From Methylobacterium brachythecii (GTDB lineage: Bacteria > Pseudomonadota > Alphaproteobacteria > Rhizobiales > Beijerinckiaceae): a DNA stretch of 64,000 bases. Of this stretch, positions 1 through 64,000 are shown in pieces. The notes beneath the pieces were generated by a model. It was not told the DNA's origin, ran no database searches, and was given only the letters and a program-made list of their open reading frames with translations. Positions within the stretch are counted from its first letter, which is position 1. Every line of letters begins with the position of its first letter. Location: positions 124,001-188,000 of the forward strand of contig NZ_JACIDN010000006.1 in NCBI RefSeq assembly GCF_014196345.1, in the 5' to 3' direction. A program made the translations under genes and the position numbers.

Positions 1-280
1 ACAGGCCGATGAGGCGGCCGGCCACGAGGCGATCGTGGGCTGCTGCCGTCGTGTCGCCGAGCCCAAACAGCACGCGTTCCAGCCGCCCCTCCGTGCTCGG
101 AAGCAGGCACAGACGTCCGGCCTTCGGCGCGAAGCCCGTCGTCTCGACATAGGCGCGCTGGACGGGCGTCAGACCAGGCTCGACGCGATCCCACTCGGCC
201 AAATCGATGCAGCGGATCGGGATCGCGGCGGTGCCGGCGGGAAGGAGATCGGGAAGGAGATCGGGAAGGTCGGTTCGCAT
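1..280 (-). CDS. M17-family leucyl aminopeptidase, N-terminal part (cut by window edge)
   Basis: Only the first 93 codons are inside the window; the gene runs off the left edge on the minus strand. The ATG is at 280-278. The translation has a proline/leucine-rich start (repeated DLLP) and then segments such as YVETTGFAPKAGR and RVLFGLGD. These match the N-terminal domain of the PepA/PepB-like M17 peptidases common in Rhizobiales, which are cytosolic metallo-exopeptidases releasing N-terminal residues. The catalytic and metal-binding C-terminal domain is not visible, so activity cannot be judged. The gene diverges from the TadD-like gene. Codons 3-13 carry a short 12-base tandem repeat. The family assignment is inferred from the N-terminus only. 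Confidence 0.65.
   Translation of the reverse strand, partial: MRTDLPDLLPDLLPAGTAAIPIRCIDLAEWDRVEPGLTPVQRAYVETTGFAPKAGRLCLLPSTEGRLERVLFGLGDTTAAAHDRLVAGRLIGL
239..269. repeat. 12-bp tandem repeat in the aminopeptidase 5' coding region
   Basis: The unit gggaaggagatc occurs at 239-250 and 251-262 and is followed by a partial third copy (263-269). On the coding strand each unit encodes a Leu-Pro-Asp-Leu type repeat, so a gain or loss of one unit would stay in frame. Confidence 0.8.
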
Positions 281-338
281 CGGCTCTGAGCGTGGAGGCG
301 GAAAACTGGTTTGCCGGTAGGTCCGGAGCGAATTTACG

Positions 339-358
339 GGCCGTTAGGGTTAACGGCC
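339..358. promoter_or_regulatory. Inverted repeat upstream of the TadD-like gene
   Basis: GGCCGTTA (339-346) and TAACGGCC (351-358) form a perfect 8-bp dyad around a 4-base centre, 57 bases before the tadD ATG. It lies between two divergent genes. It could be an operator or a hairpin in the 5' untranslated region. No U-tract follows, so a terminator is unlikely. Confidence 0.4.
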
Positions 359-414
359 TATCACCAAAGGCCGGGGACGGCGATGCCGTGACCGATGGCC
401 ATTGGGAGCGGATC

Positions 415-1251
415 ATGCGTGCGGCGGCTTCGAGACCTCGCGCCCTCTCGTCCTTCGGAAGGGCAGGGCGGTCGCTCGGCGCCGCGGCGCTCCTCGCGGC
501 TCTCGCAGCCGGATGTCAGTCGCGCTCGCCCGAAACCACGGGCTCCATCGGCAACGTATCCGCGCCGCTCGCTAGCGCGCGCGGGGAGGTCGACGACCTG
601 GGCGCCAAATACACCGCCGACCCGGCCGATGTCGGTATCGCGATGCGCTACGCCTCGGCGCTGCGTGCCACGAACCAGCGCACGCAGGCAGTCGCCGTTC
701 TGCAGCAGACCGCCCTTCGCAATCCGAAGAACAGGACCGTGCTCGCTGCCTACGGGAAGAGCCTCGCCGATGCCGGCAGGTTCGCAGAAGCCGCCGAGGT
801 GCTTCAGAACGCTCACACGCCGGCCCAACCCGACTGGCGCGTGCTCTCTGCGCAGGGGACCGTCGCCGACCAGCTCGGCGATCATGTCAGCGCGCAGGGA
901 TTCTACGAGGCGGCCCTCAAGATCGTGCCGAACGAGCCGACGGTGCTGTCCAATCTCGGGCTGTCCTACCTGCTCGGGCGTCAGCTCGATCAGGCGGAGA
1001 CGACCCTGCGGCTGGCAAGCTCGCAACCGCGCGCCGACGCGCGCGTTCGCCAGAACCTGGCTCTGGCACTCGGGCTGAAAGGGCGTTTCGACGAGGCGGA
1101 AACCGTGCTTCGCCAGGATCTTACCCCCGAGGCGGCTGCCGCCAACGTCGCATCACTGCGTGCGGTCGCCGCGCGTCAGGCGAGCGCACAGCCCGCTCAG
1201 ACGGTCAGCCGCGAATTGCCGAGGGCACCGATCGCCGCGCCGCGTAGCTGA
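415..1251 (+). CDS. tadD: TadD-like TPR lipoprotein of the Tad pilus
   Basis: A 278-residue protein starting at ATG 415. The N-terminus is basic, followed by a hydrophobic stretch and a lipobox ending in Cys34 (LAAGC), so it should be a lipoprotein anchored in the envelope. Residues about 70-230 contain helical TPR-type repeats, for example the NLGLSYLLGRQLDQAE segment. TadD/RcpD-like TPR lipoproteins help assemble or localise the Flp-pilus secretin, which fits its place beside the cpa/tad cluster. It is transcribed toward tadC from the opposite strand and so has its own promoter. An in-frame extension to about position 292 is open but has no better ribosome-binding site. The symbol rests on context plus TPR/lipobox features. 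Confidence 0.75.
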   Translation: MRAAASRPRALSSFGRAGRSLGAAALLAALAAGCQSRSPETTGSIGNVSAPLASARGEVDDLGAKYTADPADVGIAMRYASALRATNQRTQAVAVLQQTALRNPKNRTVLAAYGKSLADAGRFAEAAEVLQNAHTPAQPDWRVLSAQGTVADQLGDHVSAQGFYEAALKIVPNEPTVLSNLGLSYLLGRQLDQAETTLRLASSQPRADARVRQNLALALGLKGRFDEAETVLRQDLTPEAAAANVASLRAVAARQASAQPAQTVSRELPRAPIAAPRS

Positions 1252-1255
1252 TCCG

Positions 1256-1305
1256 GACAGGGGCAGCCGATCCGGCCGCAGCGGTTCGCGGCCTCGGCCC
1301 CTGTC
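1256..1305. terminator. Nested hairpin between convergent tadD and tadC
   Basis: GACAGGGG (1256-1263) pairs with CCCCTGTC (1298-1305), and inside it GGCCGC (1274-1279) pairs with GCGGCC (1288-1293). It lies in the 69-base gap between two convergent stops. The flanking U-tracts are weak, so it probably acts as a bidirectional terminator or transcript-end stabiliser. Confidence 0.55.
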
Positions 1306-1320
1306 GTTACCCGGCTCCGA

Positions 1321-2289
1321 TCACTTATAGCCGAAGACCTGGATGCTCGCCGGCATCAGGATCACCACGAACAGCACCGGCAGGAAGAACAGAATCATCG
1401 GCACCGTCAGCTTTGGCGGCAGCGCGGCGGCCTTCTTCTCGGCCGCCGTCAGGCGCTGGTCCCGGCTCTCCTGCGCCAGAACGCGCAAGGCCTGGCCCAC
1501 CGGAGTGCCGTAGCGCTCGGCCTGGATCAGCGCCGTGGCGACGGCCTTCACTCCTTCAAGGCCGACACGGTTCGCCAAATTCTCATAGGCCATGCGCCGA
1601 TCGGGCAGGAACGATAGCTCAGCCACCGTCAGGGCGAGTTCCTCGGCCAGCACCAGGGATTGCGTGGCGATCTCGATGCCGACGCGGCGGAAGGCGTTCT
1701 CGACCGCCATGCCCGACTCGACGCAGATGAGCGCGAGGTCGAGTGCATCGGGCCAAGCACGCCTGATCTCGGCCTGGCGCTTACCGATCAGATTGGTCAG
1801 GAACAGCTCGGGCAGCTTGATGCCAGCGAAGGTCGCCGCAATCACGATGCCCATCTTGATCGTCGGCGGCTGGTCGAGCACGTTGAGCACGAACAGATAG
1901 ACCGTGGAGGCCACGGCCATCACGGCGGGCGAGACCAGGCGGAAGAACAGGAAGGCGGTCTCCGCCCCCTGGCCGCGATAGCCGGCCATCACGAGCTTCT
2001 TCTTGGACGTGTCGGTGCCGAGCCAGCGGCCGAGATTAAACCGCTCGACGACGTTCTTCATGTACGCCTTCGGCTCGGAACGCAGTGTCGACTTGCTCAC
2101 GAGCTTCTCGCGTTCGCGCTGACGCAGCTGCTCGCGCTCGTCGCTGACGAGCTTCATGCGCTTGCCGAGCCTGTCCGGCTCCAGCAGGGGCTGAACCAGG
2201 GCGAAGGCAGTCGCTGCCACGGCGAAGCCCGTCAGGACCATGGCCCCGAGCTTGGGGTCGGTGAATTGTTCGAGGAATGATAAGTTCAT
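1321..2289 (-). CDS. tadC: Tad pilus inner-membrane platform protein TadC
   Basis: A 322-residue polytopic membrane protein of the type II secretion F (T2SSF/GspF-like) family. Hydrophobic helices lie near residues 15-36, 115-137, 143-163 and at the C-terminus (290-313). Between them is the cytoplasmic helical T2SSF domain, with the typical RAWPDALDLALICVESGM start. TadB and TadC together form the inner-membrane platform that couples the CpaF/TadA ATPase to pilin assembly. It is the last gene of the minus-strand cpa/tad operon, 75 bases after tadB, and converges on tadD. Length and architecture are normal. Confidence 0.88.
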   Translation of the reverse strand: MNLSFLEQFTDPKLGAMVLTGFAVAATAFALVQPLLEPDRLGKRMKLVSDEREQLRQREREKLVSKSTLRSEPKAYMKNVVERFNLGRWLGTDTSKKKLVMAGYRGQGAETAFLFFRLVSPAVMAVASTVYLFVLNVLDQPPTIKMGIVIAATFAGIKLPELFLTNLIGKRQAEIRRAWPDALDLALICVESGMAVENAFRRVGIEIATQSLVLAEELALTVAELSFLPDRRMAYENLANRVGLEGVKAVATALIQAERYGTPVGQALRVLAQESRDQRLTAAEKKAAALPPKLTVPMILFFLPVLFVVILMPASIQVFGYK

Positions 2290-2364
2290 CAGTCACAAGT
2301 CCCGGACGCGCCGACCTCGTCGGACCAGTGGTCCGGCCGCCCGCAGTTGGGCGGCCGGTGCAGC

Positions 2365-3333
2365 TCAAATGTCGAAATTGATCATCTTCTTCATCGCCAG
2401 GACGCCGATCGACATCCAAATGCCCGATCCAAGCAGCGAGAGCTGCCCGATATTCGTTGTCCACAGCAGCGAGATGTAGTCGGGACTGGAGAAGTAGGTG
2501 AGAAGTGCGACGAGGAACGGCAGACAGGCGATGATTGCTGCCGAGGCCTTCGCCTCCATGCTCATCGCCTGAACTCTGCCGACCATCTTCTTGCGCTCGC
2601 GTAGGACGCGGGAGAGGTTGCCGAGGGCTTCGGAAAGGTTACCGCCCGACTTTGCCTGGATACCGATGACGACGGCGAAGAAGTTGACGTCGTTGACCGG
2701 GACGCGCTCGTACATCTTGAGGATCGCATCCGACATTGGCACGCCGAGGGCCTGAGCCTCGATGGCGATCCTGAATTCGCTGCGCACGGGCTCCTGGGCC
2801 TCCCGCGCGATGATCCGCAGGCAGTCGCCCACGGGAATGCCCGAGCGGATGCCGCGGACGACGACGTCGATCGCGTTCGGCAGCTCAAGCACGAACTTGC
2901 CGATGCGTCGCTTCTGCAAGAAGCTCAACATCCAGCGCGGCAGGCCGAAGCCGCCAGCGAATACCGCCCCCAGGCCCGCGAGCAGATTTCCGCTCACGAT
3001 CAGGACCCCGAAGCCGACGACGAGCCCCATGATCGCGGAAACGACGAAAAATTTCTTTCGCGACCAATCGAGGCCCGCACGGGCCAGCCGGGTCTCGAGG
3101 GTGATCTTCGTGTTCGCCTTCTTGGCCTCGATCTCCTTGAGGCTCCTGGCGACCTGCTCGCGGCGGTTGATCGCGGTGGTGCGATCGACTGCGGCTTTCG
3201 GAGCTCCGAGGGCCTTTACACGCTGTTCTGCGCGACGCTCGCCGGAGAGGAGCGGCATCAGGAAAACATACGCGACGCCGCCTGCCGCGACGGCAGCCAG
3301 ACCCGCAGCGATCGAGGCGCCCGCCGCATTCAT
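2365..3333 (-). CDS. tadB: Tad pilus inner-membrane platform protein TadB
   Basis: A 322-residue T2SSF-family membrane protein. There is one hydrophobic helix at residues 4-28, a pair around 95-130 and two at the C-terminus. The T2SSF core begins at LPNAIDVVVRGIRSG. It partners TadC in the pilus assembly platform. Its ATG overlaps the cpaF stop in an ATGA arrangement (3330-3333), which implies translational coupling to the ATPase gene upstream. No abnormal features were seen. Confidence 0.88.
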   Translation of the reverse strand: MNAAGASIAAGLAAVAAGGVAYVFLMPLLSGERRAEQRVKALGAPKAAVDRTTAINRREQVARSLKEIEAKKANTKITLETRLARAGLDWSRKKFFVVSAIMGLVVGFGVLIVSGNLLAGLGAVFAGGFGLPRWMLSFLQKRRIGKFVLELPNAIDVVVRGIRSGIPVGDCLRIIAREAQEPVRSEFRIAIEAQALGVPMSDAILKMYERVPVNDVNFFAVVIGIQAKSGGNLSEALGNLSRVLRERKKMVGRVQAMSMEAKASAAIIACLPFLVALLTYFSSPDYISLLWTTNIGQLSLLGSGIWMSIGVLAMKKMINFDI

Positions 3334-4784
3334 TCGTTTGCTGCCTCAGGTACGGCTGCGGCGTCGAGGGCGGCGGCAAGCGCTCGTTCCTCGCCGTAGT
3401 ACCTCGCTCGTTCCCAGAAGCGCGGACGGCCGACGCCGGTGGAGCGGTGACGGCCGATCAGCTTGCCGTTCGCGTCTTCACCGAGGATGTCATAGACCAT
3501 CAGATCTTGGGTGATGATGACGTCACCCTCCATCCCGAGCACCTCGGTGATATGGGTGATGCGGCGCGAGCCGTCACGTAGGCGCATCGCCTGAACGATG
3601 ACGTCGACGGAGCCGGTGATCATCTCGCGCAGCGTCCGCGACGGCAGGGTGAAGCCCCCCATCGTGATCATCGATTCGATACGTGACAGGCACTCCCGCG
3701 GCGAGTTGGCGTGCAGCGTGCCCATCGAGCCGTCGTGGCCGGTGTTCATCGCCTGCAGCAGGTCGAAGGCTTCCGGTCCGCGCACCTCGCCGACGATGAT
3801 GCGCTCGGGGCGCATACGAAGGCAGTTCTTGACGAGGTCGCGCATGGTGATGGCGCCCTGTCCCTCGAGGTTTGGCGGCCGCGTCTCCAGGCGGACGACG
3901 TGCGGCTGCTGGAGCTGCAACTCGGCCGCGTCCTCGCAGGTGATGACACGCTCATCCTGCTCGATATAGGCCGTCAGGCAGTTGAGCAGAGTGGTCTTGC
4001 CGGAACCCGTACCACCGGAAATGACGACGTTGCAGCGGACCTTGCCGATGATCTGGAGGATCTTCGCGCCTTCGGGCGAGATCGCTCCGAACCTGACGAG
4101 CTGTTCGAGGGTGAGTTTGTCCTTCTTGAACTTACGAATGGTGAGGCACGGGCCGTCGATGGCGAGCGGCGGCGCGATCACGTTGACGCGCGAGCCGTCG
4201 GGCAGACGGGCGTCGCAGATCGGCGAGGCCTCGTCGACGCGCCGGCCGACCTGGCTGACGATGCGCTGGCAGATGTTCATGAGCTGCGCGTTGTCGCGAA
4301 AGCGCACCGAGGTCAGCTGGATCTTGCCGGCGACTTCGATGAAGGTCCGCTCGGCCCCGTTGACCATCACGTCGGCGATGTCGTCGCGGGCGAGCAGCGG
4401 CTCCAGCGGGCCGTAGCCGAGCACGTCGTTGCAGATGTCGTCGAGGAGCTCTTCCTGCTCGGCGATCGACAGGACGATGTTCTTGAGGCCGATGATCTCC
4501 GAGACGATGTCGCGGATCTCTTCGCGGGCACTTTCGCTATCGAGGCGGGCGAGCTGCGCGAGGTCGATCGCCTCGATCAGCGCTCCGAAGATCATGCTCT
4601 TGGTGCGGAAGTAATCTTCGGACTTCTGCGGCACCGGCGGCGGGGCGGCAGACTGCTGTCGAGCCGGAGCTTCCGCTACCGGCTGAGCCACGACCGGCTC
4701 CGCGAGGCGCGCGACAGGCGCCGCCGTCATCGGCATGGGAGCCGGTGCCGGAGCTGCGGATGAGCCAGTGCGTCTGCCGAACAT
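3330..4784 (-). CDS. cpaF: Tad pilus assembly ATPase CpaF/TadA
   Basis: A 484-residue secretion ATPase of the type II/IV (VirB11/GspE-like) family. ATG 4784 was chosen because it begins MFGRR, as CpaF proteins do, and avoids running into cpaE; the upstream open frame is spurious. The N-terminal ~60 residues are proline/alanine rich. The Walker A motif GGTGSGKTT is at about residues 257-265. The Walker B region ([10 protein letters not shown]) is near 332, followed by the histidine-box segment [10 protein letters not shown]. It powers Flp pilus extension and possibly retraction at the inner membrane together with TadB/TadC. It sits 22 bases after cpaE and overlaps tadB by four bases. Confidence 0.93.
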
Positions 4785-4806
4785 CGGGTCCCGCGCCTTC
4801 AGTGTG

Positions 4807-6051
4807 CTAGGACGCCTTGCGGCGCGAGAGCTTGGCGAGCAGCGGCTCGAGCATGTTCGGGCGGCTGCGGCGCAACTCGGCGCGGCCGGTGACGGCGGCA
4901 GCAAGGCTGCCGAAGATTTCGGCCGGCTTCGCGTTGGCCTGAACCTCAGCGATCATCTGGCCGTTATTCGCCGCCGTCCCGAACAGGGCGGGATCGAAGG
5001 GGACCACGGCGCTGAGCGTCAGGTCCAGCGCCTTGGCGAACTCGGCGGCGGCGATCTCCGGGCGCTTCGGCACGCCGACGCTGTTGAGCATCACCCGGGC
5101 GCGCGCGTCGTTCGGGCGGTTCTGCGCGAGGAGAGCGAGCAGGTTCTTCGTGTTGCGCAGCGACGCGAGGTCCGGCTGCGCGACGATGAGGATCTCGTCG
5201 GCGGCGATGAGCATGCGCCGCGTCCAGGCGGACCATCCCTGTGGGACGTCCAGAACGATGCAGGGGACGGCGGTCCGAAGAAGATCGAGCAGGGCGTCGA
5301 AGGAGGCTTCGGAGAGGTCGACCGTCCGGTCGAGGGTGGCCGGCGCCGAGAGCAGGCTGAGATTGTCGCTGCACTTCGAGAGCAACCGGTCGAGCAGGTT
5401 CGCGTCGAGGCGCTCTGGCGCGAAGACCGCCTCTGCGATGCCCTGCGGCGGATCCTGGTTGAAGTTCAGGCTCGCCGTACCGAAGGCGATGGACAGGTCT
5501 GCGATGACCGTCGCCGTGCCGTGCTCGCGCGCGATGGTCCAGGCGAGGTTGTGCGCCACCGTCGATGAGCCGGCACCCCCGCGAGCGCCGAACACCGCGA
5601 TGGTCCGACCGACTGGCTTGGCTCCCGGGGCCGAAAACAGGTCCGAGACTGCCGAGATCAGGCTCAAGGGCTCGACCGGAGCCATGAGGTATTCGCTGAC
5701 GCCGCGCTGGAGAAACTGGCGATAGAGCAGCACGTCGTTGACGTGGCCGATGATGATGACCTTGGTGCCCGGGTCGCAGACCTCGGCCAGCGAGTCGAGG
5801 CACTCGAGCGGACGCGACTTGGGTCCCTGGATCTCGATCATGATGACGTTCGGCGTCGGCGCCTGACGGAAGGCCTCGACCGCCGCCGCGCCGCCGCCCA
5901 TCTGAACGCGGACATGCGCTTTCTGCATGCGCCGGTCGCCGACGGTGGTCTCGATCAGGGCTGCCGTCTCGGCCGTCTCGCAGAAGGCCTGGATGGTGAT
6001 CCTGGGGACCGCGGCGATGATGCGCTCGTTCGGCTCGTTCGGGTCCGGCAT
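4807..6051 (-). CDS. cpaE: Pilus assembly protein CpaE (receiver-like plus ParA/MinD-type ATPase)
   Basis: A 414-residue cytoplasmic protein. Residues ~15-140 resemble a response-regulator receiver fold. From ~150 on it is a ParA/MinD-like P-loop ATPase with a deviant Walker motif, GARGGAGSST (about 155-164), in which the usual lysines are missing; this is characteristic of CpaE. Further P-loop-family segments are VIADLSIAFG and CIVLDVPQGW. CpaE/TadZ localises the Tad machinery to a cell pole and recruits the other Cpa proteins. It lies between cpaD and cpaF in the operon. Confidence 0.88.
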   Translation of the reverse strand: MPDPNEPNERIIAAVPRITIQAFCETAETAALIETTVGDRRMQKAHVRVQMGGGAAAVEAFRQAPTPNVIMIEIQGPKSRPLECLDSLAEVCDPGTKVIIIGHVNDVLLYRQFLQRGVSEYLMAPVEPLSLISAVSDLFSAPGAKPVGRTIAVFGARGGAGSSTVAHNLAWTIAREHGTATVIADLSIAFGTASLNFNQDPPQGIAEAVFAPERLDANLLDRLLSKCSDNLSLLSAPATLDRTVDLSEASFDALLDLLRTAVPCIVLDVPQGWSAWTRRMLIAADEILIVAQPDLASLRNTKNLLALLAQNRPNDARARVMLNSVGVPKRPEIAAAEFAKALDLTLSAVVPFDPALFGTAANNGQMIAEVQANAKPAEIFGSLAAAVTGRAELRRSRPNMLEPLLAKLSRRKAS

Positions 6052-6132
6052 GTGTCGCTTCCGGTTGATGGAGTCTCGCGTGTGACGGCCGAAAAGGCAC
6101 GGGCCGACCCGACCGTCTAACGATACTGCCTG

Positions 6133-6873
6133 CTACTGGCTGCTCGTTTTCACCTCGGCCTTTCCATCCTGGTTCCATTTGGTTGATGGATCCTTGCTTT
6201 GGCGAAGCTTGTCGATGACCTGGGTCCGCCGAACCGTGTCGATACGGCCCTCTGGTCGGCCGCGGACGAGGTCCACGGGATCGGCGATCTGGGCAGCAAT
6301 GTTGGAGCGCGTTGCGCATCCGAGATTCCACGAGGGCTCGTTGCGCAGGTTTGAAGCGGGGGTGCTGACGCCCAGATCCTGCGGCCACAATCCGCAGGCG
6401 CTCGCAACCTTGGCTTCCATATGCTGGAAGCTGAGCCGCACCGGCGAGGCGAGAGAGGGATCGGCGGCGGCGTAACCCGCCATAGCGATGGCGCCGTTCG
6501 GTACGCCGTTCTCGGCGGCGGCACGGCGGATCGCCGCGCCCGTCCGTTCGGCAGCGGCCCCGACAACCGGAGATGCACCGCGCGGCAGATCGATGGCGAG
6601 TTGTCCTCGCCCGTAGCGGCGATATTCGAGCAGGAAGGCATCGAGATCGGCCGATTGGCGCGGGTCGAGATGACCAGGGCCAGTCGGGAAGATGTCGAGG
6701 GTTCGGCTACCTTCAGCGAGAACGAAGGGATGGCGGGCGCGGACGTCGTACGGGTAGATCGAGCCGGTCGTATCGACGCGGTCGCTCTTGCAGGCGCCGA
6801 GAGAAGCGACCAGCAGGGCCAGAACCGCCATAGCAAGCGGCGATCGTGGCGTCGTCGAGGGTCGGAGTGCCAT
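6133..6873 (-). CDS. cpaD: Pilus assembly lipoprotein CpaD
   Basis: A 246-residue protein with a lipoprotein signal ending at Cys28 (SLGAC), followed by the CpaD-type segments DVRARHPFVLAEG and FLLEYRRYGRGQL, and near the C-terminus ASACGLWPQDLG. CpaD proteins are periplasm-facing lipoproteins that stabilise the CpaC secretin. The gene is located between cpaC and cpaE. Two cysteines after the lipobox region (CGLWPQ and NLGCA) could form a disulfide. Confidence 0.85.
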   Translation of the reverse strand: MALRPSTTPRSPLAMAVLALLVASLGACKSDRVDTTGSIYPYDVRARHPFVLAEGSRTLDIFPTGPGHLDPRQSADLDAFLLEYRRYGRGQLAIDLPRGASPVVGAAAERTGAAIRRAAAENGVPNGAIAMAGYAAADPSLASPVRLSFQHMEAKVASACGLWPQDLGVSTPASNLRNEPSWNLGCATRSNIAAQIADPVDLVRGRPEGRIDTVRRTQVIDKLRQSKDPSTKWNQDGKAEVKTSSQ

Positions 6874-6933
6874 CGTTCGCGATCCTGATACGGCCTGGGG
6901 CCGGGCGTGAATGTCTGGAGATGTCAGGTCTGG

Positions 6934-8427
6934 TCAGTCGGCGATGAAGCCGACATGTCCGCGGTAGCCCTGGCCGAGAGGACGCTTGCCGGCCGAACCG
7001 TAGATTTTGTTGACGCGCCCGAGCAGCACGCCCTGGATATCGGTGGCCTCGACGAAGCCGTCGTCGGGACGGCGTGCCTGAGACGGTTGCATCGGCTTGG
7101 CGATGTATGGCGTGACCATGATCATCAATTCCGTCTCCTGGCGCTGATAGTCGCGCGAGCGGAACAGAGCGCCGAGAATGGGCAGGTTCATGAGCCCGGG
7201 CAGCCCGTTGATGGCCGTCTTCGACTTTTGCTGGATGAGACCGGCCGTCATCATCGTTGCGCCGGAAGCAAGCTCGATCGTTGTCTCGGATTTCCTAACG
7301 GTCATGCCCGGTACGGGCGTCGTCTGATCTGAGCCAGCAAATGTGTAATTGAAAGAATTTTGCGGATCGATCTCTCGAACTTCCGTGCCGACACGCAGAG
7401 AAATTCTGTTTTCGGATAGAACCACTGGCGTGAAGACCAGGGAAACACCGTAAGGCTTGAACTGCAGACCAACTTGGCAACCGGCTCCGCCAGAGCACGT
7501 GACACCTGATGGCACGGGGATTTCGCCGCCGGCCGTGAAGTTGGCCGATTCTCCGGAAATCGCCGTGAGCGTCGGCTCTGCGAGAATGCGCGAGACGCCG
7601 GCCTGCTCGAAGGCCCTGAGCGTAGCCGTAAGGCTTCCCCCGCCGCCGGTATTGACCGTTCCGGACAGAAGGTTCCCGTTCGGAAACTGAGAGCCTGACA
7701 GGGCGAGAGGGGCCGTGTTGACGAAGTTGAGGTTGGACCAACTACCGTTCACGTTGACGCCGAATTGCTTCAACGCCGTCCGCGCGACCTCGACCAATGT
7801 GACGCGCAGCATCACCTGATCCTTCTCGCGGATCGTCAGGTTGTTGATCACGGTCCCGCGCGTCGTCGCAGCTCCCCCGGCGCCAGATGCTCCTCCCATG
7901 CTTCCAGCGGCGCCGACGAAGCCGTTCGCCAGATCCATCGCACGGTTGGCATCGGACGCGGAGGCGACGGTGCCCGACAGGATGATCGAGTCGCCCGCCG
8001 ATCGAACTTCGAAACGGGCGCCCGGAAAGCTCTGCAGCAGAGTCTGCTGGAGCAACGGGAGCTTGAGTTCGCGCGCGACGACCACGTCGAGCGCAGCGAT
8101 CTGACGGCCGTCGCCGTCCATCACGAAGATGGAGGTCGCGCCCTCCTCCATGCCGATGACGAACACCTTGCGCGTCGATCGCACGACGGCGTTCGCGACG
8201 TTGGGATTGGCGACGAAAACTTCTTTCGCGTCTCGCGGGAGGTCGATGATCATCGACCTCCCTCTGGTCAACTCGACCTTCCGAGAGGCCGAGGACTCGT
8301 CCGAGCCGACCGACACGACCGGAGCCTGGCCGAGGCCCGAGCGGGATTGCCCTTGCGCTGCGCCCGTCGTCGCGACGGCGATGGCGCAGAGGGCTGGAAC
8401 GAGCAGGCGCACGCGGTTCATCGTCAT
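6934..8427 (-). CDS. cpaC: Outer-membrane secretin CpaC (RcpA)
   Basis: A 497-residue type II/III secretin-family protein with an N-terminal signal peptide (about residues 1-27). A pilus/BON-like N-domain follows (KVELTRGRSMIIDLP), then a glycine-rich insertion, and then the secretin core from ~residue 270 (VSRILAEPTLTAISGESANF, GGEIPVP, and the terminal ELMIMVTPYIAKP). It forms the outer-membrane channel for Flp pili. It is 11 bases downstream of cpaB and 60 upstream of cpaD in the same operon. Confidence 0.92.
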   Translation of the reverse strand: MTMNRVRLLVPALCAIAVATTGAAQGQSRSGLGQAPVVSVGSDESSASRKVELTRGRSMIIDLPRDAKEVFVANPNVANAVVRSTRKVFVIGMEEGATSIFVMDGDGRQIAALDVVVARELKLPLLQQTLLQSFPGARFEVRSAGDSIILSGTVASASDANRAMDLANGFVGAAGSMGGASGAGGAATTRGTVINNLTIREKDQVMLRVTLVEVARTALKQFGVNVNGSWSNLNFVNTAPLALSGSQFPNGNLLSGTVNTGGGGSLTATLRAFEQAGVSRILAEPTLTAISGESANFTAGGEIPVPSGVTCSGGAGCQVGLQFKPYGVSLVFTPVVLSENRISLRVGTEVREIDPQNSFNYTFAGSDQTTPVPGMTVRKSETTIELASGATMMTAGLIQQKSKTAINGLPGLMNLPILGALFRSRDYQRQETELMIMVTPYIAKPMQPSQARRPDDGFVEATDIQGVLLGRVNKIYGSAGKRPLGQGYRGHVGFIAD

Positions 8428-8438
8428 GACTGCTTTCC

Positions 8439-9227
8439 TCAGCGGCGCGGCTGCTGTTGGGCGACGCCGAAGCGTACGATCGTGAGGCCGGCTTCCGGCG
8501 ACGCATCCGCCGCCGCCGTATCCGCCGTCTTGCCCGTATCCTGAATGCTGCGCAGAGCGAGGGTGATCGCACCGGTCTTCTGCGCGAGCGAGACGACCTC
8601 GGCCTGCGCAGGCGTCAGCGCCAACGTGGCGTTGTCTCCGGTGACGACGGTCTCGCCGTTGCGCTCCTGAACGACCTGGCCGACGGCGAGGACGCGGATG
8701 TCGGTGAGGATCGTCTGCGCGGTGGGGTCGCCGTTCGTGCCGCCTGCGACCTTTCCGATGCTGATGACGTCGACGTGATCGTTGGGCAGGACGAAGCCGC
8801 CCGCCGAGGTCGACCCGCCCCGCTGAATCTCGACTGCGACGGCACGCAGGCCCGTCGGCAGAATTGCCGACATGAAGCCACTGCCGGCCTTCACCAGCTT
8901 CTCGGCTCTGATGGGTTCGTTGGCGAGGAAGGTCATCCGGGTCATGGACCCGGCCGTCTCCTCGAGAGCCTTAGGGGCACTCGCTCGCGTGAGGTAGCCG
9001 GGTGCGAGCGCCTGGTCGGGCCATCGCTGCCAGCGCAGATCCTCAGGCTTCAGGGTCTGGCCCATCGGCAGGTCAGCCGCCGCGACGAGCACATCCGTCA
9101 TCGGCAGAGCCGGGGCCTGAGCGACCGGGGAGGGGGGAGGAGGAGCCTCGTCGCCGCTCATCAAGAAGGCCGCACCGCCGCCCGCGACGAGCGCGATGGC
9201 GAGAACGGCGAGACGTGCTGGTTTCAT
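8439..9227 (-). CDS. cpaB: Flp pilus assembly protein CpaB (RcpC, SAF domain)
   Basis: A 262-residue protein with an N-terminal membrane anchor (residues ~5-25) and a SAF domain (about 43-110, including DVLVAAADLPMGQTL). The RcpC/CpaB C-terminal domain contains FVLPNDHVDVI. CpaB is a periplasmic partner of the secretin. Upstream is a 276-base gap (9228-9503) before cpaA, which likely contains a separate promoter for the cpaB-tadC run. That gap is A+T-richer than its surroundings and includes TTAACCTTAA on the coding strand. Confidence 0.88.
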   Translation of the reverse strand: MKPARLAVLAIALVAGGGAAFLMSGDEAPPPPSPVAQAPALPMTDVLVAAADLPMGQTLKPEDLRWQRWPDQALAPGYLTRASAPKALEETAGSMTRMTFLANEPIRAEKLVKAGSGFMSAILPTGLRAVAVEIQRGGSTSAGGFVLPNDHVDVISIGKVAGGTNGDPTAQTILTDIRVLAVGQVVQERNGETVVTGDNATLALTPAQAEVVSLAQKTGAITLALRSIQDTGKTADTAAADASPEAGLTIVRFGVAQQQPRR

Positions 9228-9503
9228 CGGAGCTGAAGTCCTGACGACGGTGCGATCACCGTTCGAACGTCAGGTTTGGGTCAGATTCCTCAAATTAAGG
9301 TTAATCACTCATGATTGTCCGGTTTCGGCACGGTCCCAACTGCGGGTCGGCAATCAAGTCGACTTCAGCGACGGACAGGGAAGTCAACCGAAGCCCCGCC
9401 ATCAACCTCCGGTTGATTTGGCGAAGTCTGAGCCGTCGTCCGGCATCGTCACACTTCTAGATTTTATCGTCTTGCTAGCGCGGCAAATGAGGGAATCTCG
9501 GCC

Positions 9504-10010
9504 TCAGAGGCGGTACAAATCCGACCAGAGCGCCGTGTACGGGACGACAGCGAGACCGGCGGCCGCGAGCGCGATTCCGTAAGGCACACCCGTCTTCCCG
9601 TCATGCAGATGCATCGCAAAGGGAAGGCGCCGCAGCGGCGATGGCAGCGGATGAGCCCGGGCGGCTAGGAGAAGGAGAGTCAGACCGCCGCCGAGGATGG
9701 AGGCGACAAGCAGGTAATCGAGCATGTTGCCCATGCCGATCCAGAGGGTCGTGGCAGCGGCCAGCTTGGCATCGCCTCCGCCAATCACGCCAAAAGCGAA
9801 CAACGTGAACGTCACCGACAGGGTGAGGAGAGCGGCACCGACGTGCCAGCCGATCTCCGTCCATCCCAATCCCGAAACCGCCACCACGACAGCGAAGGCG
9901 GCAACCAAGGCGAGGGAAATCCAATTCGGGATCAGCATCGTCAGCAGATCGCTCGAGGCCGCATAGGCCATCAGGAACGGGAAGACGACGACGAGGCCTA
10001 CCCAGCTCAT
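9504..10010 (-). CDS. cpaA: Prepilin peptidase CpaA (A24A family)
   Basis: A 168-residue polytopic membrane protein. ATG 10010 was chosen because it gives the family-typical start, with helix one immediately following and a GAGG sequence about 12 bases upstream; the longer open frame adds 25 unlikely residues. The aspartic-peptidase features are Asp in DLLTMLIPNW and the GxGD motif in GGGDAKL. CpaA removes the leader of the Flp prepilin at the inner-membrane face. It is the first gene after flp. Confidence 0.88.
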   Translation of the reverse strand: MSWVGLVVVFPFLMAYAASSDLLTMLIPNWISLALVAAFAVVVAVSGLGWTEIGWHVGAALLTLSVTFTLFAFGVIGGGDAKLAAATTLWIGMGNMLDYLLVASILGGGLTLLLLAARAHPLPSPLRRLPFAMHLHDGKTGVPYGIALAAAGLAVVPYTALWSDLYRL

Positions 10011-10061
10011 GATTATTCTTTTCCTCGCTTTAAGTTCGTGATGCTGCGCCCCAGAAACGCG

Positions 10062-10093
10062 CGCAAGGACTGATCCGATGATCAATCCTTGCG
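10062..10093 (-). terminator. Strong hairpin between flp and cpaA (attenuator or partial terminator)
   Basis: CGCAAGGA (10062-10069) pairs with TCCTTGCG (10086-10093), and internally TGATC pairs with GATCA, giving an almost continuous 13-14 bp stem with one mismatch. It lies in the 152-base gap between the pilin stop and cpaA. No long U-tract follows, so partial termination or 3'-end protection of a short flp mRNA is more likely than full termination. Confidence 0.55.
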
Positions 10094-10162
10094 TTACGCC
10101 AATGGCGGCGTCTAAGGCTCCCGATGAGTTGGAAACCTTAGACCGAAAGATCTTGCACGCGA

Positions 10163-10339
10163 TCAGTTGCCGGCGGCGGTGATTTTCGTGGCGATGTCAG
10201 CGAACTTGGTGTTCAGGCTGCCGGCCACGCCCTTGACGGCGGCGATGATGGCAACAGCGATGAGGGCGGCGATGAGGCCGTATTCGATGGCAGTCGCGCC
10301 GGACTGATCGGCGGCGAAACGCTTCATGATGGTCTTCAT
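10163..10339 (-). CDS. flp: Flp-type major pilin
   Basis: A 58-residue type IVb prepilin. The short basic leader ends at Gly14 (DQSG), followed by ATAIEYGLIAALIAVAII, the canonical G-x4-E-Y processing site plus hydrophobic pilin helix. It is cleaved by CpaA and polymerised by the Tad machinery into adhesive Flp pili. It is the promoter-proximal gene of the minus-strand locus and is followed by a strong hairpin, which would let it be expressed more highly than the assembly genes. The length is normal for Flp pilins. Confidence 0.95.
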   Translation of the reverse strand: MKTIMKRFAADQSGATAIEYGLIAALIAVAIIAAVKGVAGSLNTKFADIATKITAAGN

Positions 10340-10754
10340 GGGTGAATTCCTGGTCTGTCAGCTTGCGCGGTTATTGTCGGAGATCTGTTGTTCGATCTTC
10401 GGCTCACCCAATCTGCTCGGGGCGCGTTGCGATAGAGTTAAATGGTTCCGCGAAACCGCGCCTCCCACCAATGTTCGATGTCGATGGTGAAGGGAAGGTT
10501 ATCGAGACCGTTGCGATCCGGCGCTTTCGGCCACTTTCCAATCACGCCGCGAGGTCACCGCCCTCTTGATGAGCGATCACAGCACCTTTTCGAGCGTGGC
10601 TTGAACGCGGTTCCTGCGCCCTCCATATCGGTGCGAGCGGCGAGCGATCGCCGCCGGGAGCGCTGCCTCGGCGGGCTTCCAGATCCACGAAGTGCCTGTC
10701 CGGACGTGCCTCGCAAGGGTCGTCCTAGGGCTTCGATGAGGTTCGCGCGAGACG
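10340..10754. other. 415-base intergenic region between flp and hsp20
   Basis: This divergent region holds the putative sigma-32 promoter of hsp20 (10600-10628), about 125 bases of hsp20 leader, and presumably the flp promoter near 10340-10450. No RNA gene or convincing ORF was seen. Short ORFs crossing it on either strand lack homology features. Confidence 0.6.
10600..10628 (+). promoter_or_regulatory. Sigma-32 (RpoH)-like promoter of hsp20
   Basis: CTTGAAC at 10600-10606 and CTCCATAT at 10621-10628, separated by 14 bases, match the heat-shock consensus CTTGAAA-N13-15-CCCCATNT at 13 of the 14 specified positions. Transcription would begin near 10635, leaving a roughly 120-base leader before hsp20. 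Confidence 0.7.
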
Positions 10755-11186
10755 ATGACACGGCCTTCTCCGTTCGGGCATCCCTTTCTGTTGGGCTTCG
10801 ACGAGATCGAGCAGGCTCTCGATCGAGTCTCGAAGGCCGCCAACGACGGTTACCCCCCCTACAACATCGAGCGCGTCGGCCGCACGGAGGCCGAACCAGA
10901 ACGTCTGCGCATCACACTCGCCGTCGCCGGCTTCACGCGCGATCAGCTCGACGTGATGCTGGAGGAGAACCAGCTCGTCGTGCGAGGCCGCCAGATCGAC
11001 GACAAGTCGCGCCAGTTCCTGCACCGTGGGATCGCGGCCCGGCAGTTCCAGCGCGCCTTCCTGCTCGCGGACGGCATGGAGGTGCTTGGCGCCGACCTGT
11101 CGAACGGGCTGCTGTCGATCGATCTCGCCCGGCCCGAACCCGAGCGGGTCATCCGCAAAATCGCGATCGCCGCCAAGGACGTGTGA
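10755..11186 (+). CDS. Small heat-shock protein, Hsp20/IbpA family
   Basis: A 143-residue alpha-crystallin-domain chaperone. The crystallin domain spans about residues 35-130: PYNIERVG start, LRITLAVAGFTRDQLDV strand segments, the LHRGIAARQFQRAFLLAD dimer-loop region, and the GLLSIDLARPEPE end. An IXI-like KIAIAAKD tail follows. It is an ATP-independent holdase that binds unfolding proteins in the cytoplasm. It sits behind a sigma-32-like promoter and a long leader, consistent with heat induction. A DUF1150 gene follows, the usual partner in Rhizobiales. Confidence 0.92.
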   Translation: MTRPSPFGHPFLLGFDEIEQALDRVSKAANDGYPPYNIERVGRTEAEPERLRITLAVAGFTRDQLDVMLEENQLVVRGRQIDDKSRQFLHRGIAARQFQRAFLLADGMEVLGADLSNGLLSIDLARPEPERVIRKIAIAAKDV

Positions 11187-11288
11187 CGCATCACACCTGA
11201 CGGAACGATCGTTTCACCCATCCGGAGTTGTCGCCGCAATGAGGCGGGACCACATCCTGGAGAACGCTCTGCCAATCGGAGGGCCACC

Positions 11289-11558
11289 ATGAATGACTTC
11301 GACACCAACCCGACCGCTGCCCCGCAATTCAACCCGACCGAGTTCGCCTCACTCGGCGAAGGCCAGATCGCCTATGTCCGGCCCATCCGCTCGGACGAGG
11401 TGCGCCAGTTCTTCCCGCAGGCCCCGGAACTGACCCCCGGCCTCGATCTGTTCGCCCTGCTCTCGGCAAGCGGCGCGCCGATCCTGCTCGCCGACTCGCG
11501 CGACGTCGCTTTGGCGAACGCGATGGCGCACGACCTCCACACGGTGAGCCTGCACTGA
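11289..11558 (+). CDS. DUF1150 family protein
   Basis: An 89-residue acidic protein. The core FASLGEGQIAYVRPIRSDEV and the LFALLSASGAPILLADSR segment are typical of DUF1150, a small alphaproteobacterial family of unknown function commonly encoded next to hsp20 genes. It has a good ribosome-binding site (GGAGG eight bases before the ATG). It lies 102 bases downstream of hsp20 on the same strand, so it may belong to the same heat-shock transcript. The C-terminus is DLHTVSLH. Confidence 0.88.
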   Translation: MNDFDTNPTAAPQFNPTEFASLGEGQIAYVRPIRSDEVRQFFPQAPELTPGLDLFALLSASGAPILLADSRDVALANAMAHDLHTVSLH

Positions 11559-11602
11559 GGATCGCGACGAGGGAGGCGGCCTCGGGGCCGCCTTTCCTCG
11601 GC

Positions 11603-12406
11603 CTAGGCGATGGCCTCGACCGCCCGCAGGATCAGATCGATATCCTGCGGGCGCGACAGGCGGTGATCGCCGTCCTTGATCAGCGTCAACAGCGTTCCCT
11701 GCGCCGGAAGCCGGTCGATGGTTTTCAAGGCGTGCACCCAGGGCACGTCCGGGTCGTTCATCCCTTGCAGGATGTGGACAGGGCAACCCGTTTCCACCGG
11801 CTCCGTGAGTAGGCAGTTGCGCCGGCCGTCTTCGATCAGCGCGCGCGTGATCGGATAGGGCTCCGGCGCATAGGACGTCTCGCGATACCAGACGCCGCGC
11901 TGCTCAATCTCGGCCCGGACCTCGGCGGGAAAGGCCTCCCACATCAGGTCATGCGTGAAATCGAGTGCCGGGGCGATCAGCACGATTCCCGCTGGCGCGG
12001 TACGGCCCTGGCGAAGCCTCTCTCGCACCGAGAGGCAGGTCACCCAGCCTCCCATGGAGGAGCCGACGAGGACGGGCCGATCATCGGCGAAGCGTTTGAG
12101 GACCGCGAGCGCATCCTCGACCCAGGTCGAGATGACGGCATCGGCGAAGGCGCCACCGGATTCCCCGTGCCCCATGTAATCGAAACGGACCAACGGCCGC
12201 TCTCGGCTCTCGGCCCAGGCGTCGAGGGCTTTCGCCTTGGTCGCGCGCATGTCCGACCGGAAACCGCCGAGCCAGACGATCGGCCGCCCCTTGCCAGAGC
12301 GGACGCGCACGGCGATGTCCCGTCGCTGTGCGCCGGTGCCGACCGGGATCGTCACGATCGGCAAATCATCCTCGGGGGGCGCCTGAATCGCCTTGTCCTG
12401 CAGCAT
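11603..12406 (-). CDS. Alpha/beta hydrolase (ABHD10/serine-aminopeptidase-like)
   Basis: A 267-residue soluble alpha/beta-hydrolase-fold protein. The nucleophile elbow is GSSMGG (Ser117), the likely acid is in NDPDVPW and the histidine is in DGDHRLS, in the right order, so the catalytic triad looks complete. An N-terminal oxyanion segment is WLGGFRSDM. Homologues are described as alpha/beta hydrolases or palmitoyl-thioesterase-like ABHD10 proteins; the natural substrate is unknown. It converges on DUF1150 (45-base gap) and diverges from the GT4 glycosyltransferase. Confidence 0.85.
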   Translation of the reverse strand: MLQDKAIQAPPEDDLPIVTIPVGTGAQRRDIAVRVRSGKGRPIVWLGGFRSDMRATKAKALDAWAESRERPLVRFDYMGHGESGGAFADAVISTWVEDALAVLKRFADDRPVLVGSSMGGWVTCLSVRERLRQGRTAPAGIVLIAPALDFTHDLMWEAFPAEVRAEIEQRGVWYRETSYAPEPYPITRALIEDGRRNCLLTEPVETGCPVHILQGMNDPDVPWVHALKTIDRLPAQGTLLTLIKDGDHRLSRPQDIDLILRAVEAIA

Positions 12407-12594
12407 CTTCTATCGTTCCTCGCGATGCGCCGGCGGGAAGCCTCGCGGCACCGGGGCTTCGTTTACGGAAACCTAAAGCGCGCACGCGATCTTGGCGCAA
12501 TGATCGAGACCGAAATGGCCTGCTGCCGCCGGGCAGCCCGAGGCGCGGCCGAACCTTGCCGCATCGAGGCCTATCGGCCGGGATATTCTGCGTA

Positions 12595-13809
12595 ATGAAC
12601 GAGCCGAACCATACCGGCACCTTTCCGAGCGAGGCAGCACCGCTCGCCGGCCTCACCATCCTCCAGATCATTCCCGGCCTCGACGCGGGCGGCGCGGAGC
12701 GCACGACGGTCGACGTCGCCGAGGCGATCGCCGCGGCGGGCGGACGGGCCCTAGTCGCGACTGAAGGTGGCCGTCTGGTCGGTGAGTTGCAGGCGAAGGG
12801 CGGCGTCTGGGTGCCGTTTCCCGCCCAAGCCAAGAACCCGGCAGCGATGGCGCTCAACGCGCTCAAGCTCGCGCAGCTCTGCCGCAGGGAGGGCGTGAAG
12901 CTGATTCATGCGCGGTCGCGGGCGCCGGCCTGGGTGGCGCTTGGCGCCGCGCGAAGGCTCGGATTGCCGTTCGTGACGACCTATCACGGCAGCTATTCCG
13001 GGGTGAGCGGTGTCAAGGTGCTGTACAACTCGGTGATGGCGCGGGGCGACGTCGTCATCGCCAACTCGCACTATACGGCCGACCTGATCCGCGCGCGGCA
13101 CCCAGAACAGGCCAGTGACCGGATCCGCGTCATCCATCGCGGGACGGATCTCTCGGTCTTCAATCCTAGCGCGGTCACGGCCGGGCGTGTCGAGGCGCTC
13201 CGCCGGACTTGGGGCGTCTCTTCGCATGAGCGGATCATCCTGCTGGCCGCCCGACTCACGGCCTGGAAGGGCCAACGAGTTCTGATCGAGGCGGCGGCGC
13301 TCCTGCGCGACCGCGGCCTCAAGGACATCGCCGTGGTGCTCGCCGGTGATGCGCAGGGACGCGAGAGCTACGAGCGGGAACTCGATGCGCTCGTCGCGGC
13401 CCGAGGCCTCGACGGCATCGTGCGACGGGTCGGCCATTGCACCGACATGCCGGCTGCCTTCCGCGCGGCCTCGGTGGTCGCCGTTCCCTCCGTCGAGCCC
13501 GAGGCTTTCGGACGTTCCGCCGTCGAGGCCCAGGCGCTCGGAACCCCTGTGGTAGTCACGGATATTGGCGCCGTGCCGGAAACTGTGCTGGCCCCGCCGG
13601 AGACGGAGGCCGGCCGACGCACGGGATGGCGTGTGCCGCCCAACGACCCGGCCGCCCTGGCAAATGCCCTCGCCGAACTTCTCGCGCTCGGTGCCAGCGC
13701 GCGGGACGCGCTGACGCTGCGGGCGAGGAACCACGTCGAGGCGCATTTCTCGCTGGAGGCCATGATTGGGGACACCCTCGACGTGTATCGGGGACTGCTC
13801 CAGCGTTAG
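12595..13809 (+). CDS. GT4-family glycosyltransferase
   Basis: A 404-residue GT-B fold glycosyltransferase. ATG 12595 was chosen because the protein then begins shortly before the Rossmann start LTILQIIPGLDAGGAERTT; the ribosome-binding site is weak and the upstream in-frame extension has no homology features. The C-terminal nucleotide-sugar domain includes LLAARLTAWKGQ and the EPEAFGRSAVEAQALGTPV motif with its E-x7-E pattern. It probably adds a sugar to an envelope glycan (LPS or capsule). Donor and acceptor cannot be read from the sequence. It is not linked to other glycan genes here except the glycogen-type genes further right. Confidence 0.85.
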   Translation: MNEPNHTGTFPSEAAPLAGLTILQIIPGLDAGGAERTTVDVAEAIAAAGGRALVATEGGRLVGELQAKGGVWVPFPAQAKNPAAMALNALKLAQLCRREGVKLIHARSRAPAWVALGAARRLGLPFVTTYHGSYSGVSGVKVLYNSVMARGDVVIANSHYTADLIRARHPEQASDRIRVIHRGTDLSVFNPSAVTAGRVEALRRTWGVSSHERIILLAARLTAWKGQRVLIEAAALLRDRGLKDIAVVLAGDAQGRESYERELDALVAARGLDGIVRRVGHCTDMPAAFRAASVVAVPSVEPEAFGRSAVEAQALGTPVVVTDIGAVPETVLAPPETEAGRRTGWRVPPNDPAALANALAELLALGASARDALTLRARNHVEAHFSLEAMIGDTLDVYRGLLQR

Positions 13810-13969
13810 GGCTTTTCCGGGTACCCAAGGCTCGGCGTGAACCGAAACGGGTCCTTCGAGTTGACTTGTCGGAAGGTTTTGCCAAGGTGATCCAAACCGG
13901 CCTAGCCGGTTCACGGGGTGGCCGGAACCTGCCTAGGGCGGATTCGAGGCTGCCGTTTCGTCGTTTTTC

Positions 13970-13974
13970 AGGAG
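13970..13974 (+). promoter_or_regulatory. Ribosome-binding site deciding the infC AUU start
   Basis: AGGAG at 13970-13974 lies nine bases before ATT 13984 but 21 and 30 bases before the next in-frame ATGs (13996, 14005). The spacing therefore favours the non-AUG codon. Confidence 0.7.
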
Positions 13975-13983
13975 ATCAAAGCC

Positions 13984-14526
13984 ATTCGTAGACCTATGAG
14001 AGCCATGCCGGCCCCGCAGAAGGACGGGCCGCGCGCCAACCGGGACATCCGCGGCGTCCGTGAGGTTCAGCTCATCGACCAGGACGGACAGAACAAGGGC
14101 GTCGTTCCCTTCTTCGAAGCCCTCGAAATGGCCGAGGAAGTCGGTCTCGATCTGGTCGAGATCGCGCCGAACTCCGTTCCTCCCGTCTGCAAGTTCCTCG
14201 ATTACGGGCGCTTCCGCTTCCTCGAGCAGAAGAAGCAGAACGAGGCGCGCAAGCGTCAGAAGACGGTCGAGGTCAAGGAGATCAAGCTCCGTCCCGGCAT
14301 CGACAAGCACGACTACGACACGAAGATGAAGTCAGTGCATCGCTTCTTCGAGGAGGGCGACAAGGTCAAGGTGACCCTTCGCTTCCGCGGCCGCGAGATG
14401 GCGCACCAGGATATCGGCCTGCGCCTCCTGGAGAGGGTGAAGACGGAGACGGCAGAGATCGCCAAGGTGGAGAGCGAGCCGATGCTCGAAGGCCGCCAGA
14501 TGATCATGATCCTGGCGCCGCGCTGA
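13984..14526 (+). CDS. infC: Translation initiation factor IF-3 with apparent AUU start codon
   Basis: A 180-residue IF-3. The N-domain begins at [15 protein letters not shown], the linker is rich in K/Q/R, and the C-domain contains [17 protein letters not shown] and [12 protein letters not shown]. It binds the 30S subunit, keeps it apart from 50S and proofreads start-codon selection. The start was set at ATT 13984: it gives the IRRP N-terminus seen in alphaproteobacterial IF-3 and has an AGGAG at the right distance. An AUU start is the classic device for IF-3 autoregulation. Starts at ATG 13996 or 14005 are the alternatives. It is followed by an intrinsic terminator, and is not adjacent to rpmI-rplT as in many bacteria. 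Confidence 0.93.
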
Positions 14527-14563
14527 GCCGAAGCGCTCGTACGGTCCAGTCGATCGACGTTAT

Positions 14564-14592
14564 CGCCGCCTTCGAAAGAGGCGGCGTTTTCG
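14564..14592 (+). terminator. Intrinsic terminator of infC
   Basis: CGCCGCCT (14564-14571) pairs with AGGCGGCG (14579-14586) around a seven-base loop and is followed by TTTTCGTT. It lies 38 bases after the infC stop. Confidence 0.8.
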
Positions 14593-14611
14593 TTCGTGGT
14601 CCTCCCACCGC

Positions 14612-14652
14612 CGTCATTCCGGGCTCGCCGAAAGCGAGAACCCGGATGGCCG
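14612..14652. repeat. Dispersed palindromic intergenic repeat (copy 1)
   Basis: The element starts CGTCATTCCGGG, has an inner stem CTCGC/GCGAG around a cgaaa loop, and ends with CCCGGATG. The start is shared with the palindrome at 32437-32474. It lies in the gap between convergent infC and the debranching-enzyme gene. Such extragenic palindromes are common in alphaproteobacterial genomes. Confidence 0.55.
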
Positions 14653-14670
14653 TGGGGGCGGGGAGAGGCC

Positions 14671-17013
14671 CTACTTCAACAACGAAATCTGCACGTCGCC
14701 GACCCGCCGCTCGACGGCGACGGTGACGTCGTCGCCGTGCCGGTGAACGCGCAGATCCACCCGCGAGTTGCCGAGCTTGAGGTTGTAGAGCGTCACCGCG
14801 TCGAGGAAGCGCGGCAGCATTGGGTTGCGCAGCCGGATGCGGTTCTTGTCGTGCACGATCTCCAGGCCGAGACAGGAGGCGAGCAGCGCGAAGGGCGTCG
14901 CCGCCGCCCAAGCCTGCGGCGAGCAGGCGACCGGGTAGTTCACCGGCCCGCGCTGGCGGCGGCGCATGAAGCCGCAGAACAGCTCCGGCAGACGCTTCTG
15001 GTCCTGGTAGAGCGAGGTGTCGAACAGACCCTGGAAGACGCGGGTGGCCTCCGGTTTCAGTTCGTAACGGGCAAAGCCCATGGCGATCATGGCGTTGTCG
15101 TGCGGCCAGATCGAGCCGTTGTGGTACGACATCGGATTGTAGCGCGCCTCGCCCTTGGCGATCGTGCGGATGCCCCAGCCGTTGTAGCCGTCGTTGCAGA
15201 GGAGCTGGTCGGCCACCTGCTGCGCACGCTCGGGCTTCGCGATGCCCGTGAACAGGGCGTGGCCGGCATTGGACGAGCGCACGGCACATTGTCGCTTGTC
15301 GCCATCGAGCGCGAGCACGTAGGTGCCGATCTCGTCGTTCCAGAATGCCTTGTCGAAGGCCTCGCGCAGGGCGTGGGCCTGCCGCTCGAGCTTGATGGCG
15401 AGGTCCGGGTGTCCGGTCAGGACCGCGAGCTTCGCCGCGCCCTTCTTGGCGGCGTAGACGTAGCCTTGAACCTCGCACAGCGCGATCGGCGCCTTGGCCA
15501 TGCTGCCGTCAGTGTGGAAGATCGAGTCGTGGCTGTCCTTCCAGCCCTGGTTGGCCAGGCCGTTCTCGGTCTCGCGGATGTATTCCACGAAGCCGTCGCC
15601 ATCGCGGTCGCCGTATGTGTCGATCCACTCCAGCGCGAGTTCGAGTGCCGGCCAGATGTGCTTGATCGTGTCGAGATCGCCGGTGACGTTGTAATACTCG
15701 GCGGCCAGCATCACGAAGAGCGGGGTGCCGTCGATGGTCCCGTAATAGTGGCGGAACGGCACCTCGCCGAGCATCGCCATCTCGCCGCGACGGGTCTCGT
15801 GCAGCACCTTGCCGGGCTGGGCGTCGGCGGCGGGATCGATGGTCTTGGCCTGGGTCGCGGCCAGGAAGCGCAGCACGCCCTTGCCGAAATTCGGGTCGAT
15901 CCAGAGCGCCATCATCGCGGTGATGATGCCGTCGCGACCGAAGACCGTGGAGTACCAGGGAATGCCGGCGAAGGGGTAGACGCCCTCCTGCGTCCGGGTC
16001 GCCAACATGTAGAGATCCGCCGTGGCCCTACACAGCGACTCGTTGAACTGGTCGTTCGACGAGATGATCGTGGTGATGCCCGCCGTGAGCTGGCGCTGGT
16101 CGCGCCGGTTGTCGCGATAGGCTCGAGCGAAGATCCGGCCCTCGGACAGGCCCTTGGTTGGGCGCTCGCCGCCCGCGCTGCCGGCCGCACGCGAGAGTGC
16201 CGCAGCGGCATCCTCGCCGGCGCGTTGCGCGGTCGGCACGCTGGTGAAGGCGCGGTGCGACTCGCAGACGACCCGGATGAACATCGAGGTGTGCTCCCCC
16301 GGGTCCATCGTTACCTCGAACTCGGCACGGCCCGGCTCGATCCGCTTCGGCGTTGGCCCGAAATGCACCGAGGTGCTGCGCACGATCTCGTCGAGGCCGA
16401 CGTAGCGGAACTGCACGGTGGTCTCGCTCGCCACCTGGACAGAGCGCTTGCCGAACCGCGTGCGGTTCGTGCCGCGCACCTCGAAGAGGTCCCGAAAATC
16501 CGCGTCGAAGGTCACGCAGATCGTCAGGGTGCGGCGGCGCGTGTCGTAGTTGCGCAGGCCGATGCGGTCGTAGCAGGTGCCCTTGAACAGGAACTTGGTG
16601 CGCTCGATCGCGATCAGCTCGCGCGGGATCGAGGTGTCGTCTTGCGCGTCGATCCGGATGTCCGGCGTGGTCATGTCGACGCTGAGCGCGCCGTTATCAT
16701 CCTGCATCACCGAGGACAGGATCAACGGCCGCTGATCCTCGACAGTGAAGGCGAGGCGCGAGAGGTAGCGCGTATCCTGGAAGTAGATCCCGTCCGGGCC
16801 GGCGAAGACGCCGATATCGCCGTGGGTGTCGAGAACCGCGAAGGCCTCGCCGTATTTCAGTGACCGCAGCGGCCGCTCCACGAGCGAGGTCTGGGTCTCG
16901 ATATGGTACTGCGGGAGCGCCTCGTCGGCGTCCTGGAAGCCGAGGTTCGGACGGGTCGTAGTGTTGTCTGGAACGATGACCTTGGCCTTCGCCGCTGCCT
17001 CGTCTGCTGCCAT
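14671..17013 (-). CDS. Glycogen-debranching-type amylo-alpha-1,6-glucosidase family protein
   Basis: A 780-residue protein. Residues ~30-230 form the N-terminal beta-domain found in front of bacterial debranching enzymes (LKYGEAFAVLDTHGDIG, GIYFQDTRYLSRL). From ~310 on it has an (alpha/alpha)6 barrel of the GH63/GDE type, with GIPWYSTVFGRDGIITAM, the GWKDSHDSIFHTDG segment containing acidic residues, and SIWPHDNAMIAMGF. Members hydrolyse alpha-1,6 branches of glycogen-like or related oligosaccharides in the cytosol. The next upstream gene on the same strand is a GT4 glycosyltransferase; two hairpins in the gap suggest separate transcripts, but the pair is probably functionally linked. The exact substrate is not certain. 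Confidence 0.85.
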   Translation of the reverse strand: MAADEAAAKAKVIVPDNTTTRPNLGFQDADEALPQYHIETQTSLVERPLRSLKYGEAFAVLDTHGDIGVFAGPDGIYFQDTRYLSRLAFTVEDQRPLILSSVMQDDNGALSVDMTTPDIRIDAQDDTSIPRELIAIERTKFLFKGTCYDRIGLRNYDTRRRTLTICVTFDADFRDLFEVRGTNRTRFGKRSVQVASETTVQFRYVGLDEIVRSTSVHFGPTPKRIEPGRAEFEVTMDPGEHTSMFIRVVCESHRAFTSVPTAQRAGEDAAAALSRAAGSAGGERPTKGLSEGRIFARAYRDNRRDQRQLTAGITTIISSNDQFNESLCRATADLYMLATRTQEGVYPFAGIPWYSTVFGRDGIITAMMALWIDPNFGKGVLRFLAATQAKTIDPAADAQPGKVLHETRRGEMAMLGEVPFRHYYGTIDGTPLFVMLAAEYYNVTGDLDTIKHIWPALELALEWIDTYGDRDGDGFVEYIRETENGLANQGWKDSHDSIFHTDGSMAKAPIALCEVQGYVYAAKKGAAKLAVLTGHPDLAIKLERQAHALREAFDKAFWNDEIGTYVLALDGDKRQCAVRSSNAGHALFTGIAKPERAQQVADQLLCNDGYNGWGIRTIAKGEARYNPMSYHNGSIWPHDNAMIAMGFARYELKPEATRVFQGLFDTSLYQDQKRLPELFCGFMRRRQRGPVNYPVACSPQAWAAATPFALLASCLGLEIVHDKNRIRLRNPMLPRFLDAVTLYNLKLGNSRVDLRVHRHGDDVTVAVERRVGDVQISLLK

Positions 17014-17072
17014 GCCGAGTGCCCTTTGCTGCGATGATCCGAGACTGTCCGCGCCCTGGCGCGAATCATAAA

Positions 17073-17095
17073 GGCCGCCGGATTGACCGGCGGCC
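17073..17095 (-). terminator. Hairpin between GT4 gene and debranching-enzyme gene
   Basis: GGCCGCCGG (17073-17081) and CCGGCGGCC (17087-17095) form a perfect 9-bp stem with a five-base loop. Read on the minus strand it is followed by TTTATG. It is a second, weaker stop behind the hairpin at 17126-17150. Confidence 0.6.
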
Positions 17096-17120
17096 CAGTT
17101 CGGACACGTCAGTTAGGAGC

Positions 17121-17150
17121 AAAAACGGCGCCGGCGAGGGGCCGGCGCCG
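17121..17150 (-). terminator. Intrinsic terminator of the GT4 glycosyltransferase gene
   Basis: CGGCGCCGGC (17126-17135) and GCCGGCGCCG (17141-17150) form a perfect 10-bp stem. On the minus strand it runs straight into TTTTT (17125-17121). The stem begins nine bases after the stop codon of the gene ending at 17159. Confidence 0.85.
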
Positions 17151-17158
17151 ATGAAATG

Positions 17159-18292
17159 TCAGGCGGGGAGAGCCGCCACGTTGATCGAGGGACGGGGCGA
17201 GCCGTTCACCTCGCCATATTGCGGGCTGAAGCTGCCCGCCGTCGGCAGGTCGACGACGTTGCCGCGGTTGGCGAGCAGTTGCTCGTAGGCGGCGACGTAC
17301 TTGTTGACCATCACCTCGGCGGTGAACTGGCTCTCGAAGTGCTTGCGCACGCCGGCCCGCGACAGATCCTTGGCCTTCATGCAGGCCTCGACGGCCTGAT
17401 CCATGTTGTCGACCACGAAGCCGCCGACGCCGTCCTTGATCACCTCGGGGACCGAGCCGTTGCGGAAGGCGATCACCGGCGTGCCGGCCGACATGGCCTC
17501 GATCATCACCAGGCCGAAGGGCTCCGGCCAATCGATCGGGAAAGCGAGGGCGAGCGCGTTGCCGAGGAAGTCCTTCTTCTGCTCCTCGTTGATCTCGCCG
17601 ATGTACTCGATCAGCGGATGATGAATCATCGGCTCGATGACGTCGTCCCAGTAATCCTGGTCGGCCTTGTCGACCTTGGCGGCGATCTTCAGCGGGATGC
17701 CCGAACGCTTGGCCATCTCGATGGCGCGGTCCGGACGCTTCTCCGGGGAGATACGGCCGAGGAAGGCGAGGTAGCCGCCCTTTGACTCGGGGTAGTACGG
17801 GCAGTTCTCCTTCGGCAGGCCATGATGGATCGTGGCCAGCCAGTTGGAATCCTCCGGCATCGGCTCGCGCTGATTGTCCGAGATCGACACCAGCGGCATG
17901 CCGGTAAAGGTCTTGTAGACCGGCATGAAGTCCGGCACGTCGAGACGGCCGTGCATGGTGGTGAGGGTCTTGTGATAGAGATCCTCGAACATCGGATACT
18001 GCAAGAGATCGATGTGGAAGTGGATGATGTCGAATTCGTGAGCCCGGCGATGCACGTGGTGCAGCATCGCGAGGTGACCCGCGGTGTGATCACGATAGCC
18101 GAGCAAGCGCAGACCCTCCGGGTGGCAAGCAGCGAGCTTGGCCGAGGTCTCGGAATCGCCGCTGGCGAACAGGGTCACGTCATGGCCCTGGCGGACCAGT
18201 TCTTCTGTGATCCACGAAACGACGCGCTCGGTACCGCCATAGAACTTGGGCGGTACGGCCTCAGCGAGCGGGGCAACCATTGCGATGCGCAC
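17159..18292 (-). CDS. GT4-family glycosyltransferase (starch/trehalose-synthase-like)
   Basis: A 377-residue GT-B glycosyltransferase. The N-terminal Rossmann segment is MRIAMVAPLAEAVPPKFYGG with the donor/acceptor loop GGTERVVSWI. The C-terminal UDP-sugar domain has YLAFLGRISPEKRPD and WPEPFGLVMIEAMSAGTPV with the conserved E-x7-E pair. Homologues often sit beside glycogen-debranching-type enzymes, as here, and are thought to act in storage or osmoprotectant glycan metabolism; donor and product are not determined from sequence. An intrinsic terminator follows directly. It diverges from the SMI1/KNR4 gene. Confidence 0.85.
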   Translation of the reverse strand: MRIAMVAPLAEAVPPKFYGGTERVVSWITEELVRQGHDVTLFASGDSETSAKLAACHPEGLRLLGYRDHTAGHLAMLHHVHRRAHEFDIIHFHIDLLQYPMFEDLYHKTLTTMHGRLDVPDFMPVYKTFTGMPLVSISDNQREPMPEDSNWLATIHHGLPKENCPYYPESKGGYLAFLGRISPEKRPDRAIEMAKRSGIPLKIAAKVDKADQDYWDDVIEPMIHHPLIEYIGEINEEQKKDFLGNALALAFPIDWPEPFGLVMIEAMSAGTPVIAFRNGSVPEVIKDGVGGFVVDNMDQAVEACMKAKDLSRAGVRKHFESQFTAEVMVNKYVAAYEQLLANRGNVVDLPTAGSFSPQYGEVNGSPRPSINVAALPA

Positions 18293-18427
18293 GAATACGT
18301 CTCCTTGACAGGACGAAGCGAGGTGTTGGTGGGGAATGTACGCACGAGGCCTGAGCCGAACATGAACGAAACCGTAGGCTGAGATTTAAGGTTCCGCAGG
18401 CTTGGCCGTTGGGTGTGGATTTCCGGG

Positions 18428-18898
18428 ATGAGCGAATGGAAGCGCTATCTGCAGACGGCCTTCGCGCGACCGACGGAGACGGATCGGACAAGGCTCGAGG
18501 TCCTCGCCGGGGCACGACTGCCCGACCGTTATTGGCAGGTCGTCTGCGAGCATCAGGGCCAGGTGCTCGATACCGACGGCCTGGTGTTGCCCGACGAAGG
18601 CGAGATCAATTTCGGGGTGCTACTTCTGGCACTGGCGCCGAAGAGCCTCTCGAAGTCCGATGCGTCCTACACCGTCGAGGATTGCTACCGGAGCATGGAA
18701 GATCGGTATCCGGCCGGCCTGTTTCCCTTCGCCGACGATACCGGCGGCAATTACTGGGCCTTCGACTTTCGCGCCGATCCTGCGAACCCAGCGGTTGTGT
18801 TCGTCGATCACGAAGAGAGCGGTGCGGACGGAGTGACGCTCGCCGCCGACAGCTTCGCCGCCTTCATGGCGCTGGCCGGGCAGCCACAGGACGAATAG
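18428..18898 (+). CDS. SMI1/KNR4 (SUKH) family protein
   Basis: A 156-residue acidic protein resembling the SMI1/KNR4 superfamily: LPDRYWQVVCEHQGQ, the FPFADDTGGNYWAFDF core, and VVFVDHEESG before a C-terminal helix (SFAAFMALAG). SUKH proteins are frequently immunity proteins in contact-dependent or polymorphic toxin systems, but many are free-standing and of unknown role. No toxin or secretion gene is adjacent. ATG 18428 is preferred; an in-frame ATG at 18413 would add five residues. Neither has a strong ribosome-binding site. Confidence 0.75.
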   Translation: MSEWKRYLQTAFARPTETDRTRLEVLAGARLPDRYWQVVCEHQGQVLDTDGLVLPDEGEINFGVLLLALAPKSLSKSDASYTVEDCYRSMEDRYPAGLFPFADDTGGNYWAFDFRADPANPAVVFVDHEESGADGVTLAADSFAAFMALAGQPQDE

Positions 18899-18927
18899 AC
18901 CGTTCGTAGCCGGCGTCGCGATCCGCG

Positions 18928-18956
18928 TTGAAACCCCGCAATCTTTCTGTCATAAG
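18928..18956 (+). promoter_or_regulatory. Possible sigma-70-type promoter for rpmI-rplT
   Basis: TTGAAA (18928-18933), a 17-base spacer and CATAAG (18951-18956) give a plausible housekeeping promoter in the 181-base gap before rpmI. The -10 match is only partial. Confidence 0.35.
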
Positions 18957-19031
18957 CCGCCCGCGTCGAACCGCCCGGCCGATAGGGCTGCCGTGGCGGT
19001 TGCCGTTGCTTCCAGAAGCATCATTCGCGCA

Positions 19032-19063
19032 GGAATGCCGGTCACACCGGTCGGCATCCTTTT
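19032..19063 (+). promoter_or_regulatory. Terminator-like hairpin in the rpmI leader
   Basis: ATGCCG (19035-19040) pairs with CGGCAT (19052-19057), flanked by GG and CC, and is followed by CTTTT at 19059-19063. It lies only 17 bases before the rpmI ATG. It could be an attenuator or a ribosomal-protein feedback site; this is inferred from position and shape only. Confidence 0.4.
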
Positions 19064-19079
19064 GCGCTAGGAGAGCCAA

Positions 19080-19283
19080 ATGCCCAAGCTGAAGACGAAA
19101 TCGGGCGCCAAGAAGCGCTTCAAGATCACCGGCACCGGCAAGGTGATGTACGCCCAGGCCGGCAAGCGCCACGGGATGATCAAGCGGACGACGAAGCAGA
19201 TCCGCAACCTGCGCGGCACCACGACCCTGTTCGAGGGCGATGCCGCCAACGTGAAGAAGTACTTTTTGCCGAACCAGCGCTGA
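19080..19283 (+). CDS. rpmI: 50S ribosomal protein L35
   Basis: A 67-residue basic protein with the L35 signature start [15 protein letters not shown] and the [12 protein letters not shown] segment. It is a component of the large ribosomal subunit. An AGGAGAG ribosome-binding site precedes the ATG. It is followed after 72 bases by rplT on the same strand, the standard order. Confidence 0.98.
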
Positions 19284-19355
19284 GCGCTTTCCGGCGAAAA
19301 TGCATCCTCTTCACCTCAGTTGAATCTGTTTTTCTAGAATCCCAGGAGATCTCCC

Positions 19356-19733
19356 ATGGCCCGCGTCAAGCGCGGCGTGACCAGTCACGCAAAGCACAAG
19401 AAAGTTCTGAAGGCCGCGAAGGGCTATTACGGCCGTCGCAAGAATACGATCCGCATCGCCAAGCAGGCGGTCGAGAAGGGCATGCAGTATGCCTACCGCG
19501 ACCGGAAGAATAAGAAGCGCACCTTCCGCGCCCTCTGGATCCAGCGCCTGAACGCTGCCGTCCGCGAGCACGGCCTGACCTATTCGCGCTTCATCAACGC
19601 CCTCGCGCTGGCCGGCATCCAGGTCGACCGCAAGGCGCTGTCCGAGATCGCCATCCACGAGCCGGCGAGCTTTGCCGCCATCGTCGAGAAGGCCAAGGCT
19701 GCGCTCCCGGCCGAGACCAAGAAGGCCGCCTGA
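19356..19733 (+). CDS. rplT: 50S ribosomal protein L20
   Basis: A 125-residue basic protein: [16 protein letters not shown] start, then [15 protein letters not shown], the [14 protein letters not shown] helix and the [13 protein letters not shown] motif. It is a primary 23S rRNA-binding and early assembly protein. It is co-transcribed with rpmI and followed by a strong intrinsic terminator before pheS. Confidence 0.98.
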
Positions 19734-19761
19734 GCTCCCAAGCCGAGCTCATCGAGCTGAC

Positions 19762-19799
19762 AAGGCGCGGCGCTCGACAGCGCCGCGCCTTCTTTTTTT
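19762..19799 (+). terminator. Intrinsic terminator after rplT
   Basis: A 12-bp stem, AAGGCGCGGCGC (19762-19773) with GCGCCGCGCCTT (19780-19791), loop of six, is followed by seven T residues at 19793-19799. It lies between rplT and pheS, so the pheS-pheT transcript either reads through or has its own promoter. Confidence 0.92.
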
Positions 19800-19868
19800 G
19801 GCCGCGCTTGCGCGACTTCGCGCAAAGCGCGAAAGCAGCGCGCGAAAGCCGCCGCCCTCGGACAAGCG

Positions 19869-20951
19869 ATGACCGATCTCGATACCCTCGAACGCGATCT
19901 GCTCGGCCAGATCGAGACTGCCTCCGACGAGGCAGCTCTGGAAGCCGTCCGCGTCTCGGCACTCGGCAAGAAGGGCAGCGTCTCCGAGCTCCTGAAGACG
20001 CTCGGGGCGATGACGCCGGACGAGCGCAAGGAGCGCGGCCCGCTCATCAACGGCCTGCGCGACCGCGTGACCACGGCCCTCGGCTCCCGCCGCGAGGCGC
20101 TTCAGGGCGCCGCCCTCGAAGCCCGGCTCGCCTCGGAGCGGATCGACGTCACGCTGCCCCTGCGCGAGGCGCCGGAGGCGAGCGGGCGCATCCACCCGAT
20201 CAGCCAGGTCATCGACGAGATCACCGCGATTTTCGCCGATCTCGGCTTCTCGGTCGCTGAAGGCCCGGACATCGAGACCGACGAGTACAACTTCACCGCG
20301 CTGAACTTCCCCGAGGGCCATCCCGCACGGGAGATGCACGACACCTTCTTCCTGGCGCCGGACCATCTCGGCCGCCGCAAGGTGCTGCGCACGCACACCT
20401 CGCCGGTCCAGATCCGCACGATGCGCTCGGTCGAGCCGCCGATCCGCGTCATCATCCCGGGCCGCACCTATCGGCACGATTCCGACCAGACCCACACGCC
20501 GATGTTCCATCAGGTCGAGGGGCTGGTGATCGACCGGCAGGCGAACATTGCCAACCTGAAATGGGTGCTGGAGAATTTCTGTCGCGCCTTCTTCGAGGTC
20601 GAGAGCGTCGGCATGCGCTTCCGGCCGTCGTTCTTTCCTTTCACGGAGCCCTCGGCCGAGGTCGACATCCAGTGCACGCGCAAGGGCGGCGAGATCCGCT
20701 TCGGCGAGGGCACCGACTGGCTGGAAGTGCTCGGCTGCGGCATGGTCCATCCGAACGTACTGAAGAATTGCGGGCTCGACCCCGACCAGTTCCAGGGCTT
20801 CGCCTTCGGCATGGGGATCGACCGCCTCGCCATGCTGAAATACGGCATGCCGGACCTTCGTCCGTTCTTCGAGGCGGACGTCCGCTGGATCGAGCATTAC
20901 GGCTTCCGGCCGCTCGACGTGCCGAGCCTCGTCGGCGGCCTCACGGCCTGA
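19869..20951 (+). CDS. pheS: Phenylalanyl-tRNA synthetase alpha subunit
   Basis: A 360-residue class II aminoacyl-tRNA synthetase subunit. An N-terminal coiled-coil region (about 1-85) is followed by the catalytic domain: motif 2 region with [47 protein letters not shown] and motif 3 [14 protein letters not shown]. Together with PheT it charges tRNA-Phe in the cytoplasm. pheT begins 72 bases downstream on the same strand. Length and motifs are normal. Confidence 0.97.
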
Positions 20952-21022
20952 CCCACGATCGTCTCACGAGCCGCGGCTGAAACCCCGGCGGACCGCTCTG
21001 GCGTCCGCGAAAGACTGCACCG

Positions 21023-23443
21023 ATGAAATTCACCCTCTCCTGGCTCAAGGACCACCTCGACACCGAGGCGTCGCTCGAAGCCATCGCCGAGATGCTGACC
21101 AAGATCGGCCTGGAGGTAGAAGGCATCGAGGACAAGGCGGCGGCCCTGAAGCCGTATGTCGTCGCCAACGTCATCAGTGCCGAGCAGCATCCGAACGCCG
21201 ATCGTCTGCGCGTCTGCATGGTCGATGCCGGCGACGGGGCGCCGCTGCAGGTGGTCTGCGGCGCGCCGAATGCGCGGGCGGCCATGAAGTCGGTCTTCGC
21301 GCCGCCCGGCACCTACGTCCCCGGCAAGAACATCACGCTGTCGGTGGGCACCATCCGCGGCGTCGAGAGCCGCGGCATGCTCTGCTCGGGTGCCGAACTC
21401 GGTCTCGGCGAAGATCATGACGGCATCCTCGATCTGCCGGCGGATGCGCCGATCGGTATGTCCTACGCGCTCTTTGCCGGGCTCGATGACCCGGTCATCG
21501 AGATCAACCTGACGCCGAACCGCTCCGACTGCGCGTCGATCCACGGCATCGCCCGCGATCTCGCCGCGACCGGGATCGGCACGCTCAAGGGCGATGCCTT
21601 CCCGCAATTGCGCGGGGAGGGCGTCTGCCCGGTGCCGCTCGCCATCGAGCTCGGCGAGGACCGCGATCTCTGTCCCTACTTCACGCTGCGCCTCGTGCGC
21701 GGAGTGAAGAACGGCCCGTCGCCCGACTGGATGCAGGCACGCCTGCGCGCCATCGGGCTACGCCCGATCAACGCGCTCGTCGACATCACCAACTACCTCA
21801 CCTTCGACCGCGGTCGGCCGCTCCACGTCTTCGACGCGAAGAAGGTTGCTGGCGGCCTGACGGTTCGCCTTGCGCGGGAGGGCGAGGAGCTGAAGGCGCT
21901 CGATGGCCGCACGCACCGGCTCGATGCCGAGACTGTGGTGATCGCCGACCAGAATGGCGTCGAGTCGATCGGCGGTATCATCGGCGGCGAAGCGTCCGGC
22001 TGCGACCAGACCACCACCGACGTACTGATCGAGTCCGCGCTCTGGAACCCGCGCAACATCGCCCGCACTGGCCGCCGCCTCGGCGTGATCACCGATGCGC
22101 GCTACCGCTTCGAGCGCGGCGTCGACCCGGCCTTCACACTGCCGGGCCTCGATGCGGCCACGCGCCTCGTCCTCGACATCTGCGGCGGCACCGCGAGCCA
22201 GACGAGCTTCGCTGGCGAGCCCCCCGAGAGCGACCACGTCATCGATTTCCCCTGGACTGAGGTCCGGCGCCTCGCCGGGATCGAGCTGTCGCGGGCCGAG
22301 ATGAAGGTGACGTTGGAATCTCTCGGCTTCCACGTCGCCGGCAGCGGCGATCGCGTGAAGGTGCTGACGCCGTCCTGGCGGCCCGACGTCGAAGGCAAGG
22401 CCGATCTCGTCGAGGAGATCATCCGCATCGCTGGGCTCGACCGTATCGAGCCGAAACCCCTGCTGCGGCCGGAGACGAGCGCCGTGGGTCCGAAGCTCAC
22501 GGTGCTTCAGCGGCGCACCCGTAATGCCAAGCGCGCCCTTGCGAGTCGGGGGCTTTTCGAAGCCGTGACCTGGTCGTTCATCCGGCAAGAGGATGCACAC
22601 CTCTTCGGCGGCGGCCGGCCAGACCTCTCTCTGGCCAACCCGATTGCATCCGATCTCTCCGACATGCGCCCGAGCCTCGTCCCCGGCCTGCTGCGCGGTG
22701 CCCAGGCCAATGCCGATCGCGGCTACGGCGACGTCGCGCTGTTCGAGGTCGGCCAGTGCTTCGAGTCCGATCAGCCCGAGGGCCAGACGATCCGTGCCGC
22801 CGGCGTGCGCCGTGGGACGGCCCGCCACGCGGGCGCCGGCCGGCATTGGAGCGGCACAGTGCCCGTCGTCGACGCCTTCGAAGCCAAGGCCGACGCGCTG
22901 GCGCTGCTCACGGCTGTGGGCATCCAGACCGGCGGCCTGCAGATCGTGGCCGGCGGCCCGGAATGGCTGCATCCCGGACGCTCCGGCACGCTGCAATTCG
23001 GCCCGAAGAACCCCGTCGGCTGGTTCGGCGAGATCCATCCGAAGGCGATGAAGGCGCTCGATCTCAAGGGCACGCTCGTCGCCTTCGAGATCACCCTCGA
23101 TGCGCTGCCGCTGCCGAAATACAAGCCGACCAAGGTGAAGCCGGCGCTGGCACTGTCTGACCTCCAGGCCGTCTCGCGAGACTTCGCCTTCGTGGTCGGC
23201 CGCGACGTCGCCGCCGCCGACGTGATCCGCGCCGCGCAGGGGGCCGAGCGCAAGCTCATCACGGGCGTCGACGTGTTCGACATCTACGAGGGCGTCGGCA
23301 TCCCCGAGAATGCGAAGTCCATCGCGGTCGCCGTGCGGCTGCAGCCGGTGGAGCGTACGCTCACCGATGCCGAGATCGAGGCGGTGAGCGCCAAGATCGT
23401 CGCCGAGGTCGCCAAGAAGACCGGGGCGACCCTGCGCGGCTGA
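21023..23443 (+). CDS. pheT: Phenylalanyl-tRNA synthetase beta subunit
   Basis: An 806-residue protein with the standard domain order: N-terminal B1 and tRNA-binding (EMAP-like) region to ~150 ([19 protein letters not shown]), the B3/B4 editing domain with [20 protein letters not shown], the B5 domain, the catalytic-like core with [12 protein letters not shown], and the C-terminal ferredoxin-fold anticodon-binding domain (about 710-805, [15 protein letters not shown]). It forms the (alpha-beta)2 enzyme with PheS and edits mischarged Tyr-tRNA. The next gene starts 10 bases after its stop. Confidence 0.97.
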
Positions 23444-23453
23444 GGAGGCGACC

Positions 23454-24317
<864 letters not shown>

Positions 24318-24470
24318 ATTGAAAAATCAGCCGGCCGTAGGGCTTGCGAAGAAACTGTCGCTCCGGCGCGACTGTCCTGTTGTGCATCCAAATCGTTCTG
24401 TTTACAGAACGCGGTCAGCAGAGGCGGCAGAGCCGCCGAGGTCAGTTTTCGAGAGCGAAAGGACGTTCCG

Positions 24471-25634
24471 ATGTCGAAGGAACGCGCAGCGCGAACCATT
24501 GCTGCAACCAATGGGGTTGCGCAGGACACGGCCTTCGGAGCCGTCATCTCGCCGATTCATCTCTCCACGACCTTCAAGTTTCCCGCCTTCGAGAAACCCG
24601 GCCCCTACGACTATTCGCGCCTGGGCAACCCGACCCGCGACCAACTCGCGGACACCATCGCCAAGCTCGAAGGTGGTGCGCGGGCGATCATGGTGTCCAG
24701 CGGCATGGCGGCCCTCGAACTCGCCCTGTCGAGCCTGCGTCCCGGAGATCTCCTGGTCGCGCCGCATGATTGTTATGGCGGCACCTATCGGCTGCTCAGC
24801 ATGCGCGCGGAGCGCGGGCATTACCGCGTCGCCTTCGTCGATCAGTCCGACGAGCAGGCCCTCGCGGCCGCCCTCGCGCAAAAGCCGCGCGTCGTTCTCG
24901 TGGAGACCCCCAGCAACCCGCTCATGCGGGTCGTGGACATCCGCCGTACGACCGCGCTGGCGAAGGCGGCCGGAGCCCTGGCGGTGGTCGACAACACCTT
25001 TCTGTCGCCGGCCCTGCAGCAGCCGATCAGTCTCGGTGCCGATCTCGTGGTCCACTCGACGACCAAGTTCCTGAACGGACATTCCGACGTCATCGGCGGA
25101 GCCGTGATCGCCGCCGACAAGGCCGTGGGCGAGGAGCTTGCCTCTTGGGCTAACACGATCGGCGTCACGGGTTCGCCCCTCGACGCCTACCTGACCCTTC
25201 GCGGCGTCCGGACGCTCTTCGTCCGCGTGGAGCAACAACAGAAGACCGCCGCGTCGATCGCTGCCTATCTCGAATCCAGCCCCGCCGTGGCACGCGTCCA
25301 CTATCCCGGCCTCGCGAGCCATCCGGATCACGCGCTCGCCAAGACCCAGCAGAGCGGCTTCGGCGCAATGCTCAGCTTCGAGCTCGCCGGCGGACTCGAA
25401 GCGGTTCGCTCGTTCGTCGCAGCGGTGCAGATCTTCACGCTGGCCGAGTCCCTCGGCGGGGTCGAGAGCCTCGTGGCGCACCCGCCGACCATGACCCATG
25501 CGGCCATGGATGCCACGGCCCTGGCGACGGCCGGCATCACGAACGGCCTCCTGCGCCTATCGGTCGGCCTTGAGGGCGAGCAGGATCTGCTGGCGGATCT
25601 CAGCCGGGCGCTGGATGCGACGACCGGGGATTGA
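24471..25634 (+). CDS. PLP-dependent trans-sulfuration enzyme (cystathionine gamma-synthase/lyase family)
   Basis: A 387-residue Cys/Met-metabolism PLP enzyme. The phosphate-binding YDYSRLGNPTRDQL and SSGMAALELAL segments, VVDNTFLSP and the internal-aldimine lysine in HSTTKFLNGH (Lys199) are all present, as is the C-terminal SLGGVESLVAHPPTMTH. It likely joins or splits cystathionine in methionine/cysteine interconversion. Gamma-synthase and gamma-lyase cannot be reliably separated by eye; metB-like is favoured. The 153-base gap upstream holds a short GGCGGC/GCCGCC hairpin but no recognisable SAM riboswitch. Confidence 0.85.
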   Translation: MSKERAARTIAATNGVAQDTAFGAVISPIHLSTTFKFPAFEKPGPYDYSRLGNPTRDQLADTIAKLEGGARAIMVSSGMAALELALSSLRPGDLLVAPHDCYGGTYRLLSMRAERGHYRVAFVDQSDEQALAAALAQKPRVVLVETPSNPLMRVVDIRRTTALAKAAGALAVVDNTFLSPALQQPISLGADLVVHSTTKFLNGHSDVIGGAVIAADKAVGEELASWANTIGVTGSPLDAYLTLRGVRTLFVRVEQQQKTAASIAAYLESSPAVARVHYPGLASHPDHALAKTQQSGFGAMLSFELAGGLEAVRSFVAAVQIFTLAESLGGVESLVAHPPTMTHAAMDATALATAGITNGLLRLSVGLEGEQDLLADLSRALDATTGD

Positions 25635-25691
25635 GGGGCGCGGCAACAAGCAACTCGGCGAGGCCACTGGCCGGCCTGCTGTCGACGATCT

Positions 25692-26483
25692 TCACCGAGT
25701 CACGGTCTCGCCGCTCAACGGGTTCGCCGGGTCCCAGGCGTAGCTCAGCGTCTCGAACCGCATCGAGCGGGCGTCGACCATGAGCAGGCGCCCGACCAGT
25801 GGCTCGCCGAAGGGCACGATCGCCCGGATCACCTCCATCGCCATCAGCGAGCCCATGACGCCGGCCAGGGCACCGAGCACGCCGGCCTCTGCGCATGTCG
25901 GCACGGCACCATTCGGCGGTGGGTTCGGGAAAAGACAGCGATAGGTCGGGTTGGGCTGGCCGTCCGGCCCGGTCTCGTGCGCCCGGATCGTGGTGAGCGA
26001 TCCATCGAACTGTCCGAGGGCCGACGTCACCAGAGGGCGCTTGGCGCGGAAGCAGGCGTCGGAGACGGCGTAGCGGGTGGCGAAGTTGTCAGAGCCGTCG
26101 GCGACGACATCGTACTCGGCGGCGAGCGTGGCTGCGCTCTCCTCGGTGAGGCGGAGGGAATGGCTCTCGATCCGAACATGCGGGTTCAGCAGCGAGACCG
26201 CCTCCGCCGCGCTCTCGACCTTCGGACGTCCGATATCCGGCGTCCGATGGATCACCTGCCTTTGCAGGTTCGACAGCGACACCACATCGTCGTCGGCGAT
26301 GCCGATGGTGCCAACACCTGCGGCCGCGAGGTACTGGATCAGCGGCGCGCCGAGCCCGCCGGCGCCGACGACGAGCACACGCGCTTGCTTGAGCTTCGCC
26401 TGGCCCGGACCGCCAATGTCGCGCAGGACGAGGTGGCGGGCGTAGCGTTCGATTTCATCGGAGGACAGAGCCATATCCGGCAC
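25692..26483 (-). CDS. HesA/MoeB/ThiF family E1-like adenylyltransferase
   Basis: A 263-residue E1-like enzyme. It has the ATP-binding loop GAGGLGAPLIQYL (from ~residue 40), DDDVVSLSNLQRQVIH, DGSDNFATRY and the PTCAEAGVLGALAG cysteine region. It should adenylate the C-terminal Gly-Gly of a ubiquitin-like sulfur carrier such as MoaD or ThiS. Only one cysteine remains of the first zinc pair (TYRCL) and the C-terminal Cys-x-x-Cys of E. coli MoeB is absent, so the structural zinc site seems lost; rhizobial homologues appear similar. No rhodanese domain is present. The start could also be ATG 26474. Confidence 0.82.
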   Translation of the reverse strand: MPDMALSSDEIERYARHLVLRDIGGPGQAKLKQARVLVVGAGGLGAPLIQYLAAAGVGTIGIADDDVVSLSNLQRQVIHRTPDIGRPKVESAAEAVSLLNPHVRIESHSLRLTEESAATLAAEYDVVADGSDNFATRYAVSDACFRAKRPLVTSALGQFDGSLTTIRAHETGPDGQPNPTYRCLFPNPPPNGAVPTCAEAGVLGALAGVMGSLMAMEVIRAIVPFGEPLVGRLLMVDARSMRFETLSYAWDPANPLSGETVTR

Positions 26484-26553
26484 ATAGTCAGCCGACGGCC
26501 CGCGCGATAGTCGCGTCCAATGCGGTGCGCTCGCGACAGCCCCGCGGCTCGAT

Positions 26554-26883
26554 CTAGCCTGCCTTCGGCGCGGGCTCGGCCTCGTCCTGTTCGAGGATCA
26601 GTCCGGCGAGGTCGCCGCGCTGCCAAGCGAGGCGCATCGGAAACCCGCTCGGTCGATTGCCCGTCACCAGCTTGAAGCGCTGCGGCAGCCGATTGCGGCC
26701 CGGTATCCCGATCCGGGCTCCGGTCGTCGACATGTCGCGTAGAACGCAGCGATACTCGATGCCGTCCGGGCAGACCGCGATGGCCGGGATCAGCACGGTC
26801 TTTCGATCGAGACCGCGGCGCTCCGCGGCCGATTCCGCGATGGGCGGCGCGGACGAGGAGGGGGAGAGGGGGATCGTCCGCAT
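26554..26883 (-). CDS. PilZ-domain protein
   Basis: A 109-residue protein consisting of little more than a PilZ domain. The cyclic-di-GMP-binding elements are an arginine-rich switch (ERRGLDRK) and the D-x-S-x-x-G motif (RDMSTTGARI), followed by beta-strands ending FPMRLAWQRGDLAGLIL. It is predicted to sense c-di-GMP; the output partner is unknown. The ATG at 26883 begins MRTIPLSPSS; a much longer overlapping frame is a by-product of high G+C. It diverges from dapE. Confidence 0.78.
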   Translation of the reverse strand: MRTIPLSPSSSAPPIAESAAERRGLDRKTVLIPAIAVCPDGIEYRCVLRDMSTTGARIGIPGRNRLPQRFKLVTGNRPSGFPMRLAWQRGDLAGLILEQDEAEPAPKAG

Positions 26884-27060
26884 GAAGACACCACCTTGCG
26901 ACGACGTGATCTCGCTCAGGTTGTCATCACCCGGTCCAACCCGGATCACAACACCTCTTGCGGGTTGTCCGCAGCCCAGCGTATCCGCGCCCATGCAATT
27001 GTGTTTTGCGAGCTTTTTTAACGCGCAGGCAAGGAATTGATGCGTGTTGCAGGTGACGGC

Positions 27061-28236
27061 ATGAACCTCGATCCGCCATCCCCGATCTCGCTCGCCCAGG
27101 CGCTGATCCGGTGTGCCTCCGTGACGCCGGAGGAGGGCGGGGCGCTCTCCTTTCTCGACGACCTGCTCAGCGGGGTCGGCTTCCAGGTCGAGCGGCCGGT
27201 GTTTTCGGAGGCCGGTACGCCGGACATCGAGAACCTCTATGCGCGGATCGGCACGGGCAGCCCGTGCCTGCTCTTCGCCGGCCATACCGACGTCGTGCCG
27301 ACGGGCGAGCCCTCCGCCTGGAGTCATGGCCCGTTCTCGGGCGAGGTCGCGGATGGCGTGCTCTACGGCCGCGGCGCCGTCGACATGAAGGGCGGGATCG
27401 CCTGCAAACTGGCCGCGACCCTCGCCTTTCTGCGCGAGCGGCCGGATTTTGCAGGCTCGATCGCCTTCCTGATCACCGGCGACGAGGAGGGGCCGGCGAT
27501 CAACGGTACGGTGAAGCTGCTCGCCTGGGCGCGGGAGCGGGGCGAACGCTTCGACCATTGTCTGCTCGGTGAGCCGACCAACCCGAGTCGGCTCGGCGAA
27601 ATGATCAAGATCGGCCGGCGCGGCTCGCTCACAGGCGCGATCACCGTCCACGGCCGTCAGGGCCATGTCGCCTATCCGCACCGGGCCGAGAACCCGATCC
27701 CCGGCCTGTTGCGTCTTTGCTCGGCCCTGATCGCCGAGCCGCTGGATGGCGGCACCGCGCATTTCGATGCGTCGAACCTCGAATTCACGACGGTCGACGT
27801 CGGCAACCCGGCCACCAACGTGATCCCGGCGAACGCGAAGGCAGTGTTCAACATCCGCTTCAACGACGATTGGAGCGCCCACACTCTCGGAGCCGAGATC
27901 CGTCGGCGCCTCGAAGAGGCCGCTGGCAATGCTGTTCGGTTCAGCCTTGACCTTCAGCCCTCGAATTCGCCGGCTTTCCTCACCGAGCCTGACAGGTTCG
28001 TGGACCTGGTCTCAAGAGCCATCACCGCTGAGACAGGCCTCACACCGAAGCTCTCGACGACGGGGGGCACCTCGGATGCCCGGTTCATCAAGGATGCCTG
28101 CCCTGTGATCGAGTTCGGCCTCGTTGGCGAGACCATGCACCAGGTCGACGAGTGCGTAGCGGTGGCCGACCTCGAGCGGCTGACCACAATCTATGCCCGC
28201 GTGCTGGAAGCCTATTTCCCGAAGGGCGGCTCGTAG
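27061..28236 (+). CDS. dapE: Succinyl-diaminopimelate desuccinylase
   Basis: A 391-residue M20-family di-zinc hydrolase. It cleaves N-succinyl-LL-diaminopimelate to succinate and LL-DAP in lysine and peptidoglycan precursor synthesis. Metal-binding and catalytic motifs are [30 protein letters not shown] and the glutamate in LLGEPT; the dimerisation domain lies at about 175-290. The C-terminal GETMHQVDE carries the last ligand. ATG 27061 was chosen with AGGTG five bases upstream; ATG 27040 (AAGGA upstream) is a close alternative. The 3' end overlaps truA tail-to-tail by 25 bases. Confidence 0.93.
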
Positions 28237-28979
28237 TCGACGCCGACGAAGGTCAGCCCTTGCGCCGGGGCCATCGGCCCGCACCGGCTGCGGTCGGCCG
28301 AGGCGAGGATCTCGGCGACATCGTCGGCGCTGATCCGATTGCAGCCGGCGAGCATCAGCGTGCCGACCATGAAGCGGACCTGATGGTGCAGGAACGAGCG
28401 CGCCGAGGTCGCGACCACGATCTCGTCGTGCAGGCCCATGGTGCGGACTTCGATGTCCATCTGTTCCAGCGTGCGGATCGGGCTCGCAGCCTGGCACTCG
28501 GCCGCTCGAAACGCCGAAAAATCGTGACGCCCGAGTAGCCTTCGCCCGGCCTCATGCATGAGGCCGGCATCCAGCGGCCAAGGCACGTGCCAGACTTGCG
28601 CCCTCACAATCACCGGCGGCGGACGCCGGTTGAAGATCCGATAGCGGTAATGCCGACGGATCGCCCGATGGCGCGCGTCGAAATCCTCGCCGACGATCTC
28701 CGCACTGACGATCGAGACAGGGTGGGGGCGCAGATGCGCGTTGGTGGCGTCGCGCACCGTGTCGGTCCGCCACGGCTTGGCGAGATCGAGATGGGCGACC
28801 TGATGGATCGCATGAACGCCCGCATCGGTACGCCCGGCGCAGGTGAGACGCACCGTCTCTCCTGAGAAGCGATGCACAGCCGCCTCGACAACTCCTTGAA
28901 CCGTCACTTCTTCCGGCTGGCGCTGCCAGCCGCAGAACGGGGCTCCGTCGTACTCGATGACCAGCTTGTAACGAGGCAT
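28212..28979 (-). CDS. truA: tRNA pseudouridine(38-40) synthase
   Basis: A 255-residue TruA. The protein starts [19 protein letters not shown] and has the catalytic aspartate motif [11 protein letters not shown]. It isomerises uridines 38-40 in the anticodon arm. Its ATG overlaps the fmt stop by one base (TGATG), so it is translated with fmt. Its 3' end overlaps the convergent dapE by 25 bases. Length is normal. Confidence 0.96.
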
Positions 28980-29908
28980 CAGGCGAGGCGCGATCCGGGC
29001 AAGAGCCGCGCGCCGCGCAGGAAATCCGAGCCCGTCGCAGACCCGCCCTTGCCAGCGCGGCGCAGTTCGAGGAGCCGCACCGCGCCCTGGCCGCAGGCAA
29101 CGGTGCAGGCCTCGTCGAGCAACGTACCGGGAGTGCCCGAACCTTCCACCCGAGCCGCACGCAGCACCTTCACGCGCTCCGCCCCCTTGCCGAGATCGGC
29201 CTGGAAGAACGCTCCCGGAAAGGGCGACAACCCGTTGATGTGGTTGGCGATCTCTTTCGCCGGCTGGGCCCAGTCGATCCGCGCTTCCTCGTTGGTGATC
29301 TTGTGGGCGTAAAGCACGCCCTCATCGGGCTGCGGCCTGAAGGCGAGGTCGCCGGCGGCCAACGCAGCGAGCGCCTGGCTCATCAGCTCGGCGCCGAGCG
29401 GCATCAGCGCATCGTGTAATTCGCCAGCCGTCATTCCCTCGGTGATCGGCAGGCGCCCTTCGAACGAGACCGGGCCGGTATCCAGTCCCTTCTCCATACG
29501 CATCACGCCGACACCACTCTCGGCATCGCCCGCCATGACCGCCCGCTGGATCGGAGCGGCTCCGCGCCAGCGCGGCAGCAGCGAGCCGTGCAGGTTGAGG
29601 CAGCCGTGGCGCGGCGCGTCGAGGATCGGCTCCGGAAGCAGCAGGCCGTAGGCGACGACGACCGCGATGTCGGCCTCGTGGGCCGCGAAGACACGCGCCG
29701 CCTCTTCCGTCCGAAGCGTGACGGGCGTGTGCACCGCGAGTCCCTCGCTCTCGGCCAAGGCATGGACTGGCGATGGTCTCAGGCTCATGCCACGGCCGGC
29801 CTTAGCGGGCGCGCGGGTGTAGACGGCGGACACCTCGTGACCGTCGGAGAGGATGCGCGCCAGTGTCGGCACGGCGAAGTCCGGCGTGCCCATGAAAACG
29901 ACGTGCAT
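28979..29908 (-). CDS. fmt: Methionyl-tRNA formyltransferase
   Basis: A 309-residue enzyme: start MHVVFMGTPDFAVPTLARIL, the folate-site motif LNLHGSLLPRWRGAAPIQRAV, the MEKGLDTGPV segment, and a C-terminal OB-like domain. It formylates initiator Met-tRNA using 10-formyl-tetrahydrofolate. It lies in a def-fmt-truA operon, 17 bases after def. Confidence 0.97.
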   Translation of the reverse strand: MHVVFMGTPDFAVPTLARILSDGHEVSAVYTRAPAKAGRGMSLRPSPVHALAESEGLAVHTPVTLRTEEAARVFAAHEADIAVVVAYGLLLPEPILDAPRHGCLNLHGSLLPRWRGAAPIQRAVMAGDAESGVGVMRMEKGLDTGPVSFEGRLPITEGMTAGELHDALMPLGAELMSQALAALAAGDLAFRPQPDEGVLYAHKITNEEARIDWAQPAKEIANHINGLSPFPGAFFQADLGKGAERVKVLRAARVEGSGTPGTLLDEACTVACGQGAVRLLELRRAGKGGSATGSDFLRGARLLPGSRLA

Positions 29909-29925
29909 GGCTTTATGGCCCCGCT

Positions 29926-30441
29926 TCAGGCGGCGTCGCGCTTGGCGGCCTTGGCGAACTTCTTGATGACCCGGTCGCGCTTGAGCTTCGACAGGTGATC
30001 GATGAACAGCACCCCATTGAGGTGGTCGATCTCGTGCTGCAAGCAGGTCGCGAGCAGGCCGTCGGCCTCCTTCTCGACGGTCTCGCCATCGAGGTTCATA
30101 TAGCGAACCTTGACCCGGTCCGGCCGCTCGACCTCGCCGTAGAACTCTGGGATCGACAGGCAGCCCTCGTCGTAGACGCGCAGTTCTTCCGACGCCCAGA
30201 CGATCTCGGGATTGATGAAAACCGTCGGATCGCGGGCCTCTTCCTCCTTATTGGTGTCGATCGTGACGACGCGCTTGGCCACGCCGATCTGGATCGCGGC
30301 AAGGCCGACGCCGGGCGCATCGTACATGGTTTCGATCATGTCTCGCGCGAGCACACGGATCTCGTCGGTGATCGTCGTCACCGGCTCGGATTTCTGGCGC
30401 AGGACGGGATCGGGCAGGATCACGAGAGGTCGAACGGTCAT
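29926..30441 (-). CDS. def: Peptide deformylase
   Basis: A 171-residue metallohydrolase with all three motifs: [18 protein letters not shown] and QHEIDH, whose Cys and two His bind the metal. It removes the formyl group from nascent proteins. ATG 30441 ([15 protein letters not shown]) was chosen because it matches the family N-terminus and length; the upstream 45 in-frame codons are not conserved-looking. It is the first gene of the def-fmt-truA operon. Confidence 0.97.
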
Positions 30442-30649
30442 GACGGAGAGCGGGCTCGATTGCAGCGCCGCGAAGGCGCGCTGAAACAAGGCTTTCGCAT
30501 ACGGGCCGCCCCGCGGACGGTCAAATCCAGGAACCTCGCCACAGCCATGCCGCCGATCGAATAGCTGCGCCATCAAACCGGCACGCCGGGGAGCGATACT
30601 CGCCGTGTAGAGTTAGGCCCCGAACTCCGCGACAGCCCCAGGCTCAACC

Positions 30650-31693
30650 GTGTTCCCATTCGGCACCCGACGCAGCGCCAAGCGGGCCACCCGTCGCGGC
30701 CTGAGTCAGCTCGCGAAGCTCCTGAAAGCGCCGAGCAATGCCTCCGGTAAACGCGCAGCCGCCGCCAAGCCCCGCAAGGAGCCGGTGCGCAAGCCTCCGG
30801 GGCGTTTCGTCGAGATCAGGCAGTTGCGCGTCCATTACATCGTCAAGGGCAGGGGACGGCCGGTCGTGCTGGTGCACGGGAACGGCACCATGGCCGAGGA
30901 TTTCCTGATCAGCGGCCTCATCGAGCGGCTCGCCACCCACTATCGCGTGATCGCGATCGACCGGCCCGGCTTCGGCTACACCGGACGGCCGCGCGCAAAA
31001 ATCTGGACCGCCGCGGAGCAGGCGGAGCTGATCCATCACGTGCTGGCTGGGCTGAAGGTCAAGCGACCCCTCGTCGTCGGGCATTCCTGGGGGACGCTGG
31101 TGGCGTTGGCCCTGGCCGCGTCCGGTCTGCGCGAGCTGCGCGGTCTCGTGCTGCTCTCGGGCTATTATTACCCGAGCCGGCGCGCCGACGTGACGATGTC
31201 CAAAACCTTGGCGATGCCGGGCATCGGAGATGCCGCTCGCGCCATGATGAACCCGGCCATGGGACGGCTCGTCGCCGCGCAATCGTTCCGGCACGCGTTC
31301 CGACCGGAGATGGTGCCGCGGCGGTTCGAAACCGATTTTCCGGTCGAGATCGCCATGAGCGCCACCCAACTCCGTGCCGCGACGGAGGATGCCTCAACGA
31401 TGAACGCGGCGGCAAAACAGCTCCAGCACACTTATGCCCGGCTAGAGCTCCCCGTCGCGATCCTCAGCGGCAGTGCCGATGCGGTCGTCGACCTTCACGA
31501 GCAGTCGCGCCGGCTCCACGGCGAGATCGGCGGCAGCTCCCTGAAGATCCTGCCCGGGCTCGGTCACATGATCCATTATGCCGGGATCGGGCCGATCGGC
31601 CGCGCGATCGATACGCTGATGTCGCCTGCCAGCACGGGTGGCCAGCCTGCGAGGCGGTCCGCAGCCTCGGCCCTTTCGCCACGATCCACCTGA
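30650..31693 (+). CDS. Alpha/beta hydrolase with basic N-terminus
   Basis: A 347-residue protein with a GTG start. The first ~50 residues are rich in Arg/Lys/Ala and are not part of the fold. The hydrolase domain has the oxyanion motif LVHGNGTMAEDF, the nucleophile elbow VGHSWGTLV, an aspartate in SGSADAVVD and the histidine in GLGHMIHY, so the triad appears intact. The substrate is unknown. It stands alone, diverging from def and converging on recR. Confidence 0.8.
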   Translation: MFPFGTRRSAKRATRRGLSQLAKLLKAPSNASGKRAAAAKPRKEPVRKPPGRFVEIRQLRVHYIVKGRGRPVVLVHGNGTMAEDFLISGLIERLATHYRVIAIDRPGFGYTGRPRAKIWTAAEQAELIHHVLAGLKVKRPLVVGHSWGTLVALALAASGLRELRGLVLLSGYYYPSRRADVTMSKTLAMPGIGDAARAMMNPAMGRLVAAQSFRHAFRPEMVPRRFETDFPVEIAMSATQLRAATEDASTMNAAAKQLQHTYARLELPVAILSGSADAVVDLHEQSRRLHGEIGGSSLKILPGLGHMIHYAGIGPIGRAIDTLMSPASTGGQPARRSAASALSPRST

Positions 31694-31741
31694 TCCGCCG
31701 GCGCGACATCGCCCCGAGAGAGGCGAGCCGGCCTCGCTCCC

Positions 31742-32347
31742 TCAGAACGCCGACCGGCTCCGGATCGCCGCCGAGAGCGTGCCCTCGTCGAGGTAATCCA
31801 GCTCGCCGCCGACCGGCACGCCGTGGGCGAGGCGGGTAATGGTCAGGCCGAGATGGCGCAGGGCATCGGTGACGTAATGCGCTGTCGTCTGGCCGTCGAC
31901 AGTAGCGTTGAGCGCGAGAATGATCTCCTTCACCGCCGGATCACTCGCCCGCTCCACTAGGCGCTCGATGTTGAGATGCTCGGGGCGGACGCCGTCGAGC
32001 GCCGAGAGCACGCCGCCGAGGACGTGGTAGCGCGCGCTCACCGCACCCGAGCGCTCCAGCGCCCACAGGTCGGAGACATCCTCGACCACCACCAGCATCG
32101 AGGCATCCCGGCTGCCATCGCGGCAGATCGTGCACGGCTCGCTCGTATCGACGTTGCCGCAGGACGAGCAAACCACGATGCGCTCGGCGGCGATCCGCAT
32201 CGCCTCCGCGAGCGGCCCGAGCAGGGTGTCGCGCTTCTTGATGAGCTGCAGCGCCGCGCGTCGTGCGGAGCGCGGCCCAAGCCCCGGCATGCGCGCCAGA
32301 AGCTGGATCAGGCGCTCGATCTCCGGGCCGGCGACGGATTGGGGCAT
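31742..32347 (-). CDS. recR: Recombination protein RecR
   Basis: A 201-residue protein. It has the helix-hairpin-helix [15 protein letters not shown], a four-cysteine zinc finger ([16 protein letters not shown]) and a Toprim domain ([15 protein letters not shown]). It loads RecA on gapped DNA with RecF/RecO. ATG 32347 gives the family-typical start and length. In many bacteria recR follows dnaX-ybaB directly; here those two genes are on the same strand but about 7.5 kb upstream, beyond pckA and the peptide-export genes. Confidence 0.96.
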
Positions 32348-32436
32348 GCGGGCTTGCGTCGTGTGGCGAGGGGACGGCTCGCGGCATACGACGCCGCGGC
32401 CCTCGCGCAAAGCGGCCCCGTCATCCCTGGCACCTG

Positions 32437-32474
32437 CGTCATTCCGGGGCGCCGAAGGCGGCCCCGGAATGACG
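32437..32474. repeat. Dispersed palindromic intergenic repeat (copy 2)
   Basis: Two 14-base arms, CGTCATTCCGGGGC (32437-32450) and GCCCCGGAATGACG (32461-32474), are perfectly complementary, with GCC-gaa-GGC at the centre. The first 12 bases are the same as in the element at 14612-14652. It lies at the recR-side edge of the pckA/peptide-export segment. Confidence 0.75.
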
Positions 32475-32557
32475 GCTGAAATCAATCTTTCTGGATTGCA
32501 TCGCCAGCGCAGCGTCACCTTCACCGGAATACCCTGTGGCGAGACAAAAAAAATTTG

Positions 32558-32567
32558 TGGTCGACCA
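32558..32567. promoter_or_regulatory. Short dyad upstream of pckA
   Basis: TGGTCGACCA is a perfect 10-base palindrome embedded in an A/T-flanked imperfect 16-base dyad, about 150 bases before the pckA start. Its size and placement are typical of a repressor operator; the regulator is unknown. Confidence 0.35.
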
Positions 32568-32716
32568 AAAGTTCAGTTGACGGCAAACCGTCCTCGACCC
32601 AAGCCAGACAGGATCACGGGATGGTGAACCTGCGCGCGGCGGACCTGAACGACCGCGCGGACATCCCCGGAAGACAAGCATCCAGGCCGCGATCAGGGCC
32701 CCGAGGAGAAACGGAC

Positions 32717-34333
<1,617 letters not shown>

Positions 34334-34350
34334 GTTGCTGAAAATGAAGA

Positions 34351-34386
34351 GGCGGCAGCGAGGAAGGGGAGATCCTCGCTGCCGCC
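34351..34386. terminator. Bidirectional terminator between pckA and peptide gene 1
   Basis: GGCGGCAGCGAGGA (34351-34364) and TCCTCGCTGCCGCC (34373-34386) form a perfect 14-bp stem with an eight-base loop, centred between the convergent stops of pckA and the peptide gene. On the minus strand it is followed by a T-rich TCTTCATTTTC. Confidence 0.85.
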
Positions 34387-34406
34387 GATCGCTGAGGCGA
34401 TACGGC

Positions 34407-34640
34407 TTACTTGCCGAGGCCGACGCTGCCGGTCACGCCGCCGACGACGCCACCCACCGCACCGAGCACGGTGCCGAGCAGGCCGCTCACGAGGCCGCCG
34501 ACCTGATCGACCGTGCCGGACACGGCACCGAGTTCCTGGCTCAGGTCCACCGTGGCGCCAACGCCCACGCCGAGGCCACCACCGACGGCATCCAGCTCCG
34601 AAGCGTTGAGCTCACGGATGGTCTCGATGTTCTGCGACAT
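34407..34640 (-). CDS. Double-glycine-leader peptide 1 (candidate bacteriocin/microcin precursor)
   Basis: A 77-residue precursor. The leader (residues 1-21 or 1-22) contains RELNASELDAV followed by Gly20-Gly21-Gly22, the classical double-glycine processing site recognised by C39 peptidases; compare the ELDxVxGG consensus of class II bacteriocin and colicin V leaders. The predicted mature part of about 55 residues is rich in Gly, Val and Leu, with several GxxxG repeats ([20 protein letters not shown]), one basic C-terminal Lys and no cysteine. A strong ribosome-binding site (AGGAGA) precedes ATG 34640; longer in-frame starts are unlikely. Its leader and upstream box are nearly identical to those of peptide 2. 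Bactericidal function is inferred from the exporter nearby. Confidence 0.75.
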   Translation of the reverse strand: MSQNIETIRELNASELDAVGGGLGVGVGATVDLSQELGAVSGTVDQVGGLVSGLLGTVLGAVGGVVGGVTGSVGLGK

Positions 34641-34651
34641 AAATATTCTCC
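34632..34651. repeat. 20-bp start-site repeat, copy 1
   Basis: The 20 bases covering the ribosome-binding site and first three codons of peptide 1 are identical to 35490-35509 at peptide 2. This is a duplicated translation-initiation box and shows that the two peptide genes are paralogues or are co-regulated. Confidence 0.9.
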
Positions 34652-35279
34652 TGAAATGATAGGCTATAAGCAAGGTATTCTTTTGAGAATATCCCGCTTC
34701 AAACCTCATCACGAAGCGCTGGTTACGCGTCGCCCATCAACGGGACCATTCCCGGAGGCAGGGATCAACCCAGTTTCCTGCCACGTTTATGGCAGGTCCG
34801 GCGGATCTGATCTTTCCCAGGCCGTCCGGAGCCATCGCAAGCGATGGCCCATCCGACCGATACCGTTGAGGTTTTCAGGATCGTTGCACCGCAGCATCGG
34901 GCCGCTATCGTCTGCCCGGGCAAACCGTCGAGCGCTTGCGAGTTAGCCGCCGTAAGCCACTGTCAATGCAGCATTTTCCCAGACATGTGCGTCAGCACGC
35001 CGCAGGCTAAGGTTGCGCGGCGGCAAATTTGGGCACCGAGGAAGCCTGCAAACGGCCACGCTCGATCCGGGGCTACGCGCCAACACCGTAGTATTCTTGC
35101 CGAAATTCGGATCCGGCGCGGCGAGCCGTCAGGTTGCCGGATGGCCAACCGAATTGGGCGCGAGCTGGTTATGAGCCCAGCCGAACCTTGGCAGAAAAAA
35201 GGCAAATCAGGGCAGCGAGGCTCGGTCCGACCAACAGCCGATGCTGAGGCTGCTGGCCGGATCCGGGGCTGACTGCCGT
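34641..35279. other. Intergenic region between the two peptide genes
   Basis: About 640 bases with an A+T-richer patch just upstream of peptide 1 (34650-34700), presumably its promoter. The open frame at 34844-35272 (plus strand) has no ribosome-binding site or family resemblance. No immunity-type membrane protein or RNA gene was recognised. Confidence 0.5.
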
Positions 35280-35498
35280 CTATTTCCTTGCGAGGCCGCC
35301 GAGCGAGCCGAGCAGGCCGCCCGCGAGGTCCTCGACGAGGCCGCGCACGTTCGCGACGCCTCCGGCCGGGATCGAATGGACGGTGTCGATCAATTCGTTG
35401 AGGCCGCCGACGCTCACCGAGAGCGCGGACTGGCCACCGCCGACCTGATCGAGTTCGGTCAGGCTGAGCTCACGAGTGGTCTCGAAGTCCTGCGACAT
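35280..35498 (-). CDS. Double-glycine-leader peptide 2 (candidate bacteriocin/microcin precursor)
   Basis: A 72-residue precursor whose leader aligns position by position with that of peptide 1: MSQ at the start, RELSLTELDQV, then Gly20-Gly21-Gly22. The predicted mature part is about 50 residues (QSALSVSVGG start, LLGSLGGLARK end). It has GG-containing GxxxG-like segments, a short charged region (VRGLVED) and no cysteine, so no disulfide or lanthionine bridges. ATG 35498 is preceded by the same GGAGAATATTT box. It diverges from the HlyD-type adaptor gene 636 bases away. Two different GG-peptides beside one exporter recall two-peptide (class IIb) bacteriocins, but this is inference. Confidence 0.75.
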   Translation of the reverse strand: MSQDFETTRELSLTELDQVGGGQSALSVSVGGLNELIDTVHSIPAGGVANVRGLVEDLAGGLLGSLGGLARK

Positions 35499-35509
35499 AA
35501 ATATTCTCC
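35490..35509. repeat. 20-bp start-site repeat, copy 2
   Basis: Identical to 34632-34651: ribosome-binding site and first three codons of the peptide gene. Confidence 0.9.
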
Positions 35510-36134
35510 GGTTCGATCCATGCACGACGAGGATTTAACCTCAGTCGCGGAAGAAGCATCTGCTCGTCTTCTTCTGAAAACATTCCAACACGCAAAATAC
35601 AAAGCTGCAACACGACCGGATTTTAGCCACATCGATTGCTTCGGCGGTCACGAACGCGTGAATTTGAGAGAATTTCTCTCTCCTTCATCTCAGGCAACGG
35701 CGCAGTGAACGACGGTCACGGCTCATAAGGCGCCCCTCGATCCAACCGGCATCACCGCAGCCTGAACGCATGGGAAAGACGCTCCAACACGTTCCGATCG
35801 ATGGGCTTTTCTGAAAGGAGTGCGGCGGGGTGCCGCAGCCGTCCATTGCGTCGAAGTCTCAAGTTCGCGATCATCGAGAGAAGAAATTTGCAGATAATTC
35901 AGTTTCAGAACCCCCGCAGATCGATCTTCCTGCCGACCCTATAGTTCTCGGCAGAAACATCCTCGTTTACATTGAGACCGTGGGCGGTTTTCTCCTCGGA
36001 AATTCAACCGAGCCGGCCGCCGGGACCTGCACATGACTGCAGGACATGCGCTCGGATTGCGTGGCGGTGCCTCTTGTGAGAAGCGGGCGCCGGGAAACGC
36101 CCCGCGCAGTCCCTGCGCGTCGTCACAGGTGTTC
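35499..36134. other. Divergent intergenic region between peptide 2 and the export operon
   Basis: 636 bases, clearly A+T-richer than the flanking genes between 35510 and 35720 and around 35870-36000. It must contain the promoters for peptide 2 (minus) and the adaptor/exporter pair (plus). A GTG-started 68-codon frame (35830-36036) exists, but it has no recognisable features and only a doubtful ribosome-binding site (AAGGAG about 14 bases upstream). It is left uncalled. Confidence 0.5.
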
Positions 36135-37424
36135 ATGTCCACGCCGCTGTTCCGCAAAGAGGTTTCCGAGGCGCGCCGCAATGCGTGGCTCGGCGAGGCA
36201 CAGATCGTCCAACCCCTTCCGATCCGCATCGTGGCCTATGTCTGCATCGGTCTCGTCGTCGCGACGCTCCTGTATGCCGTGCTTGGCAGCTACACCCGCC
36301 GCGTCCATGCCCAGGGGCTGCTGGCTCCGGATGTCGGACTGATCACCGTGGCCAGCCCCGTCGCGGGGCGCGTCAGCGCCTCGGGCGTCAAGGAAGGCGA
36401 TCGGGTCGAGCAGGGTCGGCTTCTCTATACCGTGGACGTCGATGCGGTTTCGGCCAGCGGGCCGACACAGGAGCGCGTCATCGCGCAGCTCGGCCGGCAG
36501 AAGGAGAGCATGGAGGAGCAGCGCCGCCTGCGCGCCTCCATGGCGGGCACCGAGAAGCGCTCGCTACAGGAGCAGATCGCCAATCTCGAAGCCCAATCCG
36601 ACCAGATCAAGCAGCAGGTCGAGCTTCAGGAGAAGCTGGTGCCGCCGCTCAAGGCCCGCGCCGATGAGCTGGCCTCCGCCGTCTCGCGGGGCTTCGCCCG
36701 CGCGGCGGATTTCCAGAACCAGAACTATCTCTTCATGCAATCGAGCTCGCAGCTCGCGCAGTTCCGTCAGGGCGCCCTTCAGATCGAGGGCAAGCTCGGT
36801 GACCTGAAGGCGCAGTTCGCCTCCTTCGACGAGAAGCTCGCCAAGGATCTCGCCGAGATGGATCGTGCCGCCGCGCAGCTCGAACAGCAGAAGGCGGAGA
36901 GCGAGGCCAAACGGGCCATCGAGATCCGCGCCCCGGAAAAGGGCATCCTCACCTCGATCCGCGCCCAGCCCGGCCAGAGCGTCGCGGCCGGCGCCACCCT
37001 GCTGACCCTGTTGCCGAGCGAGGGCCGGCTCCAGGCGAACCTGTTCGTGGATTCCTCGGCCATCGGCTTCATCGAGACCGGCGCCAGTGTGATGCTGCGT
37101 TACGCCGCCTTCCCGTTCCAGCGCTTCGGCCTCTATCGGGGCGTCGTCACCGAGGTGACCCGCGCTCCGCTCGAAGGCGAGGACGCCCCCGAGGAAATGA
37201 AGCGGAAGAGCAACGGCGGCGTCTACCGCATCGTGGTCAAGCCCGACGAGGACGGCGTCATGGCCTATGGCGAGCGGCGCCGGCTGGAGGCCGGGATGCG
37301 CGTCGAGGCCGATATCGCGCTGGAGCAGCGCGCCCTCTACCGCTGGCTGCTCGACCCGCTCTACCGCGTGAAGCGCAGCGTCGACCTCGTAACGGATGGC
37401 GGCAGTCAGGGGCTCGCCAAGTGA
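36135..37424 (+). CDS. HlyD/CvaA-type periplasmic adaptor of a peptide exporter
   Basis: A 429-residue membrane-fusion protein. One transmembrane helix lies at ~32-52 (VAYVCIGLVVATLLYAVLG), then a split barrel-sandwich/lipoyl domain (ITVASPVAGRVSASGVKEGDRVEQG), a long coiled-coil hairpin (~100-265, rich in Gln/Glu/Ala), the second lipoyl half (IRAPEKGILTSIRAQPGQSV) and a beta-barrel domain. The pattern is that of CvaA/HlyD adaptors that link an ABC exporter to an outer-membrane TolC channel. ATG 36135 begins MSTPLFRKEV, as in CvaA-like proteins. Its stop overlaps the GTG of the exporter gene by four bases, so the two are translationally coupled. Confidence 0.88.
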   Translation: MSTPLFRKEVSEARRNAWLGEAQIVQPLPIRIVAYVCIGLVVATLLYAVLGSYTRRVHAQGLLAPDVGLITVASPVAGRVSASGVKEGDRVEQGRLLYTVDVDAVSASGPTQERVIAQLGRQKESMEEQRRLRASMAGTEKRSLQEQIANLEAQSDQIKQQVELQEKLVPPLKARADELASAVSRGFARAADFQNQNYLFMQSSSQLAQFRQGALQIEGKLGDLKAQFASFDEKLAKDLAEMDRAAAQLEQQKAESEAKRAIEIRAPEKGILTSIRAQPGQSVAAGATLLTLLPSEGRLQANLFVDSSAIGFIETGASVMLRYAAFPFQRFGLYRGVVTEVTRAPLEGEDAPEEMKRKSNGGVYRIVVKPDEDGVMAYGERRRLEAGMRVEADIALEQRALYRWLLDPLYRVKRSVDLVTDGGSQGLAK

Positions 37425-39592
37425 AGCTCCTCGACGGCATCTCCCAGGCCGGCCTGCAATTCGGATTCGGCCGGCGCCTGCCCGTGATCCTGCAGGCGGA
37501 GGCGGCCGAATGCGGCATGGCCTGCCTCGCCATGTTGCTCGGCTTCCACGGCCGCGAGACCGATCTCGGAGCCCTGAGGAGGCGTCACGCCCTATCGCTC
37601 AAGGGCATGACGCTGAGGAACCTGATCGACCTGTCCGGCACGATGGGCCTGGCGACGCGCGCTCTGCGGATCGAGCTGAAGGATCTCGCTCGCCTCAAGA
37701 CGCCGTGCATCCTGCACTGGGGCCTCAACCATTTCGTGGTGCTGGCCTCGATCAATCGCGGCGGCATCGTCATCCACGATCCCGCCCGCGGCCGGCGCAG
37801 GCTGACCCTGGACGAGGCCTCGCGCGATTTCACCGGCGTCGCGCTGGAGGTGACGCCGAACCAGAGTTTCGTGCGCGAGAAGACGGTCAAGGGCCTCGCG
37901 CTGGGGGATCTCTTCCGAAACCTGCGCGGTATCCGCCCGGCGATGATGTCGATCCTGGCGCTCTCGATCGGCATCGAACTCGTCAACATCCTGATGCCGA
38001 TCGCCTCGCAGATCGTCATCGACGAGGTCATCGTCAACGCGGATCTCGACCTGCTCCTCGTCGTCGCGCTCGGGCTCGCGCTGCTGCTGCTGATACAGCT
38101 CGCGCTCGGCGTCGCCCGGACCTGGGCGATCATGCTGACGGGCACCAAGCTGAACTATCAATGGTCCGGCAGCTTGTTCGACCATCTTTCGCGGCTGCCC
38201 CTCGACTACTTCGAAAAACGGCATGTCGGCGACGTAATCTCGCGCTTCGGCTCGCTCGCCACGATCCAGAAGGGTCTGACCACCGACCTCGTCCAGGCCG
38301 TGCTCGACGGCGTGATGTCGATCGGCATGCTGATCATGCTGTTTCTCTACGGCGGCTGGTTGGCCCTGGTGGCCCTGCTCTCCACCGCGGTTGCAGCCGG
38401 CCTGCGGGTGGCCGCCTACAACGCCTACAAGGAGGGCACCGAGGAGGCGATCGTCGCCGAGGCGCGCCAGCAGACGCATTTCATCGAGACCGTGCGCGGC
38501 ATGGCGAGCGTGAAGCTGCTGGGGCTGCGCGAGCGCCGCCGCGGCACCTGGATGAACCAGTTTGTCACCGCGCTGAACGCCCGGCTGCGGCTCCAGCGCC
38601 TCGACCTCGTCTTCGGCCGCGCCAGCGAGCTGCTGGCCGGCGCCGACCGGCTGATCCTGCTCGTGCTCGGCGCGCGCGCCGTGATCGACCAGTCGATGTC
38701 GCTCGGCATGCTCGTGGCCTTCCTGACATACCGCGACCAGTTCTCGAGCCGCGTCGGCAACCTGATCAATTCCGGCTTCCAGCTGCGCATGCTGAACGTG
38801 CAGACCGATCGGCTCTCCGACATCGTCATGACCGATCCGGAAGAGCCGGCCCAGGCAGTCCCGAAGGCCGTGGAGGCACCGGCGATCCCCGGCGCAGCGC
38901 GCGGCTCCATCGTCGCGAACGGCCTGTCGCTGCGCTATGGCGCCGACGAGCCCTGGGTGTTTCGCAATCTCAGCTTCCAGGTCGCACCGGGGACCTGCTT
39001 CGCCATCATCGGCCCCTCGGGCTGCGGCAAGAGCTCGGTGATGAAAATCCTGATGGGCCTGCTCTCGGCGACCGAGGGCAACGTCCTGATCGACGGGCGC
39101 GACATCAAGGCGGTGGGAGCGGCCGCATATCGCAAGCGCATTGCCGGCGTGATGCAGAGCGATGGGCTGTTCGCCGGCTCCATCGCCGAGAACATCGCCT
39201 GTTTCGACGAGCATCCCGACCCGGCTTGGATCGAGGAATGCGCCGCCCGCGCGGCGATCCTCAACGATATCCGCAAGACGCCGATGGGCTTCGAGACGCT
39301 CGTCGGCGACATGGGTTCGACCCTGTCCGGCGGTCAGAAGCAGCGCGTCATCCTCGCCCGCGCGCTCTACCAGCGCCCAGAAATCCTCTTCCTCGACGAG
39401 GCGACCAGCGCGCTGGACGAGCCCACAGAGGCGGCGATCGCCCAGGCCCTACGCGAGTTCAAGATGACCCGCGTCATCGTCGCCCACCGCCCGGCGACCA
39501 TCGCGCATGCCGATCACGTGCTGGAATTCGAGCGGTTGCTGCCGGCGCCGGGACCGGCGCTTCCCGCAAGGGCTGCCGCACCGGTCGCGTAA
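37421..39592 (+). CDS. Peptidase-containing ABC exporter (C39 domain, bacteriocin/microcin type)
   Basis: A 723-residue PCAT-type transporter with a GTG start overlapping the adaptor stop. The N-terminal C39 peptidase (1-~140) has oxyanion Gln25, catalytic Cys31 (AEAAECGMAC), His104 (GLNHFVVL) and Asp120 (IHDPARG), so the protease should be active. The membrane domain (~165-455) has about six helices. The ATPase domain (~495-710) has Walker A GPSGCGKSS (531-539), signature LSGGQKQR (635-642), Walker B ILFLDEA and the H-loop AHRPATI. Such proteins cleave double-glycine leaders and export the mature peptide. Two candidate substrates are encoded just upstream on the opposite strand. The outer-membrane factor is not in the window. 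Confidence 0.92.
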   Translation: MKLLDGISQAGLQFGFGRRLPVILQAEAAECGMACLAMLLGFHGRETDLGALRRRHALSLKGMTLRNLIDLSGTMGLATRALRIELKDLARLKTPCILHWGLNHFVVLASINRGGIVIHDPARGRRRLTLDEASRDFTGVALEVTPNQSFVREKTVKGLALGDLFRNLRGIRPAMMSILALSIGIELVNILMPIASQIVIDEVIVNADLDLLLVVALGLALLLLIQLALGVARTWAIMLTGTKLNYQWSGSLFDHLSRLPLDYFEKRHVGDVISRFGSLATIQKGLTTDLVQAVLDGVMSIGMLIMLFLYGGWLALVALLSTAVAAGLRVAAYNAYKEGTEEAIVAEARQQTHFIETVRGMASVKLLGLRERRRGTWMNQFVTALNARLRLQRLDLVFGRASELLAGADRLILLVLGARAVIDQSMSLGMLVAFLTYRDQFSSRVGNLINSGFQLRMLNVQTDRLSDIVMTDPEEPAQAVPKAVEAPAIPGAARGSIVANGLSLRYGADEPWVFRNLSFQVAPGTCFAIIGPSGCGKSSVMKILMGLLSATEGNVLIDGRDIKAVGAAAYRKRIAGVMQSDGLFAGSIAENIACFDEHPDPAWIEECAARAAILNDIRKTPMGFETLVGDMGSTLSGGQKQRVILARALYQRPEILFLDEATSALDEPTEAAIAQALREFKMTRVIVAHRPATIAHADHVLEFERLLPAPGPALPARAAAPVA

Positions 39593-39598
39593 GGCCGC

Positions 39599-39724
39599 TC
39601 AGCGCGCGCCTTCGCCGACCACCGAGAACGGTCCCCAATAGGCGGGGTAGGCGCTCTGCGGAGCCGAGCCGTCGTTCACGTAGCCGAGCATCGCCTGGCG
39701 CAGGGTCTCAGCGCGACCGACATG
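39599..39724 (-). pseudogene. 3' remnant of a CHAT-domain (caspase-like) protein gene
   Basis: Reading the minus strand up to the stop at 39601-39599, the last 40 codons give [16 protein letters not shown] and [15 protein letters not shown]. This is the ending typical of CHAT-domain proteins, where the final strand packs behind the protease core. The frame stays open a little further upstream (to ~39800), but with no CHAT His or Cys motif, and ybaB begins immediately after. This is a truncated relic, only seven bases from the exporter stop, and indicates deletion or recombination at this edge of the segment. Confidence 0.6.
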
Positions 39725-39814
39725 GCGAACCAGGCACAGGTTCAGATGGAGCGAGGATGCCGGGCGTGCGACATCACAAGCGTCCTCACGCCGTTTCGCG
39801 ACTCCGGCGCGAAA

Positions 39815-40138
39815 TCAGAACGGCAGCTTCATGCCCGGGGGAAGCGGCAGGCCCTTGGTCAGCTCGGCCATCTTCTCCTGGGCGGTCGCCTCGGCCTTGC
39901 TCCGGGCGTCGTTGATCGCGGCGACGATGAGATCCTCGAGGATCTCGCGCTCGTCCGGGATCATCAGCGACGGGTCGATGGCTACGCCCTTGACCATCCC
40001 CTTAGCCGTCATGGTCACGCTGACCGCGCCGCCGCCAGAGGCGCCGCTCACCTCGACAGTGTCGAGCTCGCCCTGCAGGGAAGCCATCTTCTCCTGCATG
40101 GCCTGAGCCTGCTTCATGATACCCATGATGTCGCGCAT
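39815..40138 (-). CDS. ybaB: YbaB/EbfC family nucleoid-associated protein
   Basis: A 107-residue small dimeric DNA-binding protein. It has an N-terminal coiled coil ([18 protein letters not shown]), the [20 protein letters not shown] core, and [19 protein letters not shown]. It is thought to bind nucleoid DNA and is habitually encoded between dnaX and recR. ATG 40138 gives the usual MRDIMG start. It follows dnaX by 196 bases. recR is not next, being displaced about 7.5 kb. Confidence 0.93.
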
Positions 40139-40334
40139 GAGATGGAAAATCCTTCGGTTCGCACTGCCGGCGGCATCGTCTGTGAGACTCGGTCGGCGGG
40201 TGCCTTCTATGTCTTGGACGAGGTTACGAGTCCAAGCGTCGCCATGAAGATCTGGGCGGTCTTGGGCATTGCGGCGGTGCGCCGCGGCACCGGCGATACA
40301 CTGAGCCGGCGCGACGTCCCTGCCGCGGCCTGGA

Positions 40335-42179
40335 TCAGATCTCGTCGTCGGATTCGTCGTCACCCGTGGCATCGGGAGGCGGTGGGGGCACTTCCGTCAC
40401 GTCGGCGGCCGCTTCCTGTGCCTTGTCGCGCACGTCGACGATCTGGGCGCCGGGGAAGCGGGCCAACACCTCACGCACCAGCGGGTGGCTCGCCGCGTCG
40501 CGATGGCGGTTTTCCTCCAGTTCGCGAGCGGCGGCGGCGAGCGTCGGCGCACCGGCCTCTCTCGATACGCTGACCAGCCAATTGCGACCTGTCCATTGCT
40601 GGAGCGCCTTGGACAGGTCGACCGGTAGGCTCGACTTCGCGCCCTGGCCGAGGCGCAGCTCGATCCGCCCTTCCTCGAAGCGCACGAGATGCACGTCGCG
40701 TTCGAGGGCGATTTTCAGGGTGATGTCGCGGCGCTCGGCGGCGAGCGCCACCACGTCCTCGAAGCGGCCGAGACGCGGGCCCTGCGGTTGCGGAGAGGCC
40801 GCGACGACGGCCTCCGGCGCGGGGGCAGGACGCGGCATCGCCGAACCGCCCGGCACGGCGGAGAGCTGAGGTCTCGGGGTATCCTGCAGCGAGGCACGTG
40901 GAGCAGGGAGAGGACGTCCGCCGCCTTCTGCGCCGGGGCCGGCACCGGACGCCGTGTCGCTCCGCAGGCTGCGCAAGGCCTCGTCGGGCGTCGGCAGGTC
41001 GGCGGCATAGGCGAGGCGCACGAGCGCCATCTCGGCGGCCGCGAGAGGGCGCGGCGCGGCCTGCACCTCGGGGATCGCCTTGAGCAGGATCTGCCAGGCG
41101 CGCGACAGTGCCCGCACCGGGAGTTTCTGGGCGAACTCGGCTCCGCGCGTACGCTCGACGTCGCTGAGCGAGGGATCGGCGGCGGCGGCCTCGGGCACCA
41201 ACTTCAGGCGCGTGACGAGATGGGTGAACCCGGCAAGGTCCGAGAGCACAACCCCCGGATCGGCGCCGGAATCGTATTGCGAGCGCAACTCGCCGAAGGC
41301 GGCGGGAATGTCGCCGCGCATGGTAGCTTCGAAAAGGTCGACGACGCGGCCGCGATCGGCGAGGCCGAGCATGTCGCGCACCGAGGCCGCGCTCACCACT
41401 CCGGCGCCGTGGGCGATGGCTTGGTCGAGCAGCGAGAGCGCATCGCGCACCGAGCCTTCGGCCGCGCGCACGATGGCGGCGATCGCCTCGGGCTCCACCT
41501 CGACGCTCTCGGCCGCGCAGATCTTCTTGAGGTGCTCGGAGAGGACGTCCGCCTCCACGCGGCGCAGGTCGAAACGCTGGCAGCGCGAGAGAATCGTCAC
41601 CGGGACCTTGCGGATCTCGGTGGTGGCGAAGACGAATTTCGCGTGGGGCGGCGGCTCCTCGAGCGTCTTCAGGAAGGCGTTAAACGCCTTCTCCGAGAGC
41701 ATGTGGACCTCGTCGACGATGTAGACCTTGTAGCGCGCCGAGACCGGTCCGTAGCGGATGCCGTCGATAATGCCGCGAACGTCGTCGATGCCGGTATGCG
41801 AGGCGGCGTCCATCTCCAGCACGTCGAGATGGCGCGATTCCATGATCGCCTGGCAGTGCAGGCCGAGTTCCGGCATCTCCACGGTGGGGCCGGTATCGGG
41901 ATGGCCAGAGCGGAGGTAGTTCAGGCCACGGGCGAGGATGCGGGCGGTGGTCGTCTTGCCAACGCCGCGCACGCCCGTGAGCATCCAGGCCTGCGGAATA
42001 CGGTTCGCCTCGAACGCGTTGGCCAGCGTGCGCACCATGGCGCCCTGGCCGATCAGGTCGTCGAAGGTCTGGGGACGGTACTTGCGGGCGAGCACCCGGT
42101 AAGGCGTGACGGCGGGTGCCGGAGCCGGCACGCCGGGGAATCCCGGCTCGTCGATCAGCGTGCCGAGGGTGTCGTCCAT
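40335..42179 (-). CDS. dnaX: DNA polymerase III subunit gamma/tau
   Basis: A 614-residue clamp-loader ATPase. ATG 42179 begins MDDTLG. The AAA+ domain has [19 protein letters not shown], Walker [10 protein letters not shown] (69-77), Walker [12 protein letters not shown] and sensor [10 protein letters not shown] with SRC (arginine finger region). Most cysteines of the E. coli-type zinc module are missing (a single Cys in [10 protein letters not shown]), as in other alphaproteobacteria. A proline/alanine-rich linker (~430-490) leads to the tau-specific C-terminus, which ends in an acidic tail. No obvious programmed-frameshift slippery run was noticed. The SRP RNA gene lies directly upstream on the same strand. 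Confidence 0.95.
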
Positions 42180-42239
42180 GCCGCTTCGAATGTCGGGTTG
42201 TGCCCCCCCTGGGGCGGCGCGCTCGCCGGGGGCGAGGGT

Positions 42240-42333
42240 GGGAGGCTGGACAAAGACCCGCTCGGTCTCGTTAGGGCTGCTTCCTTCCGGACCTGACCCG
42301 GTTGGCGAGTGAAACGTCCCTCGCCAACCTCCC
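42240..42333 (-). ncRNA. ffs: Signal recognition particle 4.5S RNA
   Basis: On the minus strand the sequence contains GGTCAGGTCCGGAAGGAAGC (about 42298-42279), the universally conserved SRP domain IV loop that binds Ffh. The ends pair: GGGAGGTTGG (42333-42324) with CCAGCCTCCC (42249-42240). A second arm, TTGGCGAG/CTCGCCAA, is also visible. At about 94 nt it is the short bacterial form without an Alu domain. It lies 60 bases before dnaX, a common position. Confidence 0.93.
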
Positions 42334-42396
42334 GAAGCCGTATATGGCCGGGCCGCGCGGGCGATGCAAGCCGGATCGGGCCTCGATGCCGCCTCG

Positions 42397-43101
42397 TCAC
42401 ATGAGCCAAGCAAAGGCTCGCCGGATGAAGGCGCGACCGTCCTCCAGGACCGGTGTGCCGTGGGCCATTACGACCTTCTCAGCGGGCCAAGCCAGGATGC
42501 GTTCGATGGCGGCACGCGCACTGGCGCGATTGGTGAACGCCAGCCGGAACTTGCGGGGTACCGACGGTTCGTCTGCCGTCATCAGATCCCATCGCGCGAT
42601 CAGGGCACGCCAGCCCCTGAACCATCCCGGCGGAAACTGCTGGAGGAGATCTGCGAACAGGACGGTGCGGCTCGCACGATGGAAGAACACGACCTCCGTC
42701 GTGATCCAGCTGCCTCGAACGACGACAAGGTCGAGGTCGTCGCGCCATATCACTGCCGACTGCTCCGTCAGCTCGCCGTCGAAGGCGAGATCCCTACGTT
42801 TCTCGGCCAAGCCGAATGGCGCATGCAGCCTGGCGCTCGGATAGGCCAGCCGCCACTCCGACAGAAAGACGTGGTGGAGCGAATTCGGCGCGACGAGATG
42901 CCGGACTTCGCTCAAACCGTTCACCGCGCTGCGGATCTCCGCGGAGAGCGCGATGGGCGACCAGACCAGCAGCCCGCCATCCGACAGCCGGATCACGGCC
43001 ATGCGGGTCGGATAGTGAAATCCGATCGCCGCGGTGACGATTGGGCCGTCGACAAGCCACAATCCTGGGCCGAATTCCTGCAGCGACGGATCGCATCCCA
43101 T
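42397..43101 (-). CDS. DUF4336 family protein (metallo-beta-lactamase-like)
   Basis: A 234-residue protein beginning MGCDPSLQEFGPGLWLVDG at ATG 43101 (GAGGCGCC just upstream). DUF4336 proteins resemble the metallo-beta-lactamase fold. Visible family segments are FHYPTRMAVIRLSDGGLLVWSP, EVRHLVAPNSLHHVFLSEW and, near the C-terminus, VVMAHGTPVLEDG with its histidine. The canonical HxHxDH zinc motif is not obvious, so enzyme activity is uncertain. The longer open frame upstream was not used. It diverges from the DUF5991-type gene. Confidence 0.75.
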   Translation of the reverse strand: MGCDPSLQEFGPGLWLVDGPIVTAAIGFHYPTRMAVIRLSDGGLLVWSPIALSAEIRSAVNGLSEVRHLVAPNSLHHVFLSEWRLAYPSARLHAPFGLAEKRRDLAFDGELTEQSAVIWRDDLDLVVVRGSWITTEVVFFHRASRTVLFADLLQQFPPGWFRGWRALIARWDLMTADEPSVPRKFRLAFTNRASARAAIERILAWPAEKVVMAHGTPVLEDGRAFIRRAFAWLM

Positions 43102-43195
43102 GGCGCCTCGATCTCCGCAGGCGATTCCGGATGCCGGATTTTGACCACATGGATCACCATCGTCGCCCCGAACTTTGCGAACTCGTCGGGACACC

Positions 43196-43660
43196 ATGAG
43201 ACAGCTCGGAACCGCCATCCTCGCCATCGCCATGCTTGGCGGAGCACACCCGCAAGCGCAGTCGGGAGACGCTGCCGCTTGGAAGGGCGCCTATCGGTAC
43301 GCGTTCGACGGTGGCAGAACGGCCGGCGGGTCGCCGATCCTGATCACCTACGATCTCGCCGTGGTGCCGGGCGCCGCGCGCGGCGGATGCCTGCTTTCGG
43401 CCAGCGGCTTCCAGGCCGACGAGCGCATCGTCTGCCACTCAAGCGGTGATGCGAAGGCATTAACCGTGACGTTCCACGGTTACGAGGACGGCCGGACCGT
43501 CAACAAGTACGGCGTCGCCATCTACAAGCCGGGCCAGACCCTCTTCACGCTGGAGCGCGAGCAGGGCGGCACGATGCTGACCCAATGGGACGGATTTCGC
43601 CCGGACCTGCCGGCGGCAGCCGCCAATCCGGGCGAGTACTTCAAGGCGATCAGGCGCTGA
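43196..43660 (+). CDS. Secreted DUF5991-like protein
   Basis: A 154-residue protein with an N-terminal signal peptide (MRQLGTAILAIAMLGGAHPQAQS), so probably periplasmic. The rest contains WKGAYRYAFDGGRTAGG, a cysteine pair (GGCLLSASGFQ and ERIVCHSSG) that could form a disulfide, and TLFTLEREQGGTMLTQWDGFRP. This pattern resembles DUF5991, a family of unknown function. It lies 18 bases before the convergent PepSY gene. Confidence 0.65.
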   Translation: MRQLGTAILAIAMLGGAHPQAQSGDAAAWKGAYRYAFDGGRTAGGSPILITYDLAVVPGAARGGCLLSASGFQADERIVCHSSGDAKALTVTFHGYEDGRTVNKYGVAIYKPGQTLFTLEREQGGTMLTQWDGFRPDLPAAAANPGEYFKAIRR

Positions 43661-43678
43661 TCGCCGCTGAGGTGCTTG

Positions 43679-43942
43679 TCACTCCGCCTTGCGCTTGATG
43701 ATCTCGAAGGTCTTGGGATCGAGCTTCAGATCAGACTTCTTGCCGTTCGCGTCGATGGCGTCGTCCACCTCGATCACGCCGTCGTCCAGCTCGATCTCCT
43801 TCCACTTGGTGAAGCCCTGCTGCTTGAGGACTTCTTCGACCTTTGTCTGCTGGTCGGCGGGCAGCTTCTGGTCGGCGAGAGCGGGCAGCGCGAGGGCGAG
43901 CGACAGGGCGATTACGGATAGGCCGAGGGCGCGAGCGGACAT
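43679..43942 (-). CDS. Small periplasmic PepSY-domain protein
   Basis: An 87-residue protein with a clear signal peptide (cleavage likely after PALA, residue ~23). One PepSY-like domain follows: VEEVLKQQGFTKWKEIELDDGVIEVDDA and LKLDPKTFEIIKRK. PepSY modules often act as periplasmic inhibitors or metal/peptidase-associated domains; the role here is unknown. A good ribosome-binding site (GGAGAG) lies six bases before the ATG at 43942. Confidence 0.8.
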   Translation of the reverse strand: MSARALGLSVIALSLALALPALADQKLPADQQTKVEEVLKQQGFTKWKEIELDDGVIEVDDAIDANGKKSDLKLDPKTFEIIKRKAE

Positions 43943-44092
43943 GTGAGCTCTCCGGATGTGAGGGAACGGCGTTCGAACGGTCCAAATCCGACACATGTTC
44001 CGCCACCGTCCCCAGCGCGACGACAGCCTGCGGTTGTCACCGTTTGGCTCCATGCCTAAGCTTCCGGCGGGACAAGGGGCTCGCTTTTCGCC

Positions 44093-45628
44093 ATGGTCAC
44101 GCGCGTCGCCACCGTGGCGTTCGAGGGGATCGAGGCGCGTGCCGTCGACGTCCAGGTGCAGATCGCGCCGGGCATGGTCGCCTTCAACGTCGTCGGCCTC
44201 CCCGACAAGGCCGTTGCCGAATCCCGCGAGCGGGTGCGCTCGGCGTTGATCGCATCGGGGCTGGCCCTGCCGGCCAAACGCATCACTGTGAACCTTGCGC
44301 CCGCCGACCTGCCCAAGGAGGGCTCACACTACGACCTGCCGATCGCGCTCGGAGTGATGGGAGCCATCGGCGCGCTGCCGAGCGACGCGCTGGCCGGCTA
44401 TTGCGTCCTCGGGGAGCTCGCGCTCGATGGATCGCTCACCGCCGTCTCCGGCGTGCTGCCGGCAGCGATGGCGGCGAACGAGCGCGGCCTCGGCCTGATC
44501 TGTCCTGCCGCCTGCGGGCCGGAGGCAGCTTGGGCGGCCGGCGACATGGACGTGCTGGCACCGCGCTCGCTGATCCAGCTCGCCAACCACTTCAAGGGCA
44601 GCCAAGTGATGGCGCGGCCGGTGGCCGCCATCGCCGCAACGAGCGGGCCGCTGCCGGATCTGCGCGACATCAAGGGCCAGGAGGGTGCCAAGCGTGCCTT
44701 GGAGATCGCCGCGGCCGGCGGCCACAATCTCCTGATGAACGGGCCTCCTGGAGCCGGCAAGTCGATGCTGGCCGCCCGGTTGCCCTCGATCCTGCCGGCG
44801 CTGTCGCCGCGAGAATTGCTCGAAGTCTCGATGATCCAGTCGGTGGCCGGGCAGATCAAGGGCGGTGCGCTCTCTAACCGGCGGCCGTTCCGGCAACCGC
44901 ACCACTCGGCCTCGATGGCGGCGCTAGTCGGCGGCGGCATCAACGCGCGGCCGGGCGAGGCCTCGCTCGCCCATGGCGGCGTGCTGTTTCTCGACGAGCT
45001 GCCGGAGTTCCAGCCGCAGGTGCTCGACTCGCTGCGCCAGCCGATGGAGACCGGCGAGGTGATGATCGCGCGCGCCAATCACCGCGTCACCTATCCGGCC
45101 CGCTTCCAGCTTGTTGCCGCGATGAACCCATGCCGCTGCGGGCAGGCGCTGGAGCCGGGCTATGCCTGCCGGCGCGGGCCGAACGAGCGCTGCATGGCGC
45201 AGTACGGCGCGCGCATCTCGGGTCCGCTGCTCGACCGCATCGATCTGCGCATCGAGGTCGGCGCTGTGACCGCCGCCGACCTGATCCTGCCGCCGCCGAC
45301 GGAAGGATCGCGGGAAACGGCCGCCCGCGTCGCCGCTGCGCGCGAACGCCAGACCGAGCGCTTCGCCGAGCACGGCCTCGGGCCCGCGACCACGAATGCT
45401 ACCTGTCCTGCAACGGTCATCGAGGCCGTGGCCGCGCCGGATGCCGACGGCACCGCCCTGATCCGCGACGCCGCCGAGACGATGCGCCTGTCGGCCCGCG
45501 GCTTCCATCGGACGCTGCGGGTGGCGCGGACCCTGGCCGATCTCGACGGCGAGGAGAGGGTGCGGCGCATCCATCTGGCCGAGGCGCTGTCGTACCGGGC
45601 TCGGGCGGACAAGCCGGTTACGGCCTGA
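44093..45628 (+). CDS. YifB/ComM family Mg-chelatase-like AAA ATPase
   Basis: A 511-residue protein. The N-terminal ChlI-like/Lon-type domain includes VNLAPADLPKEGSHYDLPIA. The AAA core has Walker A NGPPGAGKSM, Walker B GGVLFLDELPEF and the sensor segment VAAMNPCRCGQ. The zinc-like cysteine cluster (CRCGQ..CRRGPNERC) and the C-terminal Mg-chelatase domain (LSARGFHRTLRVARTLAD) are in place. ComM, characterised in Vibrio and Haemophilus, is a branch-migration helicase used in integrating DNA during natural transformation. Length is normal. Confidence 0.93.
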   Translation: MVTRVATVAFEGIEARAVDVQVQIAPGMVAFNVVGLPDKAVAESRERVRSALIASGLALPAKRITVNLAPADLPKEGSHYDLPIALGVMGAIGALPSDALAGYCVLGELALDGSLTAVSGVLPAAMAANERGLGLICPAACGPEAAWAAGDMDVLAPRSLIQLANHFKGSQVMARPVAAIAATSGPLPDLRDIKGQEGAKRALEIAAAGGHNLLMNGPPGAGKSMLAARLPSILPALSPRELLEVSMIQSVAGQIKGGALSNRRPFRQPHHSASMAALVGGGINARPGEASLAHGGVLFLDELPEFQPQVLDSLRQPMETGEVMIARANHRVTYPARFQLVAAMNPCRCGQALEPGYACRRGPNERCMAQYGARISGPLLDRIDLRIEVGAVTAADLILPPPTEGSRETAARVAAARERQTERFAEHGLGPATTNATCPATVIEAVAAPDADGTALIRDAAETMRLSARGFHRTLRVARTLADLDGEERVRRIHLAEALSYRARADKPVTA

Positions 45629-45707
45629 GGCGGTCAGAACCGCGCGCGGAAATTGTCATGACGTCCAATTTCGCGGGACATCGACCTCACGCCGTCGGGT
45701 CGCGAGG

Positions 45708-46379
45708 CTAACCCTCCGTCTGCTCGGCGATGTAGCGGCCGAGCGCGCTCGCGGCATTGAGCATGTGAGCCCGCATGTGCCGGGCTGCGGATTCGCCGTC
45801 ACCTTGGGCCATGGCGGCGAGGATTGCGCCGTGCTCGTCGCGGGAGAAACGGATGCGCTCGCCGTGGCGCAGTTGTGTCCGGCGAAAAGCCGAGAGCCGC
45901 CAGCGGATACCGAGGGCCTGTTCGGCCATGAAGGCGTTGTGGGTCGCCTGATACAGCGTCTCGTGGAAGGCTCGGTTGAAGGCGTCGTAGGCGTCGACGT
46001 CGCCGGCGGCGACGATCGCGGCCGAGGATTCGTGCAGATCAATCAAGCGGCTCCGTTCGAGAAGCGTCATGCGGTAGGTCGCCAAGCGCGTGCACATCGC
46101 CTCGATCTCGGCGGTGGTCTCGAACATGTCGGCGATCCGCTCGGGCGTCATCCGCGTGACGACGGCACCGCGGCGCGGCCGTAGCTCGACGAGGCCGTTG
46201 AAGGCGAGCTGACGCAGGGCCTCGCGGACGGGGGTGCGCGAGGCACCGAAGCGCGATGCGAGCTCCTGCTCGTCCAGCGCAGTGCCGGCAGCGAGGCTAC
46301 CCGAGGTGATCGCATCGGTCAGCGCATTGTGGATGCGGTCCGAGAGCAGCTCGCGCTCCTCGATCACTTCACCTTCCAT
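45708..46379 (-). CDS. GntR-family transcriptional regulator (FadR/FCD subfamily)
   Basis: About 223 residues from ATG 46379 (46406 is an alternative start). An N-terminal winged helix-turn-helix (DEQELASRFGASRTPVREALRQL, VELRPRRGAVVTRM) is joined to an all-helical FCD ligand domain. The latter has the metal/ligand histidines typical of the family (DAFNRAFHETLYQATHN, and the C-terminal HMRAHM). It diverges from the TRAP transporter operon and very likely controls it in response to the transported acid or a catabolite. Confidence 0.9.
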   Translation of the reverse strand: MEGEVIEERELLSDRIHNALTDAITSGSLAAGTALDEQELASRFGASRTPVREALRQLAFNGLVELRPRRGAVVTRMTPERIADMFETTAEIEAMCTRLATYRMTLLERSRLIDLHESSAAIVAAGDVDAYDAFNRAFHETLYQATHNAFMAEQALGIRWRLSAFRRTQLRHGERIRFSRDEHGAILAAMAQGDGESAARHMRAHMLNAASALGRYIAEQTEG

Positions 46380-46560
46380 CGCCCGCGCCCTCGCTTCGCC
46401 CTGCACCGACCTGAGCCGACGCGCAACCTAAGCGTCAAGCCATGCGGCGAGCCGCCATCCCCCGTCCTTGCGATTTTTGGTGAAGCCCGGCCGTCGCTGT
46501 GAGAGGGTCTCGAGACATATCCCTCGCACGACCGGCACGAGCCGGCGGCGGTCTTCATCC

Positions 46561-46601
46561 ATGAATACGCGAGGAAATGTTCTGCACGTTTCCGTATTCA
46601 T
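46561..46601. promoter_or_regulatory. Large dyad, candidate GntR operator
   Basis: ATGAATACG (46561-46569) and CGTATTCAT (46593-46601) are exact inverted copies separated by 23 bases, with GGAAA/TTTCC also inverted inside. It lies between the GntR gene and the TRAP operon it probably regulates. Confidence 0.5.
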
Positions 46602-46643
46602 AACGCCACGAGATCGCTTGAAAATATACGAAACTGTGCAAGA

Positions 46644-46651
46644 TTGCGCAA
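46644..46651. promoter_or_regulatory. TTGCGCAA palindrome upstream of the TRAP operon
   Basis: An 8-base perfect palindrome within an A+T-rich stretch, 56 bases before dctP. It is a second candidate operator or part of the promoter. Confidence 0.3.
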
Positions 46652-46707
46652 ATTCGCATCCGCAAGAGATGCACGCAAAACCAAAACTCGCTCGGGAGCG
46701 AAACGCC

Positions 46708-47730
46708 ATGACCCTGACTCGCCGCCATCTCGTCGCGGCCGGCCTCGCTGCGCCGGCCTTCCTCAAGCTCGGCACAGGCGCCGCTCAGGCGGCGACCACG
46801 CTGAAGCTCTCCCACCAGTTTCCCGGCGGCACGGTCGACGAGGGCGATTTCCGTGATCGCATGTGCCGGAAGTTCGCGGCGGCGATCGCCGAGCGCTCGA
46901 AGGGCGCGCTGGAGATTCAGGTCTATCCCGGCTCCTCTTTGATGAAGACGAACGCCCAGTTCGGCGCGATGCGCAAGGGCGCCCTCGACATGTCGCTCTA
47001 TCCGAGCCCTTACGCCGGCGGTGAGGTGGCAGAGCTGAATATCGGCCTGATGCCGGCGCTGGTGACATCCTACGCACAGGGCATCGCCTGGAAGAATGCG
47101 CCCGTCGGCAAGAAGCTCGCCGAGGTGCTCGATTCCAAGGGCATCATCCTGGTCTCCTGGGTCTGGCAGGCCGGCGGCGTCGCCAGCCGCGAGCGCCAGC
47201 TCGTCGCGCCCGAGGATGCGAAGGGCCTCAAGGTGCGCGGCGGTTCGCGCGAGATGGACATGGTGATGAAGCAGGCGGGTGCCGCCACGCTATCCATCCC
47301 CTCGAACGAATCCTACGCCGCCATGCAGACCGGCGCCTGCGACGCGCTGCTGACCTCCTCCACCAGCCTGATCTCGTTCCGATTGGAAGAGCTGTCGAAG
47401 CACCTCACCTCCGGCCGCGAGCGTTCCTACTGGTTCATGCTCGAGCCGATCATGATGTCGAAGACGATTTTTGCCGGCCTGCCCAAGGACCAGCAGGATC
47501 TCATCATGACCGTCGGCGCCGAGATGGAAGCCTTCGGACAGGAGGGCGCCAAGGCCGACGACACCAAGGTCGAGCAAGTCTTCTCCAAGGCCGGCGCCAA
47601 GGTGCAGGCCATCGACGAGCAGACCATGGGCAAGTGGCGTGACATTGCCCGCGACACCGCCTGGAAGGATTTCGCCGCCAAGAGCGCGTCCTGCGCCGAG
47701 CTGCTCAAGCTGGCCGAGCAGGTGTCGTGA
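46708..47730 (+). CDS. TRAP transporter substrate-binding protein (DctP family)
   Basis: A 340-residue periplasmic solute receptor. The signal peptide contains a twin-arginine-like TLTRRHLV and ends near AAQAA (residue ~30). The mature protein has the DctP pattern: LKLSHQFPGGTVDEGDFRDRMCRKF, IQVYPGSSLMKTNAQFGAMRKGALDM, and LKVRGGSREMDMVMKQAGAA, the last with the conserved arginine that binds the substrate carboxylate. The ligand is probably an organic acid. ATG 46708 has GGGAG upstream. It is first in a dctP-dctQ-dctM operon; its stop overlaps the dctQ GTG. Confidence 0.92.
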   Translation: MTLTRRHLVAAGLAAPAFLKLGTGAAQAATTLKLSHQFPGGTVDEGDFRDRMCRKFAAAIAERSKGALEIQVYPGSSLMKTNAQFGAMRKGALDMSLYPSPYAGGEVAELNIGLMPALVTSYAQGIAWKNAPVGKKLAEVLDSKGIILVSWVWQAGGVASRERQLVAPEDAKGLKVRGGSREMDMVMKQAGAATLSIPSNESYAAMQTGACDALLTSSTSLISFRLEELSKHLTSGRERSYWFMLEPIMMSKTIFAGLPKDQQDLIMTVGAEMEAFGQEGAKADDTKVEQVFSKAGAKVQAIDEQTMGKWRDIARDTAWKDFAAKSASCAELLKLAEQVS

Positions 47731-48425
47731 GCCACGCTTTCGACGCCGCCACCGCGGCTCCGGAGGCGCATGCCGCCACGGAGCCGCGGGTTCCCGGCCT
47801 TCTCGGTGTCCTCGACCGCGCCATGCGGTTCGTGAACCAGGTGATCCTGCTGCTCGGTGGCGCCGCGCTCGTCACGGCCTGCCTCGTGCTCAGCTACAGC
47901 GTCCTCGTCCGTCACCTCTTCAACGAGGCGACGGAATGGCAGGACGAGATGGCGGTGTTCCTCATCGTCGGCGCCACCTTCTTCTCGGCCGCCGCCGTGC
48001 AGGCCAAGCGCGGCCATGTCGCCATCGAGGCGCTGACCGGCCTGCTCTCGCCGAAGGTGAACCGCATCCGCCTGATCCTGGCGGACATCATCAGCCTCGC
48101 CTTCGTCGCCTTCTTCACCTGGAAGAGCTGGTCGCTGTTCCATGAGGCCTATGTCGACGGTCAGACCTCGCAATCCACCTGGGGACCGCCGCTCTCGATC
48201 CCTTACGGCCTGATGGCCGCGGGGATGACGCTGCTCACCGTCCAGTTCCTGCTGCAGATCGCCGAGGCTGTGTTCTACGGCCCGAAGAGCGCCGGCTGGG
48301 CGCAGCCCAAGATCGGGCTCGGCGCCGACGTCAACAAGGACATGCATAACCGGCCCGGCGCGACCCCCGAGGGTCCCGATCTAATGGGCAAGACGGTGGG
48401 TACCGTCTCGGGAGACAAGCAATGA
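47727..48425 (+). CDS. TRAP transporter small permease (DctQ family)
   Basis: A 232-residue membrane protein with four hydrophobic helices (about 40-62, 75-95, 112-135, 155-180) and the DctQ segment VLVRHLFNEATEWQDEMAVFLIV. The GTG start overlaps the receptor stop by four bases, and its own stop overlaps the dctM ATG. It bridges the receptor and the large permease at the inner membrane. An extended hydrophilic C-terminal tail (~45 residues) is somewhat long for the family. Confidence 0.9.
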   Translation: MSHAFDAATAAPEAHAATEPRVPGLLGVLDRAMRFVNQVILLLGGAALVTACLVLSYSVLVRHLFNEATEWQDEMAVFLIVGATFFSAAAVQAKRGHVAIEALTGLLSPKVNRIRLILADIISLAFVAFFTWKSWSLFHEAYVDGQTSQSTWGPPLSIPYGLMAAGMTLLTVQFLLQIAEAVFYGPKSAGWAQPKIGLGADVNKDMHNRPGATPEGPDLMGKTVGTVSGDKQ

Positions 48426-49774
48426 GCACCGCCGCGATCGGCTTCCTCTATGCCGGAGCGACGCTCGGGGCGATGCTGTCGGGCATCCCCATTGCCTTCG
48501 CTCTCGGCTTCGTCGCGCTCGCCTTCATGTTCGCGTTCATGCCGGGCGCCTCGCTCGATACGGTGACGCAGAACGTCTACGAGGAAATGGCCTCAATCAC
48601 GCTGCTCTCGATCCCGCTCTTCATCCTGAAGGGCGCGGCGATCGGGCGTTCGAAGGCGGGGCAGGACCTATACTCGGCGATGCATGCCTGGATGCAGCGC
48701 ATCCCGGGCGGCCTCGGCATCGCCAACGTCTTCGCCTGCGCGCTGTTTGCCGCCATGGCCGGGTCGAGCCCGGCCACCTGCTCGGCGATCGGCTCGGCCG
48801 GCATCCCGGAGATGAGAAAGCGCGGCTACTCGCCGGGCTTCGCCGCCGGGATCATCGCCGCAGGCGGCACGCTGGGCATCCTGCTGCCGCCCTCCATCAC
48901 CATGATCCTCTACGCGGTGGCGGCCGAGCAGTCCCTCGGACGGTTGTTCCTTGCCGGCATCGGACCGGGCCTGCTGCTCGTCGGGCTGTTCTCGAGTTGG
49001 GCGGTCTACCGCTTCCGCTCGGAATACGCGGCGGCGAAGCTGGTCTTCGAGGGAGGCGGCCCGCGCTCGCCGATCCTCACCGAGGACCGCTACTCGATGA
49101 GCCAGCGCTTCTCGACGCTGCCGCGGGTGCTGCCCTTCGTGGTGCTGCTCACCGGCGTGATGGTCGCGCTCTACGGCGGCTATGCCACGCCCTCGGAGAC
49201 GGCCGGCCTCGGCGGTCTCCTGGCTCTTGCACTGATCGCGGTGATCTACGGCGTCTGGCGGATCAAGGATGTGAGCCCGATCCTCACGGCGACGCTCCGC
49301 GAGTCGACCATGCTGATGCTGATCATCGGCATGTCGCTGCTCTACGCCTACGTGATGAGCTACCTGCACATCTCGCAATCGGCGGCCGCCGCGATCGTGG
49401 CGATGCAGCTCTCGCCCTGGCTGCTGCTGGTGACGATCCTGCTGCTCGTGATCGTTCTCGGCTTCTTCCTGCCGCCGGTCTCGATCATCCTGATGACCGC
49501 GCCGATCATCCTGCCGCCGCTCAAGGCCGCCGGGTTCGATCTGGTCTGGTTCGGCGTGGTGATGACCATCACCATGGAGATGGGCCTGATCCACCCGCCG
49601 GTGGGACTCAACATCTTCGTCATCAAGAACATCGCCCCCGACATCCCGCTCTCGGACATCATCTGGGGCACGCTGCCCTTCGTGATCCTGATGGCGGTGG
49701 CGATCGCGCTGCTGTGTTTCGTCCCAGGCATCGCCCTCTGGCTCCCCGACGTGCTGCTGCCGAGCACGCGGTAA
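48422..49774 (+). CDS. TRAP transporter large permease (DctM family)
   Basis: A 450-residue polytopic membrane protein with about 12 hydrophobic helices. It has the family motifs SIPLFILKGAAIGRSKAGQDL, FAAMAGSSPATCSAIGS, GTLGILLPPSITMILY and IHPPVGLNIFVIKNI. It is the sodium- or proton-coupled transport subunit of the TRAP system. It is coupled to dctQ by an ATGA overlap and converges on the tyrosine phosphatase gene. Confidence 0.94.
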   Translation: MSTAAIGFLYAGATLGAMLSGIPIAFALGFVALAFMFAFMPGASLDTVTQNVYEEMASITLLSIPLFILKGAAIGRSKAGQDLYSAMHAWMQRIPGGLGIANVFACALFAAMAGSSPATCSAIGSAGIPEMRKRGYSPGFAAGIIAAGGTLGILLPPSITMILYAVAAEQSLGRLFLAGIGPGLLLVGLFSSWAVYRFRSEYAAAKLVFEGGGPRSPILTEDRYSMSQRFSTLPRVLPFVVLLTGVMVALYGGYATPSETAGLGGLLALALIAVIYGVWRIKDVSPILTATLRESTMLMLIIGMSLLYAYVMSYLHISQSAAAAIVAMQLSPWLLLVTILLLVIVLGFFLPPVSIILMTAPIILPPLKAAGFDLVWFGVVMTITMEMGLIHPPVGLNIFVIKNIAPDIPLSDIIWGTLPFVILMAVAIALLCFVPGIALWLPDVLLPSTR

Positions 49775-49834
49775 GGGGTCACCGCACCACGATGGGTCCT
49801 CTGGGCTTCACTCCGGGGGCCGGACGCGGGGCGG

Positions 49835-50563
49835 TCACTCGCGGTGCAGCACGTGGTCGGCGACGAAATCCTGCAGCCGGCGCGGCTTCTGCGTGCCGAC
49901 CAAGGCCTGCGGATCGTAGACCTCGGCGACCCAGTCCTCGAAGGCGATCGGGGTGTGGGCGTCGTAGTCCGCGTATGCGCAGAGGAAGCGGTACAGGATA
50001 CCGGTCTTCGCGCTCCGCATATGGCCGTAGCGCAGCGACAGCTGCCGTGCGGCCTCGGGCACGGCGCGCTTCTCCTGGAAGATCAGGTACAGGGCCGCGG
50101 CCAGTCCGGCACGGTCGGCGCCGGACTTGCAGTGGATCAGGGCCGGATAGCGGATCGTCTCGAAGAGCCGCTTGAGCTCCAGCACGGTCTCTGCCTGCGG
50201 CGCCTCTCGCGAGCGCACGGTGACGTCGTGCAGGTCGATGCCGAGGTCGCGGCAGGCGTCCCGCTCCAGCGGCCAGGAACCGTATTCCCGCTGTCCTCGC
50301 AGGCAGATCACGCTGCGGATGCCGGTGCGATGGAAGCGCGCGAGTTGGCGCGGCGTCGGCTGCGCCGAGCGCCACAGCCGACCGGTCCCGACCCGATGCG
50401 CGTTCAGGTAGGCCAGCCGGAACAGGCCATGATCGGCGAACAGCATGTTCAGCCATGCCTTGGCGCGCTCGACGCGACCCTGCAGCGGCCTGTCCCAGCG
50501 GGCGACGCGGGCATGCCTCTTCAGGTTCCGACGTAGAAGTTTCTGGTATGCGGCTTCGTCCAT
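49835..50563 (-). CDS. Protein tyrosine/dual-specificity phosphatase family protein
   Basis: A 242-residue cytoplasmic protein with the phosphatase P-loop HCKSGADRAG (Cys145, Arg151, the C-x5-R signature) and an upstream acidic loop near YGSWPLERD that may supply the general acid. The N-terminus is basic and helical. It resembles small tyrosine-phosphatase-like proteins found beside polysaccharide genes, where they may dephosphorylate a polysaccharide kinase or a lipid/sugar phosphate. It is the left-most gene of the glycan region, 54 bases beyond the GT2 gene on the same strand. Confidence 0.85.
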   Translation of the reverse strand: MDEAAYQKLLRRNLKRHARVARWDRPLQGRVERAKAWLNMLFADHGLFRLAYLNAHRVGTGRLWRSAQPTPRQLARFHRTGIRSVICLRGQREYGSWPLERDACRDLGIDLHDVTVRSREAPQAETVLELKRLFETIRYPALIHCKSGADRAGLAAALYLIFQEKRAVPEAARQLSLRYGHMRSAKTGILYRFLCAYADYDAHTPIAFEDWVAEVYDPQALVGTQKPRRLQDFVADHVLHRE

Positions 50564-50617
50564 CAGGAGCCCATGGGCGGCTGAACCTTGCCCGTCATCG
50601 CCGTCAGACGTCCCGCG

Positions 50618-51391
50618 TCAGCCGGAGCCACGGCTTTTCCCACTTCGGCGAAGCAAGGCCAACCGATACGTCCGCAACCCGGCGATCGTCGAGGCGACGG
50701 CGAAGCCATAGGCTCCGCCCGTGAAGTGCCTCTTCAGGACGTAGTATTTGAAGAAGACCGTGAAGGGCTCCGTGGCCATCCTGAGCAGCAGCAGGCTGGG
50801 AACCTTGTCGATCTCAGTCGTCTGCAGCCGATAATACGCGACGTTCTTCTTCATCAGGTGCGAGAGCGATCGCAGCGACTGATGCAGGACGGGGCCGCGG
50901 ATGCGGCCCATATTCTTAGGCTCGAGCTTGATCTCGTCGAACACGGCGCTGTCGGGGAAACGACAGCGCGTCCTGTCGTAGAGCCTGATGTATTTATGGC
51001 TGTCGGCCAGCAGGCGCGGCTTGGACCGGCCCGGATAGACGTGCCGGATATCGAACCGGTAGCCGTGGATCTGGGGATCGGGCTGTGGCGTGCCCATGAT
51101 CGCCGCGATCTCCCGGCGCGCCCCATCGGTCAGCCACTCGTCGGCGTCGAGGTTCAGGATCCAGTCGTTCGTCGCCACGTCTTCCGCGAAGCGCTTCTGC
51201 TGCCCGTATCCCCGCCACGCATTGACGTGACAGACCGCCCCGCAAGCCCGCGCGATCTCGAGCGTCCCGTCGGTACTTCCCGAATCGACGACGACGATCT
51301 CGTCGGCGATGCCGCGAACGCTCGCCAGGCATCGCTCGATCCTGTCCTCCTCGTTCATCGTAATGACGGTACACGACAGTTTGCGGCTCAT
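50618..51391 (-). CDS. GT2-family glycosyltransferase (WaaE/KdtX-like)
   Basis: A 257-residue GT-A glycosyltransferase: LSCTVITMNEEDRIERCLAS start, VVVDSGSTDGTLEIA, the metal-binding DADEW and the SHKYIRLYDR segment typical of LPS-core beta-1,4-glucosyltransferase-like WaaE proteins. No transmembrane segment is obvious. ATG 51391 is preferred over the TTG at 51400. It acts in LPS or exopolysaccharide assembly on the cytoplasmic side. It is followed closely by the phosphatase gene. Confidence 0.85.
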   Translation of the reverse strand: MSRKLSCTVITMNEEDRIERCLASVRGIADEIVVVDSGSTDGTLEIARACGAVCHVNAWRGYGQQKRFAEDVATNDWILNLDADEWLTDGARREIAAIMGTPQPDPQIHGYRFDIRHVYPGRSKPRLLADSHKYIRLYDRTRCRFPDSAVFDEIKLEPKNMGRIRGPVLHQSLRSLSHLMKKNVAYYRLQTTEIDKVPSLLLLRMATEPFTVFFKYYVLKRHFTGGAYGFAVASTIAGLRTYRLALLRRSGKSRGSG

Positions 51392-51536
51392 GATCGCCAA
51401 ACGATCTCGGGGACCTCGCCTCGGCGCTGCGGCCGGGAAAATCGGGGACGCAGCGGATCGACCGTGACGGGCACCGCCTGCGCGTGCTCAGCCCATAGCG
51501 CAGTCTACGGCATCCGTCGCCTGGCGCGAGACGCCC

Positions 51537-52562
51537 TCACGGCGCGGCCGGCGCGTCGCGACGACTGAGGAGCAGGCTGTCCCACAGCAGCGCGGCGCGG
51601 TGCCAGGCCAGGGCCGATCGCTGGAGGAGGGCGCCCGCGTGGAGGTGGCGCCACAGGTCGTCGTCGCGGGCGAGAAGGGCGGCGAAACGGGCGAACTCCC
51701 GGTCGTCCCGCGCGACGAGCCCGTCGATGCCATGCCGGACCCGCTCGGCCAGCGCCCCGATTCCTAGGGTGACGACGGGCAGGCCCATGGCCTGCGCCTC
51801 GGCGGCCGCGAGGCAGAAGGTCTCGTCGATCGCACCCGGATACAGCATGGCGCGAAAGCCCCGATAGGCTTGCGCCAGCGCCTCGGCGGTCTGGCGCGGG
51901 TGGAACGTCACGCCAGGCCCGAGCGCCCTGGCCGCTGCCGGCCGCAGGCTGTCCTGGGCCGTCCCGAACACGCGAAGCGTGCCGCCGAGCGCCCCATGAA
52001 CCCCCGAGGCCTGCCAGGCGCGCAAAGTCCGCTCGAGCCCGCGCTGCTGCTGCGAGGCGAAGACGAAGTCCCGCGATGTCCCGTCCGAGACAGGCGCGCG
52101 CCGAAAGGTCTCGCCGAGGCCGTGCGGGATCACCTCGCGGCTGCGGAATCGGTAGAGCCGGCTCGCGGCGCGCTCGGCAACCTCCCCGACGAAAACCGCG
52201 TCGGGGCGAAGCCGCAGGATCGGAAGCAGGTAGCCTCGGCGCAGCGCCTTCTCGACGGGAAGCGGATTGTGCATCCAGAGCACCGTCCGCGGGCCGCCGG
52301 CCAACCCTTCCAGAAGCCGCGGGTCGTTGCTCGATACGGCGACGTCCGCGCGGATGCCGCGCAACTCCTCCAACGGCCGGTTGACGACACCGTCCGCCTC
52401 GACGACGCGCTCGGTGCGGGTGAGCAGCGTGACCGCGTGGCCGCGCCGCGCAAGCGCCCGGCAAAGTTCGAGGTTCGTGCTCTCGATGCCGCCCAGGCCC
52501 TCGCTCGCCGGCGTCGCGAGATCGAAGCGCGCCCGCGTCGGGCAGATGAAGAGAATGTGCAT
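51537..52562 (-). CDS. GT4-family glycosyltransferase
   Basis: A 341-residue GT-B protein. ATG 52562 begins MHILFICPTRARFD. The GGIESTNLELCRALARRGH acceptor-side motif is followed by FASQQQRGLERTLRAW and the donor-site IDETFCLAAAEAQAMGLPVV with the E-x7-E-like pair. It transfers a sugar during surface-glycan synthesis; specificity is unknown. It diverges from the GT61 gene with a 73-base gap. Confidence 0.82.
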   Translation of the reverse strand: MHILFICPTRARFDLATPASEGLGGIESTNLELCRALARRGHAVTLLTRTERVVEADGVVNRPLEELRGIRADVAVSSNDPRLLEGLAGGPRTVLWMHNPLPVEKALRRGYLLPILRLRPDAVFVGEVAERAASRLYRFRSREVIPHGLGETFRRAPVSDGTSRDFVFASQQQRGLERTLRAWQASGVHGALGGTLRVFGTAQDSLRPAAARALGPGVTFHPRQTAEALAQAYRGFRAMLYPGAIDETFCLAAAEAQAMGLPVVTLGIGALAERVRHGIDGLVARDDREFARFAALLARDDDLWRHLHAGALLQRSALAWHRAALLWDSLLLSRRDAPAAP

Positions 52563-52635
52563 CGACCGGTCTCCCACGCCATGCCATAAACCGCCCGGAT
52601 ACGGCCAAGTCGAGTGATCGGGGAGCCTGCATCGG

Positions 52636-53838
52636 GTGGCACGTGGCCGGGCAGCGTGGAAAAGGGCGCTCGATCCCAAACTCTACCTGACGCGCGCCAT
52701 GCTGCGACTCGAACGATCCGCGCCCGCGCTGACCTCGGCGATCGGCTACCACGCGATCCTCGGCCCTCCCTCGCGCTTCGACTGGCTGAGCGAGAGCCGC
52801 ATCCCGACGCGGATGACGCAGGCGCCCTACGCCGAAGAATTCCGCGCGCTCAGCATCGCCAATGTCGACGCGCCGACCTGGCATCTCGGCCATCCGGGTC
52901 ATTCCGCCGAGGGCGGCGTGTCGCGCTTCGGCCCGCTGGAGCCGCTGGAGGTCCGCCGCCTCGCCTCGCTGGTGCCGGACGTTATCGTGCCGGGCCACAA
53001 CCTACTGCCGGTGGACGCGGCGACCGGGCGGCTCCTCGCCTTCTACGGCAGCACCGAGGTCAATTGGGGCATTGCCTATCCCGGGCTCTCGCGGCTGAAG
53101 CGCGTGCGGCTGAAGGGAGCCGCCTGGGCGATCCCGCCGGTGAAGAACTACTTCCACCTTCTCGTCGAGCACATCCTGCCCGTCGTCGACATGCTGCTCA
53201 CCGAGCGCGAGCGCCTGGCTGGAACTGCGATCACCGTGATCGCCCAGCGCGACCTGCCGCTGCTCGACGCGATCGCGAAGATCCTAAAGCGGCTCGGCAT
53301 CGCCATCGCCTTCGAGGAGGCGCGGCCCTTCGTGACCTACGCACCGGAGCAGTACCTGTTCTGCAAGCCGGTCGCCGCCTCGGTGGAGCACTTCTACACC
53401 TACCCGGACGCTGTCGGAGTTCTGCGGGAGGCCTTCGCCGGCCAAGCATCATCGTCACTGCCGGCCCGGGTCTACGTGCCGCGCACCGGCACCCGCATCC
53501 GCCGGCTGATCGGCGAGCCCGAGTTGATCGCGCAGCTGACCGAGCGCGACTTCGCGTCCTTTACGGCGCACAGGGGCAACCCGGAGGAGCAGATCGCCCG
53601 CTTCATGGCCGCGCGCGAGATCGTGTCTGTCCATGGGGCGGCGCTGACGAACATCGTCTGGTCGGCGCCCGGTGCGCGGGTCGTCGAGATCTTTCCGTCC
53701 AACGCGCGCAAGACCACCTACCTGCACATGGCCTCGCTGCACGACCTTGCCTATGCCCATGTCTCGGGCGGGTCGGAGAACGAGCGGCAGGATTTCATGG
53801 TCGACAGCGCCGCGGTGCTGCGCGCTCTGGGCGCTTGA
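52636..53838 (+). CDS. GT61-family (DUF563) glycosyltransferase
   Basis: A 400-residue protein with a GTG start. The DUF563/GT61 region (~160-370) has KNYFHLLVEHILPVVDMLL, RVYVPRTGTRIRRL and the VSVHGAALTNIVWSAPGARVVEIFP signature near the C-terminus. Bacterial members are found in capsule and exopolysaccharide loci. It is the first plus-strand gene of the polysaccharide region. Confidence 0.85.
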   Translation: MARGRAAWKRALDPKLYLTRAMLRLERSAPALTSAIGYHAILGPPSRFDWLSESRIPTRMTQAPYAEEFRALSIANVDAPTWHLGHPGHSAEGGVSRFGPLEPLEVRRLASLVPDVIVPGHNLLPVDAATGRLLAFYGSTEVNWGIAYPGLSRLKRVRLKGAAWAIPPVKNYFHLLVEHILPVVDMLLTERERLAGTAITVIAQRDLPLLDAIAKILKRLGIAIAFEEARPFVTYAPEQYLFCKPVAASVEHFYTYPDAVGVLREAFAGQASSSLPARVYVPRTGTRIRRLIGEPELIAQLTERDFASFTAHRGNPEEQIARFMAAREIVSVHGAALTNIVWSAPGARVVEIFPSNARKTTYLHMASLHDLAYAHVSGGSENERQDFMVDSAAVLRALGA

Positions 53839-53999
53839 CCGCGTCTGCAATCAATGCGGCGACCGGCGTGCTGGCTCGCAAACATACGCCCTATTTGCGG
53901 ATTACTCCGATCGTCTGCAGCGTTGGAACCGGAGCTAATACTTAAGAATTTCTTCGTATAGGACGGGGTCAGCATGGTCTTTCAGAGGGCAAACTGCCG

Positions 54000-54314
54000 A
54001 TGGTGATTTTTGCGTTTTGCCTTCTGTGTGCAGGTGCGATTCTCAGTTTGATTACCCGTGTCCACGGCCTCGTGGCGGTTGCCCTAGGTGTCGTGATCTC
54101 GCTGGTTCTCGGCGCGTTTTTCCTGTCGTTCGAAGCCGCCCCAACCTATCCGCTCGGCGTGACCTTCATCGTCGCCATCGTCGCGCTGCAAGTCGGATAT
54201 GGTCTTGGTGTGGTTTCGCGAGCTGCTCTCGATGGCCGCCTGGATCGCGCCACAAGCTCTACCGCTCGCAAGGAAATCCGGCCGGCGAAGCAGCAGTTGG
54301 GCCGCGAGTCGTAA
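54000..54314 (+). CDS. Small membrane protein resembling ExoX/SyrA exopolysaccharide repressors
   Basis: A 104-residue protein with three hydrophobic helices (about 2-18, 22-44, 52-72) and a basic C-terminal tail. The VTFIVAIVALQVGYGLGVV segment resembles the end of the small rhizobial ExoX/SyrA-type inhibitors of exopolysaccharide production, which act on the ExoY-type initiating transferase. An ExoY-like gene lies 1.6 kb downstream, supporting but not proving that role. An AGAGGG ribosome-binding site precedes ATG 54000. A simple uncharacterised membrane protein is the alternative. Confidence 0.55.
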   Translation: MVIFAFCLLCAGAILSLITRVHGLVAVALGVVISLVLGAFFLSFEAAPTYPLGVTFIVAIVALQVGYGLGVVSRAALDGRLDRATSSTARKEIRPAKQQLGRES

Positions 54315-54414
54315 GCCCGGACCGGCTCATGCGCGCCGCGTCGGTCGCGTCATCTCCGCCCATGTTCGAAACGCCAGGGCTTGCATTCGAACGGACGTCA
54401 GGCAGCGAGCCCGC

Positions 54415-55095
54415 TCACGGGAGAGGACTCTCGAGCCACCCCTGGATCATTGCATATTGTACGATTTTGGCCCGGCTATGGATGTCGAGCTTATCTGTGG
54501 CGCGCGTCTTATAAGTCTCGATGGACTTGGTCGTAATGCCGAGTCGGCCGGCCACTTCCTTGTTCGTGAACCCAAGGGCGATCAACCGTAGGACCTCGCG
54601 TTCGCGGTCCGTCAGTGTGCGTCCTGCCGGTTTACGCCCCATCGTACCCGATACGCCGAAGACTCCCGTGGGAATGATCTGGGCGGCCACGGCCGGATCC
54701 AGATAAAGTCCTCCGCGGCTCACGGCATGAACGGCCTCGATGATGCTCGAGCCCGTCGATCGTTTCAACACGTAGCCGCGCACACCCGTCGCTAGAACGC
54801 GATGAACGTACGTGGTCTCCTCGCAATCGCTGAGGATGATGACGGCCGTTCCTTCGGCATCCGTTCGGAGTTGCTCGAGGATCGCAAGTCCGCGCATGCC
54901 CGGCATTGCGCTGTCGAGGATCGCAATATGAGGGCTATAATCCAGAATACTCCGATAAGCCGCCGATCCTGTGGCGACCTCCGCCACGATGCTCAGCGTA
55001 TCGATGGTGTGTAACAAGGCTCGGATACCGTCGATAAACATCGGATGTCCGTCGCCGATCACGATCTGAAGGCACTCGTCGGTTACGTTGCGCAT
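54415..55095 (-). CDS. NarL/LuxR-type response regulator
   Basis: A 226-residue two-component regulator. The receiver domain (~10-125) has the phospho-acceptor Asp61 in AILDSAMPGM and the conserved lysine in VLKRST. The acidic pocket is reduced to a single Asp in IGDGHP, where most members have two acidic residues. The LuxR-type DNA-binding domain (~158-220) contains LTDREREVLRLIALGFTNKEVAGRLG. ATG 55095 was chosen for its GAGGGG site eight bases upstream; longer starts exist. No sensor kinase is adjacent. It diverges from the exopolysaccharide genes and probably regulates them. Confidence 0.88.
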   Translation of the reverse strand: MRNVTDECLQIVIGDGHPMFIDGIRALLHTIDTLSIVAEVATGSAAYRSILDYSPHIAILDSAMPGMRGLAILEQLRTDAEGTAVIILSDCEETTYVHRVLATGVRGYVLKRSTGSSIIEAVHAVSRGGLYLDPAVAAQIIPTGVFGVSGTMGRKPAGRTLTDREREVLRLIALGFTNKEVAGRLGITTKSIETYKTRATDKLDIHSRAKIVQYAMIQGWLESPLP

Positions 55096-55890
55096 GGCCG
55101 GACCCCTCAGAAACATTGTGTCCACAAATATTCGCGGGCCTCCGAATCTCGTGAGGCACTGTTCCTCAAGTCGAGACCTAGGACAATTTAACCCCTACTA
55201 AATCTCCAAAATTTCGCCGCCGAACGTTAGGTGCGCCGTTTTCCCTGCTCCATGGCTCCCACCATGATCAATGTTGCGGTGCAAACTTGCTAGGGCGCAA
55301 ACCAGCCGTCAAGCATGGATATTACATTTATGGTCAAAAAGTCAGCTCTTTTCCGCCTATTTTTCCGGCAAGCCCCGCCGAACTAAGCCTTCGCAAAATT
55401 TGCCGCCTCAATCGCCACGCGATTGCGCCCAGCGGATATTTCCTTTTGGGCAGGTATATTTTCTGATCAGTGAAATCACGACGACAACCGCACGTTTGCG
55501 AGTGCGATGATCTGCACGAGGCGCTTTACAACCCCAGGAATGCAAATCGCATCTGTCACGGCTCGCCGTCGGTCCCGCCTGAAAGCTAGGCGTTAAGCAC
55601 ATGGCTTAGGGGAAAACCTGACGAAGCTGCCAATTTTCCGACAGGCTGAGCCATTGCCGCAGCGCACCAACCTGGGAATAGTTAATAAATCGTTGAGTGC
55701 TTGAGGCAACTGACGAGCCTCATGCAGCTACTGTGATCAGTCGGCTCTACACTTTTATGTATTTGTAATTCCGGCGTTCGTACTACCTCCTTCCTCTTAA
55801 CGACTGACTACGAAGGAGTGGATCGCCGAAGATCCAACCGAACGCGGTACCAAATATGTCCGGAGAACATCCCGTCGGAGGAGAAGTCAG
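55096..55890. other. Long A+T-richer intergenic region upstream of the ExoY-like gene
   Basis: About 795 bases, clearly lower in G+C than the rest of the window, between the divergent response regulator and the initiating glycosyltransferase. It has many T-rich tracts (for example 55360-55380, 55440-55465) and presumably complex promoters. Short ORFs inside (e.g. 55271-55510) lack ribosome-binding sites and homology. No RNA gene was recognised. Confidence 0.55.
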
Positions 55891-56583
55891 TTGTCCAAAC
55901 TCTCTCTACAACTTCCTCAAGGCGATTCCGGTGCTCTTGAAGTTCGATCCGTCCGGAGGATGGGAATTAGCCAGGCAGCGGTGGCGAAGCGCGCTTTCGA
56001 CATCCTCGTCGCTACGACGAGCTTGGCCTTACTGAGCGTGCTCCTGCTGATCGTTGCTTCGGCAATTCTGATCATGCAAGGCCGCCCGATTCTCATTCGG
56101 CACCCGCGTGTGGGCAAGGGGGGCGCGATGTTCCCCTGCTTCAAGTTCAGAACAATGGTTCGTGATGCCGATGCGGCTCTAGTCCGGCATCTCGCGAAAG
56201 ACCCTGGCGCCATGCTGGAATGGCAGGCCACACGCAAACTGAAGAACGACCCGCGCGTAACACCACTCGGCAAAATCCTGCGTGAAACCAGTCTCGATGA
56301 ACTTCCACAACTGCTCAATATCATTCGAGGCGAGATGAGCGTCGTTGGCCCACGGCCGATCGTTACGCAGGAACTGATCCGCTATGGGAGCGCCATTGCG
56401 GAGTACCAATCCGTGAGGCCAGGGCTGACCGGTCTTTGGCAGTGCAGCGGGCGCAGCGACACCAGCTACGACGAGCGGGTCATGCTTGACCGAGAATATG
56501 TGCGGCACTGGTCGATGACCGGAGACCTTGCGATCATTTTGAGAACGGTGCCGGCGTTGATGAGTTCTCGCGGCGTCTACTGA
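55891..56583 (+). CDS. ExoY-like undecaprenyl-phosphate sugar phosphotransferase
   Basis: A 230-residue member of the bacterial sugar transferase family. It has a single N-terminal helix (~35-62) and the catalytic region with FPCFKFRTMVRDAD, LRETSLDELPQLLNIIRGEMSVVGPRP and RPGLTGLWQCSGRSD. It transfers the first sugar-1-phosphate (galactose or glucose type) to the lipid carrier and so starts each exopolysaccharide repeat unit. The start appears to be TTG 55891, with GGAGGAG seven bases upstream. A chain-length/kinase gene follows 84 bases later. Confidence 0.92.
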   Translation: MSKLSLQLPQGDSGALEVRSVRRMGISQAAVAKRAFDILVATTSLALLSVLLLIVASAILIMQGRPILIRHPRVGKGGAMFPCFKFRTMVRDADAALVRHLAKDPGAMLEWQATRKLKNDPRVTPLGKILRETSLDELPQLLNIIRGEMSVVGPRPIVTQELIRYGSAIAEYQSVRPGLTGLWQCSGRSDTSYDERVMLDREYVRHWSMTGDLAIILRTVPALMSSRGVY

Positions 56584-56667
56584 CGACCCTCCTCATGTCC
56601 ACGACGCCCCCCGGCGGCAGCGCGGGGGCGTCGGCCCTCTGCCGACCTGCCGGGAGGCCGTCGAACC

Positions 56668-58824
56668 ATGCTTCGATTGAACCCGGCCTGGTCGCCGGAT
56701 GCGCAGAACGATGCCCCAACTCGCCGAGCGGTCTTCTCGCTAGGGGCGATCGGTACTGCATTACGTCGTTCGCTCTGGACGGTTGTCGGAGCCATGGTTC
56801 TGTGCGTCGCGGCCGCGGCGGTCTTCTGTGTTTTCAGCACGCCCACTTACGTTGCCAACGTTCAGCTTCTGATCGAGCCGCAAAAACAGCAGCAGCTCCT
56901 CTTGTTCGAGCCAGGCATGCTGGATCTCACCCTCGACAATGCCCAGGTCGAGAGTCAGGTCGAGGTCCTGCGCTCGGAGCGATTGGCAGCCTGGGTCGTC
57001 AAGGATCTCAAGCTCGCCACGGACCCTGAGTTCCAGGCCGATCCAAGCCGCATGAATGCGCATCCCGGAGCTGGATCGTCAGGCGATGCGGATCGCGACG
57101 AAGCTCAACGCCTGCGCACGACGGTCGCAAACCTCGCCAAGCATGTCGGCGTGCGCCGCATCGGCCAGTCCTACGTCATCGAGATCTCCGCTTGGTCGAC
57201 GCGCGCGGATCTCGCCGCACAGATCGCCAACGCCTACGCCAGCGCCTATCTGCGAGACCAATTCGACGCGAAGTCGCAAGGCGCCCGGCAGGGCGTGGAT
57301 TGGCTGAAGCTGCGCATCACAGAGCTGCGCGGGACGTTGAACAACGCTGCGCGCGCCGTCGAAGACTTCAAGTCGAAGAACGGCCTCGTCACCGCCGGCA
57401 CGAACCTCCTCGTCGAGCAGCAGCTCAGCGAGATGAACACCGAACTCGTCTCGGCCCGCGCACAGACCACGCAATCGGCAGCGAGGCTCGCCCGCGTGCG
57501 CGCCGTCGGCGGTGCGGCCGCTGGCAGCGCGTCGGTGGGCGAGGCCCTCAACAATCAGGTTATCACCAATCTCCGCGAGCGGCAGCAGAACGCCATCGCG
57601 AAGGAGGCGGAATTCCGGGACCGCTACGGGCCGACCCATGAATCGGTCGTCAAGGCGCAGGCAGATGCGGCCCAAGCCGAGACAGAGATCGCCACCGAGA
57701 TGCAGCGGATCGCTCAGACCTATCTCAGCGATTACGAGATCGCGGTGGAACGTGAGCGCGCCCTCGAGGGCGAGGTCGGCAAACTCGTTGCCGTCGTGGA
57801 CAAGCGTCGTCAGTCCAAGGTGGTTCTGTCCGAGATGGAGGCTCAGGCCGAAAGCTACCGGAAGATGTACCAGAACCTCCTCGAGAAACTGACGGAGACG
57901 TCACAGAAGGAAACGCTCCCGATCTCGAATGCTCGGATCGTCGCGCCAGCCAACGCTCCACTCGGAAAGAGCAGCCCGAAAACCGGGTTGATTCTCGCGC
58001 TCGGCGCCGCTTTCGGCCTGCTCGGGGGAACAGTTTACGCAACGGTGCGGGTAGGCCTCGACCGAACCGTGCGGACCGCCGAGGACGTCTCCCACGCCAC
58101 CCGGCTCGACTGTTTGGGCCTGATGCCGTTCATCGCCGGAAAACGGTCCGGTGGAAAGGGCGGCAAAGTCGCCCGCCCCATCGGCTTCGAGGTGCTGGAG
58201 GCACCGTTCTCGGCCTTCAGCAGGGCGCTCCGGCGGACCAAGATCGCCATCGACGCATCTCGCGAGAGCCGCACGATGACGACGATCGGCATCGTCTCGA
58301 CGGCTTCGGGAGAAGGCAAAACCAGTATCGCGCTCAACCTCGGTGCCCTCTACGCCCAGGCCCATCTGCGCACACTCCTCGTCGACGCCGACTTCCGAAA
58401 GGCCGACCTCACTCGGGCCAACGCTCCCATGGCCACGGCGGGATTGGTCGAGGTGCTCGAGAGCGACGCGGACGCGATCCAGTCGACGCGATTGCCGAAC
58501 CTGGACCTGCTGCCGTTGGTCTTCACGATGCCGATCGCCCAATCGAGCGACATCCTCAGCTCGCGACAGGCAAGCGTGCTGCTCGCCGCACTGTCGACGT
58601 CCTACGACATCGTCATTCTCGATCTCGCGGCAATGCAGGATTCCGCCGACGTCAGAGCGGTGGGTCGGCTCTTGGACGGATTGCTCCTGGTTGCCGCTTG
58701 GGGGGAAACCGAGGCCGCGGTCCTGTCCGAGGCTACCCATGCCCTCGACGCAAGCGGAGCCCACGTCTTCGGAGTCGTGCTCAACAAGATCCGCGACACC
58801 GCTTCCGTTTCGCAGTCGATCTGA
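56668..58824 (+). CDS. Wzz/ExoP-like chain-length protein with BY-kinase-type ATPase domain
   Basis: A 718-residue inner-membrane protein. It has a first helix at ~38-58, the Wzz domain (YVANVQLLIEPQKQQ), a long periplasmic coiled coil (~200-410), and a second helix at ~435-460 preceded by the proline-rich ANAPLGKSSPKTG. The cytoplasmic P-loop domain has Walker A ASGEGKTS (~546) and Walker A' LLVDADFRKADL. It controls polymer length and export with the ExoF-like protein. The C-terminus ends without the tyrosine-rich tail used for autophosphorylation in Wzc-type kinases. Confidence 0.9.
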   Translation: MLRLNPAWSPDAQNDAPTRRAVFSLGAIGTALRRSLWTVVGAMVLCVAAAAVFCVFSTPTYVANVQLLIEPQKQQQLLLFEPGMLDLTLDNAQVESQVEVLRSERLAAWVVKDLKLATDPEFQADPSRMNAHPGAGSSGDADRDEAQRLRTTVANLAKHVGVRRIGQSYVIEISAWSTRADLAAQIANAYASAYLRDQFDAKSQGARQGVDWLKLRITELRGTLNNAARAVEDFKSKNGLVTAGTNLLVEQQLSEMNTELVSARAQTTQSAARLARVRAVGGAAAGSASVGEALNNQVITNLRERQQNAIAKEAEFRDRYGPTHESVVKAQADAAQAETEIATEMQRIAQTYLSDYEIAVERERALEGEVGKLVAVVDKRRQSKVVLSEMEAQAESYRKMYQNLLEKLTETSQKETLPISNARIVAPANAPLGKSSPKTGLILALGAAFGLLGGTVYATVRVGLDRTVRTAEDVSHATRLDCLGLMPFIAGKRSGGKGGKVARPIGFEVLEAPFSAFSRALRRTKIAIDASRESRTMTTIGIVSTASGEGKTSIALNLGALYAQAHLRTLLVDADFRKADLTRANAPMATAGLVEVLESDADAIQSTRLPNLDLLPLVFTMPIAQSSDILSSRQASVLLAALSTSYDIVILDLAAMQDSADVRAVGRLLDGLLLVAAWGETEAAVLSEATHALDASGAHVFGVVLNKIRDTASVSQSI

Positions 58825-58856
58825 GGCGCGGCGATGCCATCCCCGCACCCCCGTTC

Positions 58857-58885
58857 CCGGAGGAAGCCTCGCAGGCTTCCTCCGG
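58857..58885. terminator. Bidirectional hairpin between convergent chain-length and export genes
   Basis: CCGGAGGAAGCCT (58857-58869) and AGGCTTCCTCCGG (58873-58885) form a perfect 13-bp stem with a three-base loop, between stops at 58824 and 58891. There is no long U-tract. Confidence 0.75.
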
Positions 58886-58890
58886 CGTCG

Positions 58891-60204
58891 TCAGCGTGCC
58901 TCGGCCAGCCGCGCCGGACCGTCAGTCGAGATCGCAGAGCGGCGGTCAGCGCCACCGGCATCCAGACGCTCGCCGTCGACTTTCAGCACGTCGCCCGGCT
59001 CGATGACGTCGGTTTCCGTCGCGGTGATCTCTTGTCCACCATCCTGCCCCTGGCGGACCAGGGCGAAGACCGGGTTTCGGCGCCGATCGGCCTGCGCCTG
59101 TTCCAGCATGCGCGGCGCAATCACCTCGCTGTCGGTGATCAGGTTCCGCATCGTTTCGGCTTTCTCCCCGATCTTGGCGAGCTTGGTCTGAGTCTCTCGC
59201 AGATCCGCCAGCACCCCGGTCTGGCGCTGGTTCTTCAGGTCGAGGACCATGCGCTCGTTGCGGCTGATGTCCTGACGCGATCGAGAGATGGCGAGGACGT
59301 TGTCGAGGCGGGCGCTTTCCATCTGGGCCACGGTCTGTTCCAGAGCGAGCTGCCGCGGACTGATCGACAAGCCCCGCTGGACGAGGGCGACGATGCTGTC
59401 GAGCTCCTTGCGCGCAAGCGTGACCTGACGATCCTGCGAGGCGATCTTTGCCTGCAGCGTATCGATTTCCGCCTTGATGAGCTCCTTTGCCTGGGCCAGG
59501 GCCTCAAGCTGCGACGAGAGGGCTTTGCGCCGGGCGTCGAACAGGGCCTGCTCCTCACGCATCGCATCGGCGACCGCAGGACTGCTCTTACGGGCCGTCA
59601 CGGCGTCGGGGAACGTGAGCGTGGCGCCCTCCCGCATCTCCACTTCGAGGCGCGATCGGCGGGCGATCAGCGCGGTTTGCTCGATCTCGGCATCGCGCAA
59701 TTCTCCGCGCGCGCTGATCGCCTCGCGGGACAGGCGCTGCATACCCAGCTCCGGCGGGCGGAAGAAGCCGCCCGCCAGGCTCACGGCCTGGAGAACGGTC
59801 AGTCGCGGCCGATAGGGATAGGCGCCGGGCTTGTCGACCTGGCCCACGACGTAGATCGGTCGGAACTGCGAGACCTCGACCGACGCGTCCGGCCGTTGTG
59901 TCAGGCCCGCCTTCTTCTGCAACCGCTCGCCGATCACCGCCGCGATCTCCTCCGTCGTACGTCCCGCCGCCTCGATCTCGCCGACGAGCGGCAAGGACAG
60001 CAGGCCGCCGGCTTCGACGGTGAACTCGCCGGAGAACGCCGTCCACTCGTAGGTCTCGCCCTTGGCGGCGCGCCACTCGTTGACCCGCAGGCGGACGCGA
60101 TCCTCCGCTCCCAGCCGGTAGCGCTGCGGCGCAGCCCAGGCCGAGCCGAGCAGCGTCGTCAGCAAAGTTCCCGCAACCACCGACCGAATGACGCCATGCC
60201 TCAT
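58891..60204 (-). CDS. ExoF-like polysaccharide export protein
   Basis: A 437-residue envelope protein with a signal peptide (cleavage near GSAWA, residue ~24). A polysaccharide-biosynthesis/export (Wza-type) domain (YRLGAEDRVRLRVNEW, LLSLPLVGEIEAAGRT) is followed by a SLBB-like region (IYVVGQVDKPGAYPYRPRLTVLQAV). A long coiled coil then covers about 185-375. This arrangement is that of rhizobial ExoF, which works with ExoP in polymer export. An AGGAGA ribosome-binding site precedes ATG 60204. It diverges from the GT2 gene across a short A+T-rich promoter region (60205-60366). Confidence 0.88.
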   Translation of the reverse strand: MRHGVIRSVVAGTLLTTLLGSAWAAPQRYRLGAEDRVRLRVNEWRAAKGETYEWTAFSGEFTVEAGGLLSLPLVGEIEAAGRTTEEIAAVIGERLQKKAGLTQRPDASVEVSQFRPIYVVGQVDKPGAYPYRPRLTVLQAVSLAGGFFRPPELGMQRLSREAISARGELRDAEIEQTALIARRSRLEVEMREGATLTFPDAVTARKSSPAVADAMREEQALFDARRKALSSQLEALAQAKELIKAEIDTLQAKIASQDRQVTLARKELDSIVALVQRGLSISPRQLALEQTVAQMESARLDNVLAISRSRQDISRNERMVLDLKNQRQTGVLADLRETQTKLAKIGEKAETMRNLITDSEVIAPRMLEQAQADRRRNPVFALVRQGQDGGQEITATETDVIEPGDVLKVDGERLDAGGADRRSAISTDGPARLAEAR

Positions 60205-60366
60205 GGTGTTGGTCTCCTACGCAAATCCCAAGAATCTCTCCTGGAAAGAAAATATCGAACAAATCAATAATACGTGTCAACGACTATTTATGTCAGTTGG
60301 ATTTTATCTTGTAAAATAACAGGAATCGAATTCCATTATCAAATGTCGACTTGAAGGATAGTTCAA

Positions 60367-61491
60367 ATGTCGCGCATGGATATTATGTCATCTCACTCAT
60401 TGCCGGTTGACGCCGCACGGGGTGCCGCGGCGCTCGCCGACCATCCGGACTCGTCGATGATGACGAGCAGCGGTGGTGCGGGGCCGACCAGCCTGCCAAG
60501 CCATAGCTTCGGCAGCATCGCGCCATTGGACATCTTGTGGGAGCCCGAATCCGCTTCCCACGGATCGAGATCAGGCTCGGATGGGGCTCGGAATGCTCGC
60601 TCGCCCGCGCCAGTCCGAAGACTGCGCATCGCAGTCGGGCTGGCGACGGCGGGTCGGCCCGATGTCGCCTGCCAGATGCTGGTGCGGCTTGGACGGCAAT
60701 CGCGGCCGCCGGACGCAATCTTGGTCTCCGTGCCGACGACGGCCGATATCGGCCTCGAAGCCGCGGGAATGCCGGCCGTTACGCTGCTCGTCGGCGCACG
60801 CGGTCTGACCCGCCAGCGTAACGCCATCCTCGAACGGCTGGACGGCTTCGACCTCGTTTGCTTCCTGGACGACGATTTCGTCGTTGGCGACGGCTACCTC
60901 GCTGCGATGGAGCAGGCCTTCCTGCGAGATGCTGGCCTCGCTGGAGCGACCGGTGTCGTCCTCGCGGACGGGATCACCGGTGCCGGCTACAGCTTCGCCG
61001 ATGCAGAGCGCGTGCTCGCTGCGGCGCGCAGCCCGGAGGTCTCCACCTCGGAAGTCTATAGTGCCTACGGCTGCAACATGGTCTTCAGCGTCAGCGCTGT
61101 CCGGCAGGAAGGCCTGCGCTTCGACGAAAGTCTTCCACGCTACGGCTGGCTCGAGGACGTCGATTTCAGCCGACGCATCGCCCGGTTCGGGTCGTTGGGG
61201 CGCGTCGCGGATGCCCTCGGCGTCCATCTCGGAGTCAAGGGCGGCCGCCAGTCGGGTCTATGCTTCGGCTACTCGCAGATCGCCAACCCGATCTACCTCG
61301 TGCGCAAGGGCAGCTACGTCTGGCATCGGGCTGCGTGGCTGATGAGCCGCAACGTCGCGATGAACCTGCTGCGTTCCGCGAGACCCGAACCGCATGTGGA
61401 CCGCCGCGGACGCCTGGCGGGCAACGCGGCGGCTTTCGCCGACCTGCTGCGTCGTCGCCTGGATCCGGAGCGGATCGACAGCTTGTCCTAA
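60367..61491 (+). CDS. GT2-family glycosyltransferase with N-terminal extension
   Basis: A 374-residue protein. The first ~85 residues are Ser/Gly/Ala-rich and look disordered. The GT-A domain then starts RRLRIAVGLATAGRPD, with FDLVCFLDDDFVVGDGY carrying the metal-binding acidic cluster and RYGWLEDVDFSRRI carrying the catalytic-base type ED. Its role is probably sugar addition to the exopolysaccharide repeat unit. AAGGAT eight bases before ATG 60367 supports the start. A GT4 gene follows 35 bases later. Confidence 0.85.
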   Translation: MSRMDIMSSHSLPVDAARGAAALADHPDSSMMTSSGGAGPTSLPSHSFGSIAPLDILWEPESASHGSRSGSDGARNARSPAPVRRLRIAVGLATAGRPDVACQMLVRLGRQSRPPDAILVSVPTTADIGLEAAGMPAVTLLVGARGLTRQRNAILERLDGFDLVCFLDDDFVVGDGYLAAMEQAFLRDAGLAGATGVVLADGITGAGYSFADAERVLAAARSPEVSTSEVYSAYGCNMVFSVSAVRQEGLRFDESLPRYGWLEDVDFSRRIARFGSLGRVADALGVHLGVKGGRQSGLCFGYSQIANPIYLVRKGSYVWHRAAWLMSRNVAMNLLRSARPEPHVDRRGRLAGNAAAFADLLRRRLDPERIDSLS

Positions 61492-61526
61492 CCCTTGAGC
61501 GAAACCGTGAGAGAAGCGAGGCTTCC

Positions 61527-62801
61527 ATGATCGAGCGCGTGGTCATCGTCAGCGACGACGCCGTCGAGAGCGGCGGAGCGGCCGGGATCGCCCTCAGTTC
61601 CGCGCGGTTGCTGAGCGGCCGGGGCATTCCGGTGACGATCCTCAACGGCAGCGGCGGCGAGGGGTCGGCGGCCCTGGGGGCGGGGATCGAGGTGCACTCG
61701 CTCGGGTCGCAAAGCCTGCTTCAAGGAAGCCGCGGCACGGCCGCCGCGCGGGGCCTGTTCAGCCGGGCCGCCATGGGGTTCGTCGACCGCTGGATACGCG
61801 AGAACGATACGCCAGGCACGGTCTATCACCTCCACAACTGGCACAAGGTGCTGTCACCGTCCGCATTCGTACCGCTGAGACGCGTCGCCGACCGCCTGCT
61901 GATGACGGCCCACGACTACTTTCTCGTCTGTCCGAACGGGGGGCAATTCGAGTTCCCGCGTGGAGAGGCCTGCGAGCGGGTCCCGCTCTCCCTCGGATGC
62001 GTGGCCACGAACTGCGATCGTCGCCACTATGCTCACAAGCTCTGGCGGGTCGGCCGCCATGTCGTTCGCGAAGCGACGTTCGACCTGGCGCACAGCCCTG
62101 CCAGCATCGTGGCGGTGCATGAGGGTATGCGCCCCTACCTGATCCGCGGGGGCGTCGCGCCGGATGCGATCGCCGTTCTGCGCAATCCCGTGCTGCCCTG
62201 GCGAACCGAGCGCATCAGAGCCGAGCAGAACCGCGAGGTCGTCTTCGTGGGGCGCCTCGAACGCGACAAAGGCGTCGACGTGGTCGCCGCGGCCGCGCGT
62301 GAAGCGAAAGTTCCACTCTGTGTCGTCGGTGACGGGCCGCTCAAGGACGAATTGAAGGCAGCCTATCCGGAGGCCCGGCTCCTGGGGTGGCGTTCGCCCT
62401 CCGAGATCTCGGCCCTCGTCGAGACCGCCCGGCTGATCGTCGTCCCGACGCGCTGGCGGGAAACCTTCGGGCTGGTCACGCTCGAGGCCGCTATGAGCGG
62501 CTTGCCGGTAGTGGTCTCTCGCCACGCCCTGATCGCGCCGGAAGTCGTCGATACCGGTTGTGCCGAGGCCTGCGATCCCGACGACCGAGTGGGACTGGCG
62601 GCACAGCTCGCACGTCTCGCCACGGACGACCTCCACGTGCGCCGCATGAGCGAGGCCGGCTTCCACCACGGGCGAAGCCTCGCACCGACGCCGGAAGCCT
62701 GGTGCGACGGCCTGATCGCGCTCTACCGCGCGAAACTCTCTTCCGCATCCGTTGAACTCCGGCCCCCTCCAACTGTGGAGGCGCTCGCCGCCCTCGGTTA
62801 A
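61527..62801 (+). CDS. GT4-family glycosyltransferase
   Basis: A 424-residue GT-B protein from ATG 61527 (MIERVVIVSDDAVESGGAA). A segment with four cysteines (VCPNGG, EACERV, LGCVATNCDRR) is unusual for the fold and could bind metal or form a structural motif; comparable cysteines occur in some exopolysaccharide GT4 enzymes. The donor domain has VVFVGRLERDKGVDV, CVVGDGPLKDELK and RETFGLVTLEAAMSGLPVVV. It lies in tandem with the GT2 gene. Confidence 0.87.
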   Translation: MIERVVIVSDDAVESGGAAGIALSSARLLSGRGIPVTILNGSGGEGSAALGAGIEVHSLGSQSLLQGSRGTAAARGLFSRAAMGFVDRWIRENDTPGTVYHLHNWHKVLSPSAFVPLRRVADRLLMTAHDYFLVCPNGGQFEFPRGEACERVPLSLGCVATNCDRRHYAHKLWRVGRHVVREATFDLAHSPASIVAVHEGMRPYLIRGGVAPDAIAVLRNPVLPWRTERIRAEQNREVVFVGRLERDKGVDVVAAAAREAKVPLCVVGDGPLKDELKAAYPEARLLGWRSPSEISALVETARLIVVPTRWRETFGLVTLEAAMSGLPVVVSRHALIAPEVVDTGCAEACDPDDRVGLAAQLARLATDDLHVRRMSEAGFHHGRSLAPTPEAWCDGLIALYRAKLSSASVELRPPPTVEALAALG

Positions 62802-63029
62802 GGAAAAGCGAGATCATCAGTCTTGTGAAGAAAATCCTGTCGGTTTCTGCGCCGACCAATCAGTTGCTCGAAATTTCAGCAGCGGATTTTCAGGAACTCG
62901 AAAGCTCTCGAATAGAATCTCATTTTCGACAAAGGCGAATGACTTTGGTTTCGCGACAGCCTTCGATCGAGCAAGCATTCGCAATGCTGCCGTGATCTCT
63001 GCTGAGTCAGACCAACCTGAGGTTTCATC

Positions 63030-64000
63030 GTGATCGATCTGACCGGCTATCGGCTGACCTTCGACGACGAATTCAACCAACTCAGCGTATCGGCAACGGG
63101 CAGCGGCACCGTCTGGGCGGATACCCGCCCGGGCTCATTACTTCGACCCGGAGTCGATATCGGCTTCGGCCAGTCGGCCTTCGTCGATTCCAGCGCCGGG
63201 ATCCAGCCTTTCTCCATCACGAACGGAGCGCTGAAGATCGAAGCGGCGCCGGCCACCGGCGCGGCGGCCGATCTGGTCTATCCCGGCCTGTGGTCGTCTG
63301 GGCTGATCCACGCGGCCGAGACGTTCTCGCAGACCTACGGCTACTTCGAGATGCGGGCCGACTTGCCCGAGGGCGCGGGCTCCTGGCCCGGCTTCTGGCT
63401 GCTCGCAGCCGACGGCCATTGGCCGCCGGAACTCGACATCGTGGAGACCTTCGGCGCCGATCCGACCACCTTGACGAACTCGGTGCATACCGAGCAGACC
63501 GGAGCGCACACCTTCCAGACCGTCTGGACCAATCAGCCGACCCTTTCGGCAGGCTTCCACACCTTCGGGGCGCTTTGGACGCCCACGACCATCACGTTCT
63601 ACTACGACGGCACCGCCATCGGAGAACTCGCAACGCCGGCCGACATGCACGGGGCGATGTACCCGGTGATCGCACTGGCGATGTCGCGGGGCGTGGCAGG
63701 AACGACCGACGATCCCCGTTCGATGCTGGTTGACTACGTCCGCGCCTATTCGGCCGATCCGAGCGCGACTGCCGTGGCGCTTCAGCACATCGCCTCGCCG
63801 GACGGAGCCGACACCTCCGACCTTCACGGGGCGGTGGCGGCGGCGGTCGCGCCGCCCGCGCACGGGACGGACACCCTGATCTTGCACGTCTCCGGAGACT
63901 TCTGGAACGGTGGGCCGGAATTCACGGTCACGGTCGACGGCAAGCCTGTCGGCGGCACCTTCGACGTCACGGCCGACCATGCCACCGGGGCTCACCAGGA
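63030..64000 (+). CDS. GH16 endo-glucanase with CBM60-type module (cut by window edge)
   Basis: 323 codons are visible from GTG 63030, open to the right edge. The GH16 domain (~8-245) resembles ExoK/ExsH-type glycanases. It has DIGFGQSAFVDSSAG, the active site ELDIVE (nucleophile Glu134, acid/base Glu139) and VIALAMSRGV. It should cut beta-glucan-type links, trimming nascent exopolysaccharide. From ~285, LILHVSGDFWNGGPEFTVTVDG resembles the CBM60 xylan-binding module. No signal peptide is seen, so export may be by type I secretion as for ExsH (inference). The frame is continuous through the visible part. Confidence 0.85.
   Translation, partial: MIDLTGYRLTFDDEFNQLSVSATGSGTVWADTRPGSLLRPGVDIGFGQSAFVDSSAGIQPFSITNGALKIEAAPATGAAADLVYPGLWSSGLIHAAETFSQTYGYFEMRADLPEGAGSWPGFWLLAADGHWPPELDIVETFGADPTTLTNSVHTEQTGAHTFQTVWTNQPTLSAGFHTFGALWTPTTITFYYDGTAIGELATPADMHGAMYPVIALAMSRGVAGTTDDPRSMLVDYVRAYSADPSATAVALQHIASPDGADTSDLHGAVAAAVAPPAHGTDTLILHVSGDFWNGGPEFTVTVDGKPVGGTFDVTADHATGAHQ

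What the first reader, a model, noticed from the sequence alone, without database searches (positions are those of the whole stretch)
34407..39592. Complete, apparently uncharacterised double-glycine peptide (class II bacteriocin/microcin) system
Seen: two short genes with matching leaders (RELxxxELDxV then GGG), and next to them a CvaA/HlyD-type adaptor and an ABC exporter whose C39 peptidase keeps Gln25, Cys31, His104 and Asp120. Known: C39-ABC exporters cleave double-glycine leaders and export the core peptide through an adaptor plus TolC. Inferred: the two peptides are the substrates and may be antimicrobial or signalling peptides. Such systems are well described in enterobacteria and Gram-positives but little explored in plant-associated alphaproteobacteria. 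No immunity gene was recognised, which is unusual and worth explaining.
Basis: partly seen in the sequence, partly recalled or inferred. Interest (0 to 1): 0.88.

Follow-up and report, generated by a model that had tools for sequence, protein, structure and literature searches.

The report
Glycine-zipper peptide export cassette, Methylobacterium
A plant-associated bacterium carries two small peptide genes beside the one machine that should cut and export them; many relatives share the set, its main peptide looks built to stick to itself, and no protective immunity gene was found with it, so it may not be an ordinary bacterial toxin.

Summary
The window (a Methylobacterium genome) holds two small genes, pepA (77 aa) and pepB (72 aa), with matching double-glycine leaders, then hlyD and a C39-peptidase ABC exporter with Gln25, Cys31, His104 and Asp120. 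These are the only two such leaders found in the genome, beside its only close C39 exporter. Across 111 genus genomes strong PepA matches and the close exporter occur in exactly the same 43. Both cores show purifying selection. The cassette is largely vertical but has changed place: in the window clade it sits in a pckA-ybaB junction that is empty in relatives. No hydrophobic immunity-like small gene recurs in 37 loci; an AraC-type regulator lies near pep in 22 of them, not in the window. PepA's core holds a 31-residue uninterrupted glycine zipper, like the Caulobacter Cdz contact-killing peptides, yet stays conserved (mean 74% ungapped identity; exporter 81%), unlike variable bacteriocin cores. 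Best reading: a dedicated Cdz-like export cassette for a self-assembling peptide. Toxicity is unproven.

The parts
34407..34640 (-). pepA: 77-aa precursor, 22-aa double-glycine leader, 55-aa glycine-zipper core; PepA-type gene found in 43 of 43 genus genomes with the close exporter
35280..35498 (-). pepB: 72-aa precursor, same leader type, different 50-aa core with a short zipper; 4 of 43 cassette genomes have a second, weaker match that fits it
36135..37424 (+). hlyD-type membrane fusion protein (start 36135, MSTPLF, judged more likely than 36033)
37421..39592 (+). C39 peptidase-containing ABC exporter (PCAT) with Gln25, Cys31, His104, Asp120
35550..35574 (-). possible 5'-leader hairpin of pepB (7-bp arms GAAGAAG/CTTCTTC, 11-base loop); inverted repeats at similar places precede many relatives' pep genes
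   Evidence: weak: the best local fold of this leader lies nearer the start codon

Best explanation
A dedicated, chromosomal peptide-export cassette that works like the Cdz system of Caulobacter. The C39 domain of the exporter cleaves both leaders after the double glycine (inferred from the families), and the cores leave through the ABC exporter, the HlyD adaptor and a TolC-type channel encoded elsewhere (inferred). The hydrophobic PepA core self-associates through its GxxxG ladder on the producer's surface or in a contacted membrane (inferred from sequence), with PepB as an optional partner. The most likely outcome is contact-range action at the cell surface. Whether that kills neighbours is not shown; without a linked immunity gene the producers would have to be insensitive by other means, or the peptide is not toxic.
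For: The same 43 of 111 genus genomes carry the close exporter and PepA; 0 of the other 68 has a strong PepA match. A peptide with this leader stands beside hlyD-abc in 36 of 37 loci. Only two such leaders and one close C39 exporter in the genome; TolC-family genes present. PepA core: 6 overlapping GxxxG in a 31-residue stretch free of P and charge; length and leader end meet the Cdz-like criteria of PMC5380434 (section read), which also reports mostly single toxins, 14% with two, and immunity genes hard to find. PepA core dN/dS 0.038 (3 window-clade loci) and 0.163 (8 Methylorubrum-type loci).
Against: No immunity-like gene, whereas cdzI is essential in Caulobacter (passage). The paper describes substantial variation of Cdz-like proteins and frequent horizontal acquisition; here cores are conserved and inheritance is largely vertical. 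PepB has only a 2-GxxxG zipper, and a proline and charges in its core. The charged or polar C-terminal tail is a residue or two at best. AlphaFold of PepA is low confidence (pLDDT 65, pTM 0.30). No direct comparison with CdzC/D was possible.
Confidence: 0.55

Rival explanations
1. A non-toxic surface peptide: the exported glycine-zipper core builds an adhesive or protective cell-surface assembly, and the cassette is a domesticated bacteriocin-type exporter with a constrained structural product.
For: No hydrophobic immunity candidate recurs in 37 loci; PepA core under purifying selection, near the exporter in conservation, while the neighbouring AraC-type regulator averages 50% ungapped identity in 20 loci; cassette distances correlate with dnaX distances, Mantel r 0.635, p 0.0002, 13 genomes.
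Against: 68 of 111 genus genomes do without it; changes of place fit an accessory trait; glycine zippers with double-glycine leaders are what Cdz toxins have.
Confidence: 0.25
2. A class II microcin-like diffusible bacteriocin whose immunity gene is unlinked or unrecognised, or that needs none because the producer's target is insensitive.
For: PCAT, membrane fusion protein and double-glycine precursors are the microcin set (PMC10233263 passages); weak similarity of PepA to the E492 microcin model (E 0.011, below cut-off); the same review mentions double-glycine peptide bacteriocins of Bacteroides with no immunity protein.
Against: The review states that each class II microcin has a self-immunity protein, typically encoded immediately adjacent; microcin cores are described as highly variable (PMC9746304 passage), here conserved; the core is very hydrophobic.
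Confidence: 0.12
3. A secreted signalling peptide sensed by the producer, with the nearby AraC-type protein as its regulator.
For: AraC-type gene within about 0.9 kb of pep in 22 of 37 loci; core conservation would fit a shared signal.
Against: No AraC gene beside the cassette in the window clade and no close copy in the window's genome (best 35 bits); the AraC protein diverges much faster than the peptide; a 55-residue hydrophobic zipper is a poor diffusible signal.
Confidence: 0.08

Closest known systems
Cdz system (CdzABCDI), Caulobacter crescentus, PMC5380434
   Same: Type I exporter with adaptor; one or two small glycine-zipper proteins with leaders ending in GG; alphaproteobacterium
   Different: No CdzI-like gene found; PepA core conserved across species and largely vertical rather than variable and often horizontally acquired; AraC-type neighbour in 22 of 37 loci. 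Sequences were not compared directly
Class II microcins (e.g. V, E492, H47), PMC10233263
   Same: Double-glycine precursor, C39-ABC exporter, HlyD-type adaptor, TolC-family channel in the genome
   Different: No immunity gene found; conserved core; the described microcins come from Enterobacteriaceae (review abstract, listed)
PCAT1, solved C39-ABC exporter (PDB 4ry2; the name PCAT1 is recalled, the entry is titled ABC-type bacteriocin transporter)
   Same: Match over exporter residues 12-700 (E 3.7e-80)
   Different: Used here only as a structural yardstick

Membership tests
Cdz-like systems (criteria of PMC5380434, section read) | Precursor of 60-151 residues | tested here: met
   77 and 72 aa; 62-79 aa in the 22 PepA rows
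Cdz-like systems (criteria of PMC5380434, section read) | Leader ending in G[G/A/S] | tested here: met
Cdz-like systems (criteria of PMC5380434, section read) | One or two glycine zippers flanked but not interrupted by proline or charge | tested here: met
   PepA: 6 GxxxG in 31 residues; PepB only 2 in 13 residues
[quoted passage not shown]
   PepA ends GLGK, PepB LARK; some relatives end without charge
Cdz-like systems (criteria of PMC5380434, section read) | Type I secretion genes within 10 kb | tested here: met
Cdz-like systems (criteria of PMC5380434, section read) | Small membrane immunity protein (CdzI in Caulobacter; only sometimes seen elsewhere) | tested here: not met
   No hydrophobic small ORF recurs in 37 loci, 1.9 kb upstream of hlyD and 1.2 kb downstream of abc; 5 loci are cut short on one side
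Cdz-like systems (criteria of PMC5380434, section read) | Surface-retained aggregates and contact-dependent killing | not testable with these tools
   needs bench work
Cdz-like systems (criteria of PMC5380434, section read) | Match to a CdzC/CdzD profile | not tested
   CdzC/D sequences were not at hand
Class II microcins (five parts, PMC10233263 passages) | Double-glycine precursor, PCAT with catalytic residues, membrane fusion protein | tested here: met
Class II microcins (five parts, PMC10233263 passages) | TolC-family outer membrane channel in the genome | tested here: met
   8 of 10 OEP matches over cut-off, in 4 frames on contigs C3, C4, C7
Class II microcins (five parts, PMC10233263 passages) | Adjacent immunity gene | tested here: not met
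Class II microcins (five parts, PMC10233263 passages) | Antibacterial activity | not testable with these tools
   needs bench work

The most novel reading that the evidence does not exclude
A bacteriocin-type export cassette that has become a stable trait of many Methylobacterium lineages: it exports a conserved glycine-zipper peptide with no immunity partner, which self-assembles on the cell surface (amyloid-like) and serves adhesion, protection or kin contact instead of killing.
Probability: 0.25. Interest if true: 0.75.

Novelty: new variant of a known kind. Interest (0 to 1): 0.52.

Why it matters
C39 exporters are usually read as bacteriocin machines. Here the same leader-exporter logic is tied to a conserved glycine-zipper peptide with no immunity gene found, in 43 of 111 sampled genomes of the genus, whose members commonly live on leaves (recalled). 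That makes a sharp question testable: does a Cdz-like peptide act by contact without a dedicated immunity protein, or has such a machine been turned to building the cell surface?

Tried and rejected
Spurious short ORFs: rejected, because purifying selection, co-occurrence and leader specificity agree. Lantibiotic or modified peptide: Pfam L_biotic_typeA only E 0.055 and 0.14, under its cut-off; apart from pep, hlyD, abc, frames overlapping them and the AraC gene, no ORF of 40 aa or more recurs across more than a minority of the 37 loci (those minority neighbours were not annotated). NHLP system: the exporter's best NCBIfam hit is an NHLM model but far below cut-off (479 against 853 bits). Gene in one fixed site: rejected; a rough clustering gives 14 left-flank and 13 right-flank groups, some of which may be one context split in two, and loci with short flanks fall out.

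Led nowhere: the first leader regex was one residue short and found 0 (corrected). AlphaFold of PepA gave low confidence and Foldseek against PDB nothing below E 8. PDB sequence search with the PepA profile: best E 0.68. Rfam at gathering thresholds: no match in 34300-36300. PepA tblastn in plasmids found nothing, although the M. bullatum record H1 has both the exporter and two PepA-type peptides; so that search is blind here, probably because of its low-complexity filter. The M. mesophilicum/Xylella transcriptome paper PMC10673610 (passages) had nothing on this cassette.

Limits: the PepA profile was built partly from genomes later searched, so the positives are partly circular; the 0 of 68 is not. 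In order and class searches at most 19 or 15 candidates per genome were scored, so absences there are weak. In one search the four-locus group mixes tandem pepA copies. In one search eight of 37 loci were left out of the identity averages (L057 truncated, L067 without pepA on its stretch, L068 without a PepA-type match, and L061, L064, L069, L071, L077 from outside the genus); counted with gaps the mean identities are 0.659 for the core and 0.794 for the exporter, and cores are at least as similar as exporters in only 42 of 406 pairs. In one search several intergenic ORFs do recur within single subgroups of 3 to 9 closely related loci; none is hydrophobic enough for a membrane helix, but I did not test whether any is coding. 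The immunity search would miss a soluble, fast-evolving, unlinked or larger immunity protein, and 5 of 37 loci are cut short on one side.
Full report
WHAT IS THERE. In the window, pepA (34407-34640, -) and pepB (35280-35498, -) encode 77- and 72-aa precursors with the leaders MSQNIETIRELNASELDAVGGG and MSQDFETTRELSLTELDQVGGG; hlyD (36033 or, from its MSTPLF start, 36135 to 37424, +) and a C39-ABC exporter (37421-39592, +) follow. Gln25, Cys31, His104 and Asp120 are present. Pfam gives Peptidase_C39 9.4e-34, ABC_membrane 6.3e-33, ABC_tran 1.2e-31 and HlyD_3 3.6e-15. The peptides match no Pfam or NCBIfam family above its cut-off; the nearest are the E492 microcin and CTB bacteriocin models, both E 0.011 for PepA. 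A solved C39-ABC exporter (PDB 4ry2) matches exporter residues 12-700 at 3.7e-80.

PEPTIDES BELONG TO THIS EXPORTER. A leader-only profile finds in the own genome these two places at 1.9e-14 and 1.7e-12; the next is 1.23. The exporter query finds one full-length match in the own genome; each of the other 68 matches begins at query residue 163 or later, that is, without the C39 part, and a C39-domain query gives one match. In 111 genus genomes the C39-domain query has a match of at least 73% identity in 43; the PepA profile has E of 1.2e-25 or better in the same 43 and in none of the other 68 (lists compared by hand). Four of the 68 have weak PepA matches (G074, G080, G035, G092; E 4.9e-4 to 0.008), three of them inside frames of 727-729 aa; I take them as chance. 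28 of the 68 hold only more distant C39 exporters, 55% identity or less. In 42 of the 43 PepA lies on the same contig within about 3 kb of the exporter; in G076 it is on another contig, with the weaker second peptide match beside the exporter. Among 37 loci (window, L039-L072, L074, L077) a peptide with this leader stands just upstream of hlyD in 36; L068 has instead a different glycine-rich peptide downstream. The more distant exporters (L073 and L092 Asaia, 58%, and others) show no PepA, except that L082 has two glycine-zipper peptides with 41-42% matches. Outside the genus the profile matches one further genus of the order (3 genomes, two of them with a stop inside the match; 6 of 297 genomes in all) and, in a class-wide draw, 3 of 385, one of them weak; named loci include Methylopila and Beijerinckiaceae bins.

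ONE OR TWO PEPTIDES. 31 of the 43 genomes show one PepA match; 8 have two strong ones (tandem copies); 4 (G000, G076, G078, G110) have a second, weaker match, E 1.1e-14 to 4.6e-10, which in the window is PepB. Other second matches, at E 0.001 or worse, are not counted. PepB was read directly in the window, L039, L046 and L067. Between the window and M. jeotgali (L046), whose exporter is 79% identical, the first 47 core residues of PepB differ at 6.

SELECTION. Pooled NG86 dN/dS for the PepA core is 0.163 in 8 Methylorubrum-type loci (exporter 0.121), 0.038 in 3 window-clade loci (exporter 0.076) and 0.067 in 4 others that mix tandem copies (exporter 0.083); two-locus groups give 0.069, 0.318 (4 non-synonymous and 5 synonymous changes only), 0.141 and 0.112. 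For the PepB core, 6 pairs of 4 sequences give pS 0.34-0.56 and pN 0.06-0.11; its leader is less constrained. In 29 loci mean ungapped pairwise identity is 0.737 for the PepA core, 0.796 leader, 0.810 exporter (0.659, 0.796 and 0.794 counting gaps); for the AraC neighbour 0.496 in 20 loci. The core equals or beats the exporter in only 42 of 406 pairs. So the core is constrained, somewhat less than the exporter, and I see no sign of the diversification described for microcin cores (PMC9746304 passage) or Cdz-like proteins (PMC5380434 section).

WHERE IT SITS. Of the 37 loci, recR-pckA-[cassette]-ybaB-dnaX is seen only in the window, L039 and L040, and its right half in L067, whose contig ends beside the cassette. 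A ybaB search gave matches in 57 of 59 genus genomes and loci for 25 of them. In 9 of these 25 pckA lies directly beside ybaB, about 70 to 415 bases between the matched parts; 6 of the 9 genomes carry the cassette elsewhere (G029, G008, G130, G004, G128, G002) and 3 have no close exporter. Two of the 25 are the window and G025, with the cassette there; 14 show neither arrangement within the stretch held. The cassette has thus changed place. Its sequence distances nevertheless track those of dnaX in 13 genomes (Mantel r 0.635, p 0.0002), with the same nearest neighbour in 8 of 13: largely vertical inheritance with relocation, not excluding some transfer.

NO IMMUNITY GENE; A REGULATOR. ORFs of 25 aa or more within 1.9 kb upstream of hlyD and 1.2 kb downstream of abc were clustered across 37 loci. 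Clusters in 3 or more loci are the peptides, frames overlapping them or hlyD or the AraC gene, downstream neighbours of particular contexts, and several intergenic ORFs confined to subgroups of 3 to 9 close relatives. Mean best-window hydropathy is 1.50-1.76 for the peptide clusters and 1.51 for a downstream neighbour of 157-210 aa in 12 loci; no other cluster exceeds 1.25. So no small membrane protein recurs. An AraC-type regulator (HTH_18, HTH_AraC) lies within about 0.9 kb of pep in 22 of 37 loci. The window's genome has no close copy (best 35 bits).

MECHANISM. The PepA core has a 31-residue stretch without P or charge holding 6 overlapping GxxxG; PepB has 13 residues with 2. Caulobacter CdzC and CdzD are small glycine-zipper proteins exported by a type I system and held on the producer's surface, CdzC in SDS-stable aggregates; they kill on contact cells without CdzI (PMC5380434: abstract, passages and sections 13, 17, 18 and 32 read). 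Of that paper's four sequence criteria PepA meets three; the polar tail is inconclusive. I infer cleavage after GG, export via HlyD and one of the TolC-family proteins, then self-association. Shown: anatomy, linkage, conservation. Not shown: expression, cleavage, assembly, any effect on other cells. AlphaFold suggests a helix from 33 to 74 but with low confidence.

WHAT IS KNOWN. Searches for Methylobacterium with bacteriocin and double-glycine (0 papers), for two of Methylobacterium, bacteriocin, peptidase C39 (314 papers, 12 listed), for CdzC with glycine zipper (11 papers, 10 listed) and for double-glycine leaders, Alphaproteobacteria and peptidase-containing transporters (10 papers, 9 listed) showed no functional study of this cassette in what I saw. 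The M. [quoted passage not shown] passages); whether that is this cassette was not checked. The word Methylobacterium does not occur in the Cdz paper's main text; its supplementary list could not be read.

VERDICT. A real, conserved export cassette; a new variant of the Cdz-like kind in sequence, with two departures (no immunity gene found, constrained core) that leave its purpose open.

Noticed in passing
window 35550-35574 (-) and upstream of 44 pep genes in 36 loci: By eye, a promoter-like TTGA-N16-TA(C/G)CTT pattern is often followed by an inverted repeat whose arms differ between lineages but still pair. Best local folding z is -1 or lower for 26 of 38 first-copy pep genes and 0 of 6 downstream tandem copies; the rows are related, only 25 shuffles each, and the best fold is not in each case that repeat. 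May be a 5' mRNA hairpin or an operator; no Rfam match.
   Followed up: partly
window about 39599-39751 (-): Between the exporter and ybaB lies a frame resembling the end of a CHAT-domain protein (Pfam CHAT E 0.027, below cut-off), not seen at this place in L039, L040 and L067: perhaps a gene remnant of a later event.
   Followed up: partly
L082 2183-3113: A Gallionellaceae bin has two glycine-zipper peptides with SGG leaders, one on each strand, near a 45%-identical C39 exporter: perhaps another Cdz-like system.
   Followed up: no
L085 4254-9758, L089 4132-4763: Robiginitomaculum bins carry several RELxxxEM-type leaders ending in VSGG with long, different cores in the same stretch as a C39 exporter: possibly several substrates for one exporter.
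   Followed up: no
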